Shown in pieces: positions 1-64,000 of a stretch of 64,000 bases of DNA. Source of the stretch: Mytilus galloprovincialis (Eukaryota; Mollusca; Bivalvia; Mytilida; Mytilidae). A program made the translations under genes and the position numbers. Within the stretch, counting starts at the first letter, position 1, and each line of letters opens with the position of its first letter. The notes below the pieces were generated by a model, which saw only the letters and a list, made by a program, of their open reading frames with translations, made no database searches and was not told the origin of the DNA. Location: contig NC_134841.1 in the NCBI RefSeq assembly GCF_965363235.1, positions 37,539,440-37,603,439 on the forward strand. Reading direction: 5' to 3'.

Positions 1-654
1 TTGGGCGGAAAGTGCGCGAAAGGACACCCCAGTTCAAACACATCATGAAATTAACAATGCCCTTCATCAGAAATGGTTGCTGCTACCTTAGCTACAAATT
101 AGTCGATTTATGGCAGGAATCAGAAGACGTTAAGATGCGATTATCCGTTTGAATGGAGGCTGCGCACAAAGTACTAATTCTTTGACATATAACGATGAAC
201 CATGATGTGAACAGTCATCATTGGATTAATTTTGAAATGTCTGACATTGTAAAGTTCGACTACAGTAAAAGTTGTAAAATGCATTTTTTTGTACAAAAAA
301 ACACTTCATTTTGTAATTAAAATTGTGGTTATATAAATCATTTTCTTTTCAAACAATTTTTGTTCGTTTCAATGCCAATGTTATCATAAACTATGTTTCA
401 ATAATATTATACACATATTTTATGATATTTCATCCAAAAAAAGAGGCCGATTTTTCAAGTTTTAACAAATCAAGGTGTTGCAATACTTTTTTCCATGTGT
501 ATATATATTCCTTTCTTTTAATATATTTTTATTTATGTTTATAATAGTCTACGTAACTGTTAGCTGTAATAGTGGTTAATAATAGATATGAGGTCCGAGT
601 ACACAGTAATTGTCCCTTGATTTTCGTTTTCGTTGTTCACGAATATAGTTCCTA
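1..654. other. Non-genic AT-rich sequence, nothing recognised
   Basis: No exon, RNA gene or terminal repeat could be recognised. The 73-codon open frame at 323-544 is phenylalanine/tyrosine-rich, has no recognisable motif and is most likely chance in AT-rich DNA. Confidence 0.6.
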
Positions 655-2361
655 GTGTGGACAATGTGTTACCACAGAACTGCTGACAGTATTTTCATAT
701 TAAAATCTTTAATTAATAAATATATACACAAAAATAACAAAAAAATATATGCATGCTTCATTGACTTAAGAAAGGCATTTGACTCTGTATGGAGGACAGC
801 CCTTCTGTATAAATTATGCAAAATGGGAGTAGGAAAGTCTTTTTACAGAGTAATAAAACAACAATATTTAAATACAAAATCCTCTTTAAAACATAAAGAT
901 CACATTTCTGACTATTTTGACATTACTAGAGGTGTGAAACAAGGGGATTCATTAAGTCCTACTTTGTTCAATATTTTTATAAATGATATCACTAAAGGTT
1001 TGGAAGATGACAACTCAAGTCCACTGGAGCTTATAAATAGTAAACTAGGCTCCCTCCTGTTTGCTGATGATCTGCTTTTACTATCAGAATCTAAGGAGGG
1101 TCTCCAAAATAGTCTAAATAAAGTTTCCATGTTTTGTGAAAACTGGCAGCTTTCTCTAAACATAAATAAAACAAAAAGTATGGTCTTTTCAACAACAAAG
1201 CAAAAACCTGAAACATCTATACTTGTATATAAAAACAAAAAAATAGAGAATGTTTCAGAATATCCTTACTTGGGTCTGCTGATTAAATCAAATGGTAATC
1301 TTAGTCATAGTACAGCTGAATTAACAAAAAAGGCAAAAAAGGTTTTGTTCTCTATTAAAACATATACTAATTCTCTTGGCAGCCTTCCTATCAGAGTGTC
1401 AAATAACTTATTTGACACCTTAGTGAGACCTATATTGACTTATAATTCTGAAATAACATATTTGGACTCATATATAACATATTTCAAAGCTAAAAAAAGA
1501 GCTTTGGTTTCTGGAAAAATTGTGGACCCATTTAATTTTATTGACAAGACTCCAATAGAAAACTTGCATCTTGGGTATTGCAAGTTTACCCTTGGCACTA
1601 ACAAGAGTGCCTCAAATTTTGGTACAAGGAACGAATTGGGAAGACTGCCTATTGAATGTCATATAAAAACCCAAACTATTATGTATTTAGCAAGGCTTTT
1701 CACCTCAAATTTGAATCCCTTATTACATGAATCTTTTCAATTAACTAAAACTTTGGATTCTAGTGGCACCTATTCATGGTTCACTTTTGCAAAAGATATT
1801 CTTTCTGAATCTAACATTGATATAGATAGACTAAAAACCTGTGATAATTTAAAACAATTAAAAAATATTAAAAGCTATATTAAACCCCAAATAAACTCGT
1901 ACTACAACAACCTGTTGATAAATAAGTTAACATCTATTGATGATAAAAGTAAATTAAATTTTTATAAAGCACTTGAGCCAAATCTATTGATCAAACCTTA
2001 CCTCTCTAACCCAAACTTTGAATTTAGAAAATTAATTACAAAACTTAGAATCAGTGACCATTCATTATTAATTGAAAAAGGGAGGCATTTTAAAATTCCT
2101 CGCGAAGAGAGACTTTGCAAAAAATGTAAAGTACTAGATGATGAGAAACATTTCCTAATAAATTGTTCTCATAATTCAAATATTAGATTAACATATTTTG
2201 ATTGCATTAATAGAGAAAGTAATTTATTTGCTAATCTCACTGACAATGACAAAGTTATATATATACTTAACCCATCAACACCAACACAAGTGAATAAACT
2301 AGGATCCTTTATAAAAAAGTCAATGGAACTGAGGACAGGGGACCCTTTAATATTTACCTGA
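655..2361 (+). CDS. LINE reverse transcriptase, C-terminal part of ORF2
   Basis: The 568-residue frame carries the palm motifs of a non-LTR reverse transcriptase in order: motif A as ACFIDLRKAFDSV (about residues 33-45), motif B as GVKQGDSLSPTLFNIF (about 93-108), the catalytic FADD motif followed by LLLLSES (about 136-146), the LNINKTKSMVF motif D (about 168-178) and a YLGLLI thumb motif (about 206-211). A CCHC-type knuckle, CKKC then H and C (about residues 496-512), lies near the C-terminus, as in many LINE ORF2 proteins. The first methionine is probably not the original start: homology appears to begin at HRTADSIF a few codons in, so upstream codons are flanking DNA. It would copy its own RNA at a nicked target, but the missing endonuclease means this copy cannot be autonomous. 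Confidence 0.9.
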   Translation: MWTMCYHRTADSIFILKSLINKYIHKNNKKIYACFIDLRKAFDSVWRTALLYKLCKMGVGKSFYRVIKQQYLNTKSSLKHKDHISDYFDITRGVKQGDSLSPTLFNIFINDITKGLEDDNSSPLELINSKLGSLLFADDLLLLSESKEGLQNSLNKVSMFCENWQLSLNINKTKSMVFSTTKQKPETSILVYKNKKIENVSEYPYLGLLIKSNGNLSHSTAELTKKAKKVLFSIKTYTNSLGSLPIRVSNNLFDTLVRPILTYNSEITYLDSYITYFKAKKRALVSGKIVDPFNFIDKTPIENLHLGYCKFTLGTNKSASNFGTRNELGRLPIECHIKTQTIMYLARLFTSNLNPLLHESFQLTKTLDSSGTYSWFTFAKDILSESNIDIDRLKTCDNLKQLKNIKSYIKPQINSYYNNLLINKLTSIDDKSKLNFYKALEPNLLIKPYLSNPNFEFRKLITKLRISDHSLLIEKGRHFKIPREERLCKKCKVLDDEKHFLINCSHNSNIRLTYFDCINRESNLFANLTDNDKVIYILNPSTPTQVNKLGSFIKKSMELRTGDPLIFT

Positions 2362-2487
2362 ATTTGTGTATATATATTGAGTTACTTAGTTATTGTCTTT
2401 ATTTGTTTTTGTTGTTGTTATATGTCACAAACTGTAAAGTTTATATGGCAATAAAACTTTGAATTGAATTGAATTGAATTGAATTGT
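660..2487 (+). mobile_element. 5'-truncated non-LTR retrotransposon (LINE)
   Basis: The element runs from inside the reverse transcriptase domain to a 3' end with an AATAAA-like signal (about 2450) followed by a pentanucleotide TTGAA tail, about five units at 2459-2486. Endonuclease and the first RT motifs are absent, as expected for a 5'-truncated insertion made by target-primed reverse transcription. The 568-codon frame is uninterrupted, which argues for a young insertion. The clade is not certain; the RT motifs plus C-terminal zinc knuckle and short tandem 3' tail suit the CR1/I/Jockey-type assemblage. No clear target duplication was found. Confidence 0.9.
2459..2486 (+). repeat. (TTGAA)n 3' tail of the LINE
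   Basis: About five tandem TTGAA units directly follow the AATAAA-like signal and mark the 3' terminus of the LINE. Many LINE clades end in short tandem repeats instead of poly(A). Confidence 0.85.
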
Positions 2488-2891
2488 AATATATATATAT
2501 AAACAATCTACATGCAAGACTTATTTTAGTACATATATATGCATGCATGGTATGGGCATATTTTTGTATGTGCATATTTGCGTCTCAGTCATATATCTTA
2601 CTGTTATGTGTTTTATTTGAACTATGTTTTGTGATTCAACATTTAAACACAATTGTTATAAATAATGTTAAGCTGATTTTGGTTTACGAATCAAAATATG
2701 TATTGCCAAGTGCATGAAATGATAAGTAACTGTCAGACGGAACTGATTGGTCCATTTGAACCTCTGATCAATGTAAACTATCATTGCAATCGGCTAGTCT
2801 CGGGTAACTCCACTTCTCTCCGTTTGCAGGTTCGAACACTGCCGAGTGGTGAAACGAGCAAAACCGTGCAAATATCTCAGAAAGAATAAAA

Positions 2892-3900
2892 ACCGGTAAG
2901 CAACAATATACAGCCTTCTTGGAGCTGTGTTACATGTCAGAAGAGGATTCTCACCCATGGTCGAATACAAGCTATGGAGAACATATGCAGTACCAAAAGC
3001 ATATACAGACTTGAGGTGATGAACTTACTTGCAAAAGAAAAGGATATGCTAGAACTGGCAGAGAGAAAAATCCTCCGACAAATTCAAGGGCTTCCAAATA
3101 ATACAGCAAATATGGCTGTCTATACCCTGGTAGGAGCAGAACCTACTGCCATCACATTAGACAAAAATGTACTTACCTTCTTCATGAATATTGTTCGAAA
3201 TTCAGGAACCATAGAATGTGAAATTCTGCGCCGACAAATAGTATTTTCAGACCAAAGAGGAAAAGACTTTATCAACAGAGTAGAAAAAACTCTATCAAAA
3301 TACAATTTGAAATCTAATAGCTACTACATAGAAAATCCACTGAATAAAATCGAATGGAAAAGACTAGTAGGAATAAAGATCAAGGAATACTGGAAAAATG
3401 AATGTCATAATGAACAAATGGAAAAAACATCACTTAAATACATAGAGATACAGAACAATCCATTAAATGAAGCTCACAATATATGGAAAAGTGTAAAAAA
3501 AACAATATTAAAGATGTAAAGGCAGGAGAAATAAAAGCAAGAATAAGTACCCAAACGTACATATTACAAGCCAAAAGAGCTAAGTTCGATTCGAAAGTCA
3601 ACCCGATGTGTACAATCTGTGAACAGGGAATTGAAGATCTAGAACATTTTATTCTACACTGCAAAGAATTGGAGCAAATAAGATCTAAATACTGCTCAAA
3701 AATTGAACAGACAATGGATGAAATTGATACCTAAACATACAAGAAGATCATACAACAAGGAAATTTACTGCAGCTCATAATGGACTGTTCTAGCAAGGAC
3801 ATAAACTGTTACTCAACTGTGTATGAAAACATTGAAACTCTGGCTAGAAATATGTGTTATGAGATGCACTTGCTGCGCACAAAAAGGATAAAAAAAAACT
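2892..3900 (+). mobile_element. Degraded C-terminal fragment of a second LINE ORF2
   Basis: The region downstream of the RT domain of a different non-LTR element is readable in three frames. It starts with YSLLGAVLHVRRGFSPMVEY (from about 2910), continues after a frameshift near 3003-3010 into the frame at 2974-3519 with AERKILRQIQGLPNNTA and VYTLVGAEP, then shifts again in an A-run near 3495 into the frame at 3483-3734. That last frame ends with a zinc knuckle, CTICEQGIEDLEHFILHC (C-x2-C-x8-H-x4-C). No RT palm motifs are present, so it is a 5'-truncated, frameshifted LINE fossil, older than the neighbouring copy. The 2698-2889 open frame just upstream is not clearly part of it. Confidence 0.75.
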
Positions 3901-4499
3901 TGATCACAAGTACAGTATAAGTAAACTTTTTAAAATAAAATAGTTCGTTACTAATAGTTATCATCTTACTATTTTATGACTTATAAGTAATTAAAAATAA
4001 ATCTTCTCTTTTTAAAATTGTAAGATATCAGTTCATATAATTTAAAGAATAATGACAAGATCTCCATATAGTAAATTTAAACTGTGATGAAAATTTATGT
4101 ATATATTATGGCTTAAATTTTTTCAAAACCCCAACCATTTTACATAAGTTTTATAAAATAAAATTTTCATTATAGTTCCCGATGTATGTATAGCAGTATA
4201 GCACTCTTAACTAATAATTATAAGTAATTTTAATTTGAGACCATTTTAATTCTTATTTGTAAATATATGCAGTTGTTTCTTAACATTTTCTTACAACCCA
4301 GCACATATGAATTATAATACATTGTATATCTTTTAAAACTTTATGATGACAATTCTAAGAATGATTATAACCACATTCAGTCATCTGTATATAATTAATT
4401 GTTTCCTTATGTTTTAAGGTGTACATAGTTGCTAAAACTATACCCTTTGGGTAGTGCTTCACAATTAATGGAGGAATATACAAGAAACTGGACTGAACT

Positions 4500-5050
4500 G
4501 AACTGGTGACGAATGCTCCCACTGTTAAAAATTCTATTTTGTAACGTTGCCCCCACAACTGAAAGTATTTATATTTTACCACTGTCCGTCTATCCGTCTG
4601 TCCGCCCGTCCTTCCGGTCCGTTTGTCCATTCGTCCATCCCTTCGTTAGTCCGTCCAATTATGGGTACATAGTTATTCCAGATACCCCCTCCTATAGTTT
4701 GAATGACAGGAAGTTTCACTTTGCTGGCTTTTTGGACATACAATATGCATATTGAAGCTGTGCACGTGGTTAGGGTTTTGATTTCTATTGATATTTGATC
4801 TTTCTGGAGATAGTTGAATTTTGTCATTTTTGGAGTACATATTTGCATAGGAGGTAGCGTTTCCGAATAGCTCCTCCTATAGTTTTAATGCTAGGAAGTT
4901 TTAACTTTGCTAGCTCTTTGTACATATATTGAAGGTGTGCATGTGGTACAGATTTTTTTCTTATTCTTTATTTTTTTGCTCTTTTGGGAGATAGTTGAAC
5001 TTTGTTATTTTTGGAGCATTTTCTCCCATAAAAGGTGCATATCATTGTCA
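4500..5050 (+). repeat. Interspersed repeat with TCCGTCCGTC minisatellite and tandem 165-bp units
   Basis: A degenerate GTCCGTCC/GTCTGTCC minisatellite at about 4584-4655 is followed by two tandem diverged units of about 165-170 bp, at about 4680-4850 and 4855-5030. Each carries CTCCTATAGTTTGAATG-like and GGAGATAGTTGAA blocks. I associate the pyrimidine-rich TCCGTCC block with a common type of molluscan interspersed repeat. No coding potential is seen. Confidence 0.6.
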
Positions 5051-5064
5051 TTATGAAAATCCTA

Positions 5065-5215
5065 GAAAAAGTAAAATCACAAAATTACTGAACTCCGAGA
5101 AAAATTCAATCGTAAAGTCCGTAATCAAATGGCAAATGATAAAACACATCAAATGAATGGACAACAACTGTCATATTCCTGACTTGATACAGGCATTGTC
5201 TAAGTCTTGGTTTTA
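5065..5215. repeat. Interspersed repeat family B, copy 1
   Basis: It contains the block AAACACATCAAATGAATGG followed by ACAACTGTCATATTCCTGAC. The same block recurs at 41520-41593, 56250-56345 and, in part, near 17750-17800 and 52170-52200. No terminal repeats or coding frame are visible and the class is unknown. Confidence 0.6.
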
Positions 5216-5491
5216 CCGTAGTTTTGCACTTTGTAACGTGTCAAACCTACTTATGTATATCCTTTACGGTTGTACGAGAGTCTTCCGCCATCTTGAATTG
5301 TGAAATACCAAAACATAACAGGTCAAGATATGCATCAAGCCATCAAATGTTGATGCACCAATGGAATTAATTAAATCAAATTAAATGGACAAATTTACGT
5401 GATGGTCTCTTAAATTACTTATATTTTTAAAAAGGTAGAATATTAATTAACTAAGCATATCAAGGGGAGGCAGCTCAGGGGTGTATCATTT

Positions 5492-6608
5492 AGGCAGTGT
5501 CTGCGCGTACCCGCATGTGGGTACGAATAGTCAAATTGCCTTTCTAGGCTGCACGTACCCACATCCGGTTTTATAATAAATTGCCGTCGGATCGGGAATG
5601 AAACGTGAAGCATATATGGAATTTGTTGCAATTAGTGAATAAATTGATTAAAACTACTCAGAATTTTTATAAATATACACACATATATATAGGCAAGTGA
5701 ACAGTTTTTTCTCAGTTAGTAAATATTCTTAAAATGGAAGAGAGTGATATTATAACTGTAGGGAAGACATTTCAGACTTATAATGAATTAGAAAGATTTG
5801 TACAGAACTATCAGGCGTTAAATTTCATACAATTGATGAAAACGTAAACCTCCAGCGCATTAAAAAATATTTTACCACTGAAGCTAGGAAACAACTAAAA
5901 GTTAAGATCACGGAAAGAAGGGAAACATGCGACTGGATATGTATAAAGTGTAAAAAAAACCTACACGATCAGGACTCGTTGGCATGTGATTGCTGATTAG
6001 ACTGGCAACATTTGAAATGTGCAGGGTTGAAATCTGTGCCAAAACAATCATATTGGATATGTAAAATTTGTTCGAAATCTTAACTAGTCAGTTACATGAA
6101 TCTTTTATAATTGGTTAAAATTGATTTATTACTTGCTTCTTTAATTTTTATAAACTCAAGTTTTAATTTTAGTAGTTTTATATATTTTAAAATTTCAGTT
6201 TCTGTTTTACATTTTACTAAAAGATTATTTTAAAATATCATATGGGTATATTTTTAAATTATTAAAATGTTATTCTTTAAATTTTCATTTAAATTTTATA
6301 ATAGTATTAATTTCTATCATGTTTTTCTTTTACAGGGACTGTACAGTTTCATTTTACATCATTGTGCATTTAATTTTGCAATGTTTATTATGTATCATTT
6401 TTTAATAAATACAATTTGAAAATATTATTTTTCATACTCTTCACTTTTTCTACACGAAATCCCCATATTATCGATAATTTCCGTATATATTTCACGTTTC
6501 ATTCTCGATCTGATAGCATTTTAATAGAAAACCGGATGTGGGTACGTGCAGCATAGAACGGCAATTTGACTATTCGTACCCACATGCGGGTACGCGCAGA
6601 CACTGCCT
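5492..6608. mobile_element. DNA transposon with 118-bp terminal inverted repeats
   Basis: The termini 5492-5609 and 6491-6608 are inverted copies of each other, beginning AGGCAGTGTCTGCGCG and ending CGCGCAGACACTGCCT, with only scattered mismatches. The flanks carry a direct repeat ATCATTT (5485-5491 and 6609-6615), a 7-bp target duplication; if the terminal T is counted as part of the element it would be 5 bp. The neighbouring duplicate at about 6800-6806 is an empty site. Long inverted repeats plus the internal ORF suggest a Mutator-like (MULE) relative, but no transposase core is present, so the superfamily is unresolved. At 1117 bp it is a non-autonomous or stripped copy. Confidence 0.85.
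5734..6083 (+). pseudogene. Transposon-encoded small PHD-finger protein, broken
   Basis: The frame starts MEESDIITVGKTFQTYNELE, which resembles the FAR1/MULE-type N-terminal segment at about residues 8-28. After about 30 codons a one-base frameshift (about 5820) leads into KFHTIDENVN and then a PHD-type zinc finger with C-x2-C, C-x-C, W-x-H-x2-C and W-x-C-x2-C spacing: WICIKC, LACDC, DWQHLKCAG, YWICKIC. One in-frame TGA lies inside the finger after LACDC. The whole reading would be about 115 codons and ends just after the finger, so no transposase catalytic domain follows. PHD fingers bind histone H3 tails, so a role in target choice is conceivable; that is inference. It is a pseudogene in this copy. 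Confidence 0.65.
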
Positions 6609-7629
6609 ATCATTTATAAGGAAATTAATAGGAAACTGTTTATACTCCCATACTGCCTATACAAAGAATAAGTCATTAAATATTAAAGGTGAGATTTCTT
6701 GAAAATTTACGTGATTTTATCTTAGTACAATTACTTATATTTTTAAAAAGGTAGATTTTTTGTTCACTTAGCGTATCAAGGGGAGGCAGCTCTATGGTGT
6801 ATCATTATAACGAAACTAACAGGAAACTTGTTTATACTCCAATACTGCCTACAAAGAATAAGATTAGAAGTGAGAATTTCTTGAAAATACGCGAATCCTT
6901 CTATCGCGTCTACTACGTACAACAGTTCGTTCCATAACATTTCACAAAATATCATTATGTAGTTGACAAAATTCCCTTATATAAAACTGCACAAGTATAT
7001 GTATATCAATGTGCGTTCGAATTTACGATTTGTTGTATACTTTATTTACACATACCACAATGAAGTATGAATTCGTTCAACTTTTCATTTACATGTTTGT
7101 CCCCTATTAACAGTGTATTCCATTGAAACTTTAAAATCACTAAGTATACCAGCAGTTTTTTACAAAGGTATATGTAAGTTGAGATTCGGGTCCAAGGCTA
7201 GACGATCTTTCAATACAAGTTAATCTATAAAAAGATCTACCTCATACTTTAACAGTTAAACATAAATACTAGTTATACTTATACAAATATTTTCAATTAT
7301 TTAAAAATGATATAGCTTTGAAAAATAATTTGAATAGCGGTATTTGCGTTAAAGGTGTACCAGCTATGTAAAGTTAAATAAAATCGATGAAAAAATATTC
7401 ACGTTTCCCATATGCTGCAAATGGCTTTCAACTGCTAGTTGTCATTTGTTAATTTATGTTGACTGTTGTCATTTTACTTAGTTTCTTATGTTACCTTTTC
7501 TAATATCGGACTTGGGCTTCTTTTGAATTGAGTTTTACTGTGCGTATTGTTGTGTGTTTGTTTAAACCACATTGACTAAGAGTAAAGAGGGATGGTTGAT
7601 GAGATATCACTAAATATTTTAACCCTGTC

Positions 7630-7905
7630 GATTTTTTTATTCTGTCCTTAGTCATGAACCTCTATCCCTTGTTAATCTTGTAACGGTTATTTTTTTTGTT
7701 TGGTTCATTTGTATGTTTCGGATTTTAGTGTGGCGTCCTTTTCGCTGAATTGATATACGTTATTATTTAGTGAACTACTGAAACCCGCCTCGGAAAGTGA
7801 GATTTTCTCGATGTGTTGAGGATCCATGTGTGTCCTTGAGCCGATTTCTTTTTGGTCGAGTTGTTGTCTCTTTGAGAAATCCCCCGTTTTCATTCTTTAT
7901 TCTAT
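7630..7905. repeat. Interspersed repeat related to family E
   Basis: The 3' part contains GGTCGAGTTGTTGTCTCTTTG (7853-7873), matching GGTCGGGTTGTTGTCTCTTTG at about 38742 and, in reverse, 25230-25250. The minus-strand open frame at 7705-7893 is a by-product of this repeat. Class unknown. Confidence 0.5.
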
Positions 7906-10900
7906 TCAATTCATGAATGAATTATTGTGATTAAGGACTATCATGGCACACATGCAGACAACACGCATACGGTATATCTTGTACTGTGTTATTTAAAAGT
8001 AAAAAGAAGTTAACAGACATCACCTATACATTTTTATAGTTCAATTTCAGTTAAATTTCCGTAGAGGGCTAAACCTTGATCGAATAAATTGCATTTCAAA
8101 CAGGAACCACTGCTTATATGTAATTTTGTCGATTCACGAAATGATTTTCGTTATTGCAAAAGCCAATACAGCTTTGTTAATATTATGTCACAACGCACAA
8201 ATCAAACAAAACTTTAGTGTTGTTTAACCCCTCCCAAAAAGTGCTGTGTTATTTTCAATTTTTGAAAATTATTTTCCGTTGAATATTCATGTTTGTGTTT
8301 GCTGTGACCGGCGAAAACGACGAAATTTTGCAGGCACAAAAACAATCTGAGGGGTTTTTTTGTGCATGCATTAATATACGGTAAATAGTAAGAACCTACC
8401 ATTTTAACATTTGCATCATTCCAAAACGCACAAAAGGTTGAAATCCCAACTTTGTAATTCAAACATTTCCAACAATTAAAATTTGTAAAACGTCGATCAC
8501 AAAAGGTAAAATTAGTCATATGATGTACTATTTACATAGGCAAATTGTATACCCACTTCACGATAAAAAAAAAAATACACTTCACTTTTGTTTGAATATA
8601 TTCAGATATTTTGTTGGACCGTGTAAGTTTCAAAAGCTGAAAAAAGGTTGTGAAACATAATACATGTGTTTGTGGTGTTTTTAAATTTTTTGCAATATGT
8701 TATATTGTGTTGCTAATTACCTCTATTTTAAATGTACTATTTTTGGTTAATTAAATTAGTTTGTATACCTTTTTCCGTAATTCAATACTTTTCGTGCTTT
8801 TTTTTTTCGTTTTCTTTAATACAATAAAAATGTTAAATCTCTTTTCACTTTTTAATCTTCATCTTAAAAACATTCAACGCTGTACAGTGATATGTAATTA
8901 CATATACGCCTAGCTACGCCCTAAAAAGCATAGTATGGATTTACAGTTTACAGAATAAAAAGATGTTATAGTATAAATGAATGAAACAGCAATCCAACAA
9001 CACGAAAGGCAAATTTAACATTAGACGATATTTTCTTCTAATGTTTACATGTAGATATATAAATTTTCATATTTAAAACATTAATTTAAAATTTAAGATA
9101 TTTGGGACTTTTGATACAGATACGAATCATACGATAAATGTATTAAATAAATGAACGATTGAAATCAGATGATAAAGCAAGTTTATGTGAAAATTACCAA
9201 AAAATGTTCTGTGATCAACTGAAAATGAAAAGCTTTAATTTACACTATGATATGTCATTTTAGATTCATATAACAATATCAATTTTGATGTGTCCTAGCT
9301 TAGTCTTAACAGTATTAAAAGTGACGTAAAAAGACGTACAGTAGAATCGGTTGACTTAAGGATTGTGGTTTGCTGAAGTTCAGTTGCAAATATGTCATGC
9401 ATATTAAGAACTATTGCATTTTATCTCTGTATAGAAGGTCTTTATGGACGAAGGGCTGAAAATCTGGATTGTCAATAGATAAAGAATGCATGTTGGATAG
9501 GGGCAGACATTTTACCTTGAAACAGACAATCTTCGCGTATCTTTCTAAGTTTTGGTTCAAGGGTTCGTTATCGTGCGTGGCAGTTTACGAGGTATCGGAT
9601 TGAATTTCTGTATTCCGACTGGACGTGGCTGTGTACTTATCTATCCCGAACAGTCAAACGAACAATCCTTGATGGGTGTATTTTCCATAAAACTGAGAAA
9701 TAAGGACCAATTCATGTACCCTTTTTCTCACATTTGTAAATGTTTAATTTTTAAATGAGTTTTTTTATAAATCGTATTCCCTGAAAGTTGGGGTGCTTTC
9801 TTATTTTTTGCAAACCTTTGTATTATTAAATTAACTATGTATTCGGTCTACATATTGTTTGTATTCTTCTCTCTTTTATATTCACATTAACTCCAAGTGT
9901 TTCGTGACATTAAGTACCAATAAAGGCAATAAGTACCAAAACAGTCCGTTTCATGTAAAATGTAACTTTTTTAAGAATGAGCTACATCAGGTTTATGCGC
10001 CAGCTTGTGTTTTATGTGTCTTAAGTTTAATATTTAATTTTTTTTGTAATTACATATATAAGATTATAAACAAACGGATCGCTTAATATATCCAATTTGA
10101 TAAACCACATTAAACATGCTAGAATAGATAAGTTTGTCTTTTAGCTTTTCTTCAAAGAAAGTTTGTTTTTCTCAATGTTTATTTCATTGTCAATGAGTAC
10201 AGCAATCTCATTCCTTTTCAATGTGTTACTATTCTTATAACAAAATTGTGATGCTTATATCGTATTCTTTCTAATGCCTCTTTTCATAGTGGGATTGTAA
10301 AGAAAGTTGTTTTAATGGGTCTTTTAGAAAAGGTCATAATATAACCCTAACCCTAACCCTAACTTTGTCCCTAAAACTTAAGTCACCTATTTACGTTACT
10401 GTTACTGAAAATTAAAAGAATGTGAAAATAAAAGAAAACTTTCGGTGAAAATTTATCAACGATCCCAAGCTGATAATTCTGTATGCCAGTATGCGTTTCG
10501 TCTACATCCGACTCATCGGTGACGCTCGAATCAAAAGTTAGGAAAACCAAATCAAAAACAAATAACAAATCATTTAAAAACCGAAAATTCCAAATAGTTG
10601 TGCCAAATAAGACTAAGGTTAACTTTCTAGTTGACAGCAACCCACCGACACAAAACAAATGGCTCATTTAGAGGTCCTTAACAATAGGCGATAAGTATAC
10701 ACACTAATTTGACTTCTTAATTGTCAAGAGTATAAGCTGTGTCTAGATTAATGGAATCTATCAAAGATCTTTCATTGAAAGTACCTTCGTCGGGATCGCT
10801 CGAGGCCAAAGATTTAAGAAAGCCTAGATTTAAAAGACAATTTTCCTTAGCACCAAAACTAGGTTCAAGACTTTAGTACCACATCTAGGATCAGGATTAT

Positions 10901-11900
10901 CATGATGATAATTCAACCAACACAAAATTTGGCATATATTTTTTACCTTGTTAAATCAATCATTCCTATCTCAAGAGTTCAAAGCCTCGGATAGATATCA
11001 AAATCAGTATTATAATTGTGACATATAGATTCTACCACTGAATGGAGAGTGATACAATATTTATCCACTCGAGACAGTTAAAGTTTCAAATTTAAAATGC
11101 GAGGCTAGCCGAGAGAGAATTAAATTCGTATTACACAATATTTGGTCGTGGAATCTGTTTCTCTAATGATTTTCAAACAATATGAACATCGATAAACAAC
11201 CTTAATATTCCTCTTTTAATATGCAAAAAGATGGGTTCTTTCTATGTGACGTCACCAGCTCTTTTCTATTATTGAACACCTGATATTGGTCTATTTATCT
11301 ATTGGTTTATTTTCATTATGTATGTAAGGTTGCTGGCACAACTACACATGTCCTTTAATTTTGTATCTTTACATACTTTCCTTCGTTAACTAAACAACTT
11401 ACAAACGTCTATAGATGAACATGACTTAGGATTAACAAGTACAATTCCTGATCAGACATTCATGAGAAACAATACCGTTTGAGTTTTAATGGACTTCCTC
11501 TTTTTATTCGCCTTGGTAAATTTTTTTATAAGATGTGCAAAATAATATCCGTATTGTGTCAATATTTAGAAAATGTGCCACCAATAAAACATGAAGCATG
11601 AGGTGTTTTGGTTGTGCTGGTCATCCCAAGAAGCACGACATCAATGTAGGTCATGTGTAAAGATTTGTGATTTATAAAATACTTTTTCATGAAGTAACCG
11701 TTCATATCATATAGTTTTCCCAATATTTTTCATATTCTTTATTTATGTCATCCCTTTGAAAAAGGGGGGATATATTGTTACAAATGTATTCTTTTTTTCT
11801 TTTTTTTCTTCCACACTTTTTCTCCAGCCGATTTCTCGGAGATGCCTTGACATATATTTATAAAACTGCACCATAATGACAATCCCCATGTGCAAAGTTG
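7906..11900. other. Long stretch without recognisable genes
   Basis: Several 60-100-codon open frames occur (8214-8519 minus, 9552-9758 plus, 9859-10086 plus, 10383-10667 minus). None has a recognisable motif, splice-site context or repeat partner, and all look like chance frames. The only structured feature is the short telomere-like run at 10342. Confidence 0.5.
10342..10363 (-). repeat. Short interstitial telomere-like repeat (TAACCC)n
   Basis: Three and a half TAACCC units (TTAGGG on the other strand) lie inside non-genic sequence. It is too short to be a telomere and is probably a relic of break repair or an assembly-independent interstitial telomeric sequence. Confidence 0.85.
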
Positions 11901-12380
11901 CAGGAAGCATGGAATGGTTCAAGATGGCCGCCGTTACCATGGAAACATGTAAAAAACCGAGAAATGGTCCAAATTACATGAAACTTTCAGAACTAATAAC
12001 TCATTGTTAGAAGGCGTGACATCCATCTTAAGAACTTTTAAAATGGCTACCGTTGTCATGGAAACAGTCCAAACGTGAAAAAAACGAAAATAAATCCTGA
12101 ATTAATTCATAGAAAATCAACCGTTACAGATACGACAAAAAAAAACCCGTAACTGCGAAACAGTAGTATGAACTGTAGAATTCATTGCCGTTGGAATTTT
12201 TAAGATAGCTGCTGTTACCATGGAGATAACACTAAAAGTGCACACGGGACCCATATGGAAAAAAAACGTCAAAGTAACATTTTCGTACAAATTTTAAGCT
12301 CATTCCCGGTTAAATGCTATTATATTGTCATCTGTCTTTGAAATTTTCAAAATGGCCGCCGTTGCCATGGAAACAGCTAA
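11890..12380 (+). repeat. Degenerate tandem repeat with composite YY1-like/X-box-like cores
   Basis: Four units spaced 119, 162 and 147 bp carry the core AAGATGGCCGCC followed by GTTACCATGGAAAC, at 11921, 12040, 12202 and 12349. The first half resembles the YY1 consensus AAnATGGCGGC. The second, read on the minus strand as GTTTCCATGGTAAC, resembles the RFX X-box. Units 1 and 4 are the best conserved and unit 3 the most decayed. Sequence just upstream of each core is also similar (TTGAAATTTTCAAAATGG-like), so this is a decayed tandem repeat and not four chance matches. Binding is inferred only. Confidence 0.6.
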
Positions 12381-12640
12381 AAAAAAACCACAAAAAAAAC
12401 AAAAAACAAAAAAAAATCCAAAATTTGAGACAAAATTCTGTGATTATGACTGTGCAAAACATCTTCTAGAATATGCTAGAAGAAAACGAATATACAATTT
12501 AACGTGCTTCTTTCTATTCTATACAAAAAAGACACTTCTGCACTTGCATTAAAGTACACATCCGTTAATCGAACACCTGCAAAAATATACACATTAGCTG
12601 AAATCAATCGATATAAGCGTGTAATTAAATTGTACAAGTA

Positions 12641-14397
12641 CGGCTGGTAATCTACACACGCAGAACATTTGGTTCTGCAATGAAAACCGTGAGAGGATTT
12701 TCCGGTTGTGCTTGAGTGGAGTAATTGTCACCGCTTCAAAAGGTATACATGTACATTTCTAAATCTCAATTTTCTTATTCAACTGATCAAAATATTGAAA
12801 ATCGGAGAATGCTATGCTGTGGTGAATACTTTAACGAAGAGATACATGTATTATTTACTGTTGTACGTAGAGTTGAACTCCTACAAAATCAGTTGTCCCA
12901 CGAGAAATTGCCTAAAAAAGTGACATTTCAATTTTGAAATGGTTCTATTTACAGACCTACAAGTTCAAATTTAGTTTTTTTTTTCGGGCAATGGGTATGA
13001 ATGTTGCTTTTGGCGGCGTGTGCGCTGTCCTGTGTCGATAGACGTCTTTGTAATTCCGAAAACTACATTTTTTCATTAAGTCATGCGTGAGGGGATCGGT
13101 TCTGATTGAGGACATCGTGAATGCGTGAGGGGAGGTGAAAGTCATATCTTTATATTCAACTATGAGTTGTTGAAACTTACATAAATTTGGCTAAATTGTT
13201 CATGAAAAAACACATATGTGTGTGTGCTTAAAAAAGTTTATGAGATTGGATTTTGAAATAATTGTAGGAACCTAGGTGTAATATTATAATATGTTTCACG
13301 AAGAATAAAGACAAAAAATGTTTTCAACCATTTTGTTTTCTTGCTACAAGTAAAAACTAGATCGATTATTTGCCCCGGCACATCTGCAAATATGGAGACA
13401 GATTTGCAATTCAATAGTTAGACTTTTTTATATAAAGAATATTTGGTGATTTATTGTATAAATCAAAATATTTAAACAATATCAAATTTTGTGTTTTTAG
13501 AATCATCTGTATATCTGCCTGTGTTGTTTCGAATATTTCGTGATTTTGGGCGAACAGATTTCGTCTAATAGGTGTCGAAGTTTTCATCGGCGATATAATT
13601 TTCTTAGATATATGTGGTGATCTCTGTGACGTATATTTGACGACAGAACTACTCCCAGGGGGTTTAGTTCGCTTCGAGGGCGGGGATAACTTGTATCTCC
13701 ATGGTTTTTTGTAGAGAGTCAATTTCAGTCCTCTTTTCCTTTGAACAATGGCATTTTCTGAATTTGAACAAACAATTAATAGTTTGATTTCATTAAATCA
13801 GTGATCAGTTAACATCTATTAATGTATAAGGATAAATCTGTGCTTTTTAATCAGCATTGATTTGATCACATTTATTGAGTCAACAAAAGTCACAAAGCCA
13901 AAGATTAAAAAAAATGTTTGTACTTCCCCTCACGCATTCACGATGTCCTCAATCAGAACCGATCCCCTCACGCATGACTTCATGGAAAAATGTTGTTTTT
14001 GGAATTATAAAGACGTCTATCAACACGCCGCCAAAAGCAACATTCATACCCATTGCCCGAAAAAAATACTAAATTTGAACTTTAAGGTCTGTAAATAAAA
14101 CCATTCAAAATTGAAATGTCACTTTTTTAGGCAATTTCTCGTGGGACAACTGATTTTGTAGGAGTTCAACTCTACGTACAACAGTAAATGATACATGTAT
14201 CTCTTCGTTAAAGTATTCACCACAGCATAGCATTCCCCGATTTTCAATATTTTGATCAGTTGAATAAGAAAATTGAGATTTAGAAATGTAGATACCTTTT
14301 GAAGCGGTGACAATTACTCCGCTCAAGCACAACCGGAAAATCCTCTCACTGTTTTCATTGCAGAACCAAATGTTCTGCGTGTGTAGATTACCAGCCG
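12641..14397. mobile_element. Element with ~480-500 bp terminal inverted repeats
   Basis: The arm 12641-13136 reappears inverted at about 13922-14397 with high identity, starting CGGCTGGTAATCTACACACG and ending CGTGTGTAGATTACCAGCCG. The arms differ mainly by point changes and a 14-bp indel near 13022-13036. A 785-bp unique core lies between. Paired open frames inside the arms are mirror images of each other and are not genes. A clean target duplication is not visible (ACAAG lies near both ends but not exactly abutting). A DNA transposon with long inverted repeats, for example MULE-like, is most likely, but an inverted duplication by host recombination is not excluded. Confidence 0.8.
13411..13722 (-). 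CDS. Unknown basic protein in the core of the inverted-repeat element
   Basis: The 103-codon frame on the minus strand is rich in lysine, arginine, serine and proline, with KLSPPSKRTKPPGSSSVV near the N-terminus. The frame stays open upstream of the methionine (about QRKRGLKL), and a possible splice acceptor ending in TTCAG lies further upstream, so it could be an internal exon. No known domain is recognised. It is the only frame of note in the core between the two arms, so if the element encodes anything it is this. A chance ORF remains quite possible. Confidence 0.3.
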   Translation of the reverse strand: MTLYKKPWRYKLSPPSKRTKPPGSSSVVKYTSQRSPHISKKIISPMKTSTPIRRNLFAQNHEIFETTQADIQMILKTQNLILFKYFDLYNKSPNILYIKKSNY

Positions 14398-15168
14398 TGA
14401 CAAGATAAAATACAAGTATCGTGTGATACGCGAGACATTGAATAATAAAATGAACAGTTAGTATGCCGCTCCGTCAATATATACACATGTTGTCTGTCCA
14501 AGGTCCCCTCTAAAAAAAATATTAATGTATTAACTCCACGATAATATACTTCAGTATCACGTGACACCACCTTTCTTCCTCGCGCGTGTGTCTAATTTAA
14601 GATTTTGAAGAGTTCGCCAACTATATATTGACATCATTCTTAGTCTACGAGAAGACCGGAAAAATGGGGGGGGGGGTTCAAAGGCATGTATACTAGACGT
14701 GCCATGTGACTTTGGTATGTACACTCAAACTGGTTGCTGCTACTGTGACAATGTCCAGAACGGGATGGCATCCTCCGCTATTGCTTGCAATGGCAAATCT
14801 AGTTCTTTTTGTTGTTTTTAGTTTCAACGAATCTGTTATTAGTGTTCTTTTAATGTTATCATTAGAGCAAATTGCAAACTCTCTGAAAATCAATTGTGGT
14901 TTTTTTTATCGGACCAGATAACTTTATGGATGAGCTGTTACAGTTGATGGCAATCACTAGAGACAAGAAACTGCATTCACAATTGGTAGCTGACAATAAA
15001 AGTTAAAACAAAAAAGACATAGCCTACATGTATAACATTTAATAAATTAATGTATAATAATATTAATTTATCAATTAATAGCACTTTGTGTTTTCAACAA
15101 TAACAATAAATATCACAGATAAAGGGTCAATAACATAACAACACATCGTCTCATATAACAACAACATT

Positions 15169-15451
15169 TCAGAAGATAACCTTTCTGGATAAACGTGATG
15201 TTCTGTCACCTGACGACCAGGATTTGGACTTGGAACGGAAGTGACGTACATCTGCTACCCGTCTGTAGTGATGAAGGTCTGCAGAAAAGTCTGAATGAAG
15301 CATTGGCCTGTAGTCAATAGGATCACACAAATCGGATGATGTTCCAAAGAAAGACTTGTAGCCACTGTCAAGTAGGTATATTTCTGGATAGTTTAATGCT
15401 GGGTAATTCTCGGTGTTCATCTGACGATCTTTACTGCGAAGATGCCGTAAC
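15169..15451 (-). CDS. CDC25: CDC25 terminal coding exon
   Basis: It encodes the C-terminal 93 residues (190-282) plus the stop codon. It follows the acceptor TTCTTCCAG and completes the junction codon ATG begun by the catalytic exon. The SKDR, YPALNYPEIYLL and YRPMLHSDF blocks match the CDC25 C-terminal region that packs against the active site and helps bind the CDK substrate. On the minus strand the 3' side has an ATTAAA-like signal near 15036-15041, a plausible poly(A) site. Confidence 0.88.
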
Positions 15452-18400
15452 CTGGAAGAAAGACATTTACATTACTAAGAGGAGGAAGTCACTAATTAGG
15501 TTGATTTGAAACCAAAATGTTGATGTTATTATAAGAATAAAGAGATCGTTTTTATTTTCTGTTTGGTTCACTATACTTTTATTATAAATCAATCATTGAT
15601 AGTATGTCATATATAGCTTCGAGCAGTTCGGTACACCACTACCCGTGAATCGTCTGAATACACATGAAATATTTGTCAATGGACGTTTAGGAACCAATAA
15701 TCAATCAATCACTACCCTTGAAGGTAATCAATCATCTTCTGTTTCAATAGAATTGAAATTTTATTTTATTTTTCAGAAACAGCATAAAAGTGTGATTCAT
15801 TTTCTCTTGCGTAAAGATTATTGGTATAACATTGAAAATAATGTATTTATTGTAACTACCTTACATAAGCAGGCGCGTAGCTACGTTTACGTCAAAACGC
15901 CCGGGCGTACACTTGAATTTTGATAAAAAAAAAAAAATATTTTAATCTAAAGAAAAGAAAAAGAATTTTTTAGAAGCACATCAGCTTTATAATTCTTTCT
16001 TCATTAGCTTGTAATTGCGGAAATTTAGTTTTCAGCCAAATGGTATCATATATTATATTTGTTCATTTTCTGTCAAGTCTGAATTTATACTGGGAGTTCT
16101 ATACTGACTTCTCTTTTGTTTAAAGCAATTCATTATCTGCTGAGATTCGTTTTGTGGTTTAAAGTTTTGTCGAGTCTGTGACATATTTATGACGCCAAAG
16201 CGAGACATAGCCGCGTTCCTAAATTTCGTCGTCGGCGTCAACATAATTTTAGGTTCAGTATGTTGCAGAGGCTTTGTCAACACTTCATCTAATTAATAAT
16301 AAATGAAACTTTAGCAGAATCCAAGAATTTTTTACAAATTTTGTCTGAAGCAAAGTTTTGAAAGTTAATTTGTTTATTCATTTTTCAGTATTATACCGAC
16401 AGACTGTATGGCTTTTTAAAATTATAAATGCATAAACCTTCATAGACTGTCATGAAACTTGGGCGAAAACTAATATTCTAGATCAAGAAAAAGTATCAAT
16501 AGAAAATGTTTAATTTTTCAAATCCTGTAATGGACTGATAAATGGATTCACTTTTGAGAGGAATATTCCACAGAACCCTTTACGATATCTAATATTGCAC
16601 CTGAACATCTCTGAAGATTAATTATTACATGTTCATTTACGAAATTTGGACATAAAATAGGTGTGTTTGTTGGTTGAGTGATTTACCCCCACGGCTCTTT
16701 TTAAACATATTTTAAAAGTTACTGGTTTTGACATTTTCTCTTAGTCCAATGACCATTATATGTTGCTACTGATGAGTTTTTAATGACAGGAATGGTATCC
16801 ATTATCCATAAGTCTTAAGATTCCGGGGGCTTCGCTCCCTAGCTCTAACCCACTACAAAAGTTGTTTGACATGGACCTGTTTTGGGATCCTTGGATTCCT
16901 CGCCAAGGTTCGGGCGTACACGTAACAATGACCTAGCTACGCCACTGATAAGTTCATATACTAGTAATTAAGATAAATAACATAGTGTGGTGTCTTTATG
17001 TGTATTTTTTTATTCAGTTTCAATTATTCAGCCTTTCAGCTTTGTATCTTGTACCAGTGTATATTGTAAGTAGCAATAAATGTGACTTTAGATAAACAGC
17101 AACATTTAGAATGAAACAGCAATCCAACAATACAATATAAAAGAACCTCAACCGGTATTTGAAATATCCATTTTTCAATTTGATTCTATCTTTACGGGGG
17201 TTAGAAAGGTACTAATCCGCTACTTAAAGGTGCATTGAATCGTTAAAGGGTTTTAGTAGGGCTAGGAGTATATCGACGGGTGTCCAATCTCTTCTTTTTA
17301 CTTTTGCAAATAAAATATGTTTAAACAAAACTAAACTAAACTATAGCTTAAGATTGTTCTTATGGTAAATTTTCCCTCATTTTTAGAAACTATACATTAA
17401 AACTTACATTGCTGGACCTCTTTCTTGTGAAAATTCACAGTGAAAGATGAGGACTTGTACTGATGTCTGGTGTAGAAGATCTTCTATCATGCTGTGGAGG
17501 TATCTGTTTTCTGCTGACTAAAGAAAAATGACTCAATGTTACAACTCTTTGAGATATTGCTAAAAGTTTTATTGCAATACCATTTATAAAGTATTTGCAT
17601 CATATATTTCATGTTTTTAGTATAAATTATGATACATAACAACTGATGTTATTTACTGATATTTATGTTTACGTTAATGTGTGTAAAAAGTGTAAAATAG
17701 CAAAAACACCGAAATACAAGGAAATTTTGAACTGGAAAGTCTTAAATCAAATCGCAAAAAAAAAAATTTCACATACATCAAACGAATGGAAAACATGTTT
17801 GACATCGTCATCTAGTGTCTGTCTATAAATTCACCGCTACTGGTGTTTGTTTCTATATTGTTTATTGTTGCGTTGGCGGCGGTTGCTGTCTCATTGATGC
17901 AATGGTTTTTTTATATCTTTATAACGACATGTTGATGCTACCCAATACTGTCCGTACAATAGTATGTTAATGTGACAACCAAACATTGGTTTCGTACTTA
18001 GGACATTTGAACTTATCAATAGAATAGGAAATGGACATTTGTTTCACAAATAAACAATTAAAAAAAAACACTTAAAAGATTTGTTCGGTCCAAACTTCAT
18101 CCTGTACGCTCACAGCAAAAGAACGGTCTAATTTTATTAAAGTATATATCATAAAAAAGATGAGTTATGATTGCCAATGAGACAACTCTTCGATTACAAG
18201 AGACCAAATGACACAGAAATTAACAAATATAATAGATCACCGTACGGCCTTCGACAATGAACAAAGCCCATAGTGTTCATTTATACATACCTTAATATGT
18301 CCACCATCATACTCGTAAGGATATCTACAGTCGATGACACGGAAACTGCTGATGACATCACTGTAACGACCACATAACACATCTGTCAACTGAAGAAAAA

Positions 18401-21400
18401 AATCATATTTAGATAAATAAAACGACAAGAGCATGAGAATTGGTTTTGAAAGATTAGTATTATAATTTGCACGACATAATGATTTCTTCTCTTTTAGTTA
18501 CTATATAACAGTACAAAGAGGATTATGTATTTAGGCCTAGATTGGAGGAAATATAAAAATGTCCCAATGTCAAAAATACTCGGGGTCTACTTTTTTGCAT
18601 TTCAGGCTGAACGCCAGATAGTCTCATACCAGTTTTTTTTTTTATCATCGAGAGAGATAACATAATTCGATTAGTTTGAAGGTCAAATATAGATGTATTA
18701 TGTTTAACTCATTATTGAATTATAAAAAAGTAGACCTGTTTTGGAATATATTTATGACTATCTCTTTTAAAATGAATTTCTATTAGGTATTGTTCAAAAA
18801 TTCACTTACTGTCTCTGGTGAAATGCTCTTGAGGTCTTTATGCTTTCCAGGGACTGTTGGCAAAGAATAGCAACTACTACCATCTGCAATCAAATTGGTG
18901 TCACCGGCTAATACACTGTTCGCATCACACACCGTCTTCTGTCGTTTTGGTGGGGGTATGTTAACACAACTGTCGTCGAGGAAAACCTGTTCATTTAGAC
19001 AGAAAGACATTATGCATGTGAAAATATATATCTTGCAATATGTGACGTAATATATCATTTGTGACGTAATAGATTTTCATACACGTTACATGTTTTGCTG
19101 ACTTTTTTCCGCAGCTTAAAGTTCGTGTGTTTGATATTTGAGTAATTCAAATTTGAATTAGTACAAATTTTCGATGTTGTTTATATTGTATTTGCAGTTT
19201 CTCCACCAAGCACTGGCATTTTAAGAAGCAACAGCATAAATGGTTGGCCCAAAATCAGAATGATGTTACCATGGTGTCGTCCACGATAGTTAAATGACTA
19301 TTAAATGTGAATTTTCACTCGTTACATTGTACAATCATTATTTTGTTGTCTAATTTTAGTTTTAAAATTGGATGAGAGATAAATGCACTTGTCTGGAACA
19401 TCTCAAATAAGGCTGTTAGTTTGCTTATTTGAATTGTTTTACATTTTGATTTCGATGCCTTTTATAGCTGCATTACTATGTTCATTGTTGAAGGCTGTAC
19501 GGTGACCAGATGGTCTCTTTTGAAGAGTTGTCTTATTGACAATCATACCACATCTTCTTTCTTTTAAAATTATATTCACAGGGGGGAAAAACTTAGCAGA
19601 AAATGTCTACTTCTAAATAATGTTCGTTCTAAATATAGAAACATTGGTTTGGTCTGAAATTTGTCTAATTTATGAAACTTACCTCATCTAAACCGAGACC
19701 GGAATCATCACTGTCAAGGGATAACCAGCTGTCCTGTAATACTGGACTGGAAGGTGTGTCTGTATTCTCTTCTAAGGCAGAAAAAGCACGTTTGCCAAAT
19801 GTTGGTCTAAAAAGAAACAGATACGTTTATTAAAAAGAATTAAGCCAACATTATTTTAATTTTAAATGTACAGAGTGGTGATAGCTAAATTTGCGAACCG
19901 GTATCCCAAGGTGTGTTTCCTTGTATTCCAACTGTCCTCTAAGTCTATAATTAAGTCATGTACTTATTCTTATTTTTTGCAATAAAGATTTTAATTCTTT
20001 TATAAATCTAACAAATATTAATCTAATTTGTATACCGTCTTCAAAGATTTACCAAATTATAAATCAAGTCTAAAGTGTATTCAAGAGAACGTCACCAACC
20101 TTTGATCAACTTTGTCAAGACAACTTATTTAGTATACAACGGCAATCGCGGAAAATATTGCCAGTTTCATATACAAATAAGAAGATATGATATGATTGTC
20201 AATTAAACATCTCTCCACTAAAGACCAATTGACACAGAAATTAACAATTAAAGGTCTCCGTATGATCTTCAGCAACGAGAGAAGCACATACCACATAGTC
20301 AGGCCCCGAAATCACAAATGTAAATCAATTCAAACGAGAACTAACGGCCTAATTTATGAACAAAATGGACGCAAAATAAATATGTAACACAGCAACAAAC
20401 TACAACCACTGAATTACAGGCTCTTGACTAGGGACAGGCACATAAGGATGTTTGGAGGCACCAATCATCCACCTGTCCATGGACAATGGTGTTATAGTGA
20501 AACATAGGAACAAACAATAAAAAATCAGTTGAAAAGGCTTAAGCTCGTCAGATGGGTAAAAATATGAATATATCTACTAAAACAGAGTGGGCGTGGCAGG
20601 GTACTTCTACTTCCTTAAACAAAGACATTAAGTACACATCTGAGAGTACTCGCAGTTACTGAATGCTAGTTGAAAGATAATAACAACTATTTAAATGAAT
20701 CTATAAAGTTCAAAAAAACAATCCTGCAATGTTTAATGTATTTATCAAAGTTGTACAAAAGTCGAACTATAAGAGTGTTGTGTTTGTTTATAGTTAACAC
20801 GTGTTTAGTTATTTATAGTAAGGTCGGTTTGAATGGGGTTTAAAGTTTCATGCACAAGTGAATTCCGGTAGTTTAAAGTCATTCGAGCCATTGCAGTTAT
20901 AGTGTGTGATAACATTGTGTGAGGGAATTCGACGTTTGCTGTACCACTGTTCACTCAAACGCAATTTATGACAATACCACTGCATTAATCTGTATGATTA
21001 TTTTTGCAGTGTTTTTAAAAATGATTTTACTTTGTTGTCGCGTATTATTTTTGAAACATTCGATGTTTTAAATAGGCGAAGTTTCTGTATAAAGTCAATA
21101 ATTATGTTGACTTTTGAAGCCCAAACTTTCTACAGCCTTAAATACGCAAATAAAAGATCCAAAAACTATACCAATACAGAACGACATGTTTATGGAATTA
21201 TAGAAAATCTTTTGGTTTACAAATTTTTATTCGTTATTGCAAAATAATGAGCTTAAAATATCTGACATTTTCTCCCTACCCAGTTTACCCCTATTATTTT
21301 TTATGATGTGGACTGGTCATTGTTATTGATTCGTACGCAATTTGATTGGATTAACTTGTAATTAGTTTACCTTCAAACTTGTTTATGCTTTTCATACATG

Positions 21401-24400
21401 ACTATTGATAATAAGAACGTGCATGCATGTGTACGGTAACTAAAATGACCTTCAAACTGGACACTGGACGAGTCAATATTATGTTTTATCAATGAAAGTT
21501 AAGGTATGAAAGGTAAGAATTGCCACTTCTTCTATTTTCACCAAATTTTCCGACTACACAGTTGATAGATTATTTTTTAAAAGCCTATTGTGGAGATAAA
21601 AGAGAAAGTTTACAAATAAGACGTGTTGTTCCATTAAACAAGTCATTTTCTTAAGAGAAATGCCGAAATATATTTTACGCACAGCTACGGCAGGTAAAGT
21701 TATTATTTATCATAACAAAAAAAAGCATTATTCAGTCTCATTGGAATATGTTAATTACAATAACTCCCAAACTTAAGTAGTATGTATATGAAGTCAAAAT
21801 ATGTCCGATCTGCCTATTTTTGGACATCAAAAGTCGATACGATCGTTTTAAAGTCAATTTCGTCTACCTCACAAAATCTTGATAGGCACTATAGAGTGAC
21901 CAGTAGCACTTTTTCAAATAAATAATATAATAAATTTATATTATTTATTTATTTTCAGATTTGTTGACCATAAGTATGCGGTAACCAGTACCAGCTGAGA
22001 ATGTTCGGTGTATTTACACAAAAACATTGATTTCATTATACATATACGAATAATAAAATGATCATGTGCACTTGTCTCTGCAAGTGGCGTCTCCCAAGTG
22101 AGAGTTTGTGGTTATTTGATAAATATTTTATATTCGTTTGAGTTTACGAATTAGAATTTAATGTGGAATATTTTCTTATTGTCTACTTAGTGTGAACTTG
22201 TGTTTCAGTTATGACCATTTATATATTATAACCAGTCATTTTCCTGTACTTACCCGTTTTTTTAAATTTGTATATACTTGTTATTGGTCAGTTCATTAGA
22301 CACGTTACGAAAAGGTATATTCTCGTCGCTGAGGTTGACAAATTACACTTTAAATTTGGGGACGGTGTCAAAACATTGATTATAGATAAAAATTAAATCA
22401 TGTGCGTCTTGGTGAATTCAAATCACATTTACGTAACATCCTAATATTATAACATTTGCTTTTGTGATATTGTTGACTATCATACGACTTGAAAGTTGTA
22501 CGCGTGCAATAGTGGGTGAGATAGAAAAAGGGGGGCTGAGAGTTATACAAGTTCATTCGATTCTAGATTGATTATATATACATAGTAAGCCAGTTAGATA
22601 ATAATTTTATTGTTGTATTACAGTTCCTGAAAAAGTTTAATGTATGGCTTTATTAATCCCACACAACGCTCTATTGTCTGATTGATTTCTTCTCTCGGGT
22701 GTCTCCATAAGCTTCCATTGACTCTGAAAGTTTTGAAGCGCCTTATATCGTGTTCGACATATACCCGCCACTATTATATAATCAAATTCATTTTTTTGAC
22801 ATTTTCTTCTTTCTGCTCGTCGTTTAGCTCTTAGTTGATGCCTTTTTCAAATCTAATCCTAGCCCCCTCCCTCTCCCTAAAAAAACCAACTGGTTAGTAC
22901 ACATCTATAAAAACACCATAATAATTATTTTAGGAAACCCCTAGCATTGTTAGCTTATATAGAGGAAAGACCCATCGGCCATCGGTGTTAATTTTCCTAA
23001 TGTCATTTTCTTATGAAACGGTGGGCGAATTTCAACCAAACTTTCCAGGAATTTGTAAAATGCAAAATATCTGCATAAGTGGTGTTAAGGTGTAAATGCA
23101 AAGTCATTATGTAATGCTTTTGAAACTCTGCGGGAATGTTCAACTGATGAGTAGTGAGTCATATTTTACACAAACCTCTTATCGTTCTAAACAGGCATTA
23201 CATATTTGCCACTGAACGTTATGCAACCAATAATCAATCAATCACAAACACCTTATAAAGAAAATACAAATTGAGCTGAAACTGTTTAAATTAAGACAAA
23301 GTTGGAAGGAAATAAAGGAAGAAAAGTCATGCCCTCGAAGCTATGTGACCGGGAGTATAAATTTTCTAAACTAGAATGCAACATGATTCGAGTTGCATTG
23401 TATAAAACTCATGTCTATGTGTTTTAAAACAGACCCCGTCAGATAAAAATTTAGGTGGCAAACAACTGGATCAAAATACATACACTTCTTTGTGTGCTTT
23501 TCATACCTATATAAAAATGACCGTTACATATATTCACGAGTCAGTGGCGGATCCAGAAATTTTCATAAGTGGGGGCTCACTGACTGACCTAAGAGGGGGC
23601 CCGCTCCAGTCACGCTTCAGTGATTCCCTATATAAGCAACCAAATTTTTTTTCCAAAAAGGGGGGAGGCCGGCCCCCCCTAAATCCGCCTCTGCGAGCAG
23701 GTAATTGTAAAGCAGATTATAATACTTAAGATTATTTGCAACTTCTATCAATTTTGCAAGGGCTCGCCCGAAATATTTACACACGCATGTACACCGTGTC
23801 TCCGTTGCATTTACATGACCACTCCTCCCCCTCCCCCCCCCCCCCCCCCAATCTTTTGCATTAGAGTATTAGAGTTTCTTAAAAATATTATGGAATTTAT
23901 TAATATCTTATATTTTTTATGGTAAAAATGTTTCTGAATATTCGTTCCATACGGCGGATTGCCTCCAAAAGTATCAATGCAGCTTTTAAAGAATATTCAA
24001 TGTATACACAGGTAATCTCTTTTGTGTTTCGACACAGTCCCCACATTTAAAGTGTAATTTGTCAACCTCAGCGTCGTGAATATACCTTTTCGTAACATGT
24101 CTATTAAGATTAAAACGAGGGAAAACTGAGACCCAATAATTAGTATAACCACTCACATGATTCTGGCTGTAAAGAGCTTAGTCGGTAACTTCTAATCATA
24201 TCTTAAGTTTGTTTGTTTATTTTTTATAAGAATTTGGTAATGATGGTATACAGATTATAGTTTTATATGTATAGCTTGTGGTCGCTTGAGAGCTTGCCAT
24301 ATAATTTTTTTTGTATATGACCACTGTGTATCATCGCCACCGGAAATTGGGTACTAACGAAGCGGAGAGAAATGGAAAAAAAATGTAAACAAGTTAAGAA

Positions 24401-27400
24401 TTCATTCAATTTAAAGCATTTCCACTCTTTTGATGAGGGTGCCGCTTAAGAAATGATTTTCTGATATATAATTCTTTAAATTATTAGGCCGATAAGTACA
24501 AAATTAATACAAGATTTTGTGCAATACTCCAAAACTTGCCACTTAGTACCGGAAAATTTCGATGTCGATCGTCCTCTGTCGCCCCATTCTCAAGATACTG
24601 AACTGTATTTCATTATTTTTCCAGACACGTTTTTAGATTATTATAGTGTGGTATCATATTTACTGAAATTTGTTGTCAAAAAGATGTATTTTAAAGAATA
24701 TAGACCATAAAAAATAAAGTCTAGGGTACGGCAACTTGCTCGTGTTGACAAATTTACTGTATGGCAACTTGTTTTCAGCTGTACGGCAACTTGCTAATTT
24801 TAGAATAGTTATTTACCGTCCTTTCAAAGAAAATAAAGTATTAAGTTCAAATATCTAAGGGGGGGGGGTACCCTTTTATATTAAACTGTTTTTGTCCTTT
24901 TCAAGGTTTTAATTTGTTTAAAACTGTTATTTGACTGATAAATTTTAAAAACTGTTAACTGTTTAATTGAAATTGAGATTCCTGTTATCTGTTACTTAAT
25001 ACTTAAAGTGTTCACTGTTTTTGACATTATTTTCTCTGTTAACTGATCTTAACTGTTATTTACAAGAATCACATTAAAATCTGCTGTCCATCTCTTTCTT
25101 TACGTTGCTTCCGCAAAGGAGTGACATAAACAGCATATATTTAACTGTACATGTCTTTAAAAAAATCTTTGAGTATAGTAAATCCTTGATAAAATTGAGA
25201 ATGGAAATGAGGAAAATGTCAAAGAAACAGAAGCCCGACCAAATAGAAGAAAAAACCCAACGCAACGAGAAAATTATGCACTGGGATGGGGTGTCAATTC
25301 ACAGATAGGAAAAACACTTTGAAATGACACTCATAATTTTTAAACACCCTCTTTCCCTTTCTTCCTAATAAATAAGGCTTACTATTTGAGTTATGCATGT
25401 GTATATTTATGGAAAGAGAATCGTCCATAGATTTGATTTCCAATAGTAATAATGGTGAAATATAATCTTTTTTTGTTTGTTTAACCATGGCAACAATCAG
25501 CATTTATTTGATACCAAATATTGCAAAATAGGGGGTTGAACATGTCACAAAGATCTCAACAATTTGGTCCAAAGGAAAATTTCAATCAATAAGAGTGATA
25601 CCTTTCCTGAAACCATAGACATATATTTATCAAAAGGTAAAAAAAATCATATGCATTTCTGCTGTTTTTTCCATAAAATTGAAAAGATCGAGCGTCAAAT
25701 CTTTGTTGAAAAACAATACAAAATTTCTAAATCTATGACGGTACGGATAGGAACGTATGGACGTTCAAACCGAAAAATGTCTTATAAAACATGCTAAAAA
25801 CAATCTAAGTGTTCATATAAACCCACTATGAAGGCTATATTATTATTCAACTATCTAAAAATCAATTCAATTGTACAAAAACTTTCATGCTTAGAAAATT
25901 CGCCATGGCTATAATGCGAGACTACACTTGTAACTGTGTATTGATAACTGTGTATTGATATACCTGAAGCTGTCTCCTAAGTGAGAAATCATTTAACTAC
26001 AAAAAGGGGGTAGAAGTTCAATGTTTGTTTCTTGAAACATATAAATGAACCAAAATTTAAAAAATGAAATAAATACAAGACTATATACAAATGTAGCAAA
26101 GGTTGCGGACTCAAGTTGGGTCATGCAGGTGCAACAAATGCGGCAGTGTTAAACATGTTTAGGGATATCTCATGCCCCTCTTTATACGTCTAACCAATGT
26201 AGTTATATCTGCCTTCTATTTGTAATGTACCCAAAACGTTAAAAGGAAAGGCCACTTCTTATCCAGCTAAAACTCTGGTCAGTCCTGTGATGAAAATAAT
26301 TCAGATGTATATGGAATGTTTGATAAGTTATATTGACCCAGAGTACCTGGACGGAATTGTGAAAAATAAATTACCTTTTCAATTTGCAATACGTAAAATA
26401 ACTGAACAGTGTGGCCTGGTAGACAAGGCAGAAAAATGAGGACTGTAAGGTTCTCAAATTGATGTCAAATTATCTAGTCTAAGACTTCAGAAATGTAAAG
26501 ATGAACCAAGGCTTTTTTTTTTTATATCAGATCAGAGTTCTTAATTGGGACTTGGAGATGAAAGAGCGCTTCAACTTGTGACACCTTACATGTTTTTTTT
26601 CTTATTTATACACTGGTTTTGATGATTTAAAATAAAAATCAGTAAACCTTCGTAATTCCTTTTAATAAAATCATGTAAGCAATGGGTCGCATGAATACCC
26701 TGACTGAGATGTAACCATAATTTATAAGAGCCCCCGCCATAAAAAAAAAATAATGTTCGCGCCCTATAGTATTCATTCATTCTATCTGGGTGTTACACTT
26801 TCCTACGTCATGACGATAACCCAAGTTTGCTACGACTGATGACATAAAACATTTACTAAACAATATACATAACCAGAAGAAGCCTCACTTTTGCTGTTTG
26901 AAGCATTTTCGATTATTCATGACATAGTCCTTTTTCTTGGAGTCAATCACTCCGTCTGCTTTTCCATCCGTTCAATTGTCTGGCCATGTGTCAATAAAAA
27001 AAAATATGGTACTTGCGTGTGTCTTCTGAAAATTAGTCAGCTTTATAAAAGATTCCTTATGGAGCTTGGCATTTCTGCGACTTTATACAGTGGTTTTCAA
27101 ACTTTTGAATACATTGAAGATATGCACTTGCCCTTTTCATTGCTTTTGGGTTCCTTTGGAAAAAAGGGTAAATTAAAGTTGCTGTTAACTCTTATCAGCA
27201 TTTAAAATTTGTTGTTAACTGTTTTTGCCAAAATCGGGGTGTTGTTAACATGTTAACGGACCCCTCCTCTTATCTAATTATGCATTAGATAAAATGCATT
27301 AGATATAAACACCATTTGCTTGACAGCATTTAAGATGTATACAAATGAAATTTTTCAAAAAGAAACTGACAAGAAAATTAATTCGAAATGCAATTCACGA

Positions 27401-30400
27401 TTTGTTTCTCCTTACTTTCGATGAAAACAAAGTCTTTTCTTAATTTTGTCTGTCCAAATTCTCGATCCTGTGGTTCGGTGGTTGTCGTTGCTTCATCTCT
27501 ATCTGATTTGTTGTTTTCATAAATTGTTTTGTTACACTGTATATGAGTTAGGCCGTTAGTTTTCTTGTTGAGTCCTTCCACATTTTTCTGTCGGTGCTTT
27601 TTATAGCCGACTATAAGGTACGAGTTTTCGTTTTTGAAGGCCGTACGATAGCATATAATTGCTTGCATACACTTTATTTTATCCTGATGGATAGTTATCT
27701 TATTTGCTATCATACCACATCTTCACTGTTTTTATCTATAAAAAAAAAAGCCAGCACCAACAACAGATGAATGGACGGTTTATTTTATTGAACTTACACA
27801 ATTTCAACCTAACAACAAATAAGACAACAGTCGTTAGTAGTATAACGATATATACATGTATTTAGGATAATATGGTTGAAAAAATCTTTTTGTACAAAAT
27901 CAAAAAGCGGTACGCAACGAGGCCTTCTGAACTGAATTAACGGCATATATTTAATAATATTTGATAAGTAAGACATTTGGTATATTTGTAAGCCTGTAAA
28001 GCTTTGATATCAACAAAATATCGTCACTTGATATTATCTAAACAGCGATTAATTTCCTCTTAAAATTATAATATATTGCAAGACGCCGTACAGACAAAAG
28101 TTGTTATTTTGCAATTCGCCGTACAACGTCCTGCAATTCGCCGTACAACAAACAAACAATGTTTATGTCCATATTCTTTAAAAAACATGTTTTTGACAAC
28201 AAATTTCAGTAAATATGATGCCACACTATAATAATCTAAAAACGTGTCTGGAAAAATAATGAAAAACAGTTCAGTATCTTGAGAATGGGGCGACAGAGGA
28301 TGATCGACCTCGAAATTTTCCGGTACTAAGTGGCAAGTTTTGGAGCATTGCACAAAATCTTGTATTAATTTTGTACTTATCGGCCTAATAATTTAAAGAA
28401 TTATATATCAGAAAATCATTTCTTAAGCGGCACCCTCATCACATGAGTGGAAATGCTTTAAATTGAATGAATTCTTAACTTGTTTACTTTTTTTTCTATT
28501 TCTCTCCGCTTCGTTAGTACCCAATTTCCGGTGGCGATGATACACAGTGATGACTGTCTATTGTTAAAGACTATACATGATGTGTACCTCTGTGTGTCTT
28601 TGTTTATTTGTATTGAGAGACAAAATCATACTGTAGGTACGAGAAATGAAATATAAAAGCAATATCTTACAAAAAACACTTTCAATATGTTCTCTGATCT
28701 CAGTTACTCAAAGCAAGCCGAAAGTACTTCATTCTAGCTGGTAATAACGGAATCGTGCTTTTCAATCAACTTTTGGAAGTTTTTATAGACTTGTAATTTT
28801 CTGGTTCTTCAGTACAGTAAATTCGTAATGCAATTGGATAAGGGATAGGTGTCTGAAAAAAGTCAGAAGATACTGTCAGAAGAAGTCATTTAAAGGTCCA
28901 AGAGAAACTGACAACGCTATGGCAGAAAACAAAAGACGGCAACAGATCACAAATAGACAATCAAGTCCACAAGACACAACATTAAAAACTAAACACTAAG
29001 AAACACGTACGAGCCCAACAAAAGAACGGGTGGTGATTAGAACATTCGATAATACCAGAAGGAGAGCTTAGTTCTAATACATGTGTTGGACTGCATGTAT
29101 TGTGTAATTAATATTTTCCACGGTCTAAGCCTGGCGAAGTATAACATAACAGAAGTGAATATATATAATTGTCGAAAAAAAAACACGAATATATTATTAT
29201 CATTAACCCCTGAAGAACGATATATATACATGTACATAAACTAGAATTTTAAAACAAAATCGTCTTGTATCTGTGTTAATTATTATGGTCGTATCTTCCA
29301 TAATTTGTCAAAGTGCTGTTTCTTTATGTTTTGGTAGTCTGAAATGTTTTGGATTTCACTTTCAATTACCAGATCTGATGATTACAGTTAATTTTGTTGA
29401 AATAAATTATGTCCTTAGTTGAGTCAGAACCCTCGTCAATGGCTGTCGTTTCTCATGTTTCGTTTTTTGGAAGAATTAAGAAAAATTAAGAGTAGAAAAA
29501 CGAAGCTTTGCTCAGCTTTGATAGTACATACTGAAAGAAAGATTGAAAGAATTTCAAAATGTTCCTATGAAATAAATTGGGGTATACATAAACTTTGACA
29601 AACTATGCACTCGCTAAAACTGCGTTCATCGTTTGTTAGTAAAAACGCTTCATTTGTTTCTAACTTCAACCTGATCAAAAGATGTATGTGTTTCAACGTT
29701 TGTGAAAAGTGTGTTTACCAACAACCTGTGCATGCATTATTGAAAGTGCAAACAGGGTCAGTAAAGACTTATCAAACGATGTATTTGTTTCTACTTTTGT
29801 AGCGTTTAGAAAACAACAACAAACGCCACACAACGTTTACAAAATTTTGGTTACAAAGAAATGCACTCTAAATATTGATAAAACCATATTGGACAAGGAA
29901 CATTCAACCTCATATAAAAAAAAACTGACAACGCCATAGCTAAAAAGTCAAGACAAACTGAAGAACAACAATACACGAAACACCAAAAAGCATGTTTGCT
30001 GTCTGCAATATGCATAAAAAGAGACTTTGAATATATGCCATTGAATAATCAGACTAAATATACAGTCAGTACCGATGGTAATTAATAAAATTCTAGTTTT
30101 CAAATTTCGATTTTAGATTTCATAAAATTATAAAAAGATACATGTACCTATGGAATAGTTCTACATAATATTCTAATGAGATTTAACCAAAAATATAATT
30201 TTATTTTTTGCTTTGAATTATTGAAAGCACATCATTTTATAATAATGTAGAATAATTGACATTCAACCTGTTAAATAATGCATGACATTTGTTACAATTT
30301 TCCCTCTGCAAAAGATACATTCCAAGTTATCGGTAAATGGACTCGTTTTTCTTGGACAATAAATGGTTTGAAAATTCACATTTTAAAAAACGCAATTTCG

Positions 30401-33400
30401 TCGATGGGAATCTTAAACCGTTCACAAGATATTGGTTAGTCATGAGTGCAATGAATTTTATTTTTTTCATTTACGAAGTTTTTGCATTTAAACAAAGTGA
30501 AATTCTAAAAATTGTCGTTTTTATTTACAGATGAGCAAAGGACGTACCCAAAGACATTCGGCTACAGTTTGTCGTACATGGAGGCTTTTACAGTGGGTAT
30601 ATGATTTATTTTTGGTGATATCTTGGTTGAAACCTAACATTGGTAAATATACATTAGGTCAATGTCAGAAAAATATCAACTTTTTTGTATGAGGCTGAGA
30701 AACTGGGGAAGGACGAAGTTCTACCGAGCAGTTTTGCGCCGAGTACAAAAAAGTTGATATTTTTCTGACATTGACCTCATATTGTTTTAATACTGCAACT
30801 TAAATAAATAAATTCATAGCTATTTATATTGTAACACAAATTTCAAACTTATTTTCATCCCTTAATGAACCCCTGACTGTGGAAAAAGTGTCCCTTGATG
30901 AAATTGACATTGCACTAAATATAGCTGTGTAACTATATTTAGAAAATAAACACAACTAGTTGCAGTATAAAAACAGTTTTTGGTTACGTCTTGACTAATT
31001 TAATTTTTCTAAAACATGATCTATGAAAAAAAGATAGATTTCAGATATATATGTCAATTTCAGCGTAAAATGATAGTTTTATTTCAGATATGTCAATTTC
31101 AACCTTTTAAAAATTAGGAGATAACTGTATTGTATTTTAAGCTCCGACGGCATCAATTGGGGATTTGATGGTCGCAAATTAAGTTTACTGGCGACGCGTT
31201 AGCGGAGACAGTAAACGGGTATTTGCGACCATCAAATCCCAAATTGATGCCGTCGGAGCTTAAAATACAATATAGTTATCTCCATTCTAATGAAACTGAC
31301 AGAAAACAACGTTAAAACATGTATTTAAAATCTGTCATATGCCGTCTGCGCTTGCGCGTACGTCCCATAGCATCAATTGTCAATTGATGCCATGTAAGAA
31401 AGTGACGTTATCCAATCAAAATGAACGTTACAAACGTTGTTGCATTAGAATGGTCATTTGAATTCAGCTAAAGTGTCAATTTCGGCATGTTTTGACGACA
31501 CATTGACATTCAAACTGACGATATTGTTTCTGACATGAATTGACCAAATTAAATTATTCTGGTAAAAGAAACATATTGCTTGGAAATTTTAGGAGCAAGA
31601 TTTTGGCTCTTATCGCAACTCAACCTTTGTCTGATGCGGTGAAGGACGTTTGCGCTGTTTGATATAACATTTGCGTTATTTGCTTTAATTCTTTTTTTAA
31701 CATTGTGCTTTTAATGGTTATAAAAAAAAAATAGATTTCAAAAGCTATCTTACAAATAAGTATTATATTTACTACCAATTACCTTTTATATTGTATATTT
31801 AGTGTATTTGGTAGTAATAAACATTTAAAAAAAAAAAATTACAATAGGGCTTAAATCATTTTTTATATATTTTCTTTTATCTATTTTTCAGTTCCAAAAA
31901 TACTTGGGTATACAATCAATTAATAATATATAGTAATAAAGATATATAGACAATAACTGTTTAGTGTCTTTAAATATCAGCTGTATTTGTACGAGGCTAG
32001 GAAACAAGGTGTATGCGAGCTTTTAGCGAGCTACTACACCTGTTTCGAGCCGACTACAAATACAGCTGATATTTAAAGACACTAAACAGATATTGTCTTT
32101 ATCCTGTAATTAATTCTGTACATTGTTTGTGTTTTGAAAGACACAAAAACTAAACATAATTAGCATTTATTTTCGATTTGTAATCCCTTGAGGCCCGCGT
32201 AGTAATATCAAAATCACACATTACGCTGAAGACGGGTTCGCAAAAAAAGAATCTCGAAAGGTCAACAATAATACATTGCCCAAGGTGAATAATTATCTAT
32301 TTTAACATAACAACTAATTTCAACAGTAAAAACAAATAACAAAACATTGTCAAATTTGAAACAGAGGTGTACGAGTTGTCCTACGCTTCAGACTTGACAT
32401 TCACTAAGCATGCATGCTGAAATTGACATGACACAATCATACACATTCAAGTTTTGAAATCGACAATAGTCATCGTCATTGGAATGCAACTGGAATACAC
32501 ATTCTGAGGTCACACAGGTTCAAACAATACTCGGTCCGGCAGTGGGCGGAGCTTTAAAGCGATATCTGTATAGTATACAGATACAGCATACCGATATCTG
32601 TAGGGCTGTATCTGTATAGTAGGACATCCAATTGCAGGATAAAAGTTATATATACCACTGTCCCAGGTTATGGGGAGGGTTGGGATCCCGCTAACATGTT
32701 TAACCCCGCCACATTATTTATGTATGTGTCTGTCCCAAGTCAGGAGCCTGTAATAATTCAGTGGTTGTCGTTTGTTTAAGTGTTACATATTTGTTTTTCG
32801 TTCATTTTTTTACATAAATAAGGTCGTTAGTTTGATTTACATTGTCTTATCGGGGCCTTTCAGTATAGCTGACTATACGGTTTGGGCTTTGCTCATTGTT
32901 GAAGGCCGTACGGTGACCTATAGTTGTTAATGTCTGTGTCATTTTTGGTCTTTTGTGGATAGTTGTCTTATTGGCAATCATACCACAATTTTATTTTTTT
33001 TTATATATAATGACTGCTTGATACAAATATATCATTTATAAGAGCAACATAGGAGCTAGTCTTAATACTGATGAGATCATGAAAGTGCTATTAAACTCAT
33101 AATGAATGTGTGTGCTTTTTTATTCCCGTGAAAAAAATATAGAATTATCAATGCCATCGCCACATGTACATCGTGAGCTCTCAGATCGTCGAGACTGAAA
33201 GCGGTGTTGTTCGTTCATATGTCATCGATAGAAAATATTTGTTTTATGGTTGCTTAAATACGGTCGGAGTATGGAAGGGGTTTACAGATTAGGGAATAAT
33301 GTGTAAAAAGTGCAGAACAGAAGATCCCAAACATTCAAAATTGAGAAATACAGGGGAAATTAAGACTTAGTCTAGATAATTCAATAATGGGGTTTGACAT

Positions 33401-33651
33401 TCATACACAATAGCGAAAATGGTTTAAAAATTAAATAATACAGAAATGAAGAACCCCTTCCACTTGCTTGCTACAATTCATTAAACTTTGATTTGATTTT
33501 TGAGACATCCTATACAATAAAGGCTTGGATGCCCGAACACAAACACCATGTTTAACAAATATAACAATGGAAAAGTAAAAAAAAAAAAAACTTACAATAT
33601 CGTTGAGATGTCTTCATCAGATAACGAACTGAAAAGTCTTTTTACTGGCAT
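15169..33651 (-). CDS. CDC25: CDC25-type M-phase inducer phosphatase, six exons
   Basis: CDC25 dephosphorylates the inhibitory Thr/Tyr pair of CDK1/CDK2 to trigger cell-cycle transitions. Minus-strand coding exons: 33596-33651, 19683-19806, 18810-18986, 18291-18389, 17408-17517, 15169-15451, all with GT/AG borders and matching phases; total 849 nt, 282 aa plus stop. The catalytic rhodanese-like domain runs from LPTVPGKHKDLKSISPET (residues 102-119) through VIDCRYPYEYDGGHIK to the active-site loop HCEFSQER (177-184; Cys178, Arg184) and the C-terminal YPEIYLLDSGYKSFF block. The N-terminal part is only about 100 residues, against several hundred in vertebrates. It holds a KRLF cyclin-docking-like motif (4-7), T36P and S39P CDK-type sites, DSGLGLD (53-59), resembling the beta-TrCP degron region of CDC25A, and a PPPKRQK stretch. 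Extra small or alternative exons inside the 13.8-kb first intron cannot be excluded. Confidence 0.9.
15870..16947. mobile_element. hAT-like DNA transposon in the last CDC25 intron
   Basis: The ends CAGGCGCGTAGCTACG and (inverted) CAGTGGCGTAGCTAGG are imperfect terminal inverted repeats of the CAGNGGCGTAGCTA type common in hAT elements. Both ends also carry a matching GGGCGTACAC block. A 5-bp duplication ATAAG flanks it (15865-15869 and 16948-16952). Near one end is the GC-rich palindrome GGGGGCTTCGCTCCC (about 16825-16839), typical of such elements. The only frame inside is at 16053-16283. At 1078 bp it is non-autonomous. Confidence 0.75.
16053..16283 (-). CDS. Unknown 76-residue frame inside the hAT-like element
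   Basis: The frame reads KFRNAAMSRFGVINMSQTRQ in its N-terminal half and is glutamine-, asparagine- and lysine-rich. A possible acceptor (ATTAG) lies just before an in-frame upstream extension DEV, so it may be an exon remnant of the transposon's own gene. No dimerisation, BED-finger or RNase-H-fold motif is recognisable. Because the frame lies wholly within 15870-16947 it is assigned to the element, not to CDC25. Confidence 0.3.
   Translation of the reverse strand: MLTKPLQHTEPKIMLTPTTKFRNAAMSRFGVINMSQTRQNFKPQNESQQIMNCFKQKRSQYRTPSINSDLTENEQI
17408..17517 (-). CDS. CDC25: CDC25 catalytic-loop exon
   Basis: This 110-nt exon is too short to stand out as an open frame. It encodes residues 153-188, including LIFHCEFSQERGPA with the nucleophilic cysteine and the arginine of the CX5R P-loop. 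The acceptor TTTCTTTAG and donor GTAAGT are strong. Phase 0 joins it directly to the GGHIK end of the previous exon. The segment usually reading GAVNL in vertebrate CDC25 is SAEN here, a small divergence with no sign of a missing microexon. Confidence 0.9.
18150..18275 (-). repeat. Interspersed repeat family A, copy beside a CDC25 splice donor
   Basis: The minus-strand sequence contains GGCCGTACGGTGATC and GTTGTCTCATTGGCAATC, the family A core. The copy ends roughly 10-20 bp from the donor side of the CDC25 exon at 18291. Class unknown; no coding frame. Confidence 0.65.
19480..19565 (+). repeat. Interspersed repeat family A, short copy
   Basis: It contains GGCTGTACGGTGACCAG and GTTGTCTTATTGACAATC, then ATACCACATCTTCTTTC, matching the 3' part of family A. 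It lies within a CDC25 intron. Confidence 0.65.
20175..20640 (-). repeat. Interspersed repeat family A, long copy
   Basis: About 465 bp in reverse orientation is collinear with the copy at 60000-60475, including blocks such as AGGCCCCGAAATCACAAATG and GAGAACTAACGGCCTAATTT and a shared end near GAGTGGGCGTGGC. It lies in CDC25 intron 1. Open frames in it (20196-20387) are repeat-derived. Confidence 0.7.
21916..21950. repeat. Perfect 15-bp AT-only hairpin
   Basis: AAATAAATAATATAA and its exact reverse complement flank a 5-bp loop in CDC25 intron 1. Low complexity makes chance possible. Confidence 0.6.
23542..23693 (+). mobile_element. hAT-like MITE (CAGTGGCGGATCC family), copy 1
   Basis: The ends CAGTGGCGGATCCAG and (inverted) CAGAGGCGGATTTAG are terminal inverted repeats. 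The interior matches the copy at 34731 closely, including CAGTGATTCCCTATATAAGC and a G/C-rich block. The flanks CGAGT (left) and CGAGC (right) look like a 5-bp duplication with one change. It lies in CDC25 intron 1. Confidence 0.8.
23823..23852. repeat. Poly-C tract
   Basis: A cytosine run broken by a few T bases precedes an AT-rich stretch. It is a low-complexity tract whose length is likely uncertain in any assembly. Confidence 0.9.
24322..24709 (+). repeat. Interspersed repeat family D, plus copy
   Basis: About 388 bp is roughly 97% identical, in inverted orientation, to 28164-28549. Shared blocks include CACTGTGTATCATCGCCACC and GAGGGTGCCGCTTAAG. Both copies contain an open frame around SKTCHLVPENF, but the base changes between copies do not look coding. 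The segment beyond the 3' end carries three GTACGGCAACTTGC motifs (24726, 24759, 24781). Confidence 0.8.
24880..25065 (+). repeat. Degenerate AACTGTTA-rich tract
   Basis: About ten occurrences of ACTGTT, often as TTAACTGTT, are spaced irregularly. It looks like a decayed short-period satellite in CDC25 intron 1. Confidence 0.4.
25190..25265 (-). repeat. Interspersed repeat family E, short reverse copy
   Basis: The minus strand reads close to the family E core (a GTTTCTTTGACATTTTCC-like block), matching 38740-38790. It explains the paired open frames at 25074-25308. Confidence 0.5.
27540..27725 (+). repeat. Interspersed repeat family A, copy
   Basis: It contains TAGGCCGTTAGTTTTC, a TATAGCCGACTATAAGG-like block, AGGCCGTACGATAGC and ATCATACCACATCTTCAC in family A order. 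The 111-codon minus-strand frame at 27378-27713 overlaps it and is repeat-derived. Confidence 0.65.
28164..28549 (-). repeat. Interspersed repeat family D, minus copy
   Basis: This is the inverted partner of 24322-24709, 3.45 kb away in the same CDC25 intron. Transcribed together they could pair into a duplex of about 388 bp. Beyond its 3' end (lower coordinates) lie three minus-strand GTACGGC-(N)3-TTGC motifs at 28133, 28111 and 28078. Confidence 0.8.
28885..29035 (-). repeat. Interspersed repeat family C, degenerate copy
   Basis: AAACTGACAACGCTATGGC and AAAACTAAACACTAAGAAAC correspond to the reverse complement of the family C block at 39313-39495. It lies in CDC25 intron 1. A shorter related piece is at 29925-29995. 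Confidence 0.55.
30656..30777. mobile_element. Foldback/hairpin MITE H1
   Basis: Perfect 34-bp inverted arms (30656-30689 and 30744-30777), starting AGGTCAATGTCAGAAAAATA, enclose a loop whose inner parts also pair imperfectly (GAGGCTGAGAAAC against GTTTTGCGCC). Arm and loop-proximal sequence resemble H3 (ATATCAACT/ATATCAGCT; TGTAYGAGGCT). It lies in CDC25 intron 1. Confidence 0.85.
31117..31283. mobile_element. Foldback/hairpin MITE H2
   Basis: Inverted arms of 63 bp (31117-31179 and 31221-31283) have only two mismatches, containing AAGCTCCGACGGCATCAATT. They enclose a 41-bp loop, GC-richer than its surroundings, with GCGACGCGTTAGCGG at the apex. It lies in CDC25 intron 1. The near-perfect arms imply a recent insertion or recent arm homogenisation. 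Confidence 0.88.
31949..32097. mobile_element. Foldback/hairpin MITE H3
   Basis: Inverted arms of 43 bp (31949-31991 and 32055-32097) with one mismatch contain GTGTCTTTAAATATCAGCTG. The loop GAGGCTAGGAAACAAGG ... CGAGCC pairs imperfectly with itself and has GCGAGCTTTTAGCGAGC at the tip. It is related to H1. It lies in CDC25 intron 1. Confidence 0.88.
32555..32625. repeat. Small palindromic cluster
   Basis: CTGTATAGTATACAG is a perfect palindrome around a single central base, and CAGATACAGC pairs with GCTGTATCTG 17 bp downstream. GATATCTGTA occurs twice. It may be a remnant of another foldback element. Confidence 0.5.
32655..33005 (+). repeat. Interspersed repeat family A, full-looking copy
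   Basis: In order it contains GTCTGTCCCAAGTCAGGAGC, CAGTGGTTGTCGTTTG, GGCCTTTCAGTATAGCTGAC, GAAGGCCGTACGGTGACC and GCAATCATACCACAATTTT. This is the best-preserved plus-strand copy of family A in the window, in CDC25 intron 1. Confidence 0.7.
33596..33651 (-). CDS. CDC25: CDC25 first coding exon
   Basis: The start codon lies at 33649-33651 on the minus strand. The 56-nt coding part reads MPVKRLFSSLSDEDISTI plus two bases and ends at a GTAAGT donor. The two leftover bases (TT) are completed by the single A that begins the exon at 19806, giving Leu19, so phases match across a 13.8-kb intron. The KRLF motif fits the cyclin-docking consensus [RK]xLF. The assignment depends on phase, splice signals and polarity, not on strong homology of this short stretch. 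Confidence 0.7.
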
Positions 33652-35015
33652 TGTGTGTAGAAGGTAGAATCATTTAAAATGAGACTTCAGATGTGAAATC
33701 ACGATTTTTATATTTTCTGTCAGCCGGTTATGTTTGAAATTTGAGTTGTGATGATAACTTTTCTCATTTTTTGAAAGAAATGTATTCAAAGTGCTATTTC
33801 TCATGCACCCAGCGTGGGTCATGTTTCTTTTAATCCAATTAAAACATATTTACTTCACCCCCATTAACTTTGATGATCGTTTATCAATAAGATTAATTGT
33901 AAAAACAACACACCAATCAAGAACTAATTATGCAAATTAACTGGAAAAAGAAAAGGATTGATTGAATGTGAACTGTTTAACGTCAAAATCCGATTTAATT
34001 GTAAAATGATCTTTTTGAAAATTGCTCTCACGTCATGCCAAGATTGTTTACGTTTTTATGATTACAAAAAAGAAATAATATGACATTAAAAAAAATGCAC
34101 ATTAGGAGAAGATACTTTCTACAATCCTTATTCTTGAAAATAACTTTTGAAATAATCTTATGGGGCGATCGCATTTATTCTTTTCAGAGCTAGGAAAATA
34201 ATGAGGCGACCAAAATTTACATAACTCTGTAAATTGTATTACAGCAGTTGTCATAGTATAAACACAGGCATAGTTCTGTCGCAATAAAGTTACTTTACAA
34301 ATGTTTCTGTTTCTTAGCACTCAGACTCTTGACTGTCGTCAACATTAACATTAAAAAAATCATATCAACAGAAGTCCATTATTAGTCTAGCTGAAGTTTT
34401 CAAGTCAGCTGTTTAGTTTTTTATTATGCACTTTACAAATTTTGGTATCCATCTGAGACTTCTAAAATCAGAGACGTACAATAAAAGATGTAGTACATGT
34501 CTTTTCAGCCCGATAACACATGTGTTATATATATATATAAGTTTCAGCAAAGACATGTCTCTGGTTAAAAACAAAATAATGTTATTAGTTGGTTCCTCTG
34601 ACAGTATAAAGAACGTATACAACAAAATTAAAATATTTTAGCATGCTATTTATTTGTTCTTCATTTATTTATTTGTTGGCATTCTTAGTGAGAGACAAAT
34701 TTGTTCACAATAACTTTGATAAGTCATTAACAGTGGCGGATCCAGAAATTTTCAAAAGTGGGGGCCCACTAACTGACCTAAGAGGGGGCCCGCTTCAGTC
34801 ACGCTTCAGTGATTCCCTATATAAGCAACCAAATTTTTTCCCAAAAAGGGGGGGGCCCGGGCCCCCGGGGCCCCCCTCTAAATCCGCCTCTGATTAAGAG
34901 AACGAAGGAAAAGTCATCAGATTTTTTTAATCGAAATACGGAGCAAGTCCGGGTTTAGTTTTAAATTTAGAACGAATGGACAGGGTTATCTCCCATTTAT
35001 CCTACACATGTGAAA
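33652..35015. promoter_or_regulatory. Divergent intergenic region between CDC25 and GKAP1
   Basis: It separates two start codons pointing away from each other and should contain both 5' UTRs and promoters. A CCAAT-like element (ACACCAATCAAG) is at about 33909-33920, and TTTGAA-type CHR-like hexamers occur near 33731 and 33784; these are weak single-motif matches. A hAT-like MITE (34731-34892) lies about 125 bp upstream of the GKAP1 start codon. No CpG-rich island is visible. Confidence 0.5.
34731..34892 (+). mobile_element. hAT-like MITE (CAGTGGCGGATCC family), copy 2
   Basis: It has the same termini and interior as 23542-23693, with a long G/C block (poly-G then GGGCCCGGGCCCCC). A perfect 5-bp duplication ATTAA flanks it (34726-34730 and 34893-34897). 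Its position between CDC25 and GKAP1, close to the GKAP1 start, means it may lie in or near a promoter. Confidence 0.88.
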
Positions 35016-35183
35016 ATGGCAAAAGTTGAACAATCAAGATTTGCTCTTTTAAAAATTGAGGATGATGATGATGACGATAATTCTAAACCCACAAACAATG
35101 CTAACAAATCAAATAACCAGAGCACAAACAAAAAGAATAAGAAAAAGAAGAAAAAGGCAGAACAACAGCAAGAAAACGACGAG
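35016..35183 (+). CDS. GKAP1: GKAP1 first coding exon
   Basis: It encodes 56 residues: MAKVEQSRFALLKIE, then an acidic run of six aspartates, an asparagine/serine-rich linker and a lysine run. The start at 35016 is chosen because an upstream in-frame GTG at 35010 is not a normal initiator and the SRFALL motif then sits near the N-terminus, as in vertebrate GKAP1. The donor reads GTCAAA, unlike the consensus, but splicing here joins GAG to CTC and yields the conserved ENDE-LKHLAF junction. Confidence 0.85.
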
Positions 35184-38100
35184 GTCAAAAAATTTACCAT
35201 ATGATATTTTCAAATACATGATATATTATAGTCGAGCTAATAAACCCGCCTTGTTAAACCTATTATTGCGTTTCTGGAAGCTTCTGTATCAAAATAGTTC
35301 ATTAATCTTTAAATATCATCAGAAGCCCTCATGACTTTTTAAGTATCAAGACTAAAATATTTGGGTTTCTTTTTATGACTGATTTTAGGTAAACAGGTAA
35401 AGATGAATGCAATCAAAACCTTATACTGACTTAATATCTAAGGCCTACTTCTGTTTGCCCAACTCGGGTTAGTAGCCCCACAGGACGCAATAGACAACTT
35501 TCGAGTTCATCCGTCACCGAAAAAACTCGTCAATTATACGCGCCTTTATGACGTCATTTACCAGATAGAGGGGGTCGCCTGTATCCCTGCACTATTTACG
35601 TTCATCAAGCGTCTTGGTGATCGTCATTGTGCAGGATAAACTAGAAATAATGGTTGTTCTGTAGGTACTTAATGACAATTCCCTAATGACATCAATGCTG
35701 ATTGTCAATTTTGAGAATTCAATTTGTCGTATAATTCGTACAATATAGAATTATAGTTTTCCAACCACTTGCTCAACATTGGAATGGAAGTGACGACGCC
35801 CCTAAACGCACAAATGACGTTCACTAAAACCAGAGTTTTTGACGGAAATGCATCGAACTCGAAAGTTGTCTATTACGACTGGACACAATTACGAACGATT
35901 TCCAATGTTTGCCCTCTGAGATCATATTTATTTATATTTATCAATAAATGTTTTTATAAATGAAAACCCTATTAAAATTCCTTGTTTTCATGATAATATA
36001 ATTTATGTGCCATTGGTGAATGTTGATGAGGATGACAAAATCATTCTGAAAATATTATAAGAACGGCAATCTGGCCTGCAAGTTATATAAAAAAACATAA
36101 AGGTAAGTGCTATTATAAGAACGGCAATCTGGCCTGCAAGTTATATAAAAAACATAAAGGTAACAGCATATTGCCTTCTTTTGTTAATATATAGAAAGAA
36201 AAATATCTCCTGATTCTGTTCATATGCATGATGCCTTTTATCTTGCCCAAATAATCCCACAATTGACGTTTTTTAGACTCTTGTGACCCTATTTATGGTC
36301 AAAGAAAATATGTTAATTTTATTGAAAAGTCCAGAGAACTCAGAAAAAAATGTTGACCTATATAAAAAAAATTCATAGATGAATGATAAGTACACCACCG
36401 AAATGGATAAACTTAAATTTAGTGCTCCCTCAAAGGAGAAACTTACACAAAAACAAAAAAATCAGAAATCTTTCCTTTCCACATGACCGACATTTCGTCT
36501 GCAACCACTGCTGAAGTAATTGAAGCTTGTGCATCTTATTTTCCTTTGAAAATGTGTTTGAGATAAAGATTAATGTATGCTTTATCAATTTAGACTGTTG
36601 TCATTGATTTTTTCTGCAAGATATATCAATATAGTGCTGTTCGGGATTGCGTCCATATGTGGCTCTTTTGACCCGTAAAACCAGGTCACGCAAATCTTAC
36701 TAAAGTATCCTAACGTGAATAAAAATTTATGTGGGATATGATGCAAAATGTAAAGCCTTCATACATCTTAAATTCTATGGTATAAACAATTCAAGAAAAG
36801 TAGTCTACATAAAAAAATATTAATCACAGTTCAAAAATCGTTCGTAATTGTGTCCGGTGAGGCTCGAGTCTGTGGAGTTTACCAGACTAACAACCATATT
36901 TTGGAACAAACAAATATTGTTCATGTGTGTATCAACTGTCCGTGATGTTTATGAATAAAACAGATCTTTTTTTCTTTTCTCAGAACTAATTTTTTCACAC
37001 ATTTTTTTTTCACTAACATACTTTTTTTCTAACGCATACAGAACCAGGACTTTTCTTTCTGAAACATAATGTATTTTTTTTTCTTTTCACTTTTAAAACT
37101 TACATATGTATGATAGTCAACTTGATGGAAGAGTTTTGACTTAGATTGGAAAGGTTGCACACATGCACGTTTGTACTGATTTTTTAATTCGAGTCAACCC
37201 GAGTTGGACAAATCGAAGAAGGCCTGAATGTTCCAAGGCTGATCACTACCTTTTTTTGATACACAAAATATAGTGCATTGATCATAACATTCTAAACATA
37301 TATACTATCAGTGAACATTTCTAGAAATTTATTGATGTAATATATGCTGAGATATTCAAAGCACAAAATAATGATTTGTCAAGAAACATACATGTAACTT
37401 TTGCAAGGTGAAGGAATCTAATATCTGTTCTAAAAATATAAATTATGTCATTGTTAACCTGGTCTTTAAAAATTTGAGTTATCTTACTTTGTCTTAAATA
37501 GCTGTTACATCAGCAACAACCAATGCAATATTTAAATTTAATTTACTTCCCACTCATTAATTGAAGCAATCTTTATCGTTTAGTGTTTTCAAGCACTTTG
37601 ATTTTTATTTTGGCTAGCCTAAGAATCAATCTGATAAATCAGAAAATTTCTACAGGTTCTGGGATTCAGAACCCCAGACAGTGTGATATTTTTGACTGAT
37701 TTTCACTTTAGCTATGCACCCAAGAACTGTTATCAATTGGAAAGGTTCATATAAGCATGATAAGGCTAAGAAGAATCAAGCAGCCAAATATGAAAATAAC
37801 TCCTGTTAGATTCTGAATCTAAAATAAATATTTATTAAGATTTCTTTCAGTCAAACAATGAAATATTTCATGCATATATATATATATATCTAGAACAAGC
37901 ATAATACTTGCATGATGATGTACACCACTAATTATTTAGATTATAAGCAAATTGGTTTATATTATATATTACACTAATTTTAATTTTGTATCGCTGCAAG
38001 TTTGGGTGACATCCATCACCTTACTGTGTTTGTTAATGGTTAAGCCATTCATAGATCTATGATAGTATAGATTATCAATTTTAACTCATTCATTTTATCA

Positions 38101-41100
38101 TGCAATAGTATACTACACTAAAATCACCTTCTTAACAATAAAAAACAAATGCAGGGGAAGAAATAAGGTATTCAAAAATGTGCAAAACTTACATTCTGGC
38201 TATTCAAAATTATTGGAGAAGAGTAAGAAATTGATTTTTCCTATGAAAATCACTCTCAAATTAATATTCATCTTTTAAAAATGAATATCTATGTTTTTAC
38301 AAAAATATAGCAATCGTGGCATTAACAATATGAAACTTTAATGTAAATATATTCTGTTTGAAAATAAGCTTAAAAAATCATTTGCCCATTATAAATATAA
38401 CCTATTTCTGGTAGTATTGTCCAGCAGGGTTCTTGGTTCACCCTCTGGTTAATACTTTGCCTACCCTGATCACATGTTATTGCACTCAATAAGATTTACA
38501 TTGTATGGTACCAAGTTTAACACACCGTTTGCACATTTCAACAGCTAATATTTCTTAAATGATGCACAGCCCTAACATTTAAAAGTTCAAAACCCAATAC
38601 ATGTATATAGTATGGCGTTCATTATCACTGAACTAGTATATATTTGTTTAGGGGCCAGTTGAAGGACGCCTCCAGGTGCGGGAATTTCTCGCTACATTGA
38701 AGACCTGTTGGTGACCTTCTGCTGTTGTTTTTTTCTATGGTCGGGTTGTTGTCTCTTTGGCACATTCCCCATTTCCATTCTCAATTTCATATAGAACATT
38801 GAAAGATTTAATACTCTTTAGATAAAATAAAAATTGAAATGAAATGTACAGTATATATACAATGTATATACAAAAATGTACCAATGTGAAATGAAGGAAA
38901 ATATTTTGATAGGCATGCAAATAATTGAAATTGGTGTGAATTGTTTTCCCTTTATCATGTTTATTCATTTGTTATTACATGTAGCTCTGGTTCTTAAATA
39001 ATTACAAACACTGTTTGCAACTGCATTTTTTTTTACAGCTCAAACACTTAGCATTTGCTAAACCAGGATCTAATAAACAAAGAAATAAACAGAATGGTCA
39101 CTCTGAAGTATCTGATGACCAGTGGAAGGACTGGAAGAAAGCGGACAAAAATGTAATTTGTTACAAATATTAATCATGTTAATAGTTCTATAATATATAT
39201 ATTTAACTCAAATTTACTTTTACAAAGTTTTTATCTTATTTATCAAGTTTATGCTGAAGAATTGTATGAAAATGAGTAATGAAAAGTTACAAAAATGTAT
39301 TTATTTGTGCGGTTCCAGAGCACCTGAGATCACCCCTAGTTTTTGGTGGGGTTCGTGTTGTTTATTCTTTAGTTTTCTATGTTGTGCCTTGTGTACTATT
39401 GTTTTTCCTTTTCTTTTTTAACCATGGCGTTGTCAGTTTATTTTCGATTTATGAGTTTAACTGTCCCTCTGGTATCTTTCGTCCCTCTTTTAAACATGAA
39501 GTTTAAACTATACTATAAAGTTTAAAATGCAATACTGTGTTACTGTTTTCTGCTAGGGTCTACTTCGTGTTTCACGAAAACATATCCTTAGATGTAGAGA
39601 TAAACATGTCATCAGTCTGACTAAACATGCTAAAGCCAGTCCCTACTATCCATAAATGAAGGTTGGTACATGTAGTTGGGGTAAATTTAGTCAGACTGAC
39701 ATGTCATGACTTATGAAAATTTTGTTTGTTACATTTCTATACATGATGCTATAAGCAAATGCTTCTTGATATATATGGTACCATGGTCAGGCCTAGAAAA
39801 AGTAATTACATTTTTTTTAAATTTTGTTGCAGATTTGTATTTAATGAAGTCACAATTGACTAAACTGGAGCATTTATATTTCAGTATGCAGCAGAATCAT
39901 ATGAAAAAGATCTGGAACAAGCTTTACTTCAGAGTAAAGTGGAGTTTGAACAAAAGAAAGAGGTAAAGTGTATAAGGGATGTTTGATAACCTGACAGTTT
40001 TACTCTGATTGGGACAATAAAATTAGGAACATGGGTGGTGATATGCAATGATTTCTGTTTCTGCTTGAAAATATCATTTGAAATTTTCCTGCATTCCTAG
40101 GATTAATTTGATTCAAAATGAAGTTGGGTACATGTACTTCACATCTTAAATAGATCAAAACTGGTCAGGCCATAAATCCAATCAGGAGTCTCAGGTTTAA
40201 ATCTTAAGATGTGGAGTGGTATCTTGATTCTTCTTTTGTCCTGATTATTGTTGTCCTCAAAATAATGTGAACAATAATTGAATATATATTTTTGTTTGTA
40301 CGTTTTCTATTTTGCAACTTGATCATTTACCAAAGAAAACATGACATTCTAGCACAATTTTAGGAACCTCAAAATAAGAGATAAATTAAGATTTGCGACA
40401 TTTACCCATTTGTTTGTACTGTCTTCATATACTGTGTGGATTCATTTATTTTCTTGAATTGAGGAAAATTTGCATTTTCATGGATATTTGATTTCTGGTT
40501 TTCCAAAAGAGTGCATTTAATCATACAGCAAATTTGCAACTTTTTGAACATTTAAATTTGTGGTTTCCCTGCACCACAAAATCCACAAAAATTGGTATCC
40601 AGCGAAAAATAATGAATTCACAGTAATATACTGAAAAATTTATTATCACTAGTTTGTTATAACAAAAGATGCATCTATGAACATATCTTGTGACCTCTTC
40701 AAAATAAGTAAATTTGTTTCTTGTTCAGGTCACAAAGTCATTTAAAGATGCTGGTATAAATATAGATGATGAAAGCACAAAGGAAAAGAAGAAGAAAAAG
40801 AAGGACAAACCACAGACAATGAGCCTAGAAGAATTCAACACAGGAGGAAAAATGTCAAATTCAGATGGTAAAACTTGAACATCATTAAAAGAATAAAAAA
40901 TATGTGAAAACTATTTTTATGCCCTTCCTAGGGTCATTATGTTTTTGATCTGCTTCTTTTCGTCCTTTGTCAGTTTTCCAAACTGTCCCGCTAGAGGTTA
41001 AAGTTTTAGGTCAAGGTAGTCTATGTAACCCTGACATTCAATGGATATATTTTCAGACATAAGTTATAAAAAACTTTACCAATTTAAGTTAAACTAAAAT

Positions 41101-44100
41101 GAAGAAATTTTTAAACTTTAAGCTGGCAAACGTTTTTTGTCACTTTATGTATTTATCATATTTTTGACAACTTTTTTAATCTCTACTAAAAAAATTCTTC
41201 TTTAACTATATCATGTATATAGAATATCAGAATCATATATAGTCTGTAAATCTCACTCTTGCATTTTGTACAATCAATACTGGGAAATTTTAAAAAGTAG
41301 AATAACAAAAATAAAGTTTCACCTCAGTTTTGAAAATTCATCCAAGTGAGCAACACTGGCTCCTTTGAGCCTTTAGTTATATACATTAAACCGTTGATTT
41401 TCCTGTTTTTGTGACAATTTATAGCTTGCTGATCAGTGTGAGCCTTGGCTTCATGTTGAAGACCGTACTTTGACCTACATGTATAATACCTAACTCAGAG
41501 GAAAATTCAAAATGGAAAGTCTCTAATCAAATATGTCAAATGGCAAAATCAAAAGCTTAAACACATCAAACAAATGGATAACAACTGTCATATGCTTCAT
41601 TTATTTATTACAGAATTCATATCAGTACACCCACCCAGTAAACCAGAAACACCTGTCACAGAGGCAGACCCAAAGTTCTTTAGTCATGTGGAAGGAGATG
41701 TAGAAAGAATTCTTAGAAAAGAAAAAATGCAAGAAGAATATCAAAAAGTAAAAATTAAACGTACTCTGATTAGTCTGCTAATGCACTAACTACATACTCA
41801 GTGGCTGAGGCATATATAAATCATTTATTTCTCCATGACTCATTTTGTCTGTTTGTCACTAAGAAATTGTATAGAAGTTATTTTGCAATGGTTTTCTTTG
41901 TTGTCTTTCCTGCAAGGCATGTGGCAGTATTGGAGGCATACTATTTTGGTGATTTTATCAGTTGATTGAAGTAAAAGGACAACTATATTTGGTATATTGA
42001 ATCATTGAAATGTATACATCACTTTTAAAATATTTTTTTTAGGCCAATTTTTGCAATTTCTGTTTTAAATAAAATAAGTTTGAGGACCAGAGAAAATTTA
42101 CAGTTCTCCCCAGGCCATTTTAGCGCTGCGCTTTTCAGCGCTATAACAATTTCCCGCTGTTCTATTGCACTGACCACAGCGCTATCTAACGCAAACACAT
42201 CGCTAATTTTCATATTTTTTACAAATTTCCCGCTGATTATTCACTTTGGATCATGTGATCTACTGGTTTACTTTTTCTGAATGAATTATTTCTGTTGTAT
42301 TAGGTAACTACCCGGGACCAGTCTAATAAATTTTACAAAATGGCGTCTTTTGAAGATCAAAATAAACAAAGATTTCAACATTGACATCTATTTTTTTTAT
42401 TGAAAGAATATATGGAGGCATATATGAATGAAATGAGATGAAATAAATTGACCGCATTACCGGATGACACTCACAATCTTGTTTTACGAACTTTAAACAA
42501 AAGATGTTTTTAAAAACGATCAAATACAGGGGTTTGTTACATTATTTGCCGGGTTTACTATCCATACAAACCAAAGTCACTTGTTTCTATCCATAGGAAG
42601 GTCGACTATCCAAATAAATAGAAGTTGATCTTCCTATGTATAGAAACAAGTGCCTTTGATACAAACCCCAAAAATGAGCAAGTCTTTGAAGTATTATCAC
42701 CTAATCGAACTAATAATTGTTTAATCAGCAATTCTACAGTAATGAATTTTACCATTTGAAAACAATTGAGAGGATATGATTAGGAAAACAAACCCCAAGC
42801 TGATAAGACTGGAGAAATTCACTTTCCCGATGTCCAGCTAGGATGAAACCATTTGAATATTATAAAACATTATTAAGGTCAGAAAAAGGAGAAATCATTA
42901 TGCTAAAAAACGTCAATTTCTGTTAAACATCGTAAGGTTAACAGTACACTGCTACAGTGGGTTTCAAAACAAAACACAGAAGCTGACAATGACTTTTATT
43001 GTTGGTCCTAGATAAAAAATACATGTTCTGCAACATCACCTGTTAGTGCTAAGAAATCTTCACATAGGTAGTCTGGTATAGACACCCATCATGGAAAAGA
43101 CTTCTCCTTGGGTTTTATACACATAATATGAGGATTATATGAATTTACAATGGAGAAAAAAAAAAACTCTTCTTTTATATCCAGACAATAACATTAACAA
43201 ACAAAGGGGTAACTTCCATGAGCAGGATGAGGACATCATTACAAGAGAAAACATCAATAGCATAATATAAGAAAAACACATAACAAATCAATTACAAATA
43301 AATTGTAACGCACGCCGCGACAAAGTTACTGAGAATTGTCGAAAATTACGTGCTTACCACAGCACTATCCAAAAATCCTGGGGAGAACACTGTGTGTGTA
43401 CTATACAAATAAATATCTTGTAAAAATGAGATATAAATTTAAGCCACTACTTAATATACAGTGTTTGGGGATAAGCATCAGTCTGTTCTGACTTCCCTCA
43501 GCTTTTACCAAGGGCCCACTAACAAAAAAATTGTAAAAGTAGACAAATAAAGAAATAGTTCAAACATACAGTATTAACGGAGAGAACACTGACTACTATT
43601 GAATTTTTATGCCCCACCTACGATAGTAGAGGGGCATTATGTTTTCTGGTCTGTGAGTCCGTTTGTCCGTCTGTCTGTCTGTCTGTCTGTTCATCCGTCT
43701 GTCCCGCTTCAGGTTAAAGTTTTTGGTCAAGGTAGTTTTTGATGAAGTTGAAGTCCAATCAACTTGAAACTTACTACACATGTTCCTTATGATATGATCT
43801 TTCTAATTTTAAAGCCAAATTAAACTTTTGACCCCAATTTCATGGTCCACTGAACATAGAAAATGACAGTGCATGTTTCAGGTTAAAGTTTTTGGTCAAG
43901 GTAGTTTTTGATGAAGTTGAAGTCCAATCAACTTGAAACTTAGTACACATGTTCTCTATGGTATTATCTTTCTAATTTTAATGCCTAATTATATTTTTTA
44001 TCCAATTTCATGGTCCATTGAACATGGAAAATAATAGTGCGAGTGGGCATCCGTGTACTTTGGACACATTCTTGTTTTTAATATGATATTTCTAATGAAA

Positions 44101-47100
44101 TACACGTAATCTCTTTCTGATATTATGTGTAGTACAATTCTATAAATGTTTTGTTTTTTTGTTTGTTTCAGCAATATGCAGCAGAAAAAGTTATGACAGC
44201 TAAGCATAGTTCAGAAACAGCCAAAAAAGATAAAGAAATTGAATTTCTAAAAGCTACAGTTAAAAAATTGGAGGTAAGGCAATTTGTTTCATATCAATAC
44301 TTATCTTTGTGAGTTCTTTATTTCTCATGTAACCCTTTTCAAATGTTTTTGGGATTTTCTAGTATTCTTGATGAATTTATTTTAGTGCTCGCAAATGTTT
44401 GTTGGTTTACAATATTTTTAAGGGTGTTAACCATGTTAACTGTAGAGTCTATAATTTAGACAGTCAGTATAGATATTGAACAAGTAATTATCAGAATTGA
44501 CATTACTTTATGTCAGTATGTGTATTTTATAATGAACAATATACCGTAGAAAGAAACAAATCAAGCACACCTGTTAGAACCATTAAAATGAGTTTGTGAC
44601 TACCAGTACATTTCCAATGAATCTAATCTATCAGAATGGATAATCATTTAGATGAATTTTAACATTTCATTTTAACAAATTCTATTATAAGACCATACAG
44701 AAGTGGTTAAAATAATATCAGGGTATTTCATAATTTCGGTCTGCATGATAATTTTCAAAAGGACAACAAACAGCTGTTTTTTATGGAATAACTTACCAAT
44801 ATCCCTGAAAAAATCAACCTCAAGTACAAGCTCATTCAAAAAAGATTTAAAAAATTACTTGATGGAACATTAAGAAGCTGTGCGTTTTTTATATGCATAA
44901 TAATTTTCACACACTTACTCAAACTTATGATATTGTTGATGCCAATACTATACATGTCATATATGAATTTGTAACTTTTACCTGTTTTGAAAATTGTATA
45001 TTTCATAACAATTTTTATGCCCCACCTACGATAGTAGAGGGGCATTATGTTTTCTGGTCTGTGCGTTCGTTCGTCCGTCTGTTCGTTCGTCCGTTCGTCC
45101 CGCTTCAGGTTAAAGTTTTTGGTCGAGGTAGTTTTTGATGAAGTTGAAGTCCAATCGACTTCAAACTTGGTACACATGTTCCCTATGATATGATCTTTCT
45201 AATTTTAATGCCAAATTAGAGATTTTACCCCAATTTCACGGTCCATTGAACATGGAAAATGATAGTGCGAGTGGGGCATTTGTGTACTGAGGACACATTC
45301 TTGTTTATTTCATTATTCATGTATGTGTGTCTGTTTGATATTTTGTAATTGTTTGTTATATTTCATTGTATTTTATGAGGGCCTCAGGGAAGATTAGCTT
45401 TACAGCTAACTGTGTAACCCTCTTTAAATAAAGAATTATTATTATTATTATTATTATAAGAAAAAACCTTTAAATTTACTCTTAAAATTGACTTATATCA
45501 TTATTTATTTCACATTTACATTGTACCAGAATATATTCAAGGAGTGTCTTGAACAACACCTTTCAAATGCACATAGTGCATGAAGGAGTCTCATTGGGGG
45601 GTCTGACCCTAGACCCCACTTATTGTTTAGTACTTGTTTGCTTCTTGTTGCTATAATTGAGCATGCTCGTCGGACTATGTTCCCGTTATCACGCTTAAAA
45701 GAAATTGGCAAATCCCCCTTCACACTTAGACCCCAATGAGACCCATGCATGAGTCAATTATCAGTGTTATTGGTGACTTGTTGAAAATTTTTCAATGTTT
45801 GGATTTTTTGATTAGTTTATATTCTTTTATTACATTGCTTTCAATTGGAATTAAAGTTGAAAATGTAAGGAACTTATTTTTTTTCTATGCATTCACTATT
45901 TGTTTTTATGCCACATCGACAACATCTTGATAACATCGTTGTATGAAGTCAGAGGAGTAAAATAATTGAGTTTATTTCACATATAAAATTATCTGTTTTT
46001 ATTTCACTGGAGGATCACAGTAATTTATTGCAACCAATGTAATAATTGTTTTTATTACACATGTACGAGAATATTTGTTATCTTTTACAGGAAGAATTTA
46101 AACAAGTAAAGAAAAGAAATAAACAACTGTGTGTTATATTAGCTCAGGGAGAAAGTAAGTTAAATTTCTTAAAAATGGTAAGGGCTATTTATTAAAATGT
46201 ATGTGCAAAATATCCCTACAACTAAGATCCATTTTTTATATAATTTTGCATAATGGTAAAACATATGCTGAAAAATGACCCATGACCCACATTCAATAAT
46301 TTAACTACCCATTCTACACTCCCACATACATTTTAATGGAGTAGCCTTAGTTAATGCTTATAAAATTACAGTGGGAGTATCCTTATTGTCCTCTCTATGT
46401 CCTTATCCCCGATTTGTCTACAACTATATGGATATGAATGCATGTCTGCCATGTGGAGACAAAGACAAATTCTGAAATGCTTTTCCTCTTGAAATATTAT
46501 TCACTGTTCTAAAACATATACCAATCTAAATAGAAATAACGAATTTGCAAACATCTGATTTAAAGATTTAATTTGATCAATTATTGTTGAATTTACAAAC
46601 TCCCTGTTTCATAACTACGAGATGTAAATAAAATAACCTCAGCTCTGCAATGTCCTGCTGTCTACTCTAATGGGTATTATAACTGTAAGATTAAAATGTA
46701 AGAAATGTATAGCATGGCAAATACAGAATCTGTAAAACAAGACATTTTTTGATTCTGTAAAACAAGACATTTTCTGAAATCTTCTATAAGGATTCCAGTA
46801 ATTATTGATTTGATTTATCAAATATTTTATATGTTGCCCTAATATAGATCTTTCACATTTTGTCTTTTTTTTATTTAGAAAAGTATTCCATTTTTTTGGT
46901 TTTTTTACACAGTGAAAGAAAAGGCAGAAGTATTAATGCAGGTGCAACAATTATCAGAAGTTAAAGATGAGCTCACACAACAGGTAGTGTTTAACAGTAG
47001 ACTGTAATATGTACTTTACTCACAAAACAGAAGGTCACACTATGTACAAAAAGAACACTGTACAAATCTTATTTCAATTTTCACAATACTGTATATCAGG

Positions 47101-49156
47101 TGTTTTTTTTGCATGTGTTTAATATTTGCTTTGTTTGTAGCACCTACAGAAATGCGAAAAATTTGACCCCATGTAAATTTCCCTACATATTCCTAGATTG
47201 TTAAAAAGGTTTCATAAAAAAACCACTAATTATTAAGCTTACATAAAATAGATATGTATACTCATTTCACCCTATTACAGAAATTACGTTATAATTATAT
47301 AAAATCAGTCTTTTGTGTTGATGGTAGATCACAAAGTGTGTATAATTAATTATGATATCTGTTTTTATGATAATAAAATTGGCTTACCATACATGTCATA
47401 CCTTTTAATTTAACAACACAGATGACAGTGACATGTTCAAAAAATGTTAATTACTGACGTCTATTATTGTTGTCATAACCTAAACATTCTGCATTTAGTG
47501 TAAAAATTGAATTAAAATAAATCACAATTTCATAGATATTTATACAAATATGCTTTAAAAATGCTTTGTTATATGACAAAAACTAGATCAAAACCTTCAT
47601 TGTCTACCATGTCCCCAATGAACTTGATTAAAACAATTATTGAAAGATCTCCTAATATGTGTATTTTAGTTTGTAGTGCACATATTAATTGAAATAGATT
47701 ATCTGTTAGGCAATCAAAATTTATTTTATTTTCATCTTTAACAAAATAATATATTGATTTTGTCATGTGTATTCCTTTTCAGCAAAAATTATACACAGCA
47801 AAAATTTAACTTAACCATTTTGTCATTGATCATATATACAGTAATAGAAACATCACGAAATGATAATCTTTCTATGAGGCGAAAAGGATTTTTTTCTTCC
47901 TTATTATGTTGTGACGGGTATTAAAAGTAGTTTTGTATTTCATCATTATTTAAGAACTATTATTTTTAAGTTCTTACATATTTTATGTTTCATTTCCAGG
48001 TCCAAGAATTAACAGGAGAATTAGAAAAAGAGCGATCAAAAGTACATTCATTGAAAACAGAATTGGATAAAATAAAAGGACATGTAAGTCTTTTATTACT
48101 CAAAACATAAAACAGAAATGATCACCGACATGAAAAACATGCTGCTTTATATTCAAACTACTGTGGATTCATTAATATTCGTGGAATACCAATTTCGTGG
48201 ATTTCATTGGTACTGGCAAACCATGTAATCAAATGTTCAACGAATGACAAATTTTACGTAGGCTTGTATGCAGAATTCGGCAAAACCATGAATTTAAATA
48301 TCCACGAATATGTTAGGTTCTGAATCCACGAAAATTGGTACCCACAAAAATAAATGGATCCACAGTAGTTTAATCCAGTTTGCAAAAATTTGCCTGTTCC
48401 AAGTCAGAATCTGATCAGAAGTTCTCTGTGTTTATATTTTATTGTCTATGCTCTTAAGAAATTTTGTACTCTACTCCCTCCACCATTAAAAACTTTCCAA
48501 CATGATGATTGTGACGAATGAGTGTCAAACACAAACAGTTCAAGCAATCAATAAAGTCAATGTGTGCAATTGATTTCCCATAGGGGGTAATGGTAACGTT
48601 TTATATGTAGCTCAGTCCATATCATTAACTTGAATATGTATGATGGCTCTTTTCGAAGCTGAGACATTTTCACATATGTTGTTAAACTTTTGGGTACGAA
48701 GTTAGATTCATTTTTTCTTAAATAAGCTTACCCTGAAAATACTTTCTTGATGCGGCTCCTTGTGGTAAATAATCCTTTTTTTCACACAATAATTTCTTTG
48801 AAAATTTAATACTTTGAACACATTAAGTACCTCTATAGTTTTTACACATTTATTCTATGGTCCTCTTCTTTCTTAAAAACACAAATGGCTAAGCTTCTTA
48901 AAAATAGAAACATGTCCAATATCACTACATAAAGATTTTTATATGCCAGTTTTTTGTTTATGCACAACTTATTAGTTTCAGTTTCTCAATTTGAGGCACA
49001 TGAGGGATATTGACCGAAATAGAATTTCAGATTTCAGTTAGGCTCTCTGGCAATATATGCATAGTATACAACAGAAAATTCTTAATTAACATAAAACAAT
49101 GTGTAAGTCTATAAATTTGCTTATATTTGCAGGGAACCAAGCATAGTGGAAAGTGA
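35016..49156 (+). CDS. GKAP1: GKAP1 homologue (G-kinase-anchoring protein 1), ten exons
   Basis: In vertebrates this Golgi-associated coiled-coil protein anchors cGMP-dependent protein kinase I and binds IRS1. Exons: 35016-35183, 39039-39152, 39885-39962, 40729-40867, 41614-41747, 44172-44273, 46091-46154, 46913-46983, 48000-48083, 49133-49156; 978 nt, 325 aa plus stop (human about 366). Matches to GKAP1 as I recall it include SRFALL (residues 7-12), the lysine-rich KKKKKKAEQQQ (42-52), LKHLAF (57-62), DLEQALLQSKVEFE (about 103-116), MSLEEFN, FFSHVEGDVERILRKEK (about 190-206) and the C-terminal heptad region FLKATVKKLEEEFKQVKKRN to GEMKEKAEVLMQV and LEKERSKVHSLKTELDK (about 236-315). All junction phases agree. 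The exon-1 donor is weak (GAG then GTCAAA). An AATAAA-like signal at about 49288 may end the transcript. Confidence 0.92.
35489..35874. mobile_element. MITE with ~40-bp inverted repeats in GKAP1 intron 1
   Basis: AATAGACAACTTTCGAGTTC at 35489 recurs inverted, ending at 35874, and the similarity extends through CCGTCA and AAAACTC inside. The 386-bp element has no coding capacity; the 64-codon frame at 35769-35963 runs out of it. No unambiguous target duplication was found. Confidence 0.7.
36054..36163 (+). repeat. Recent 58-bp tandem duplication
   Basis: Two near-identical units start at 36054 and 36112, both containing AGAACGGCAATCTGGCCTGC and AACATAAAGGTAA, with a single length difference in an A run. 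It lies in GKAP1 intron 1. Confidence 0.85.
36170..38630. other. GKAP1 intron 1, no recognised feature
   Basis: This stretch of the 3.9-kb first intron has AT-rich unique sequence and a short AT dinucleotide run near 37878. No exon-like segment or terminal repeat is recognised. Confidence 0.5.
38640..38790 (+). repeat. Interspersed repeat family E, best copy
   Basis: In order it reads AGGACGCCTCCAGGTGCGGG, AATTTCTCGCTACATTGAAG, ACCTGTTGGTGACCTTCTGC and GGTCGGGTTGTTGTCTCTTT. Partial relatives are at 7850-7905, 25190-25265 and 50940-50990. I associate this block with mussel transcripts and introns. It has no coding role. Confidence 0.65.
39313..39495 (+). repeat. Interspersed repeat family C, best copy
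   Basis: It runs from CAGAGCACCTGAGATCACCC through GTTTTTGGTGGGGTTCGTG and ACCATGGCGTTGTCAG to CCCTCTGGTATCTTTCG. Reverse copies are at 53395-53575, 51780-52010 and 28885-29035. The 75-codon frame at 39279-39506 comes from this repeat. Confidence 0.65.
39605..39710. repeat. Small foldback in GKAP1 intron 2
   Basis: CAGTCTGACTAAA (about 39613-39625) pairs with TTTAGTCAGACTG (about 39687-39699), with adjoining CATGTC blocks, across about 60 bp. It may be a small MITE. Confidence 0.55.
40432..40623. mobile_element. MITE with CTGTGGATTCATT-type ends, copy 1
   Basis: It starts CTGTGTGGATTCATTTATTT and ends AATAATGAATTCACAG, with TA on both sides (40430-40431 and 40624-40625). The interior contains ACAAAATCCACAAAAATTGG, shared with 48161-48365. 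The TA duplication suggests Tc1/mariner-type mobilisation. It lies in GKAP1 intron 3. Confidence 0.75.
40917..41065 (+). repeat. Degenerate copy of repeat family G
   Basis: TTTTATGCCCTTCCTAGGGT, CATTATGTTTTTGATCTGC and GGTTAAAGTTTTAGGTCAAG parallel the better copies at 43610 and 45012. It lies in GKAP1 intron 4. Confidence 0.6.
41490..41593 (+). repeat. Interspersed repeat family B abutting GKAP1 exon 5
   Basis: AAATGGCAAAATCAAAAGC, ACACATCAAACAAATGG and ACAACTGTCATAT match family B. The match stops about 20 bp before the exon start at 41614, so the polypyrimidine and branch-point region of this acceptor is partly repeat-derived or directly adjacent to it. Confidence 0.65.
41614..41747 (+). 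CDS. GKAP1: GKAP1 exon 5
   Basis: It encodes residues 168-211, after Glu167 is completed across the junction: FISVHPPSKPETPVTEADPK, then FFSHVEGDVERILRKEK, which matches the strongly conserved [20 protein letters not shown] region of vertebrate GKAP1. The acceptor TTATTACAG and donor GTAAAA are acceptable. Confidence 0.88.
42101..43392. mobile_element. Element with CAGTTCTCCCCAGG inverted ends, containing a nested hairpin
   Basis: CAGTTCTCCCCAGG at 42101 is mirrored by CCTGGGGAGAACACTG ending at 43392, the hAT-like CAGTGTTCTCCCCAGG terminus with a 2-bp deletion on the left. The left end is unusually GC-structured (AGCGCTGCGCTTTTCAGCGCT). Flanking duplications are not seen, and the interior shows no transposase motif. 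A foldback element (42529-42670) sits inside. All of it lies in GKAP1 intron 5. Confidence 0.6.
42529..42670. mobile_element. Foldback/hairpin MITE H4
   Basis: Arms 42573-42603 and 42627-42657 (31 bp, three mismatches) contain CACTTGTTTCTAT. Outer GGGGTTTGT (from about 42530) also pairs with ACAAACCCC (ending about 42669). The loop is about 23 bp. Sequence is unlike H1-H3. Confidence 0.75.
43610..44075 (+). repeat. Repeat family G, copy with duplicated core
   Basis: It starts ATGCCCCACCTACGATAGTA, passes a GTCTGTCTGTCTGTCTG minisatellite, then has two tandem units of about 168 bp (about 43711-43878 and 43879-44045) with GGTTAAAGTTTTTGGTCAAG and GAAGTTGAAGTCCAATCAAC. It ends near GGACACATTCTTGTTT. 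The copy at 45012 has one unit. A minisatellite plus variable number of core units is reminiscent of non-autonomous Helitron-like elements in bivalves, but that class is an inference. Confidence 0.75.
45012..45305 (+). repeat. Repeat family G, single-core copy
   Basis: It has the same start (ATGCCCCACCTACGATAGTA) and end (GGACACATTCTTGTTT) as the copy at 43610, with a GTTCGTTCGTCCGTCTG minisatellite and one core unit. It lies in GKAP1 intron 6 and explains the open frames at 44836-45177. Confidence 0.8.
45434..45459 (+). repeat. (ATT)n microsatellite
   Basis: About eight ATT units in GKAP1 intron 6. Confidence 0.95.
45586..45744. mobile_element. Short MITE with GTCTCATTGGGG ends
   Basis: GTCTCATTGGGGGGTCTGA (from 45588) is mirrored by TTAGACCCCAATGAGAC (ending 45742), with further weak pairing outward (GCATG). 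About 160 bp without coding capacity; the 81-codon minus frame at 45505-45750 is incidental. No target duplication is resolved. Confidence 0.55.
48161..48365. mobile_element. MITE with CTGTGGATTCATT-type ends, copy 2
   Basis: It starts CTGTGGATTCATTAATATTC and ends AATAAATGGATCCACAG, with TA flanks (48159-48160 and 48366-48367). The interior has mirrored ATATTCGTGG/CCACGAATAT and ACGAAAATTGGTACCCAC. It is related to 40432-40623 and lies in GKAP1 intron 9. Confidence 0.8.
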
Positions 49157-50330
49157 CAAACCAGACTTGTGATATGGGCATTGATAAGAAAGATAATGAC
49201 TTTATACCTTATTCTGACATAGAATTGGAAGGTAGCACATGTACTTATAATGACTGACAATTGAGTTGATATTATGTGTTAAAAAGAATAAAGATATGAC
49301 TGGGACTAATTGGTGCATGCTATAATGGCTTTCCTTTGACCACTTAGAATCTCTGCCTTATTAAGGAACTTTATCAGAAATGTACAAAATTGTCATTTGC
49401 TGATGTTCATTTTAAAAATGGAAAGTGCTAGAATGTTTCTTTTTTTTTTAACAGTAATGAATGGTATTTTGTTTGTTCAAGAACGTTTTATTTTGTATGT
49501 CTACACAACAGTTTAACGTAAACGTCATGCTGTGTATATACCAGTTATTTGTTTTTGAACGATGTTTTTATTAATCATGACATTATTTTTGTATTTAGTT
49601 TTTTGAGAAAGCCATTGTTTTGTTTATTGAAATGTAAATCACAGTAATGGGTGGTTCATTTTTTGGCATGGCCATTTTGAACAAAAGAAATGGTACTAAA
49701 AAAATACATTATTAAAAGGAAATCCGAGATATACATATAATCTTAATGTAGAACTCTTGTGAAGTATTTCTAAGTAAGATAAACATGACAAAGAGAGAAC
49801 CACATAAATTCAAACTCACATTTATATTATGTTTTGAAAGGATAATTAGTGTTAAAAATATTCCTGATATCATTTTAATAAACCTTGCATGTTTGTACAT
49901 TTTTGAGTTCAATATTGAGAAATATAAATGTTGGATTACTTTTAATTTTTCTTGAGAGCATTCATTAATGGCTTGTCTACCTTTAAAGAAGTGTGTATGT
50001 TAACAACTTGATGTCTCTTTGTTTTATTGGGTTGTTTCGATGCTGTCTCATTGCTGTTATCAGACATCTCCTTATGTTAAAATTTTTGATTTAAGAAATA
50101 AAGAGTTCACTAGTTGTTTGAGACTATTCTGTTCTGTTATCATTTTATACATACATGCATATGTTTTTGAGAATAGCCTGGCAATAATTATATGCATAAT
50201 AAATTGAAGAATTTTTTATGTTTTTATTTCTGTTTCAGGCAAGAATTGAGTACATGTTCTTACTTTCCTGGTAATTAACAAAGTTTTATGAATAAAATAC
50301 ATAACAGTTATCTCCCCTTCGATTGAACAT
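49157..50330 (+). other. GKAP1: GKAP1 3' UTR and downstream sequence
   Basis: After the stop codon there are several candidate poly(A) hexamers (AATAAA near 49288 and 50096). Beyond them no exon or repeat with a partner in the window is recognised. The exact transcript end cannot be set from sequence alone. Confidence 0.4.
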
Positions 50331-50939
50331 AGTTAGCTCCCCTGGTTAAAGCCATAGATTCTTTTTAAAAAAAGGTCTGTATTGTGGTGTATATTTGAAT
50401 TGTATCCTTTAAAAAGCAGAAACAGAAATAATCAAACAAAGTCTGTCTAATTACAAGTTGTTTGATGACACACCCAAATGATATTAGGCTTTAGATTTCC
50501 TTTTAAGAAATAGGTTTAGAATTGTTTTCAAGAAAAATTGAAATTCCAATTTCTTTATGCCATTAACTATTATCAAATTTATAAGTGCTTATTGATGTCT
50601 CCTGTATAATGATAATTGATAAGAAAAACTGGAAGACAGTAAAATAACTATCTTTTTCATTTGTTAATTTGTCGATCTATCGTTTTTTTTTAATATTGAT
50701 AATTTGAGTCTGATTATGGTTGTTTTTGTATTTTCATACAAGCATTAAAGATGTTATGTAATTGTTTTTTTATCCTGACATTAAAAGTGAAAGATAAAGA
50801 GAAAACACACTTTTTTTTATCATAATTTTATAGTTTAAAAATATGTTGTGTAGAATGATCAGGAAATGTACCAAGGAATTCAAATAGCAATTAAAAAAAC
50901 TAAATTAAAACCAAATATAGAAATAAATTTTATTTCATG

Positions 50940-51420
50940 TATGGAAAAAAATTGAGGATGGAAATTGGGAATATGTCACAGAGATAACAACCTGACCAAA
51001 GAGCAGATAACAGCCATAGTCCACTAAATGGTATTCAACACAGCTAGAAAATACCACATCCTGAGGTGGTCCTCAGCTGCCCCCCAAATAAAATTGTATA
51101 TTAGTTCAGTAAAAATTGGATTTTTCAATAAATTCCCAAACATAAATGAACTAAACTTAAAAAATATACAAGACTAGAGAAGGCTCCTCAGCTGCCCCCA
51201 AATAAAATTTTGTACTAGTTCAGTGAAAATGGATATTACAATAAACTCACAAACATATACCGTAAATGAACTAAACTTAAAAAATATACAAGACTAGAAA
51301 AGGTCAGAGGCTCCTGATTTGGGACAGGCACAAAAATATGACAGGGTTAAACATGTTTTGTGAGATCTCAAGCCTCCCCTTGTACCTCTAGCCAATGTAG
51401 AATAAAGAAACACATTGCAA
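50940..51420 (-). repeat. Interspersed repeat with 115-bp tandem duplication
   Basis: It starts with a reverse family E block, then has two tandem units of about 115 bp (about 51072-51187 and 51188-51302), each with CTCAGCTGCCCCC, TAGTTCAGT and AACTTAAAAAATATACAAG. It ends with GGCTCCTGATTTGGGACAGG and CTCTAGCCAATGTAG. A diverged relative is at about 26030-26215. Confidence 0.65.
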
Positions 51421-51779
51421 TAAACTGCATTATAGCCCAAGGAGATTATGATGCAAGGTATATGTCATTTAGCAACCCAACAACAACACAAATCAAAATT
51501 TAAGTTCCTGTCCACACAATTCATGCATCATCTTTTTTTTCTGAAAAATTGCTATTAACTTCTAACTTTCAATTAAAATTGAGTGTATTAATGGCACACA
51601 TATTGGTCACATTTGCAACATAAATGTTGCTGAAAGCAAGGCATAGTTGTGCAGGTTATCAAAAGTTAATATTACTTTACAAGGCCAGTTTCTAAATTAC
51701 TGTATTTGGTCTTATGGTTGCCACTGGACAAGAAAGACAGTAAATGGTTATATATAGCAGATTTTTTTAACATTTGGAA

Positions 51780-52010
51780 TTTCAGTATTAAAAAGGGAGT
51801 TGAAACTCATAAGTCGAAAAATAAACTAACAATGCCAGGGTTTAAAAAAGAAAAGAAAAAGGACAAGCAAACAAAAAATAGTACACAAAACACAACATAG
51901 AAAACTTAAGACTGAGCAACACAAACCTCATAAAAAAGTGGGAGTCACCTCAGGAGCTCTGGAGGAGTATGCAGATCCTGCTCCATTTGTGTCACCCTTG
52001 GTGTTGCTCA
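51780..52010 (-). repeat. Interspersed repeat family C, reverse copy
   Basis: AATAAACTAACAATGCCAGG, AAACTTAAGACTGAGCAAC and GGGAGTCACCTCAGGAGCTC are the reverse complement of the family C order seen at 39313. Confidence 0.6.
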
Positions 52011-53390
52011 TAACAGTACAAACCTGGTAATAAGTCTAATTAGGTAGATTACATTCGAGAAAAGGGCATGGGATTGTAGTTATGACATTAGGAACATATC
52101 CCCTTTTATCTGAGAAATGGATATGCAATCACAATCAACCTTAATACCATAGAGATAAACTAGGATAAGGATTTAAACTGTCATATTCCTGACTTGGAAT
52201 AGGCTGTTCCTTATCTAGAAAATGATGGAGTAGCCCTGGTCTAGCTAGATAAACCTCTTTCTTGTATGACAGTGGCATAACATTCCACTATAGTGACAAC
52301 AAGATGTGAACAAAATACACACATATAGGTAAGAATGTCAATAATAAATACAGCAGTCAACATTTTGTTATAATTAAATCACTATACAAAAAAAACATGT
52401 TTTTGAAAAACAAACAACTGCATGGTTTTGAGGTTCTCAACAATCTTCAATGAATTATCTTGAAGTGCTTAACAGTTATTTGCTTGTATTTTTCGCTACG
52501 TTCATAGTGTTAAAAATTTGTTGGTCAGCTGAGCACAAGTTTATTGAAATGTCCGACATATTTTAAGGCCTTTCCAAATCTTCTATTGAATTGCCGTTAT
52601 GTAGTATTACAGGTCGAAATATTCTGCTGTGAAATGTCGGACATGCTGAAATATTTTCCTCATTTATTTGCTCTTTGAGTTCTATTTATATGTAGATGGT
52701 TAAACCCTCTTTAATTGCCGCATAAACAAGCTTAAAAAGATTTTTACTTTTAAACAAAAAAAAAATGATTATTTTTTGTTCGTTTATTCGCAGTGGCAAG
52801 TATTTCATGCATATTAAGGACGAGAGCAAATTAACAATAAATACAAAAAGTGGGTCCTGTAGTCGGGGAAGACATGATTTAAGTTTAGAAATTCGGACTG
52901 CTACTAAACAATTATGGTATATTTTAATGAGACAGATATTAGTCCACACAACCAAATAGAGGCCTACTTTTGTAAAAAATATTTAGTGAAGGTCGGGAAA
53001 AGACCAAAAGCGGCCATATTTCTATTTATTCCCCAGTCATCATTAGGGGTTCAAATTATAGAAAAAGGGTTATATATTTTCGCTAATTGAAATTTAAAAC
53101 TTCGCTGTCGTAATTTGTGAGGAAAGAATTAATTATAAAGATGACGAGTTAGATTTTAGGTATTCTACAGAGAAAAGGATATTCTAAACTGGTAGACATA
53201 GTTCAACCTGATTATTCTTCGGAGACAGATATTACCAGAAACCAATTTTCAACTGACATTTTATTTCCAGCAGAACTCCTACGCTTTGATTTATGATAGC
53301 ATTTATCTTATAGAGAAACGGAACTATTTCAGACACTAATTGATTTTATAATAGAATTGGTCTTTGTGACATTTTTCAAAATGATAATAC
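52011..53390. other. Intergenic, no gene recognised
   Basis: A partial family B tail is present at about 52175-52300. The paired frames at 52686-52959 overlap on opposite strands, lack motifs and are treated as chance. Confidence 0.45.
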
Positions 53391-53394
53391 TGTC

Positions 53395-53575
53395 TGTGCA
53401 AAAGATACCAAAAGACACATTAAAACTATCTAGTCGAATAGTCGAAAACAAACTGACAATGCCATGGCAAAACTCTTTAAGGGAAAAAAAACCATAGAAA
53501 AACAGAAAACTAAAGACTGAGCAACACTGAGGGTGATCTGGCAGATTAAGTAGATCTTGCTCCACGTTGTAATTG
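53395..53575 (-). repeat. Interspersed repeat family C, second reverse copy
   Basis: AAACAAACTGACAATGCCATGG, CTAAAGACTGAGCAACACTG and GAGGGTGATCTGGCAG match the reverse complement of 39313-39495. It yields the 78-codon minus frame at 53329-53565. Confidence 0.6.
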
Positions 53576-53579
53576 CAAG

Positions 53580-55690
53580 GTTTTTCTTTTTTAATTAAAT
53601 TGCACTATGTGACCACTACCCACAATGTTAAGATTGTGCTATTTTATGTACATTTATGTAATGTTGAATGAAGCTGAAACACTCTACAAAATGTTATGCG
53701 CCCAAAGAGTTTTTTCATGATTAGCTTTATCAGAAACTCCCAAAACCAAAACATGAAAGCCAAGTATAAGTACTAAAACAGGCCCAGAGCTATATGACCA
53801 AAAGAGACCTGCAATAATAGCCAAACTAATCTAAGTTCAACTATGCCTGAAGAATTTAGAACCATAATTACTTAATGATTTCTAAATTGATCTTCTGAGA
53901 ATTTAAATCAGGTATGTTATAAACATTTTCTACTGTCAACTGATTATATCCTCTAGCAGCGGTATATCGACAATGACGAACATAACACTTTAGAATTGTA
54001 TGCGTTCAGAATGCTTTTCTGGGTTAACCTTAATACAGCACAACCAAAACCAACATTGAAAAGCAATGGACGTATTAACACTGGAACACGTCAAGAGTTA
54101 TATGACCAATAGAGACAAATTATTGTCTTCATACGTATGGTAGACAGATGTTCACACATTTTATACATTGTGATTTCTTATGTTATTATTATTCAGCCTA
54201 TGGTGTAAAATTGCAATGAAAATCAAGATTTGTAAAACATTGTGTGTGATTTTGTACCGTTACAGCTTACATCACTCTTATATGGGTTATCACTTTCTAG
54301 GGTTTCATTTGTAATCCTTATAGATTATATCATATGATACTCAGATGAAAAGTACTTAGGTATAGAAATACGGGCCTTATAATCTTTAAAGTACTTTTAT
54401 CAGATGTCAATGCAACCAGATACAAAATCTTTAAACTCTACGATCGACTACACATGTATTAGTAAGCTATTGGTAGTGCTTCTGTAAGAAACTCAAGTAC
54501 TGAGTGATAAGAACTAGTATGCTTCGTACCACGGAGATAGTCGATGTACCACTGAAATATGTGATTACAAATGCAACAGCATAATATATATCAATGTTAC
54601 TCAATATGTATAGCTTGTCATCATAGAATATACACCGTAGACGTTGAAGAAGTAACTACTTTGTCCTGCTTCTGTGGTATTCGATCTATTCGAGTCTAAA
54701 AGTGATAATTGAAGTTATCTTCAAAATATTTTAACTGTATGTCACCTCTGAATGTTTTTGTGTTGTTTTTTGTCGTTTGGTTGCTGTTTCATTGACGTAT
54801 TCGCTACATATCATTTTATTCATCATAACTACAATTAAAAGTATGAATTATGCATTGTATTAGAATAGCTAAGTCTGACTTTAATACATGTATTCAAAAG
54901 GTCAGTGGAAGTGGTAAACATACAATTTTACTTTACATCACGTCAAGGTATAGCGAATGACGGAGGTGATATGCGTAATATATATTACTGGATTTTTTTA
55001 ATGACTCACATATAAGCACTAGACAAACGATCTTAAAGACTAAACACTAGGCGTTGCAAGAATCATGTCTTAAATCAAAACACATTTGTTTAGCATGGTC
55101 GAACAAGTCCTGTATTATTAAAGTCTCATTCACTTTTTAGGCTACATAAATTTGGTTGGTCTGTTCTCTGGAGGTTTGTTTATACAGTTTATAAGTCTAG
55201 TTTTCAATACCAGAAATAAAAATAACCATTGTTCTTACTACATACACAATAAACAAAAATATCTTTTGATAAAAAAAATAAAAGAAGCGAAAACAGCTGC
55301 TTCAAAGAAGAAACATGATTGTTATTTTTTGAAGCAGCTTTTTTCACTCTAAGCTTTTGTTGATTCGTGTACTCACTTTTTTCCAATTGCTTCTGATGAA
55401 GTACATAAATAGATATAGAAATTCTTCATTTGCCCAATCATGGACCCGTGTGGATTTTAATTCCATACCATTACGATGATTTTTTTTATTTCAAGCTTAT
55501 TGTTTTTCAATGCATTATTTTAACATCGTCACGAATATCACGTGCAGACAAAGCTGTTGTTTTTTATACGTCAACAACAAATGACATTGGAGTGCCTCAG
55601 TTGTTGTCAGCCGATTAAAATAACGGTTTCTAATGAAACATATATTATATATGTACAAGTAATGAAGTTATAACAGTATATGTAACAAGA
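53580..55690. other. Intergenic, no gene recognised
   Basis: AT-rich sequence; one small inverted pair at about 55288-55340 (AAACAGCTGCTTCAAAGAAG against a GAAGCAGC-containing block) could be a small foldback. Nothing else is recognised. Confidence 0.45.
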
Positions 55691-55691
55691 A

Positions 55692-55948
55692 TGTGTCCAT
55701 AGTACACGGATGCCCCATCCGCACTATCATTTTGGGGTAAAAACTCTAATTTGGCATTAGAATTAGAAAGATCATATCGTAGGGAACATATGTATTAAGT
55801 TTCAAGTTGATTGGATTTCACCTTCATCAAAAACTACCACGACCAAAAACTTTAACCAAAATCTTTACCCTGAAGCGGGACAGACAGACGGATGACGAAC
55901 GGACACACAGACCAGAAAACATAATGCCCATGAATGGGGCATAAACAT
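55692..55948 (-). repeat. Repeat family G, reverse copy
   Basis: AAGAATGTGTCCATAGTACA at the left and AAAACATAATGCC at the right are the reverse complement of the family G end and start. The interior has one core unit. Confidence 0.75.
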
Positions 55949-56229
55949 GAATAGTCAGTGCATGCACATGAGAGAGAAATGTAAAAGGTTTTTATAGACC
56001 CTCTTAGTAATAGTTTTCTTACGTTGTATACACATTTTTTTCATTAAAGAACTTTTAAATTATTCCTGTGTGAGGCTACTTCCAAAGTTCAGACGGAATC
56101 GTACATCACCGATGAGAAAATAATCTAAGTCTTTTAATCAAAATCCTACTGTGTCTTCCGACAACGCCAATTTAGCATACAACTGCAAAGTATCAAATGA
56201 AAAATAGCGATAAAAAACGAAATCAAAGG

Positions 56230-56375
56230 AAAATTCAAAAAAGAAACTTCTTTATCAAATGGAAAAATCAAAAGCTCTAACACATCAAACGAACGGAATA
56301 CAACTGTCATATTCCTGATTTGGTACTTGCATTTCCTGCTGAAGAAAATGGCGGATTAAACATGGTTTAATAGCT
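56230..56375 (+). repeat. Interspersed repeat family B, copy
   Basis: AAATGGAAAAATCAAAAGC, ACACATCAAACGAACGG and ACAACTGTCATATTCCTGA match the copies at 5065 and 41490. Confidence 0.6.
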
Positions 56376-57513
56376 AGGTAAACTAATGTAACACTGTTCA
56401 ATAGTACCAACTGTACATTTTTAAAAATTAATAACATTTACATCAATTTTTCATACTTGTTTTGATATCTTGAATACAGAATAGTCACTTATAACAAAAT
56501 CGAGTTCAAACACTGTAATAACAGCCATTATATAGTTACGTATTTTAAAATTCAATCCTCACTATATACCGTAAGCTGTTAGAAACAAAAGAGGTATGCT
56601 TTTTTTTCCTTCTGCATTTGTTTAACTCTCATTGCCGAGAGTCTCACTCAATTGGTATACACGTATGTGCCGCTGGAATGGGTCCCCTTTAGGATATGTT
56701 AATGGGTTGCATGTTCATCAAGGTAAAATGTCAATGCATTAGTCAGTAATTTTCGTCTTTTGATTATATATCTGTATCCATACTGTTTTGTCAAACAATT
56801 TTACATTATTTTTATCCATAAAATCTGTTCGTCATTTGTTATTCGGTGTAGTAAACTGTTGCCGGAATCAATTTTTAACATAATTTTGAAAAACATGTTT
56901 CAACATAAAAATCATAAGAAAAAACGACCTATTTCGTATAAGAAAAATAATACAAAGATTAATTATGATAATTTTTGTATTTTTGTATTCTAAGAATGAA
57001 AATGTCCTTCCGTAAACATCATTTTATGAAATATTGAAGTTATTCTATATTTGACAAAATCTATCAGATTCGCTGTTTGAAACCAAGAGTACCGTCACTA
57101 CGTATTTCTAATAACGTTTGCACGTTCGGAAAACGCCATTATACCATGATAATGTTGCTATAACCGGAAAGAGAGACAGATTTATATAAGTTTTTTCCAA
57201 ACTTGTTTCCGAATCCCATATTTGCACTTAATGTAACACTGTAATATGTTATCTTGTAATTTTTCATTAATATTAAATCAAATACTAGAAATTCACGCTA
57301 TAAAACTGTTAAATTTAATAGAGACAGAAATTCAAAAGTATCTACGATCAGTTATTGCCATGGTTTTAAACATATTCAACGGAAATTGATTTTGCATCTT
57401 AATTCCTATTACCCAAACACTTTTCAATGTTTCTTCGTGGAAGTGCTGTAACTATTGACAAACACGTGCTATTACTATTAACCTACACGTGCTGTTACTA
57501 TTAACCAACAAGT

Positions 57514-57907
57514 ATGAGGCGCCGTTTTACTATTTAATACTTATTTGCTGATATCAAAAAATGATTTTCTGATATCAAAAATTCTATTTTTTGATATCAG
57601 GAATTCGATTTCTTGATATCAAGAAATAAAGCATATTTTCTGATATCAAAAATTCGAATTCCTGATATCAAAAATTCATTTCTTGATATCAGAAATTCGA
57701 ATTTTTGATATCAGAAAATATAAATTATTTTTTGATATCAAGAAATAGATTTTCTGATATCAAAAAATGATTTTGTGATATAAAAAAAATCGAATTTCTG
57801 ATATCAAAAAATCATTTTCTGATATCAGAAAATAAGAAATAAATGAATAAATGAAGGCTCCCTGTGCGTCAATAAAAGCATTCAAACTCAGCAATGAGCC
57901 CAAACAT
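57514..57907 (+). mobile_element. Element carrying an array of TGATATCA palindromes, plus copy
   Basis: The left edge is TGAGGCGCCGTTTTACTATT. The core (57550-57835) holds 12 GATATC sites, nearly all as TGATATCA, about every 20-30 bp, separated by AAAAATTCGAATT- or AAAAATGATTTT-like spacers, plus one GATATA variant. The right edge contains GGCTCCCTGTGCGTCAATAA and CAATGAGCCCAAACAT. The same edges occur in inverted order at 61120-61572, which defines this as a mobile unit, not a simple satellite. Confidence 0.75.
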
Positions 57908-57963
57908 CAGGAAATATGTGAAATAATGTTTCCGGGTATACCAAATATTATGGGGTCCTACTA

Positions 57964-58645
57964 AAAAGCGCCCGGGTGCACCCGGGTGAAGAAAAAGCGC
58001 CTGGGGAAAGAAAAAACGTTAGATATCAAAAGACATGTTTTTCAAAAACGATATCAAAATGATAAATCCCAAAACAACTTAAAATTCACAGATAAATATA
58101 ATTTTTATAAAATTAAAAGAGTTGCACATTATTTAAGAACGATAGAAGTGACACGTACATGTATATCAGCATCAGCAAATAAAACAATTATACCATGCAT
58201 GTTAAAAGCAGGTGTTTGGTATAAAACAAATTCTTAGTGACAGGCATGTTGAATCCCTTCCACGATCTTCCAATGTCAATTCAAGTGTGTTTAATAAAAT
58301 ACAAAACTTTGAAAAGTTGTCACCATGCAGTTGCGAATATTAGACTCGGGCACTGATTTTTTTTTTAATAACGAAACATTCGTTTTGATCGAGGACAATG
58401 TCATTTATGATTTTTCTATTTCCTCTTGTTTATATTTACGGCTTACTTACTTATATACAATTTTGAAATCTAAAATGTAAAAGTGCAACAACACTATCTT
58501 CACTCTTTAGACAAAACAAGCAATGATTTTTATTTTTTTTTATTCAGGAAAACATTTATTGTTATAAAATATTATTATTTTCTTCTCCCGAGCGCTTTAT
58601 TTTCTTCCCCGGGCGCTATTTCTTTTTCTCCGGGCGATATTTGTC
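57964..58645. mobile_element. Element with GC-rich GCGCCCGGG inverted subterminal repeats
   Basis: The left end holds AAAAGCGCCCGGGTGCACCC and AAAAAGCGCCTGGGGAAAG. The right end (58585-58640) holds inverted equivalents CCCGAGCGCTTTATTTTC, TTCCCCGGGCGCTATTTC and CTCCGGGCGATATTTG. About 680 bp with a lysine-rich 83-codon frame (57986-58237) beginning inside the left repeat; it has no recognised motif. The GC-rich ends stand out sharply from the AT-rich context. Confidence 0.6.
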
Positions 58646-58649
58646 ATTT

Positions 58650-59585
58650 TAATTATGGCAAAGGGTCCATTGTTACAAAAACAAAATGCTTATACATTTC
58701 AAGTTTTATAAAGATGATTTAGACTTAAAAAGTCTCAAGAAAACTTAACAATATTTGAAACTAAGTACACAATTCGAGTCCGATGCACAACAAGACAATA
58801 TATTGAAGATATTTGAAATTATAATGAAATATAACACAGTATTTACTTTTGCGACGAACAATCCCAATCGAAAGAATTAGTCGACCTTAGAATTAACTAA
58901 ATACTGGAAAATGTTTAACAAAACTTGACTTATCGAAAACAAATAATGATGTGTTCAAGATTTAGATACGATGGCTTGATGATATTATATTCAGGTTCAA
59001 CTGACGTAATACACGATCTTTTCGCCTTATATATCTAATGCAATGCATGTACCTACCTAAATTGAACATACGAATTGTGCCATTCTTGACTGTCGTGTAA
59101 TACAAATTTGAAAGACCAACGCTTTCAAAATAAAGGTATTTTAGAAATTTTACATACATTTTTCAATACTTCACAGTAAAGGCTCATATAAAATAAATGT
59201 AACTTAAAGGATATATAATTGCATTGCATGTATGTTTCATTTATATGATATGTTATTTTGAATGGCTAACAGCAATCTCGCGTCCTTCTGAAATTAACTT
59301 TCATTACACAATGAAATGTAACATTCGTGATGACCCGAACTCCCACAATAAAGTGCACATGTAAATTAAAGAAAAACTTGACAGAAATCGTGTTTTTATT
59401 ATCCTAGCTAAAATGTGATTATAATATCGAATGCTTCTTTTTGTAATTCGTAGGGTTGTAAAAGCTTTGACCGTGCGCACATTTTTAGAAGGAAGGGCTT
59501 CCGCACTGCATACACAATGTACTTCGGTCAACGCTTTTATACCCCAATGAATTTATAAAAAGGAGCATTCAATTCTTAAATACAA
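58650..59585. other. Intergenic, no gene recognised
   Basis: Short minus-strand frames at 58962-59159 and 59304-59531 lack motifs and splice context; no repeat partner was noticed. Confidence 0.45.
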
Positions 59586-59588
59586 GGC

Positions 59589-59736
59589 CATAGGCGGATT
59601 TAGATGGCCCAGTCACACATATCATGGCAAGAATTTGGTTGTTTATAATTGGGAATCACTGAAGCATTACTGTAGTGGGCCCTTTTTATGGCAGTCAGTG
59701 GGGCCCCTATTTTAAAACGTTCTCGATCCGCCACTG
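59589..59736 (-). mobile_element. hAT-like MITE (CAGTGGCGGATCC family), copy 3
   Basis: In reverse orientation the ends read CAGTGGCGGATCGAG and, at the other side, CATAGGCGGATTTAG, and the interior keeps the CAGTGATTCCC/TATAA/ACCAAATTC order. A perfect 5-bp duplication AAGGC flanks it (59584-59588 and 59737-59741). Confidence 0.85.
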
Positions 59737-59999
59737 AAGGCGCAGTATAATAGATGCTATAGCAGTCTTTAAAAAAATATGTCACGTAAATAGACGAAAT
59801 ATTTTAAAATACAAGAAATGTTTGTTGCTATTGGCTTTGAGCTAGCTGTAAGAAGGTGAGAATGCTTTCCCATCTGTATTTTTTTTCTTCTTGGTATTGT
59901 TCTACTGCCACGTCCAGTCTGTGTTTTTTTGTCAGCTATTTTTGTTCGTTGTATCGATCTGATGAATAAAGACCATTTTTACTGATTTTTATATATAAA

Positions 60000-60475
60000 A
60001 AAAGAAGATTTAGTATGATGAGACAACTCTCCACAAGAGATCAAATAACATAGCAATTAACCACTATAGGCCACTGTACAGCCTTCAACAATTAGCAAAT
60101 CCCATTCTGCATAGACAGCTATATAAGGCCCCGAAATGACAATGCAAAACAATTTAAACGAGAAAACTAACGGCCTAATTTATGAGAAAAAAAATGAACG
60201 AAAAACAGATATGTTACACATACACAAACGACAACCACTGAATTACAAGATCCTGACTTGGGACAAGCACATACATACAGAATAGTGGTGGTGTTAAATA
60301 TGTCAGTGGAATCCCAACCCTCCCCTAACCTAGGATAAGGGTGTAACAGTACAACATAAGAACGAACTATAAAAATCCGTTGATAAAGGCTTAATTCATC
60401 AGATGAATACAAGTACAAATACTGCACAGAGTGGACGTGGCCAGATACTTCTATATTCAATCAACAAAAAGACAA
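60000..60475 (-). repeat. Interspersed repeat family A, long reverse copy
   Basis: It is collinear with 20175-20640 (GAGACAACTCTCCACAAGAG, AAGGCCCCGAAATGAC, GAGAAAACTAACGGCCTAAT, CAGAGTGGACGTGGCC). The 97-codon minus frame at 60167-60460 arises from it. Confidence 0.7.
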
Positions 60476-60569
60476 TAATATTCAGTTTGCTTTGAATTTA
60501 CCGATAACTAAATCAATATTAATACTAATAAAAACATAAATTGTTTGTTCTTACAGTATGTTATGACAA

Positions 60570-60815
60570 AACACCAGTGTCTGTCCCACGTAAGAAGCCT
60601 GTAAGGATATACAATTGTCGTTAGCTTTCTTAATAAATATTTTCATATTTTTCATGCCGGGACATTTTATAGCCCACTTTACGGTATTGGGTTTTCTCAT
60701 TATTAAAGGGCGAACGATTGCCTATAATTTCTTATATCCACTTCATTTCATTTGGCTTTGGTGGATAGTTGTCTCAATGGCAATAACACCACATCTCCTG
60801 ATTTTTATATACTAA
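60570..60815 (+). repeat. Interspersed repeat family A, adjacent opposite copy
   Basis: GTGTCTGTCCCACGTAAGAA, TATAGCCCACTTTACGGTA and GTGGATAGTTGTCTCAATGG correspond to family A in plus orientation. With the neighbouring reverse copy it forms a divergent pair about 95 bp apart. Confidence 0.65.
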
Positions 60816-61119
60816 ACAGAACTAATTGACTTACTAAATTCGCAACATCATCAACTGGAAAAAACCCTAAAAAAACGATATTACCAAATACTTGAGCTTA
60901 AATTCACAAAAACCTAGTTGAACAAATCTGTTTCAGAGGAAACTAACAATTGCGTATAAAAGAAACTGGAACGTACAATTGTTTTTCAATGAAGAAATAC
61001 AATTGTTGACTATAAACCTTAAAAAAAATAATGTGTGAGATACACAATCATACAAAATTTCTTAGAACTAATGAAGCCAAACTCTGTAATATTCTTTCCT
61101 TAAACAAGACCGAAACACT

Positions 61120-61572
61120 ATACCAAATGTTAGGGCTCATGGGTGAGCTCGGAAGCTTTTATTGATACACAGAGGGCAATCATTGATATTTTTCTGATTT
61201 TCTGATATCAAAAAATCATTTCTTGATATCAGGAATTCAAATTTTTGATATCAAAAAATCATTTTCTGATATCAAAAAATGTATTTCTTGATATCAAAAA
61301 ATGATTTTCTGATATAAAAAAAATCGAATTATTGATATCAAGAAATAAAGATTATTTTCTGATATCAAGAAATCGAATTTCTGATATCAAAAAATGAATT
61401 TCTTGATATAAAAAAAATTGAATTCCTGATATCAAGAAATATTTTTTGATATCAAAAAATATTTTCTGATATCAGAAATTCAATTATTTGATATCAGAAA
61501 TTCTATTTTTTGCTATCAAGAAATATTTTTTGATATCAGAAAATAAGGAATAAATAGTAAAACGGCGCCTCA
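61120..61572 (-). mobile_element. Element carrying an array of TGATATCA palindromes, minus copy
   Basis: The right edge ATAGTAAAACGGCGCCTCA is the reverse complement of the left edge at 57514. The left edge holds GTTAGGGCTCATGGGTGAGC and CTTTTATTGATACACAGAGG, the counterpart of the other edge. The core (61200-61545) holds 13 GATATC sites plus two GATATA and one GCTATC variants. Order and number of units differ from the other copy, so the array evolves by unit gain and loss. Confidence 0.75.
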
Positions 61573-61574
61573 TA

Positions 61575-62580
61575 AACAAGTACTGTAACTATCAACCAAC
61601 AATTGTAGTAACTCAGTCTCTTGACCGAGGAATATCATGTAAGCAAAATCAAATTGTTAATTTTATGCAATGTTTCCTGTCATTAATTCCCAAACTTCCA
61701 TACGGTTTATACATTATGGAAACTGGTGTATCGTCTCAGTGTACACTACTCATCCTATGTCTGGGACTGGCTTGATATATGTCAATTTAATAATTTTATA
61801 ATAAACATTGTAGTGTGAACTCATTTTGCAGCACTAGCCTGATATATCACAAAAACAATCCTACACTTAGTATTTTCTGCATCTTTTTACCAATAAGTTT
61901 TAAATTCTTCAAAATCTGAAAATAATATTGCTTTGACGATAAAAATATTACTTTTTCTATTAAAGTTGTAAATAATTGATATATTTTTTCCAAATTGCTT
62001 TAATTAAACTCCAACACTATTATCGTCATGGAAGTTTGAGTTTCTATTCAATTTTGTTTACACACTGATCAAATACATTAGATTTTCTGGTTTCATGGAA
62101 TACTTCAGGATGTTAGGCATGATAATCAATAAATGTTCATTGATCAAGTGATATATGTTTAAATTGCATGTTACAATTTGTTTTGCTTGTCGTCTGCTGA
62201 AGAAACATATTAATTGGTAAAAACTTTAAACTCCGATTATTTATTTCCATATTTGGTTGTGTGAATAACACTTAAGCAAAGCAAAATAAAGTTACCCCCT
62301 ATAACTTATGTGTCCTATTAATAAGTCTAATTATGCTTAATTTGAATTAATTATTTACGTTATAATTATCTGTTGCTGTTCAGTTTCTTTTCAAAAGTAC
62401 GCATGTGCAGAGCCGCTGTCCTCTTGGAATAACTAGACTTACGTCAAAGACTATCGCACGAAGATTTTTCTAAGAATCGATTGCCATTATTGAACATACG
62501 GATGCTGTAAAATTAACTAAATTGTTGTTTTAGAATGACCAAGAAATAATGTAGAAATAAAGCTGTAAATTGGAAAATTA
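61575..62580. other. Intergenic, no gene recognised
   Basis: AT-rich sequence with no repeat partner or exon signature noticed. Confidence 0.45.
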
Positions 62581-62590
62581 AAAAGTGAAA

Positions 62591-62633
62591 ATGGTGAAAA
62601 CGTCTCATCATATTAATGAAAAGCATAAAGACA
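62591..62633 (+). CDS. Possible first coding exon of a gene continuing rightward
   Basis: An ATG in good context (GAAAATGG) opens MVKTSHHINEKHKD and ends at a consensus donor (ACA then GTAAGTGG). Upstream sequence (62390-62590) is less AT-rich in places and could be a 5' UTR. No second exon with the right phase could be identified before the window end, and the peptide is not recognised. This is a guess from splice and start signals only. Confidence 0.22.
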
Positions 62634-63724
62634 GTAAGTGGAACTATTAATATAGCAATTATTATTTCATTTTTTTATAATAATAAGAGTAATATTGTTG
62701 TATTCTTATTCATGAAAGTATACTTTGTCTTTTTGATATGTTTTTGAACATCTTCGGATAATAGACTAAATAAAATACCCATATTAACAATATAAGTGTG
62801 ATCTTCTTATACATTTGTACATTACTGACATAAAATAAGCATGATGTCACAAATAATTCTATTTGTTTATTTGTTGTATATACTTTACACAAGATCACAC
62901 TTCTTTTTCAACAGATACTTCAATATGCATATTTTGTAAGGTTTTATCATGAGAAACTTGAGAGTTTCATAGTCGTTTTTCTTATTTAGAAAAATATACA
63001 TGATATAATAAGCATCTGTTTTAACTGTTGCTCACAAAATGAAAGTGCTTTCGTTTTCATGCTTTCAAGTTCCTTGGTTTTTTAGTGTCCCGAAATAAGA
63101 TTAAAAAGGCAATCTAAGTTATATTCTCTGAGGATTTTGAATGTAACTATTGGTAACTGCTGATTTTCTTAGTCTGGTGTCTTATTAAGGCATATGATAA
63201 TAATCTTAATCGATTTTGAATGTTTTGCAGAAATGCTGAAATCAAAATCCGTTTTCACGATCCAACCTGTTTGACAAGTTGTTTTGTTTTTGTTTCCCCC
63301 AAGGTACCCGACTAACAAAGCAACATGCATAATATTTTACGCTATTTACTTCAATTATTATATACATGAACAGTATATATATATTTTAAATGTTTTAGAA
63401 TGAGCGCTTAGTAATTAAAAACTATAAAATATGATCGTAAAATTGAAAATACATTAAATATTAATAATGGCAGTTGTTATAGGGTTACCAACGTGTCTTC
63501 AAATATTTACATTTCATCTCTATTGGGATCTCATATTTATAGAACACCGCCATTAGGCATATGATTACACGAGTAGTATATATTGTGTGGCAGCAGCAAA
63601 TATTTTTGCCACGTTGACAAAAATTTTGCCCCCGTCAGCAAAAATTGCATAATATATTTGTTGGATAATATCAAAATATTGATTTTTAATTTGTAAAATA
63701 TAAAAGAATGTTTTTATTTTTTTT

Positions 63725-63921
63725 TTTCACTGCATTAAACAATTTTAATGCATTACCAATCAATTTAACATTGTTGATATGCTGGATATGGAAGTAGTAA
63801 AAGTAAATTGAACATTTAAAAAAAATTTTCATTTCATTAAACAATTTAACGCATTACCAATCATTTAAATTGTTGATATGCTGGATATGGAAGTAGTAAA
63901 AGGAACATTTAAAACAATTTG
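63725..63921 (+). repeat. Tandem duplication of ~100 bp next to the telomere-like run
   Basis: Two units (about 63725-63825 and 63826-63921) share TTGATATGCTGGATATGGAAG, ATTAAACAATTT and GCATTACCAATCA with small indels. They lie about 45 bp from the CCCTAA run. Confidence 0.85.
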
Positions 63922-63964
63922 AGAGCTTTAATTTGATAAAAGTTTAATTGGTAAATATAATAAT

Positions 63965-64000
63965 TAACCCTAACCCTAACCCTAACCCTAACCCTAACCC
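63965..64000 (-). repeat. Telomere-type repeat (TAACCC)6 at the window edge
   Basis: Six perfect TAACCC units run to the last base, so the array may continue beyond the window. On the plus strand the orientation is CCCTAA, the reverse of what a right-hand chromosome end shows, so this is either an interstitial array or the edge of an inverted telomeric block. Confidence 0.95.

What the first reader, a model, noticed from the sequence alone, without database searches (positions are those of the whole stretch)
57514..61572. Two inverted elements built from arrays of the palindrome TGATATCA
12 and 13 GATATC sites in about 290 and 350 bp, separated by short AT spacers of varying length, lie between conserved element edges (TGAGGCGCCGTTTTACTATT and CAATAAAAGC-like) that recur in inverted orientation 3.6 kb away. 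Each unit is itself a palindrome, unit number and order differ, yet the 8-bp core is strongly kept, which suggests selection on a protein-binding or structural role or a replication mechanism.
Basis: partly seen in the sequence, partly recalled or inferred. Interest (0 to 1): 0.75.

Follow-up and report, generated by a model that had tools for sequence, protein, structure and literature searches.

The report
Transposon ends with palindrome arrays
The two "inverted elements" are the two ends of one 4-kb jumping gene, and their rows of TGATATCA look like a landing strip for the enzyme that moves it; sister families keep the same layout but use a different palindrome.

Summary
Window 57513-61574 is one 4,062-bp non-autonomous DNA transposon: termini TATGAGG...CCTCATA and a perfect 6-bp target duplication (AACAAG). 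Both arrays lie inside its ~400-bp terminal inverted repeats. The genome holds 33 exact edges; 28 form 14 inward-facing pairs. Of 16 pairs examined, 14 have perfect 6-bp duplications. One paired copy spans 47,976 bp and encodes an integrase-like transposase (Pfam rva_4) with three candidate catalytic acidic residues. TA..TA termini, 6-bp duplications and this enzyme fit the IS3EU/GingerRoot superfamily. Each unit is a 20-bp palindrome, AWTTYY-TGATATCA-RRAAWT. Between the 48-kb element and the window family, cores differ by 0-2% and spacers by 37-50%. Steps of 20-22 and ~27 bp recur. A 49%-identical sister transposase sits beside an array of TTAATATTAA, and a third group of ends carries AGATATCT, with the first palindrome centred 38-40 bp from the tip in nearly all ends read. 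I conclude that the arrays are transposase-binding (synapsis) sites whose sequence changes by lineage; binding is inferred. Helitron and host-homeodomain readings are not supported. A HECT ubiquitin-ligase fragment is linked to these transposases (8 of 12 non-self hits within 30 kb).

The parts
57507..57512 (.). left copy of the 6-bp target site duplication AACAAG
57513..61574 (.). complete non-autonomous IS3EU/GingerRoot-like transposon, 4062 bp; no stop-to-stop ORF of 110 aa or more inside
   Evidence: interior 92.5-96.5% identical over 2.6-3.2 kb to 5 other paired copies (L010, L018, L023, L025, L026), less to the others
57513..57534 (+). left terminus TATGAGGCGCCGTTTTACTATT
57549..57827 (+). 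left subterminal array, 12 exact TGATATCA palindromes, steps 21-23 and 27 bp when one-mismatch cores are counted
57513..57908 (+). left terminal inverted repeat, including the inner CAATAAAAGC...ATGAGCCC segment (inner limit approximate)
57909..61128 (.). interior without a long open frame; includes fragments of dispersed repeats
61129..61574 (-). right terminal inverted repeat (inner limit approximate)
61203..61538 (-). right subterminal array, 13 exact TGATATCA palindromes
61553..61574 (-). right terminus, inverted copy of the left one
61575..61580 (.). right copy of the target site duplication AACAAG; joining the flanks continues a 23-bp tandem repeat (right-flank unit 83% identical to the unit before it)

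Best explanation
The feature is one non-autonomous DNA transposon of the IS3EU/GingerRoot superfamily. Shown: inverted repeats with TA..TA tips, 6-bp target duplications, a 48-kb relative with the same tips and arrays that encodes a DDE integrase-like transposase, near-invariant palindrome cores with a recurring spacing, and a different palindrome in sister families. Inferred: the transposase, or a helix-turn-helix protein made by the element, binds each 20-bp palindrome as a dimer. Dimers line up along one face of the DNA at about two-turn steps, with a ~27-bp step every few sites. The two loaded ends pair, the enzyme cuts at the TA tips and inserts with a 6-bp stagger. The many weak AT-rich sites supply the specificity that one short palindrome could not. 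Copies such as the window's are moved in trans by proteins of elements like the 48-kb one.
For: Pairs of exact edges, all inward-facing, 2.6-48 kb apart. Perfect 6-bp duplications in 14 of 16 pairs, 1 with one mismatch, 1 (a 222-bp copy) with three; flanks paired across different copies never come closer than 2 mismatches in 240 pairings. The empty site is restored in a tandem repeat. The 47,976-bp copy has duplications GTTAAG/GTTAAG and rva_4 split over two exons: model positions 2-22 at E=4.6e-6 with WHVD, and 19-193 at E=4e-79 with a second D and an E. Core/spacer contrast: core 0-2.9%, outer arms 6.7-12.9%, degenerate pair 32-50%, spacers 34-64% divergent in 10 comparisons. The exact 12-step series 22,22,27,22,21,22,22,27,22,21,22,21 stands in 13 of 34 ends of the window type, at the left end of the 48-kb element and, with one 26 for 27, at its right end. 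A sister transposase, 49% identical, lies beside a TTAATATTAA array at the same 40-bp offset. 314 generalised tips against 0 reversed-pattern controls. IS3EU described as having TA..TA termini and usually 6-bp duplications (PMC10045372, passages).
Against: No binding was measured. The helix-turn-helix assignment is weak (HTH_11 E=0.017, below its cut-off). Window and 48-kb elements share tips and array type but not interiors, so trans-mobilisation is inferred. 21 of 34 ends, both of the window's among them, depart from the exact spacing series by lost, added or shifted units. The autonomous partner of the AGATATCT group was not found. The 72-kb pair of ends around the sister transposase has no matching duplication. 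Array units could partly be conserved by conversion between units.
Confidence: 0.78

Rival explanations
1. The arrays are primarily promoters or insulators bound by a host factor (for example a homeodomain protein); the element keeps them to express its genes.
For: In the 48-kb element and the sister element, reading frames begin just inside the arrays; dense identical sites resemble regulatory clusters.
Against: Copies without long frames keep the arrays at both ends, and the palindrome differs between sister families while the geometry is kept; a shared host factor would not predict that. On contig C1 the triple-core hits fall at three loci, two of them these elements; the third was not read (which lists 100 rows).
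Confidence: 0.12
2. Neutral satellite-like expansion: slippage or foldback copying made the arrays and conversion keeps them alike, without function.
For: Unit number varies between copies (5 to 19 per end, 26 in a 728-bp copy), a ~114-bp higher-order period exists, and one AGATATCT element consists almost wholly of array (48 units).
Against: Neutral conversion would homogenise spacers too, yet spacers are 34-64% divergent and cores 0-3%. Positions +-7, 8 and 10, which were not used to find the units, are 89-100% conserved while +-11 to 13 are 31-60%. Arms of a unit do not covary.
Confidence: 0.07
3. Polinton/Maverick-derived element (also 6-bp duplications and long inverted repeats, as recalled).
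For: 6-bp duplications, integrase, 48-kb size.
Against: No DNA polymerase B match inside C7:41714809-41762784 among the 125 matches listed (83 of 195 candidates scored); tips are TA..TA; the integrase is rva_4 at 4e-79 and matches rve only below its cut-off.
Confidence: 0.03

Closest known systems
[quoted passage not shown]
   Same: TA..TA tips, 6-bp target duplications, integrase-like DDE transposase; fungal IS3EU tips TAYGG..CCRTA (PMC12730594, passages) match TATGG of the sister families
   Different: Long inverted repeats filled with palindrome arrays, a 48-kb copy and linkage to a HECT domain are not mentioned in the passages I saw
Galileo / Foldback-like elements of Drosophila (PMC3688188, passages)
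   Same: Long, internally repetitive inverted repeats containing several transposase-binding sites shown by footprinting and gel shift
   Different: P-element-related THAP transposase; three sites described, far apart, not phased palindromes
CACTA/EnSpm elements with TNPA-bound subterminal repeats (PMC2613891, passages)
   Same: Reiterated subterminal motifs bound by an element protein; motif differs between families while tips are conserved; a 20.5-kb element
   Different: 3-base duplication, different transposase, motifs not described in those passages as phased palindromes
Helentron-carried satellite arrays in oyster (PMC7492417, search listing and start of abstract only)
   Same: Short tandem arrays spread by a mobile element in a bivalve
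   Different: Rolling-circle elements; here there are inverted repeats and target duplications

Membership tests
IS3EU/GingerRoot | TA..TA termini | tested here: met
   TATGAGG...CCTCATA; the TA outside the 20-bp edge is placed by the duplications
IS3EU/GingerRoot | 6-bp target site duplications | tested here: met
   14 of 16 window-type pairs perfect; 9 of 12 TTAATATTAA-type pairs examined perfect, 1 with one mismatch, 1 with two, 1 without match; 3 of 3 AGATATCT-type pairs match at 5 of 6 positions, none perfectly
IS3EU/GingerRoot | DDE integrase-like transposase, not Polinton or retroviral | tested here: met
   rva_4 in the 48-kb copy with D, D and E present; that rva_4 is the IS3EU enzyme is inference. 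The window copy itself has no such frame
IS3EU/GingerRoot | transposase groups with reference IS3EU sequences in a tree | not testable with these tools
   Repbase sequences are not held
Helitron/Helentron | no inverted repeats at the tips, no target duplication (recalled) | tested here: not met
Polinton/Maverick | protein-primed DNA polymerase B (recalled) | tested here: not met
   none in the 48-kb copy among 125 listed genome matches; the first look was not exhaustive
Tc1/mariner | TA target duplication (recalled) | tested here: not met
   6-bp duplications of varying sequence outside the TA tips

The most novel reading that the evidence does not exclude
A clade of IS3EU transposons in this genome has a modular end code: the tip and the geometry (first site 38-40 bp in, steps of ~21 and ~27 bp) are fixed while the palindrome itself is swapped between lineages together with the transposase. 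This makes mutually deaf families, and lets very long elements (12.6-48 kb with perfect duplications) still be recognised. The clade also carries a HECT ubiquitin ligase as a conserved accessory gene, perhaps acting on host repair or repressor proteins.
Probability: 0.4. Interest if true: 0.72.

Novelty: new variant of a known kind. Interest (0 to 1): 0.5.

Why it matters
It turns an odd AT-rich repeat into a readable recognition code. Three groups with related tips carry three different palindromes at the same geometry, so how transposase specificity changes during family splitting can be tested by swapping sites and proteins. It also suggests how large DNA transposons could keep efficient end recognition, and gives a clean cis signature (tip plus phased palindromes) for finding members without a coding frame.

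Tried and rejected
Exact edge in viral contigs and in prokaryote genome contigs: 0 and 0. Rfam: 0 families; ARAGORN: 0 tRNAs. PADLOC on the transposase: 0. Solved structures: only weak hits, best an integrase at E=0.067. Literature on rva_4 by name: none of the 20 titles listed of 58 deals with the domain. The 72-kb pair of TTAATATTAA ends around the sister transposase: flanks AAAAAT and CAAGTC do not match, so it is not claimed as one insertion. The C17orf113-type zinc finger in the 48-kb copy: by eye, none of its 70 other hits lies within 100 kb of a transposase hit, so it is treated as an unrelated passenger. Exact-palindrome arrays around the 414- and 424-aa transposase families: none in the two 7-kb loci read (L045, L046); but L046 has a 21-bp tandem array with ten GTGNNCAC sites at exact 21-bp steps, an imperfect palindrome, which I did not follow up. 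A left end near the 440-aa family was not found in 3.2 kb. The 12.9-kb copy is long because a retroelement with gag-pol-like frames, Ty3-like by my reading and not searched against a library, sits in it.
Full report
WHAT IS THERE. The window holds 12 exact TGATATCA sites at 57549-57827 and 13 at 61203-61538, far above chance (28 in the window, 2.4 expected, 0 of 100 shuffles), and one exact edge TGAGGCGCCGTTTTACTATT outside each array in opposite orientation. The window's own genome (1.385 Gb in 331 contigs; window = C4:37539440-37603439) could be searched. I think it is a bivalve mollusc, perhaps a mussel; this rests on recalled repeat motifs and on the 13 contigs of 73-133 Mb whose lengths I saw, and no call names it.

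ONE ELEMENT, NOT TWO. The edge occurs 33 times exactly in the genome. 28 of these form 14 pairs with a plus copy followed by a minus copy 2.6-48 kb away, and 5 have no exact partner (one of the 5 has a 2-mismatch partner). I cut out all 14 exact pairs plus two with 1-2 mismatches. Outside TA...TA, 14 of 16 have identical 6-bp flanks, one has one mismatch, and a 222-bp copy has three. Flanks taken from different copies never came nearer than two mismatches (240 pairings). The window element is 57513-61574 with AACAAG on both sides. Joining its flanks restores a 23-bp tandem repeat: the unit at the start of the right flank is 83% identical to the one before it.

NON-AUTONOMOUS COPY AND A CODING RELATIVE. 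The window copy has no open frame of 110 aa or more. Its interior is shared with other paired copies (for example 94.5% over 3.2 kb with L026; 84-86% over 1.1 kb with L009, L011, L024 and C8). One pair on C7 spans 47,976 bp without N and has flanks GTTAAG/GTTAAG. It encodes the integrase core rva_4 (PF24764, E=4e-79, model 19-193). The start of the domain, with an aspartate in WHVDGHMK, lies on an upstream exon (model 2-22, E=4.6e-6). A second aspartate (RSDHGGEN) and a glutamate (NQRIERLWRD) are in the main exon; naming these three as catalytic is from general knowledge of such enzymes. Exon limits are my reading of open frames, no transcript was seen. A further exon shows only weak helix-turn-helix similarity (E=0.017, below cut-off). 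Apart from the inverted repeats, this element shares only three short stretches with the window element, so moving the window type in trans is an inference.

THE ARRAYS. 518 units from the ends of the window type and the 48-kb element (two loci, L013 and L027, left out of this count) give A W T T Y Y T G A T A T C A R R A A W T. Core positions are 94-100% conserved, +-7, 8 and 10 are 89-100%, +-9 63-83%, +-5 and 6 57-74%, and +-11 to 13 31-60% (all units and the 48-kb element alone). The units were found by their core, so the fair contrast is between positions outside it. Aligning homologous arrays gives core divergence 0-2.9%, outer arms 6.7-12.9%, the degenerate pair 32-50% and spacers 34-64%, over 10 comparisons (each column is counted once per sequence label, and labels need a core with at most one mismatch). 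Among 80 distinct 20-mers the two arms do not covary (z between -2.1 and 0.2), which speaks against hairpin copying and for a consensus read by a symmetric protein. Genome-wide, three TGATATCA in a row at such steps match 324 times forward and 319 reverse, against 23 and 23 for the reversed control pattern; I did not check that all of them lie in these elements.

GEOMETRY. Steps between cores are 20-22 bp (407 of 489 steps of up to 60 bp) or 26-28 bp (64 of 489). The exact 12-step series 22,22,27,22,21,22,22,27,22,21,22,21 is found in 13 of 34 ends of the window type, among them left and right arrays of one copy (L015, L018, L022), and not in the two ends of the window copy, which have lost or shifted units. 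The 48-kb element has it at its left end and with a 26 in place of one 27 at its right end. The first core is centred 40 bp from the tip in 33 of 34 ends and in both ends of the 48-kb element. 21 bp is two helical turns and 27 about two and a half. Whether this is function or a relic of a ~114-bp higher-order repeat cannot be told.

SISTER FAMILIES SWITCH THE PALINDROME. A transposase 49% identical to that of the 48-kb element (C11:67987460; rva_4 E=2.6e-79) has, about 7.7 kb upstream on its strand, a tip TATGGCAAGCCGTTGTGGAATTTATTC followed by a ~21-bp array of TTAATATTAA, here interrupted by another insertion. A generalised tip pattern that excludes the exact window type has 314 matches, and its reversed control has 0 (100 rows listed). 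I read 12 ends or short elements from it or: 8 of AGATATCT type, some decayed, 3 of TTAATATTAA type, 1 with a tip but no array, and further TTAATATTAA ends. The first palindrome centre is at 40 bp in 15 of 17 TTAATATTAA ends with a located centre, and at 38-39 bp in 11 of 11 AGATATCT ends. Steps of ~21 and 26-28 bp recur in all three. 9 of 12 TTAATATTAA-type pairs examined have perfect 6-bp duplications, including three of 12.6, 13.9 and 19.2 kb; one has one mismatch, one two, and the 72-kb pair around the sister transposase none. The three AGATATCT pairs match at 5 of 6. The autonomous partner of the AGATATCT type remains unknown. So the link between palindrome and transposase rests on two transposases, each beside its own array.

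CLASSIFICATION. PMC10045372 (passages) says that complete IS3EU families always have TA..TA termini and usually 6-bp duplications, and that GingerRoot joins them. PMC12730594 (passages) gives fungal IS3EU tips TAYGG..CCRTA. All features I could test are met. A tree against reference IS3EU proteins was not possible. Polinton is unlikely (no DNA polymerase B among listed matches in the 48-kb copy), and Helitron and Tc1/mariner are excluded by the duplications.

MECHANISM. Best reading: cooperative binding of a dimeric element protein along the array, synapsis of two loaded ends, cutting at the TA tips and insertion with a 6-bp stagger. Precedents: footprinted and gel-shifted binding sites in the repetitive inverted repeats of Galileo (PMC3688188, passages), and TNPA binding to subterminal repeats in CACTA elements, whose motifs also diverge between families (PMC2613891, passages). 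Binding has not been measured here.

HECT LINK. The 48-kb copy has the C-terminal part of a HECT ubiquitin ligase on the opposite strand (E=1e-9). Of its 12 other genome hits, 8 lie within 30 kb of a transposase hit: 0.5, 3 and 27 kb, and five at ~7 kb that are probably copies of one family. The other 4 are 0.87-5.4 Mb away (the script compared 59 of the 148 transposase rows, and I checked the remaining rows of C10 and C11 by eye). HECT identity next to the C9 transposase was confirmed (E=2e-9). This suggests an accessory gene, but I have not shown that it lies inside the inverted repeats other than in the 48-kb copy. In one literature search asking for at least 4 of the terms HECT, DNA transposon, ubiquitin, transposase and IS3EU, neither of the two listed titles deals with such a link. 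Searches for IS3EU with subterminal or palindromic repeats, and for Mytilus satellites with palindromes or inverted repeats, listed no paper that, by its listing, describes these arrays (10 of 25 and 12 of 28 listed). That is not proof that none exists, and Repbase was not available.

Noticed in passing
window 63965-64000, continuing in L028 from about 965: (TAACCC)7 ends about 6 bases past the window and is followed by a reading frame with integrase-like text (YEQYDADLMDV...STDAGTEFKN, read by eye, not searched); an interior site of C4 (37.6 of 104.9 Mb), so not a chromosome end but probably the tip of another integrase-bearing element.
   Followed up: partly
L046 605-821 (C12 near 27653100): 21-bp tandem array, ten GTGNNCAC sites at exact 21-bp steps, about 3 kb from a transposase of the 424-aa rva_4 family: perhaps a fourth, imperfect palindrome of the same kind.
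   Followed up: partly
G000 C3:95786297/95799069, C10:3153190/3166161, C11:65001755/65014745, C7:51844609/51857913, C1:105984479/105997443, C11:27453763/27466774, C3:9676783/9689923, C7:45159976/45172662: rva_4 relatives (about 35% identity) in inverted pairs ~13 kb apart in eight places: possibly elements whose transposase gene lies in both long inverted repeats.
   Followed up: no
L029-L033 (C7:41714809-41762784): 47,976-bp element with perfect duplications: transposase frames from the left end, zinc-finger and HECT pieces on the opposite strand.
   Followed up: partly
L047 (C1:1621934-1623063): 1.1-kb element that consists almost entirely of AGATATCT array (48 units), end to end.
   Followed up: no
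window 649-2361: reverse transcriptase frame, RVT_1 E=8e-28, likely a LINE.
   Followed up: no
window 24377-24705 and 28167-28495: 329-nt inverted repeat, 97% complementary, 3.5 kb apart: probably the ends of another DNA transposon.
   Followed up: no
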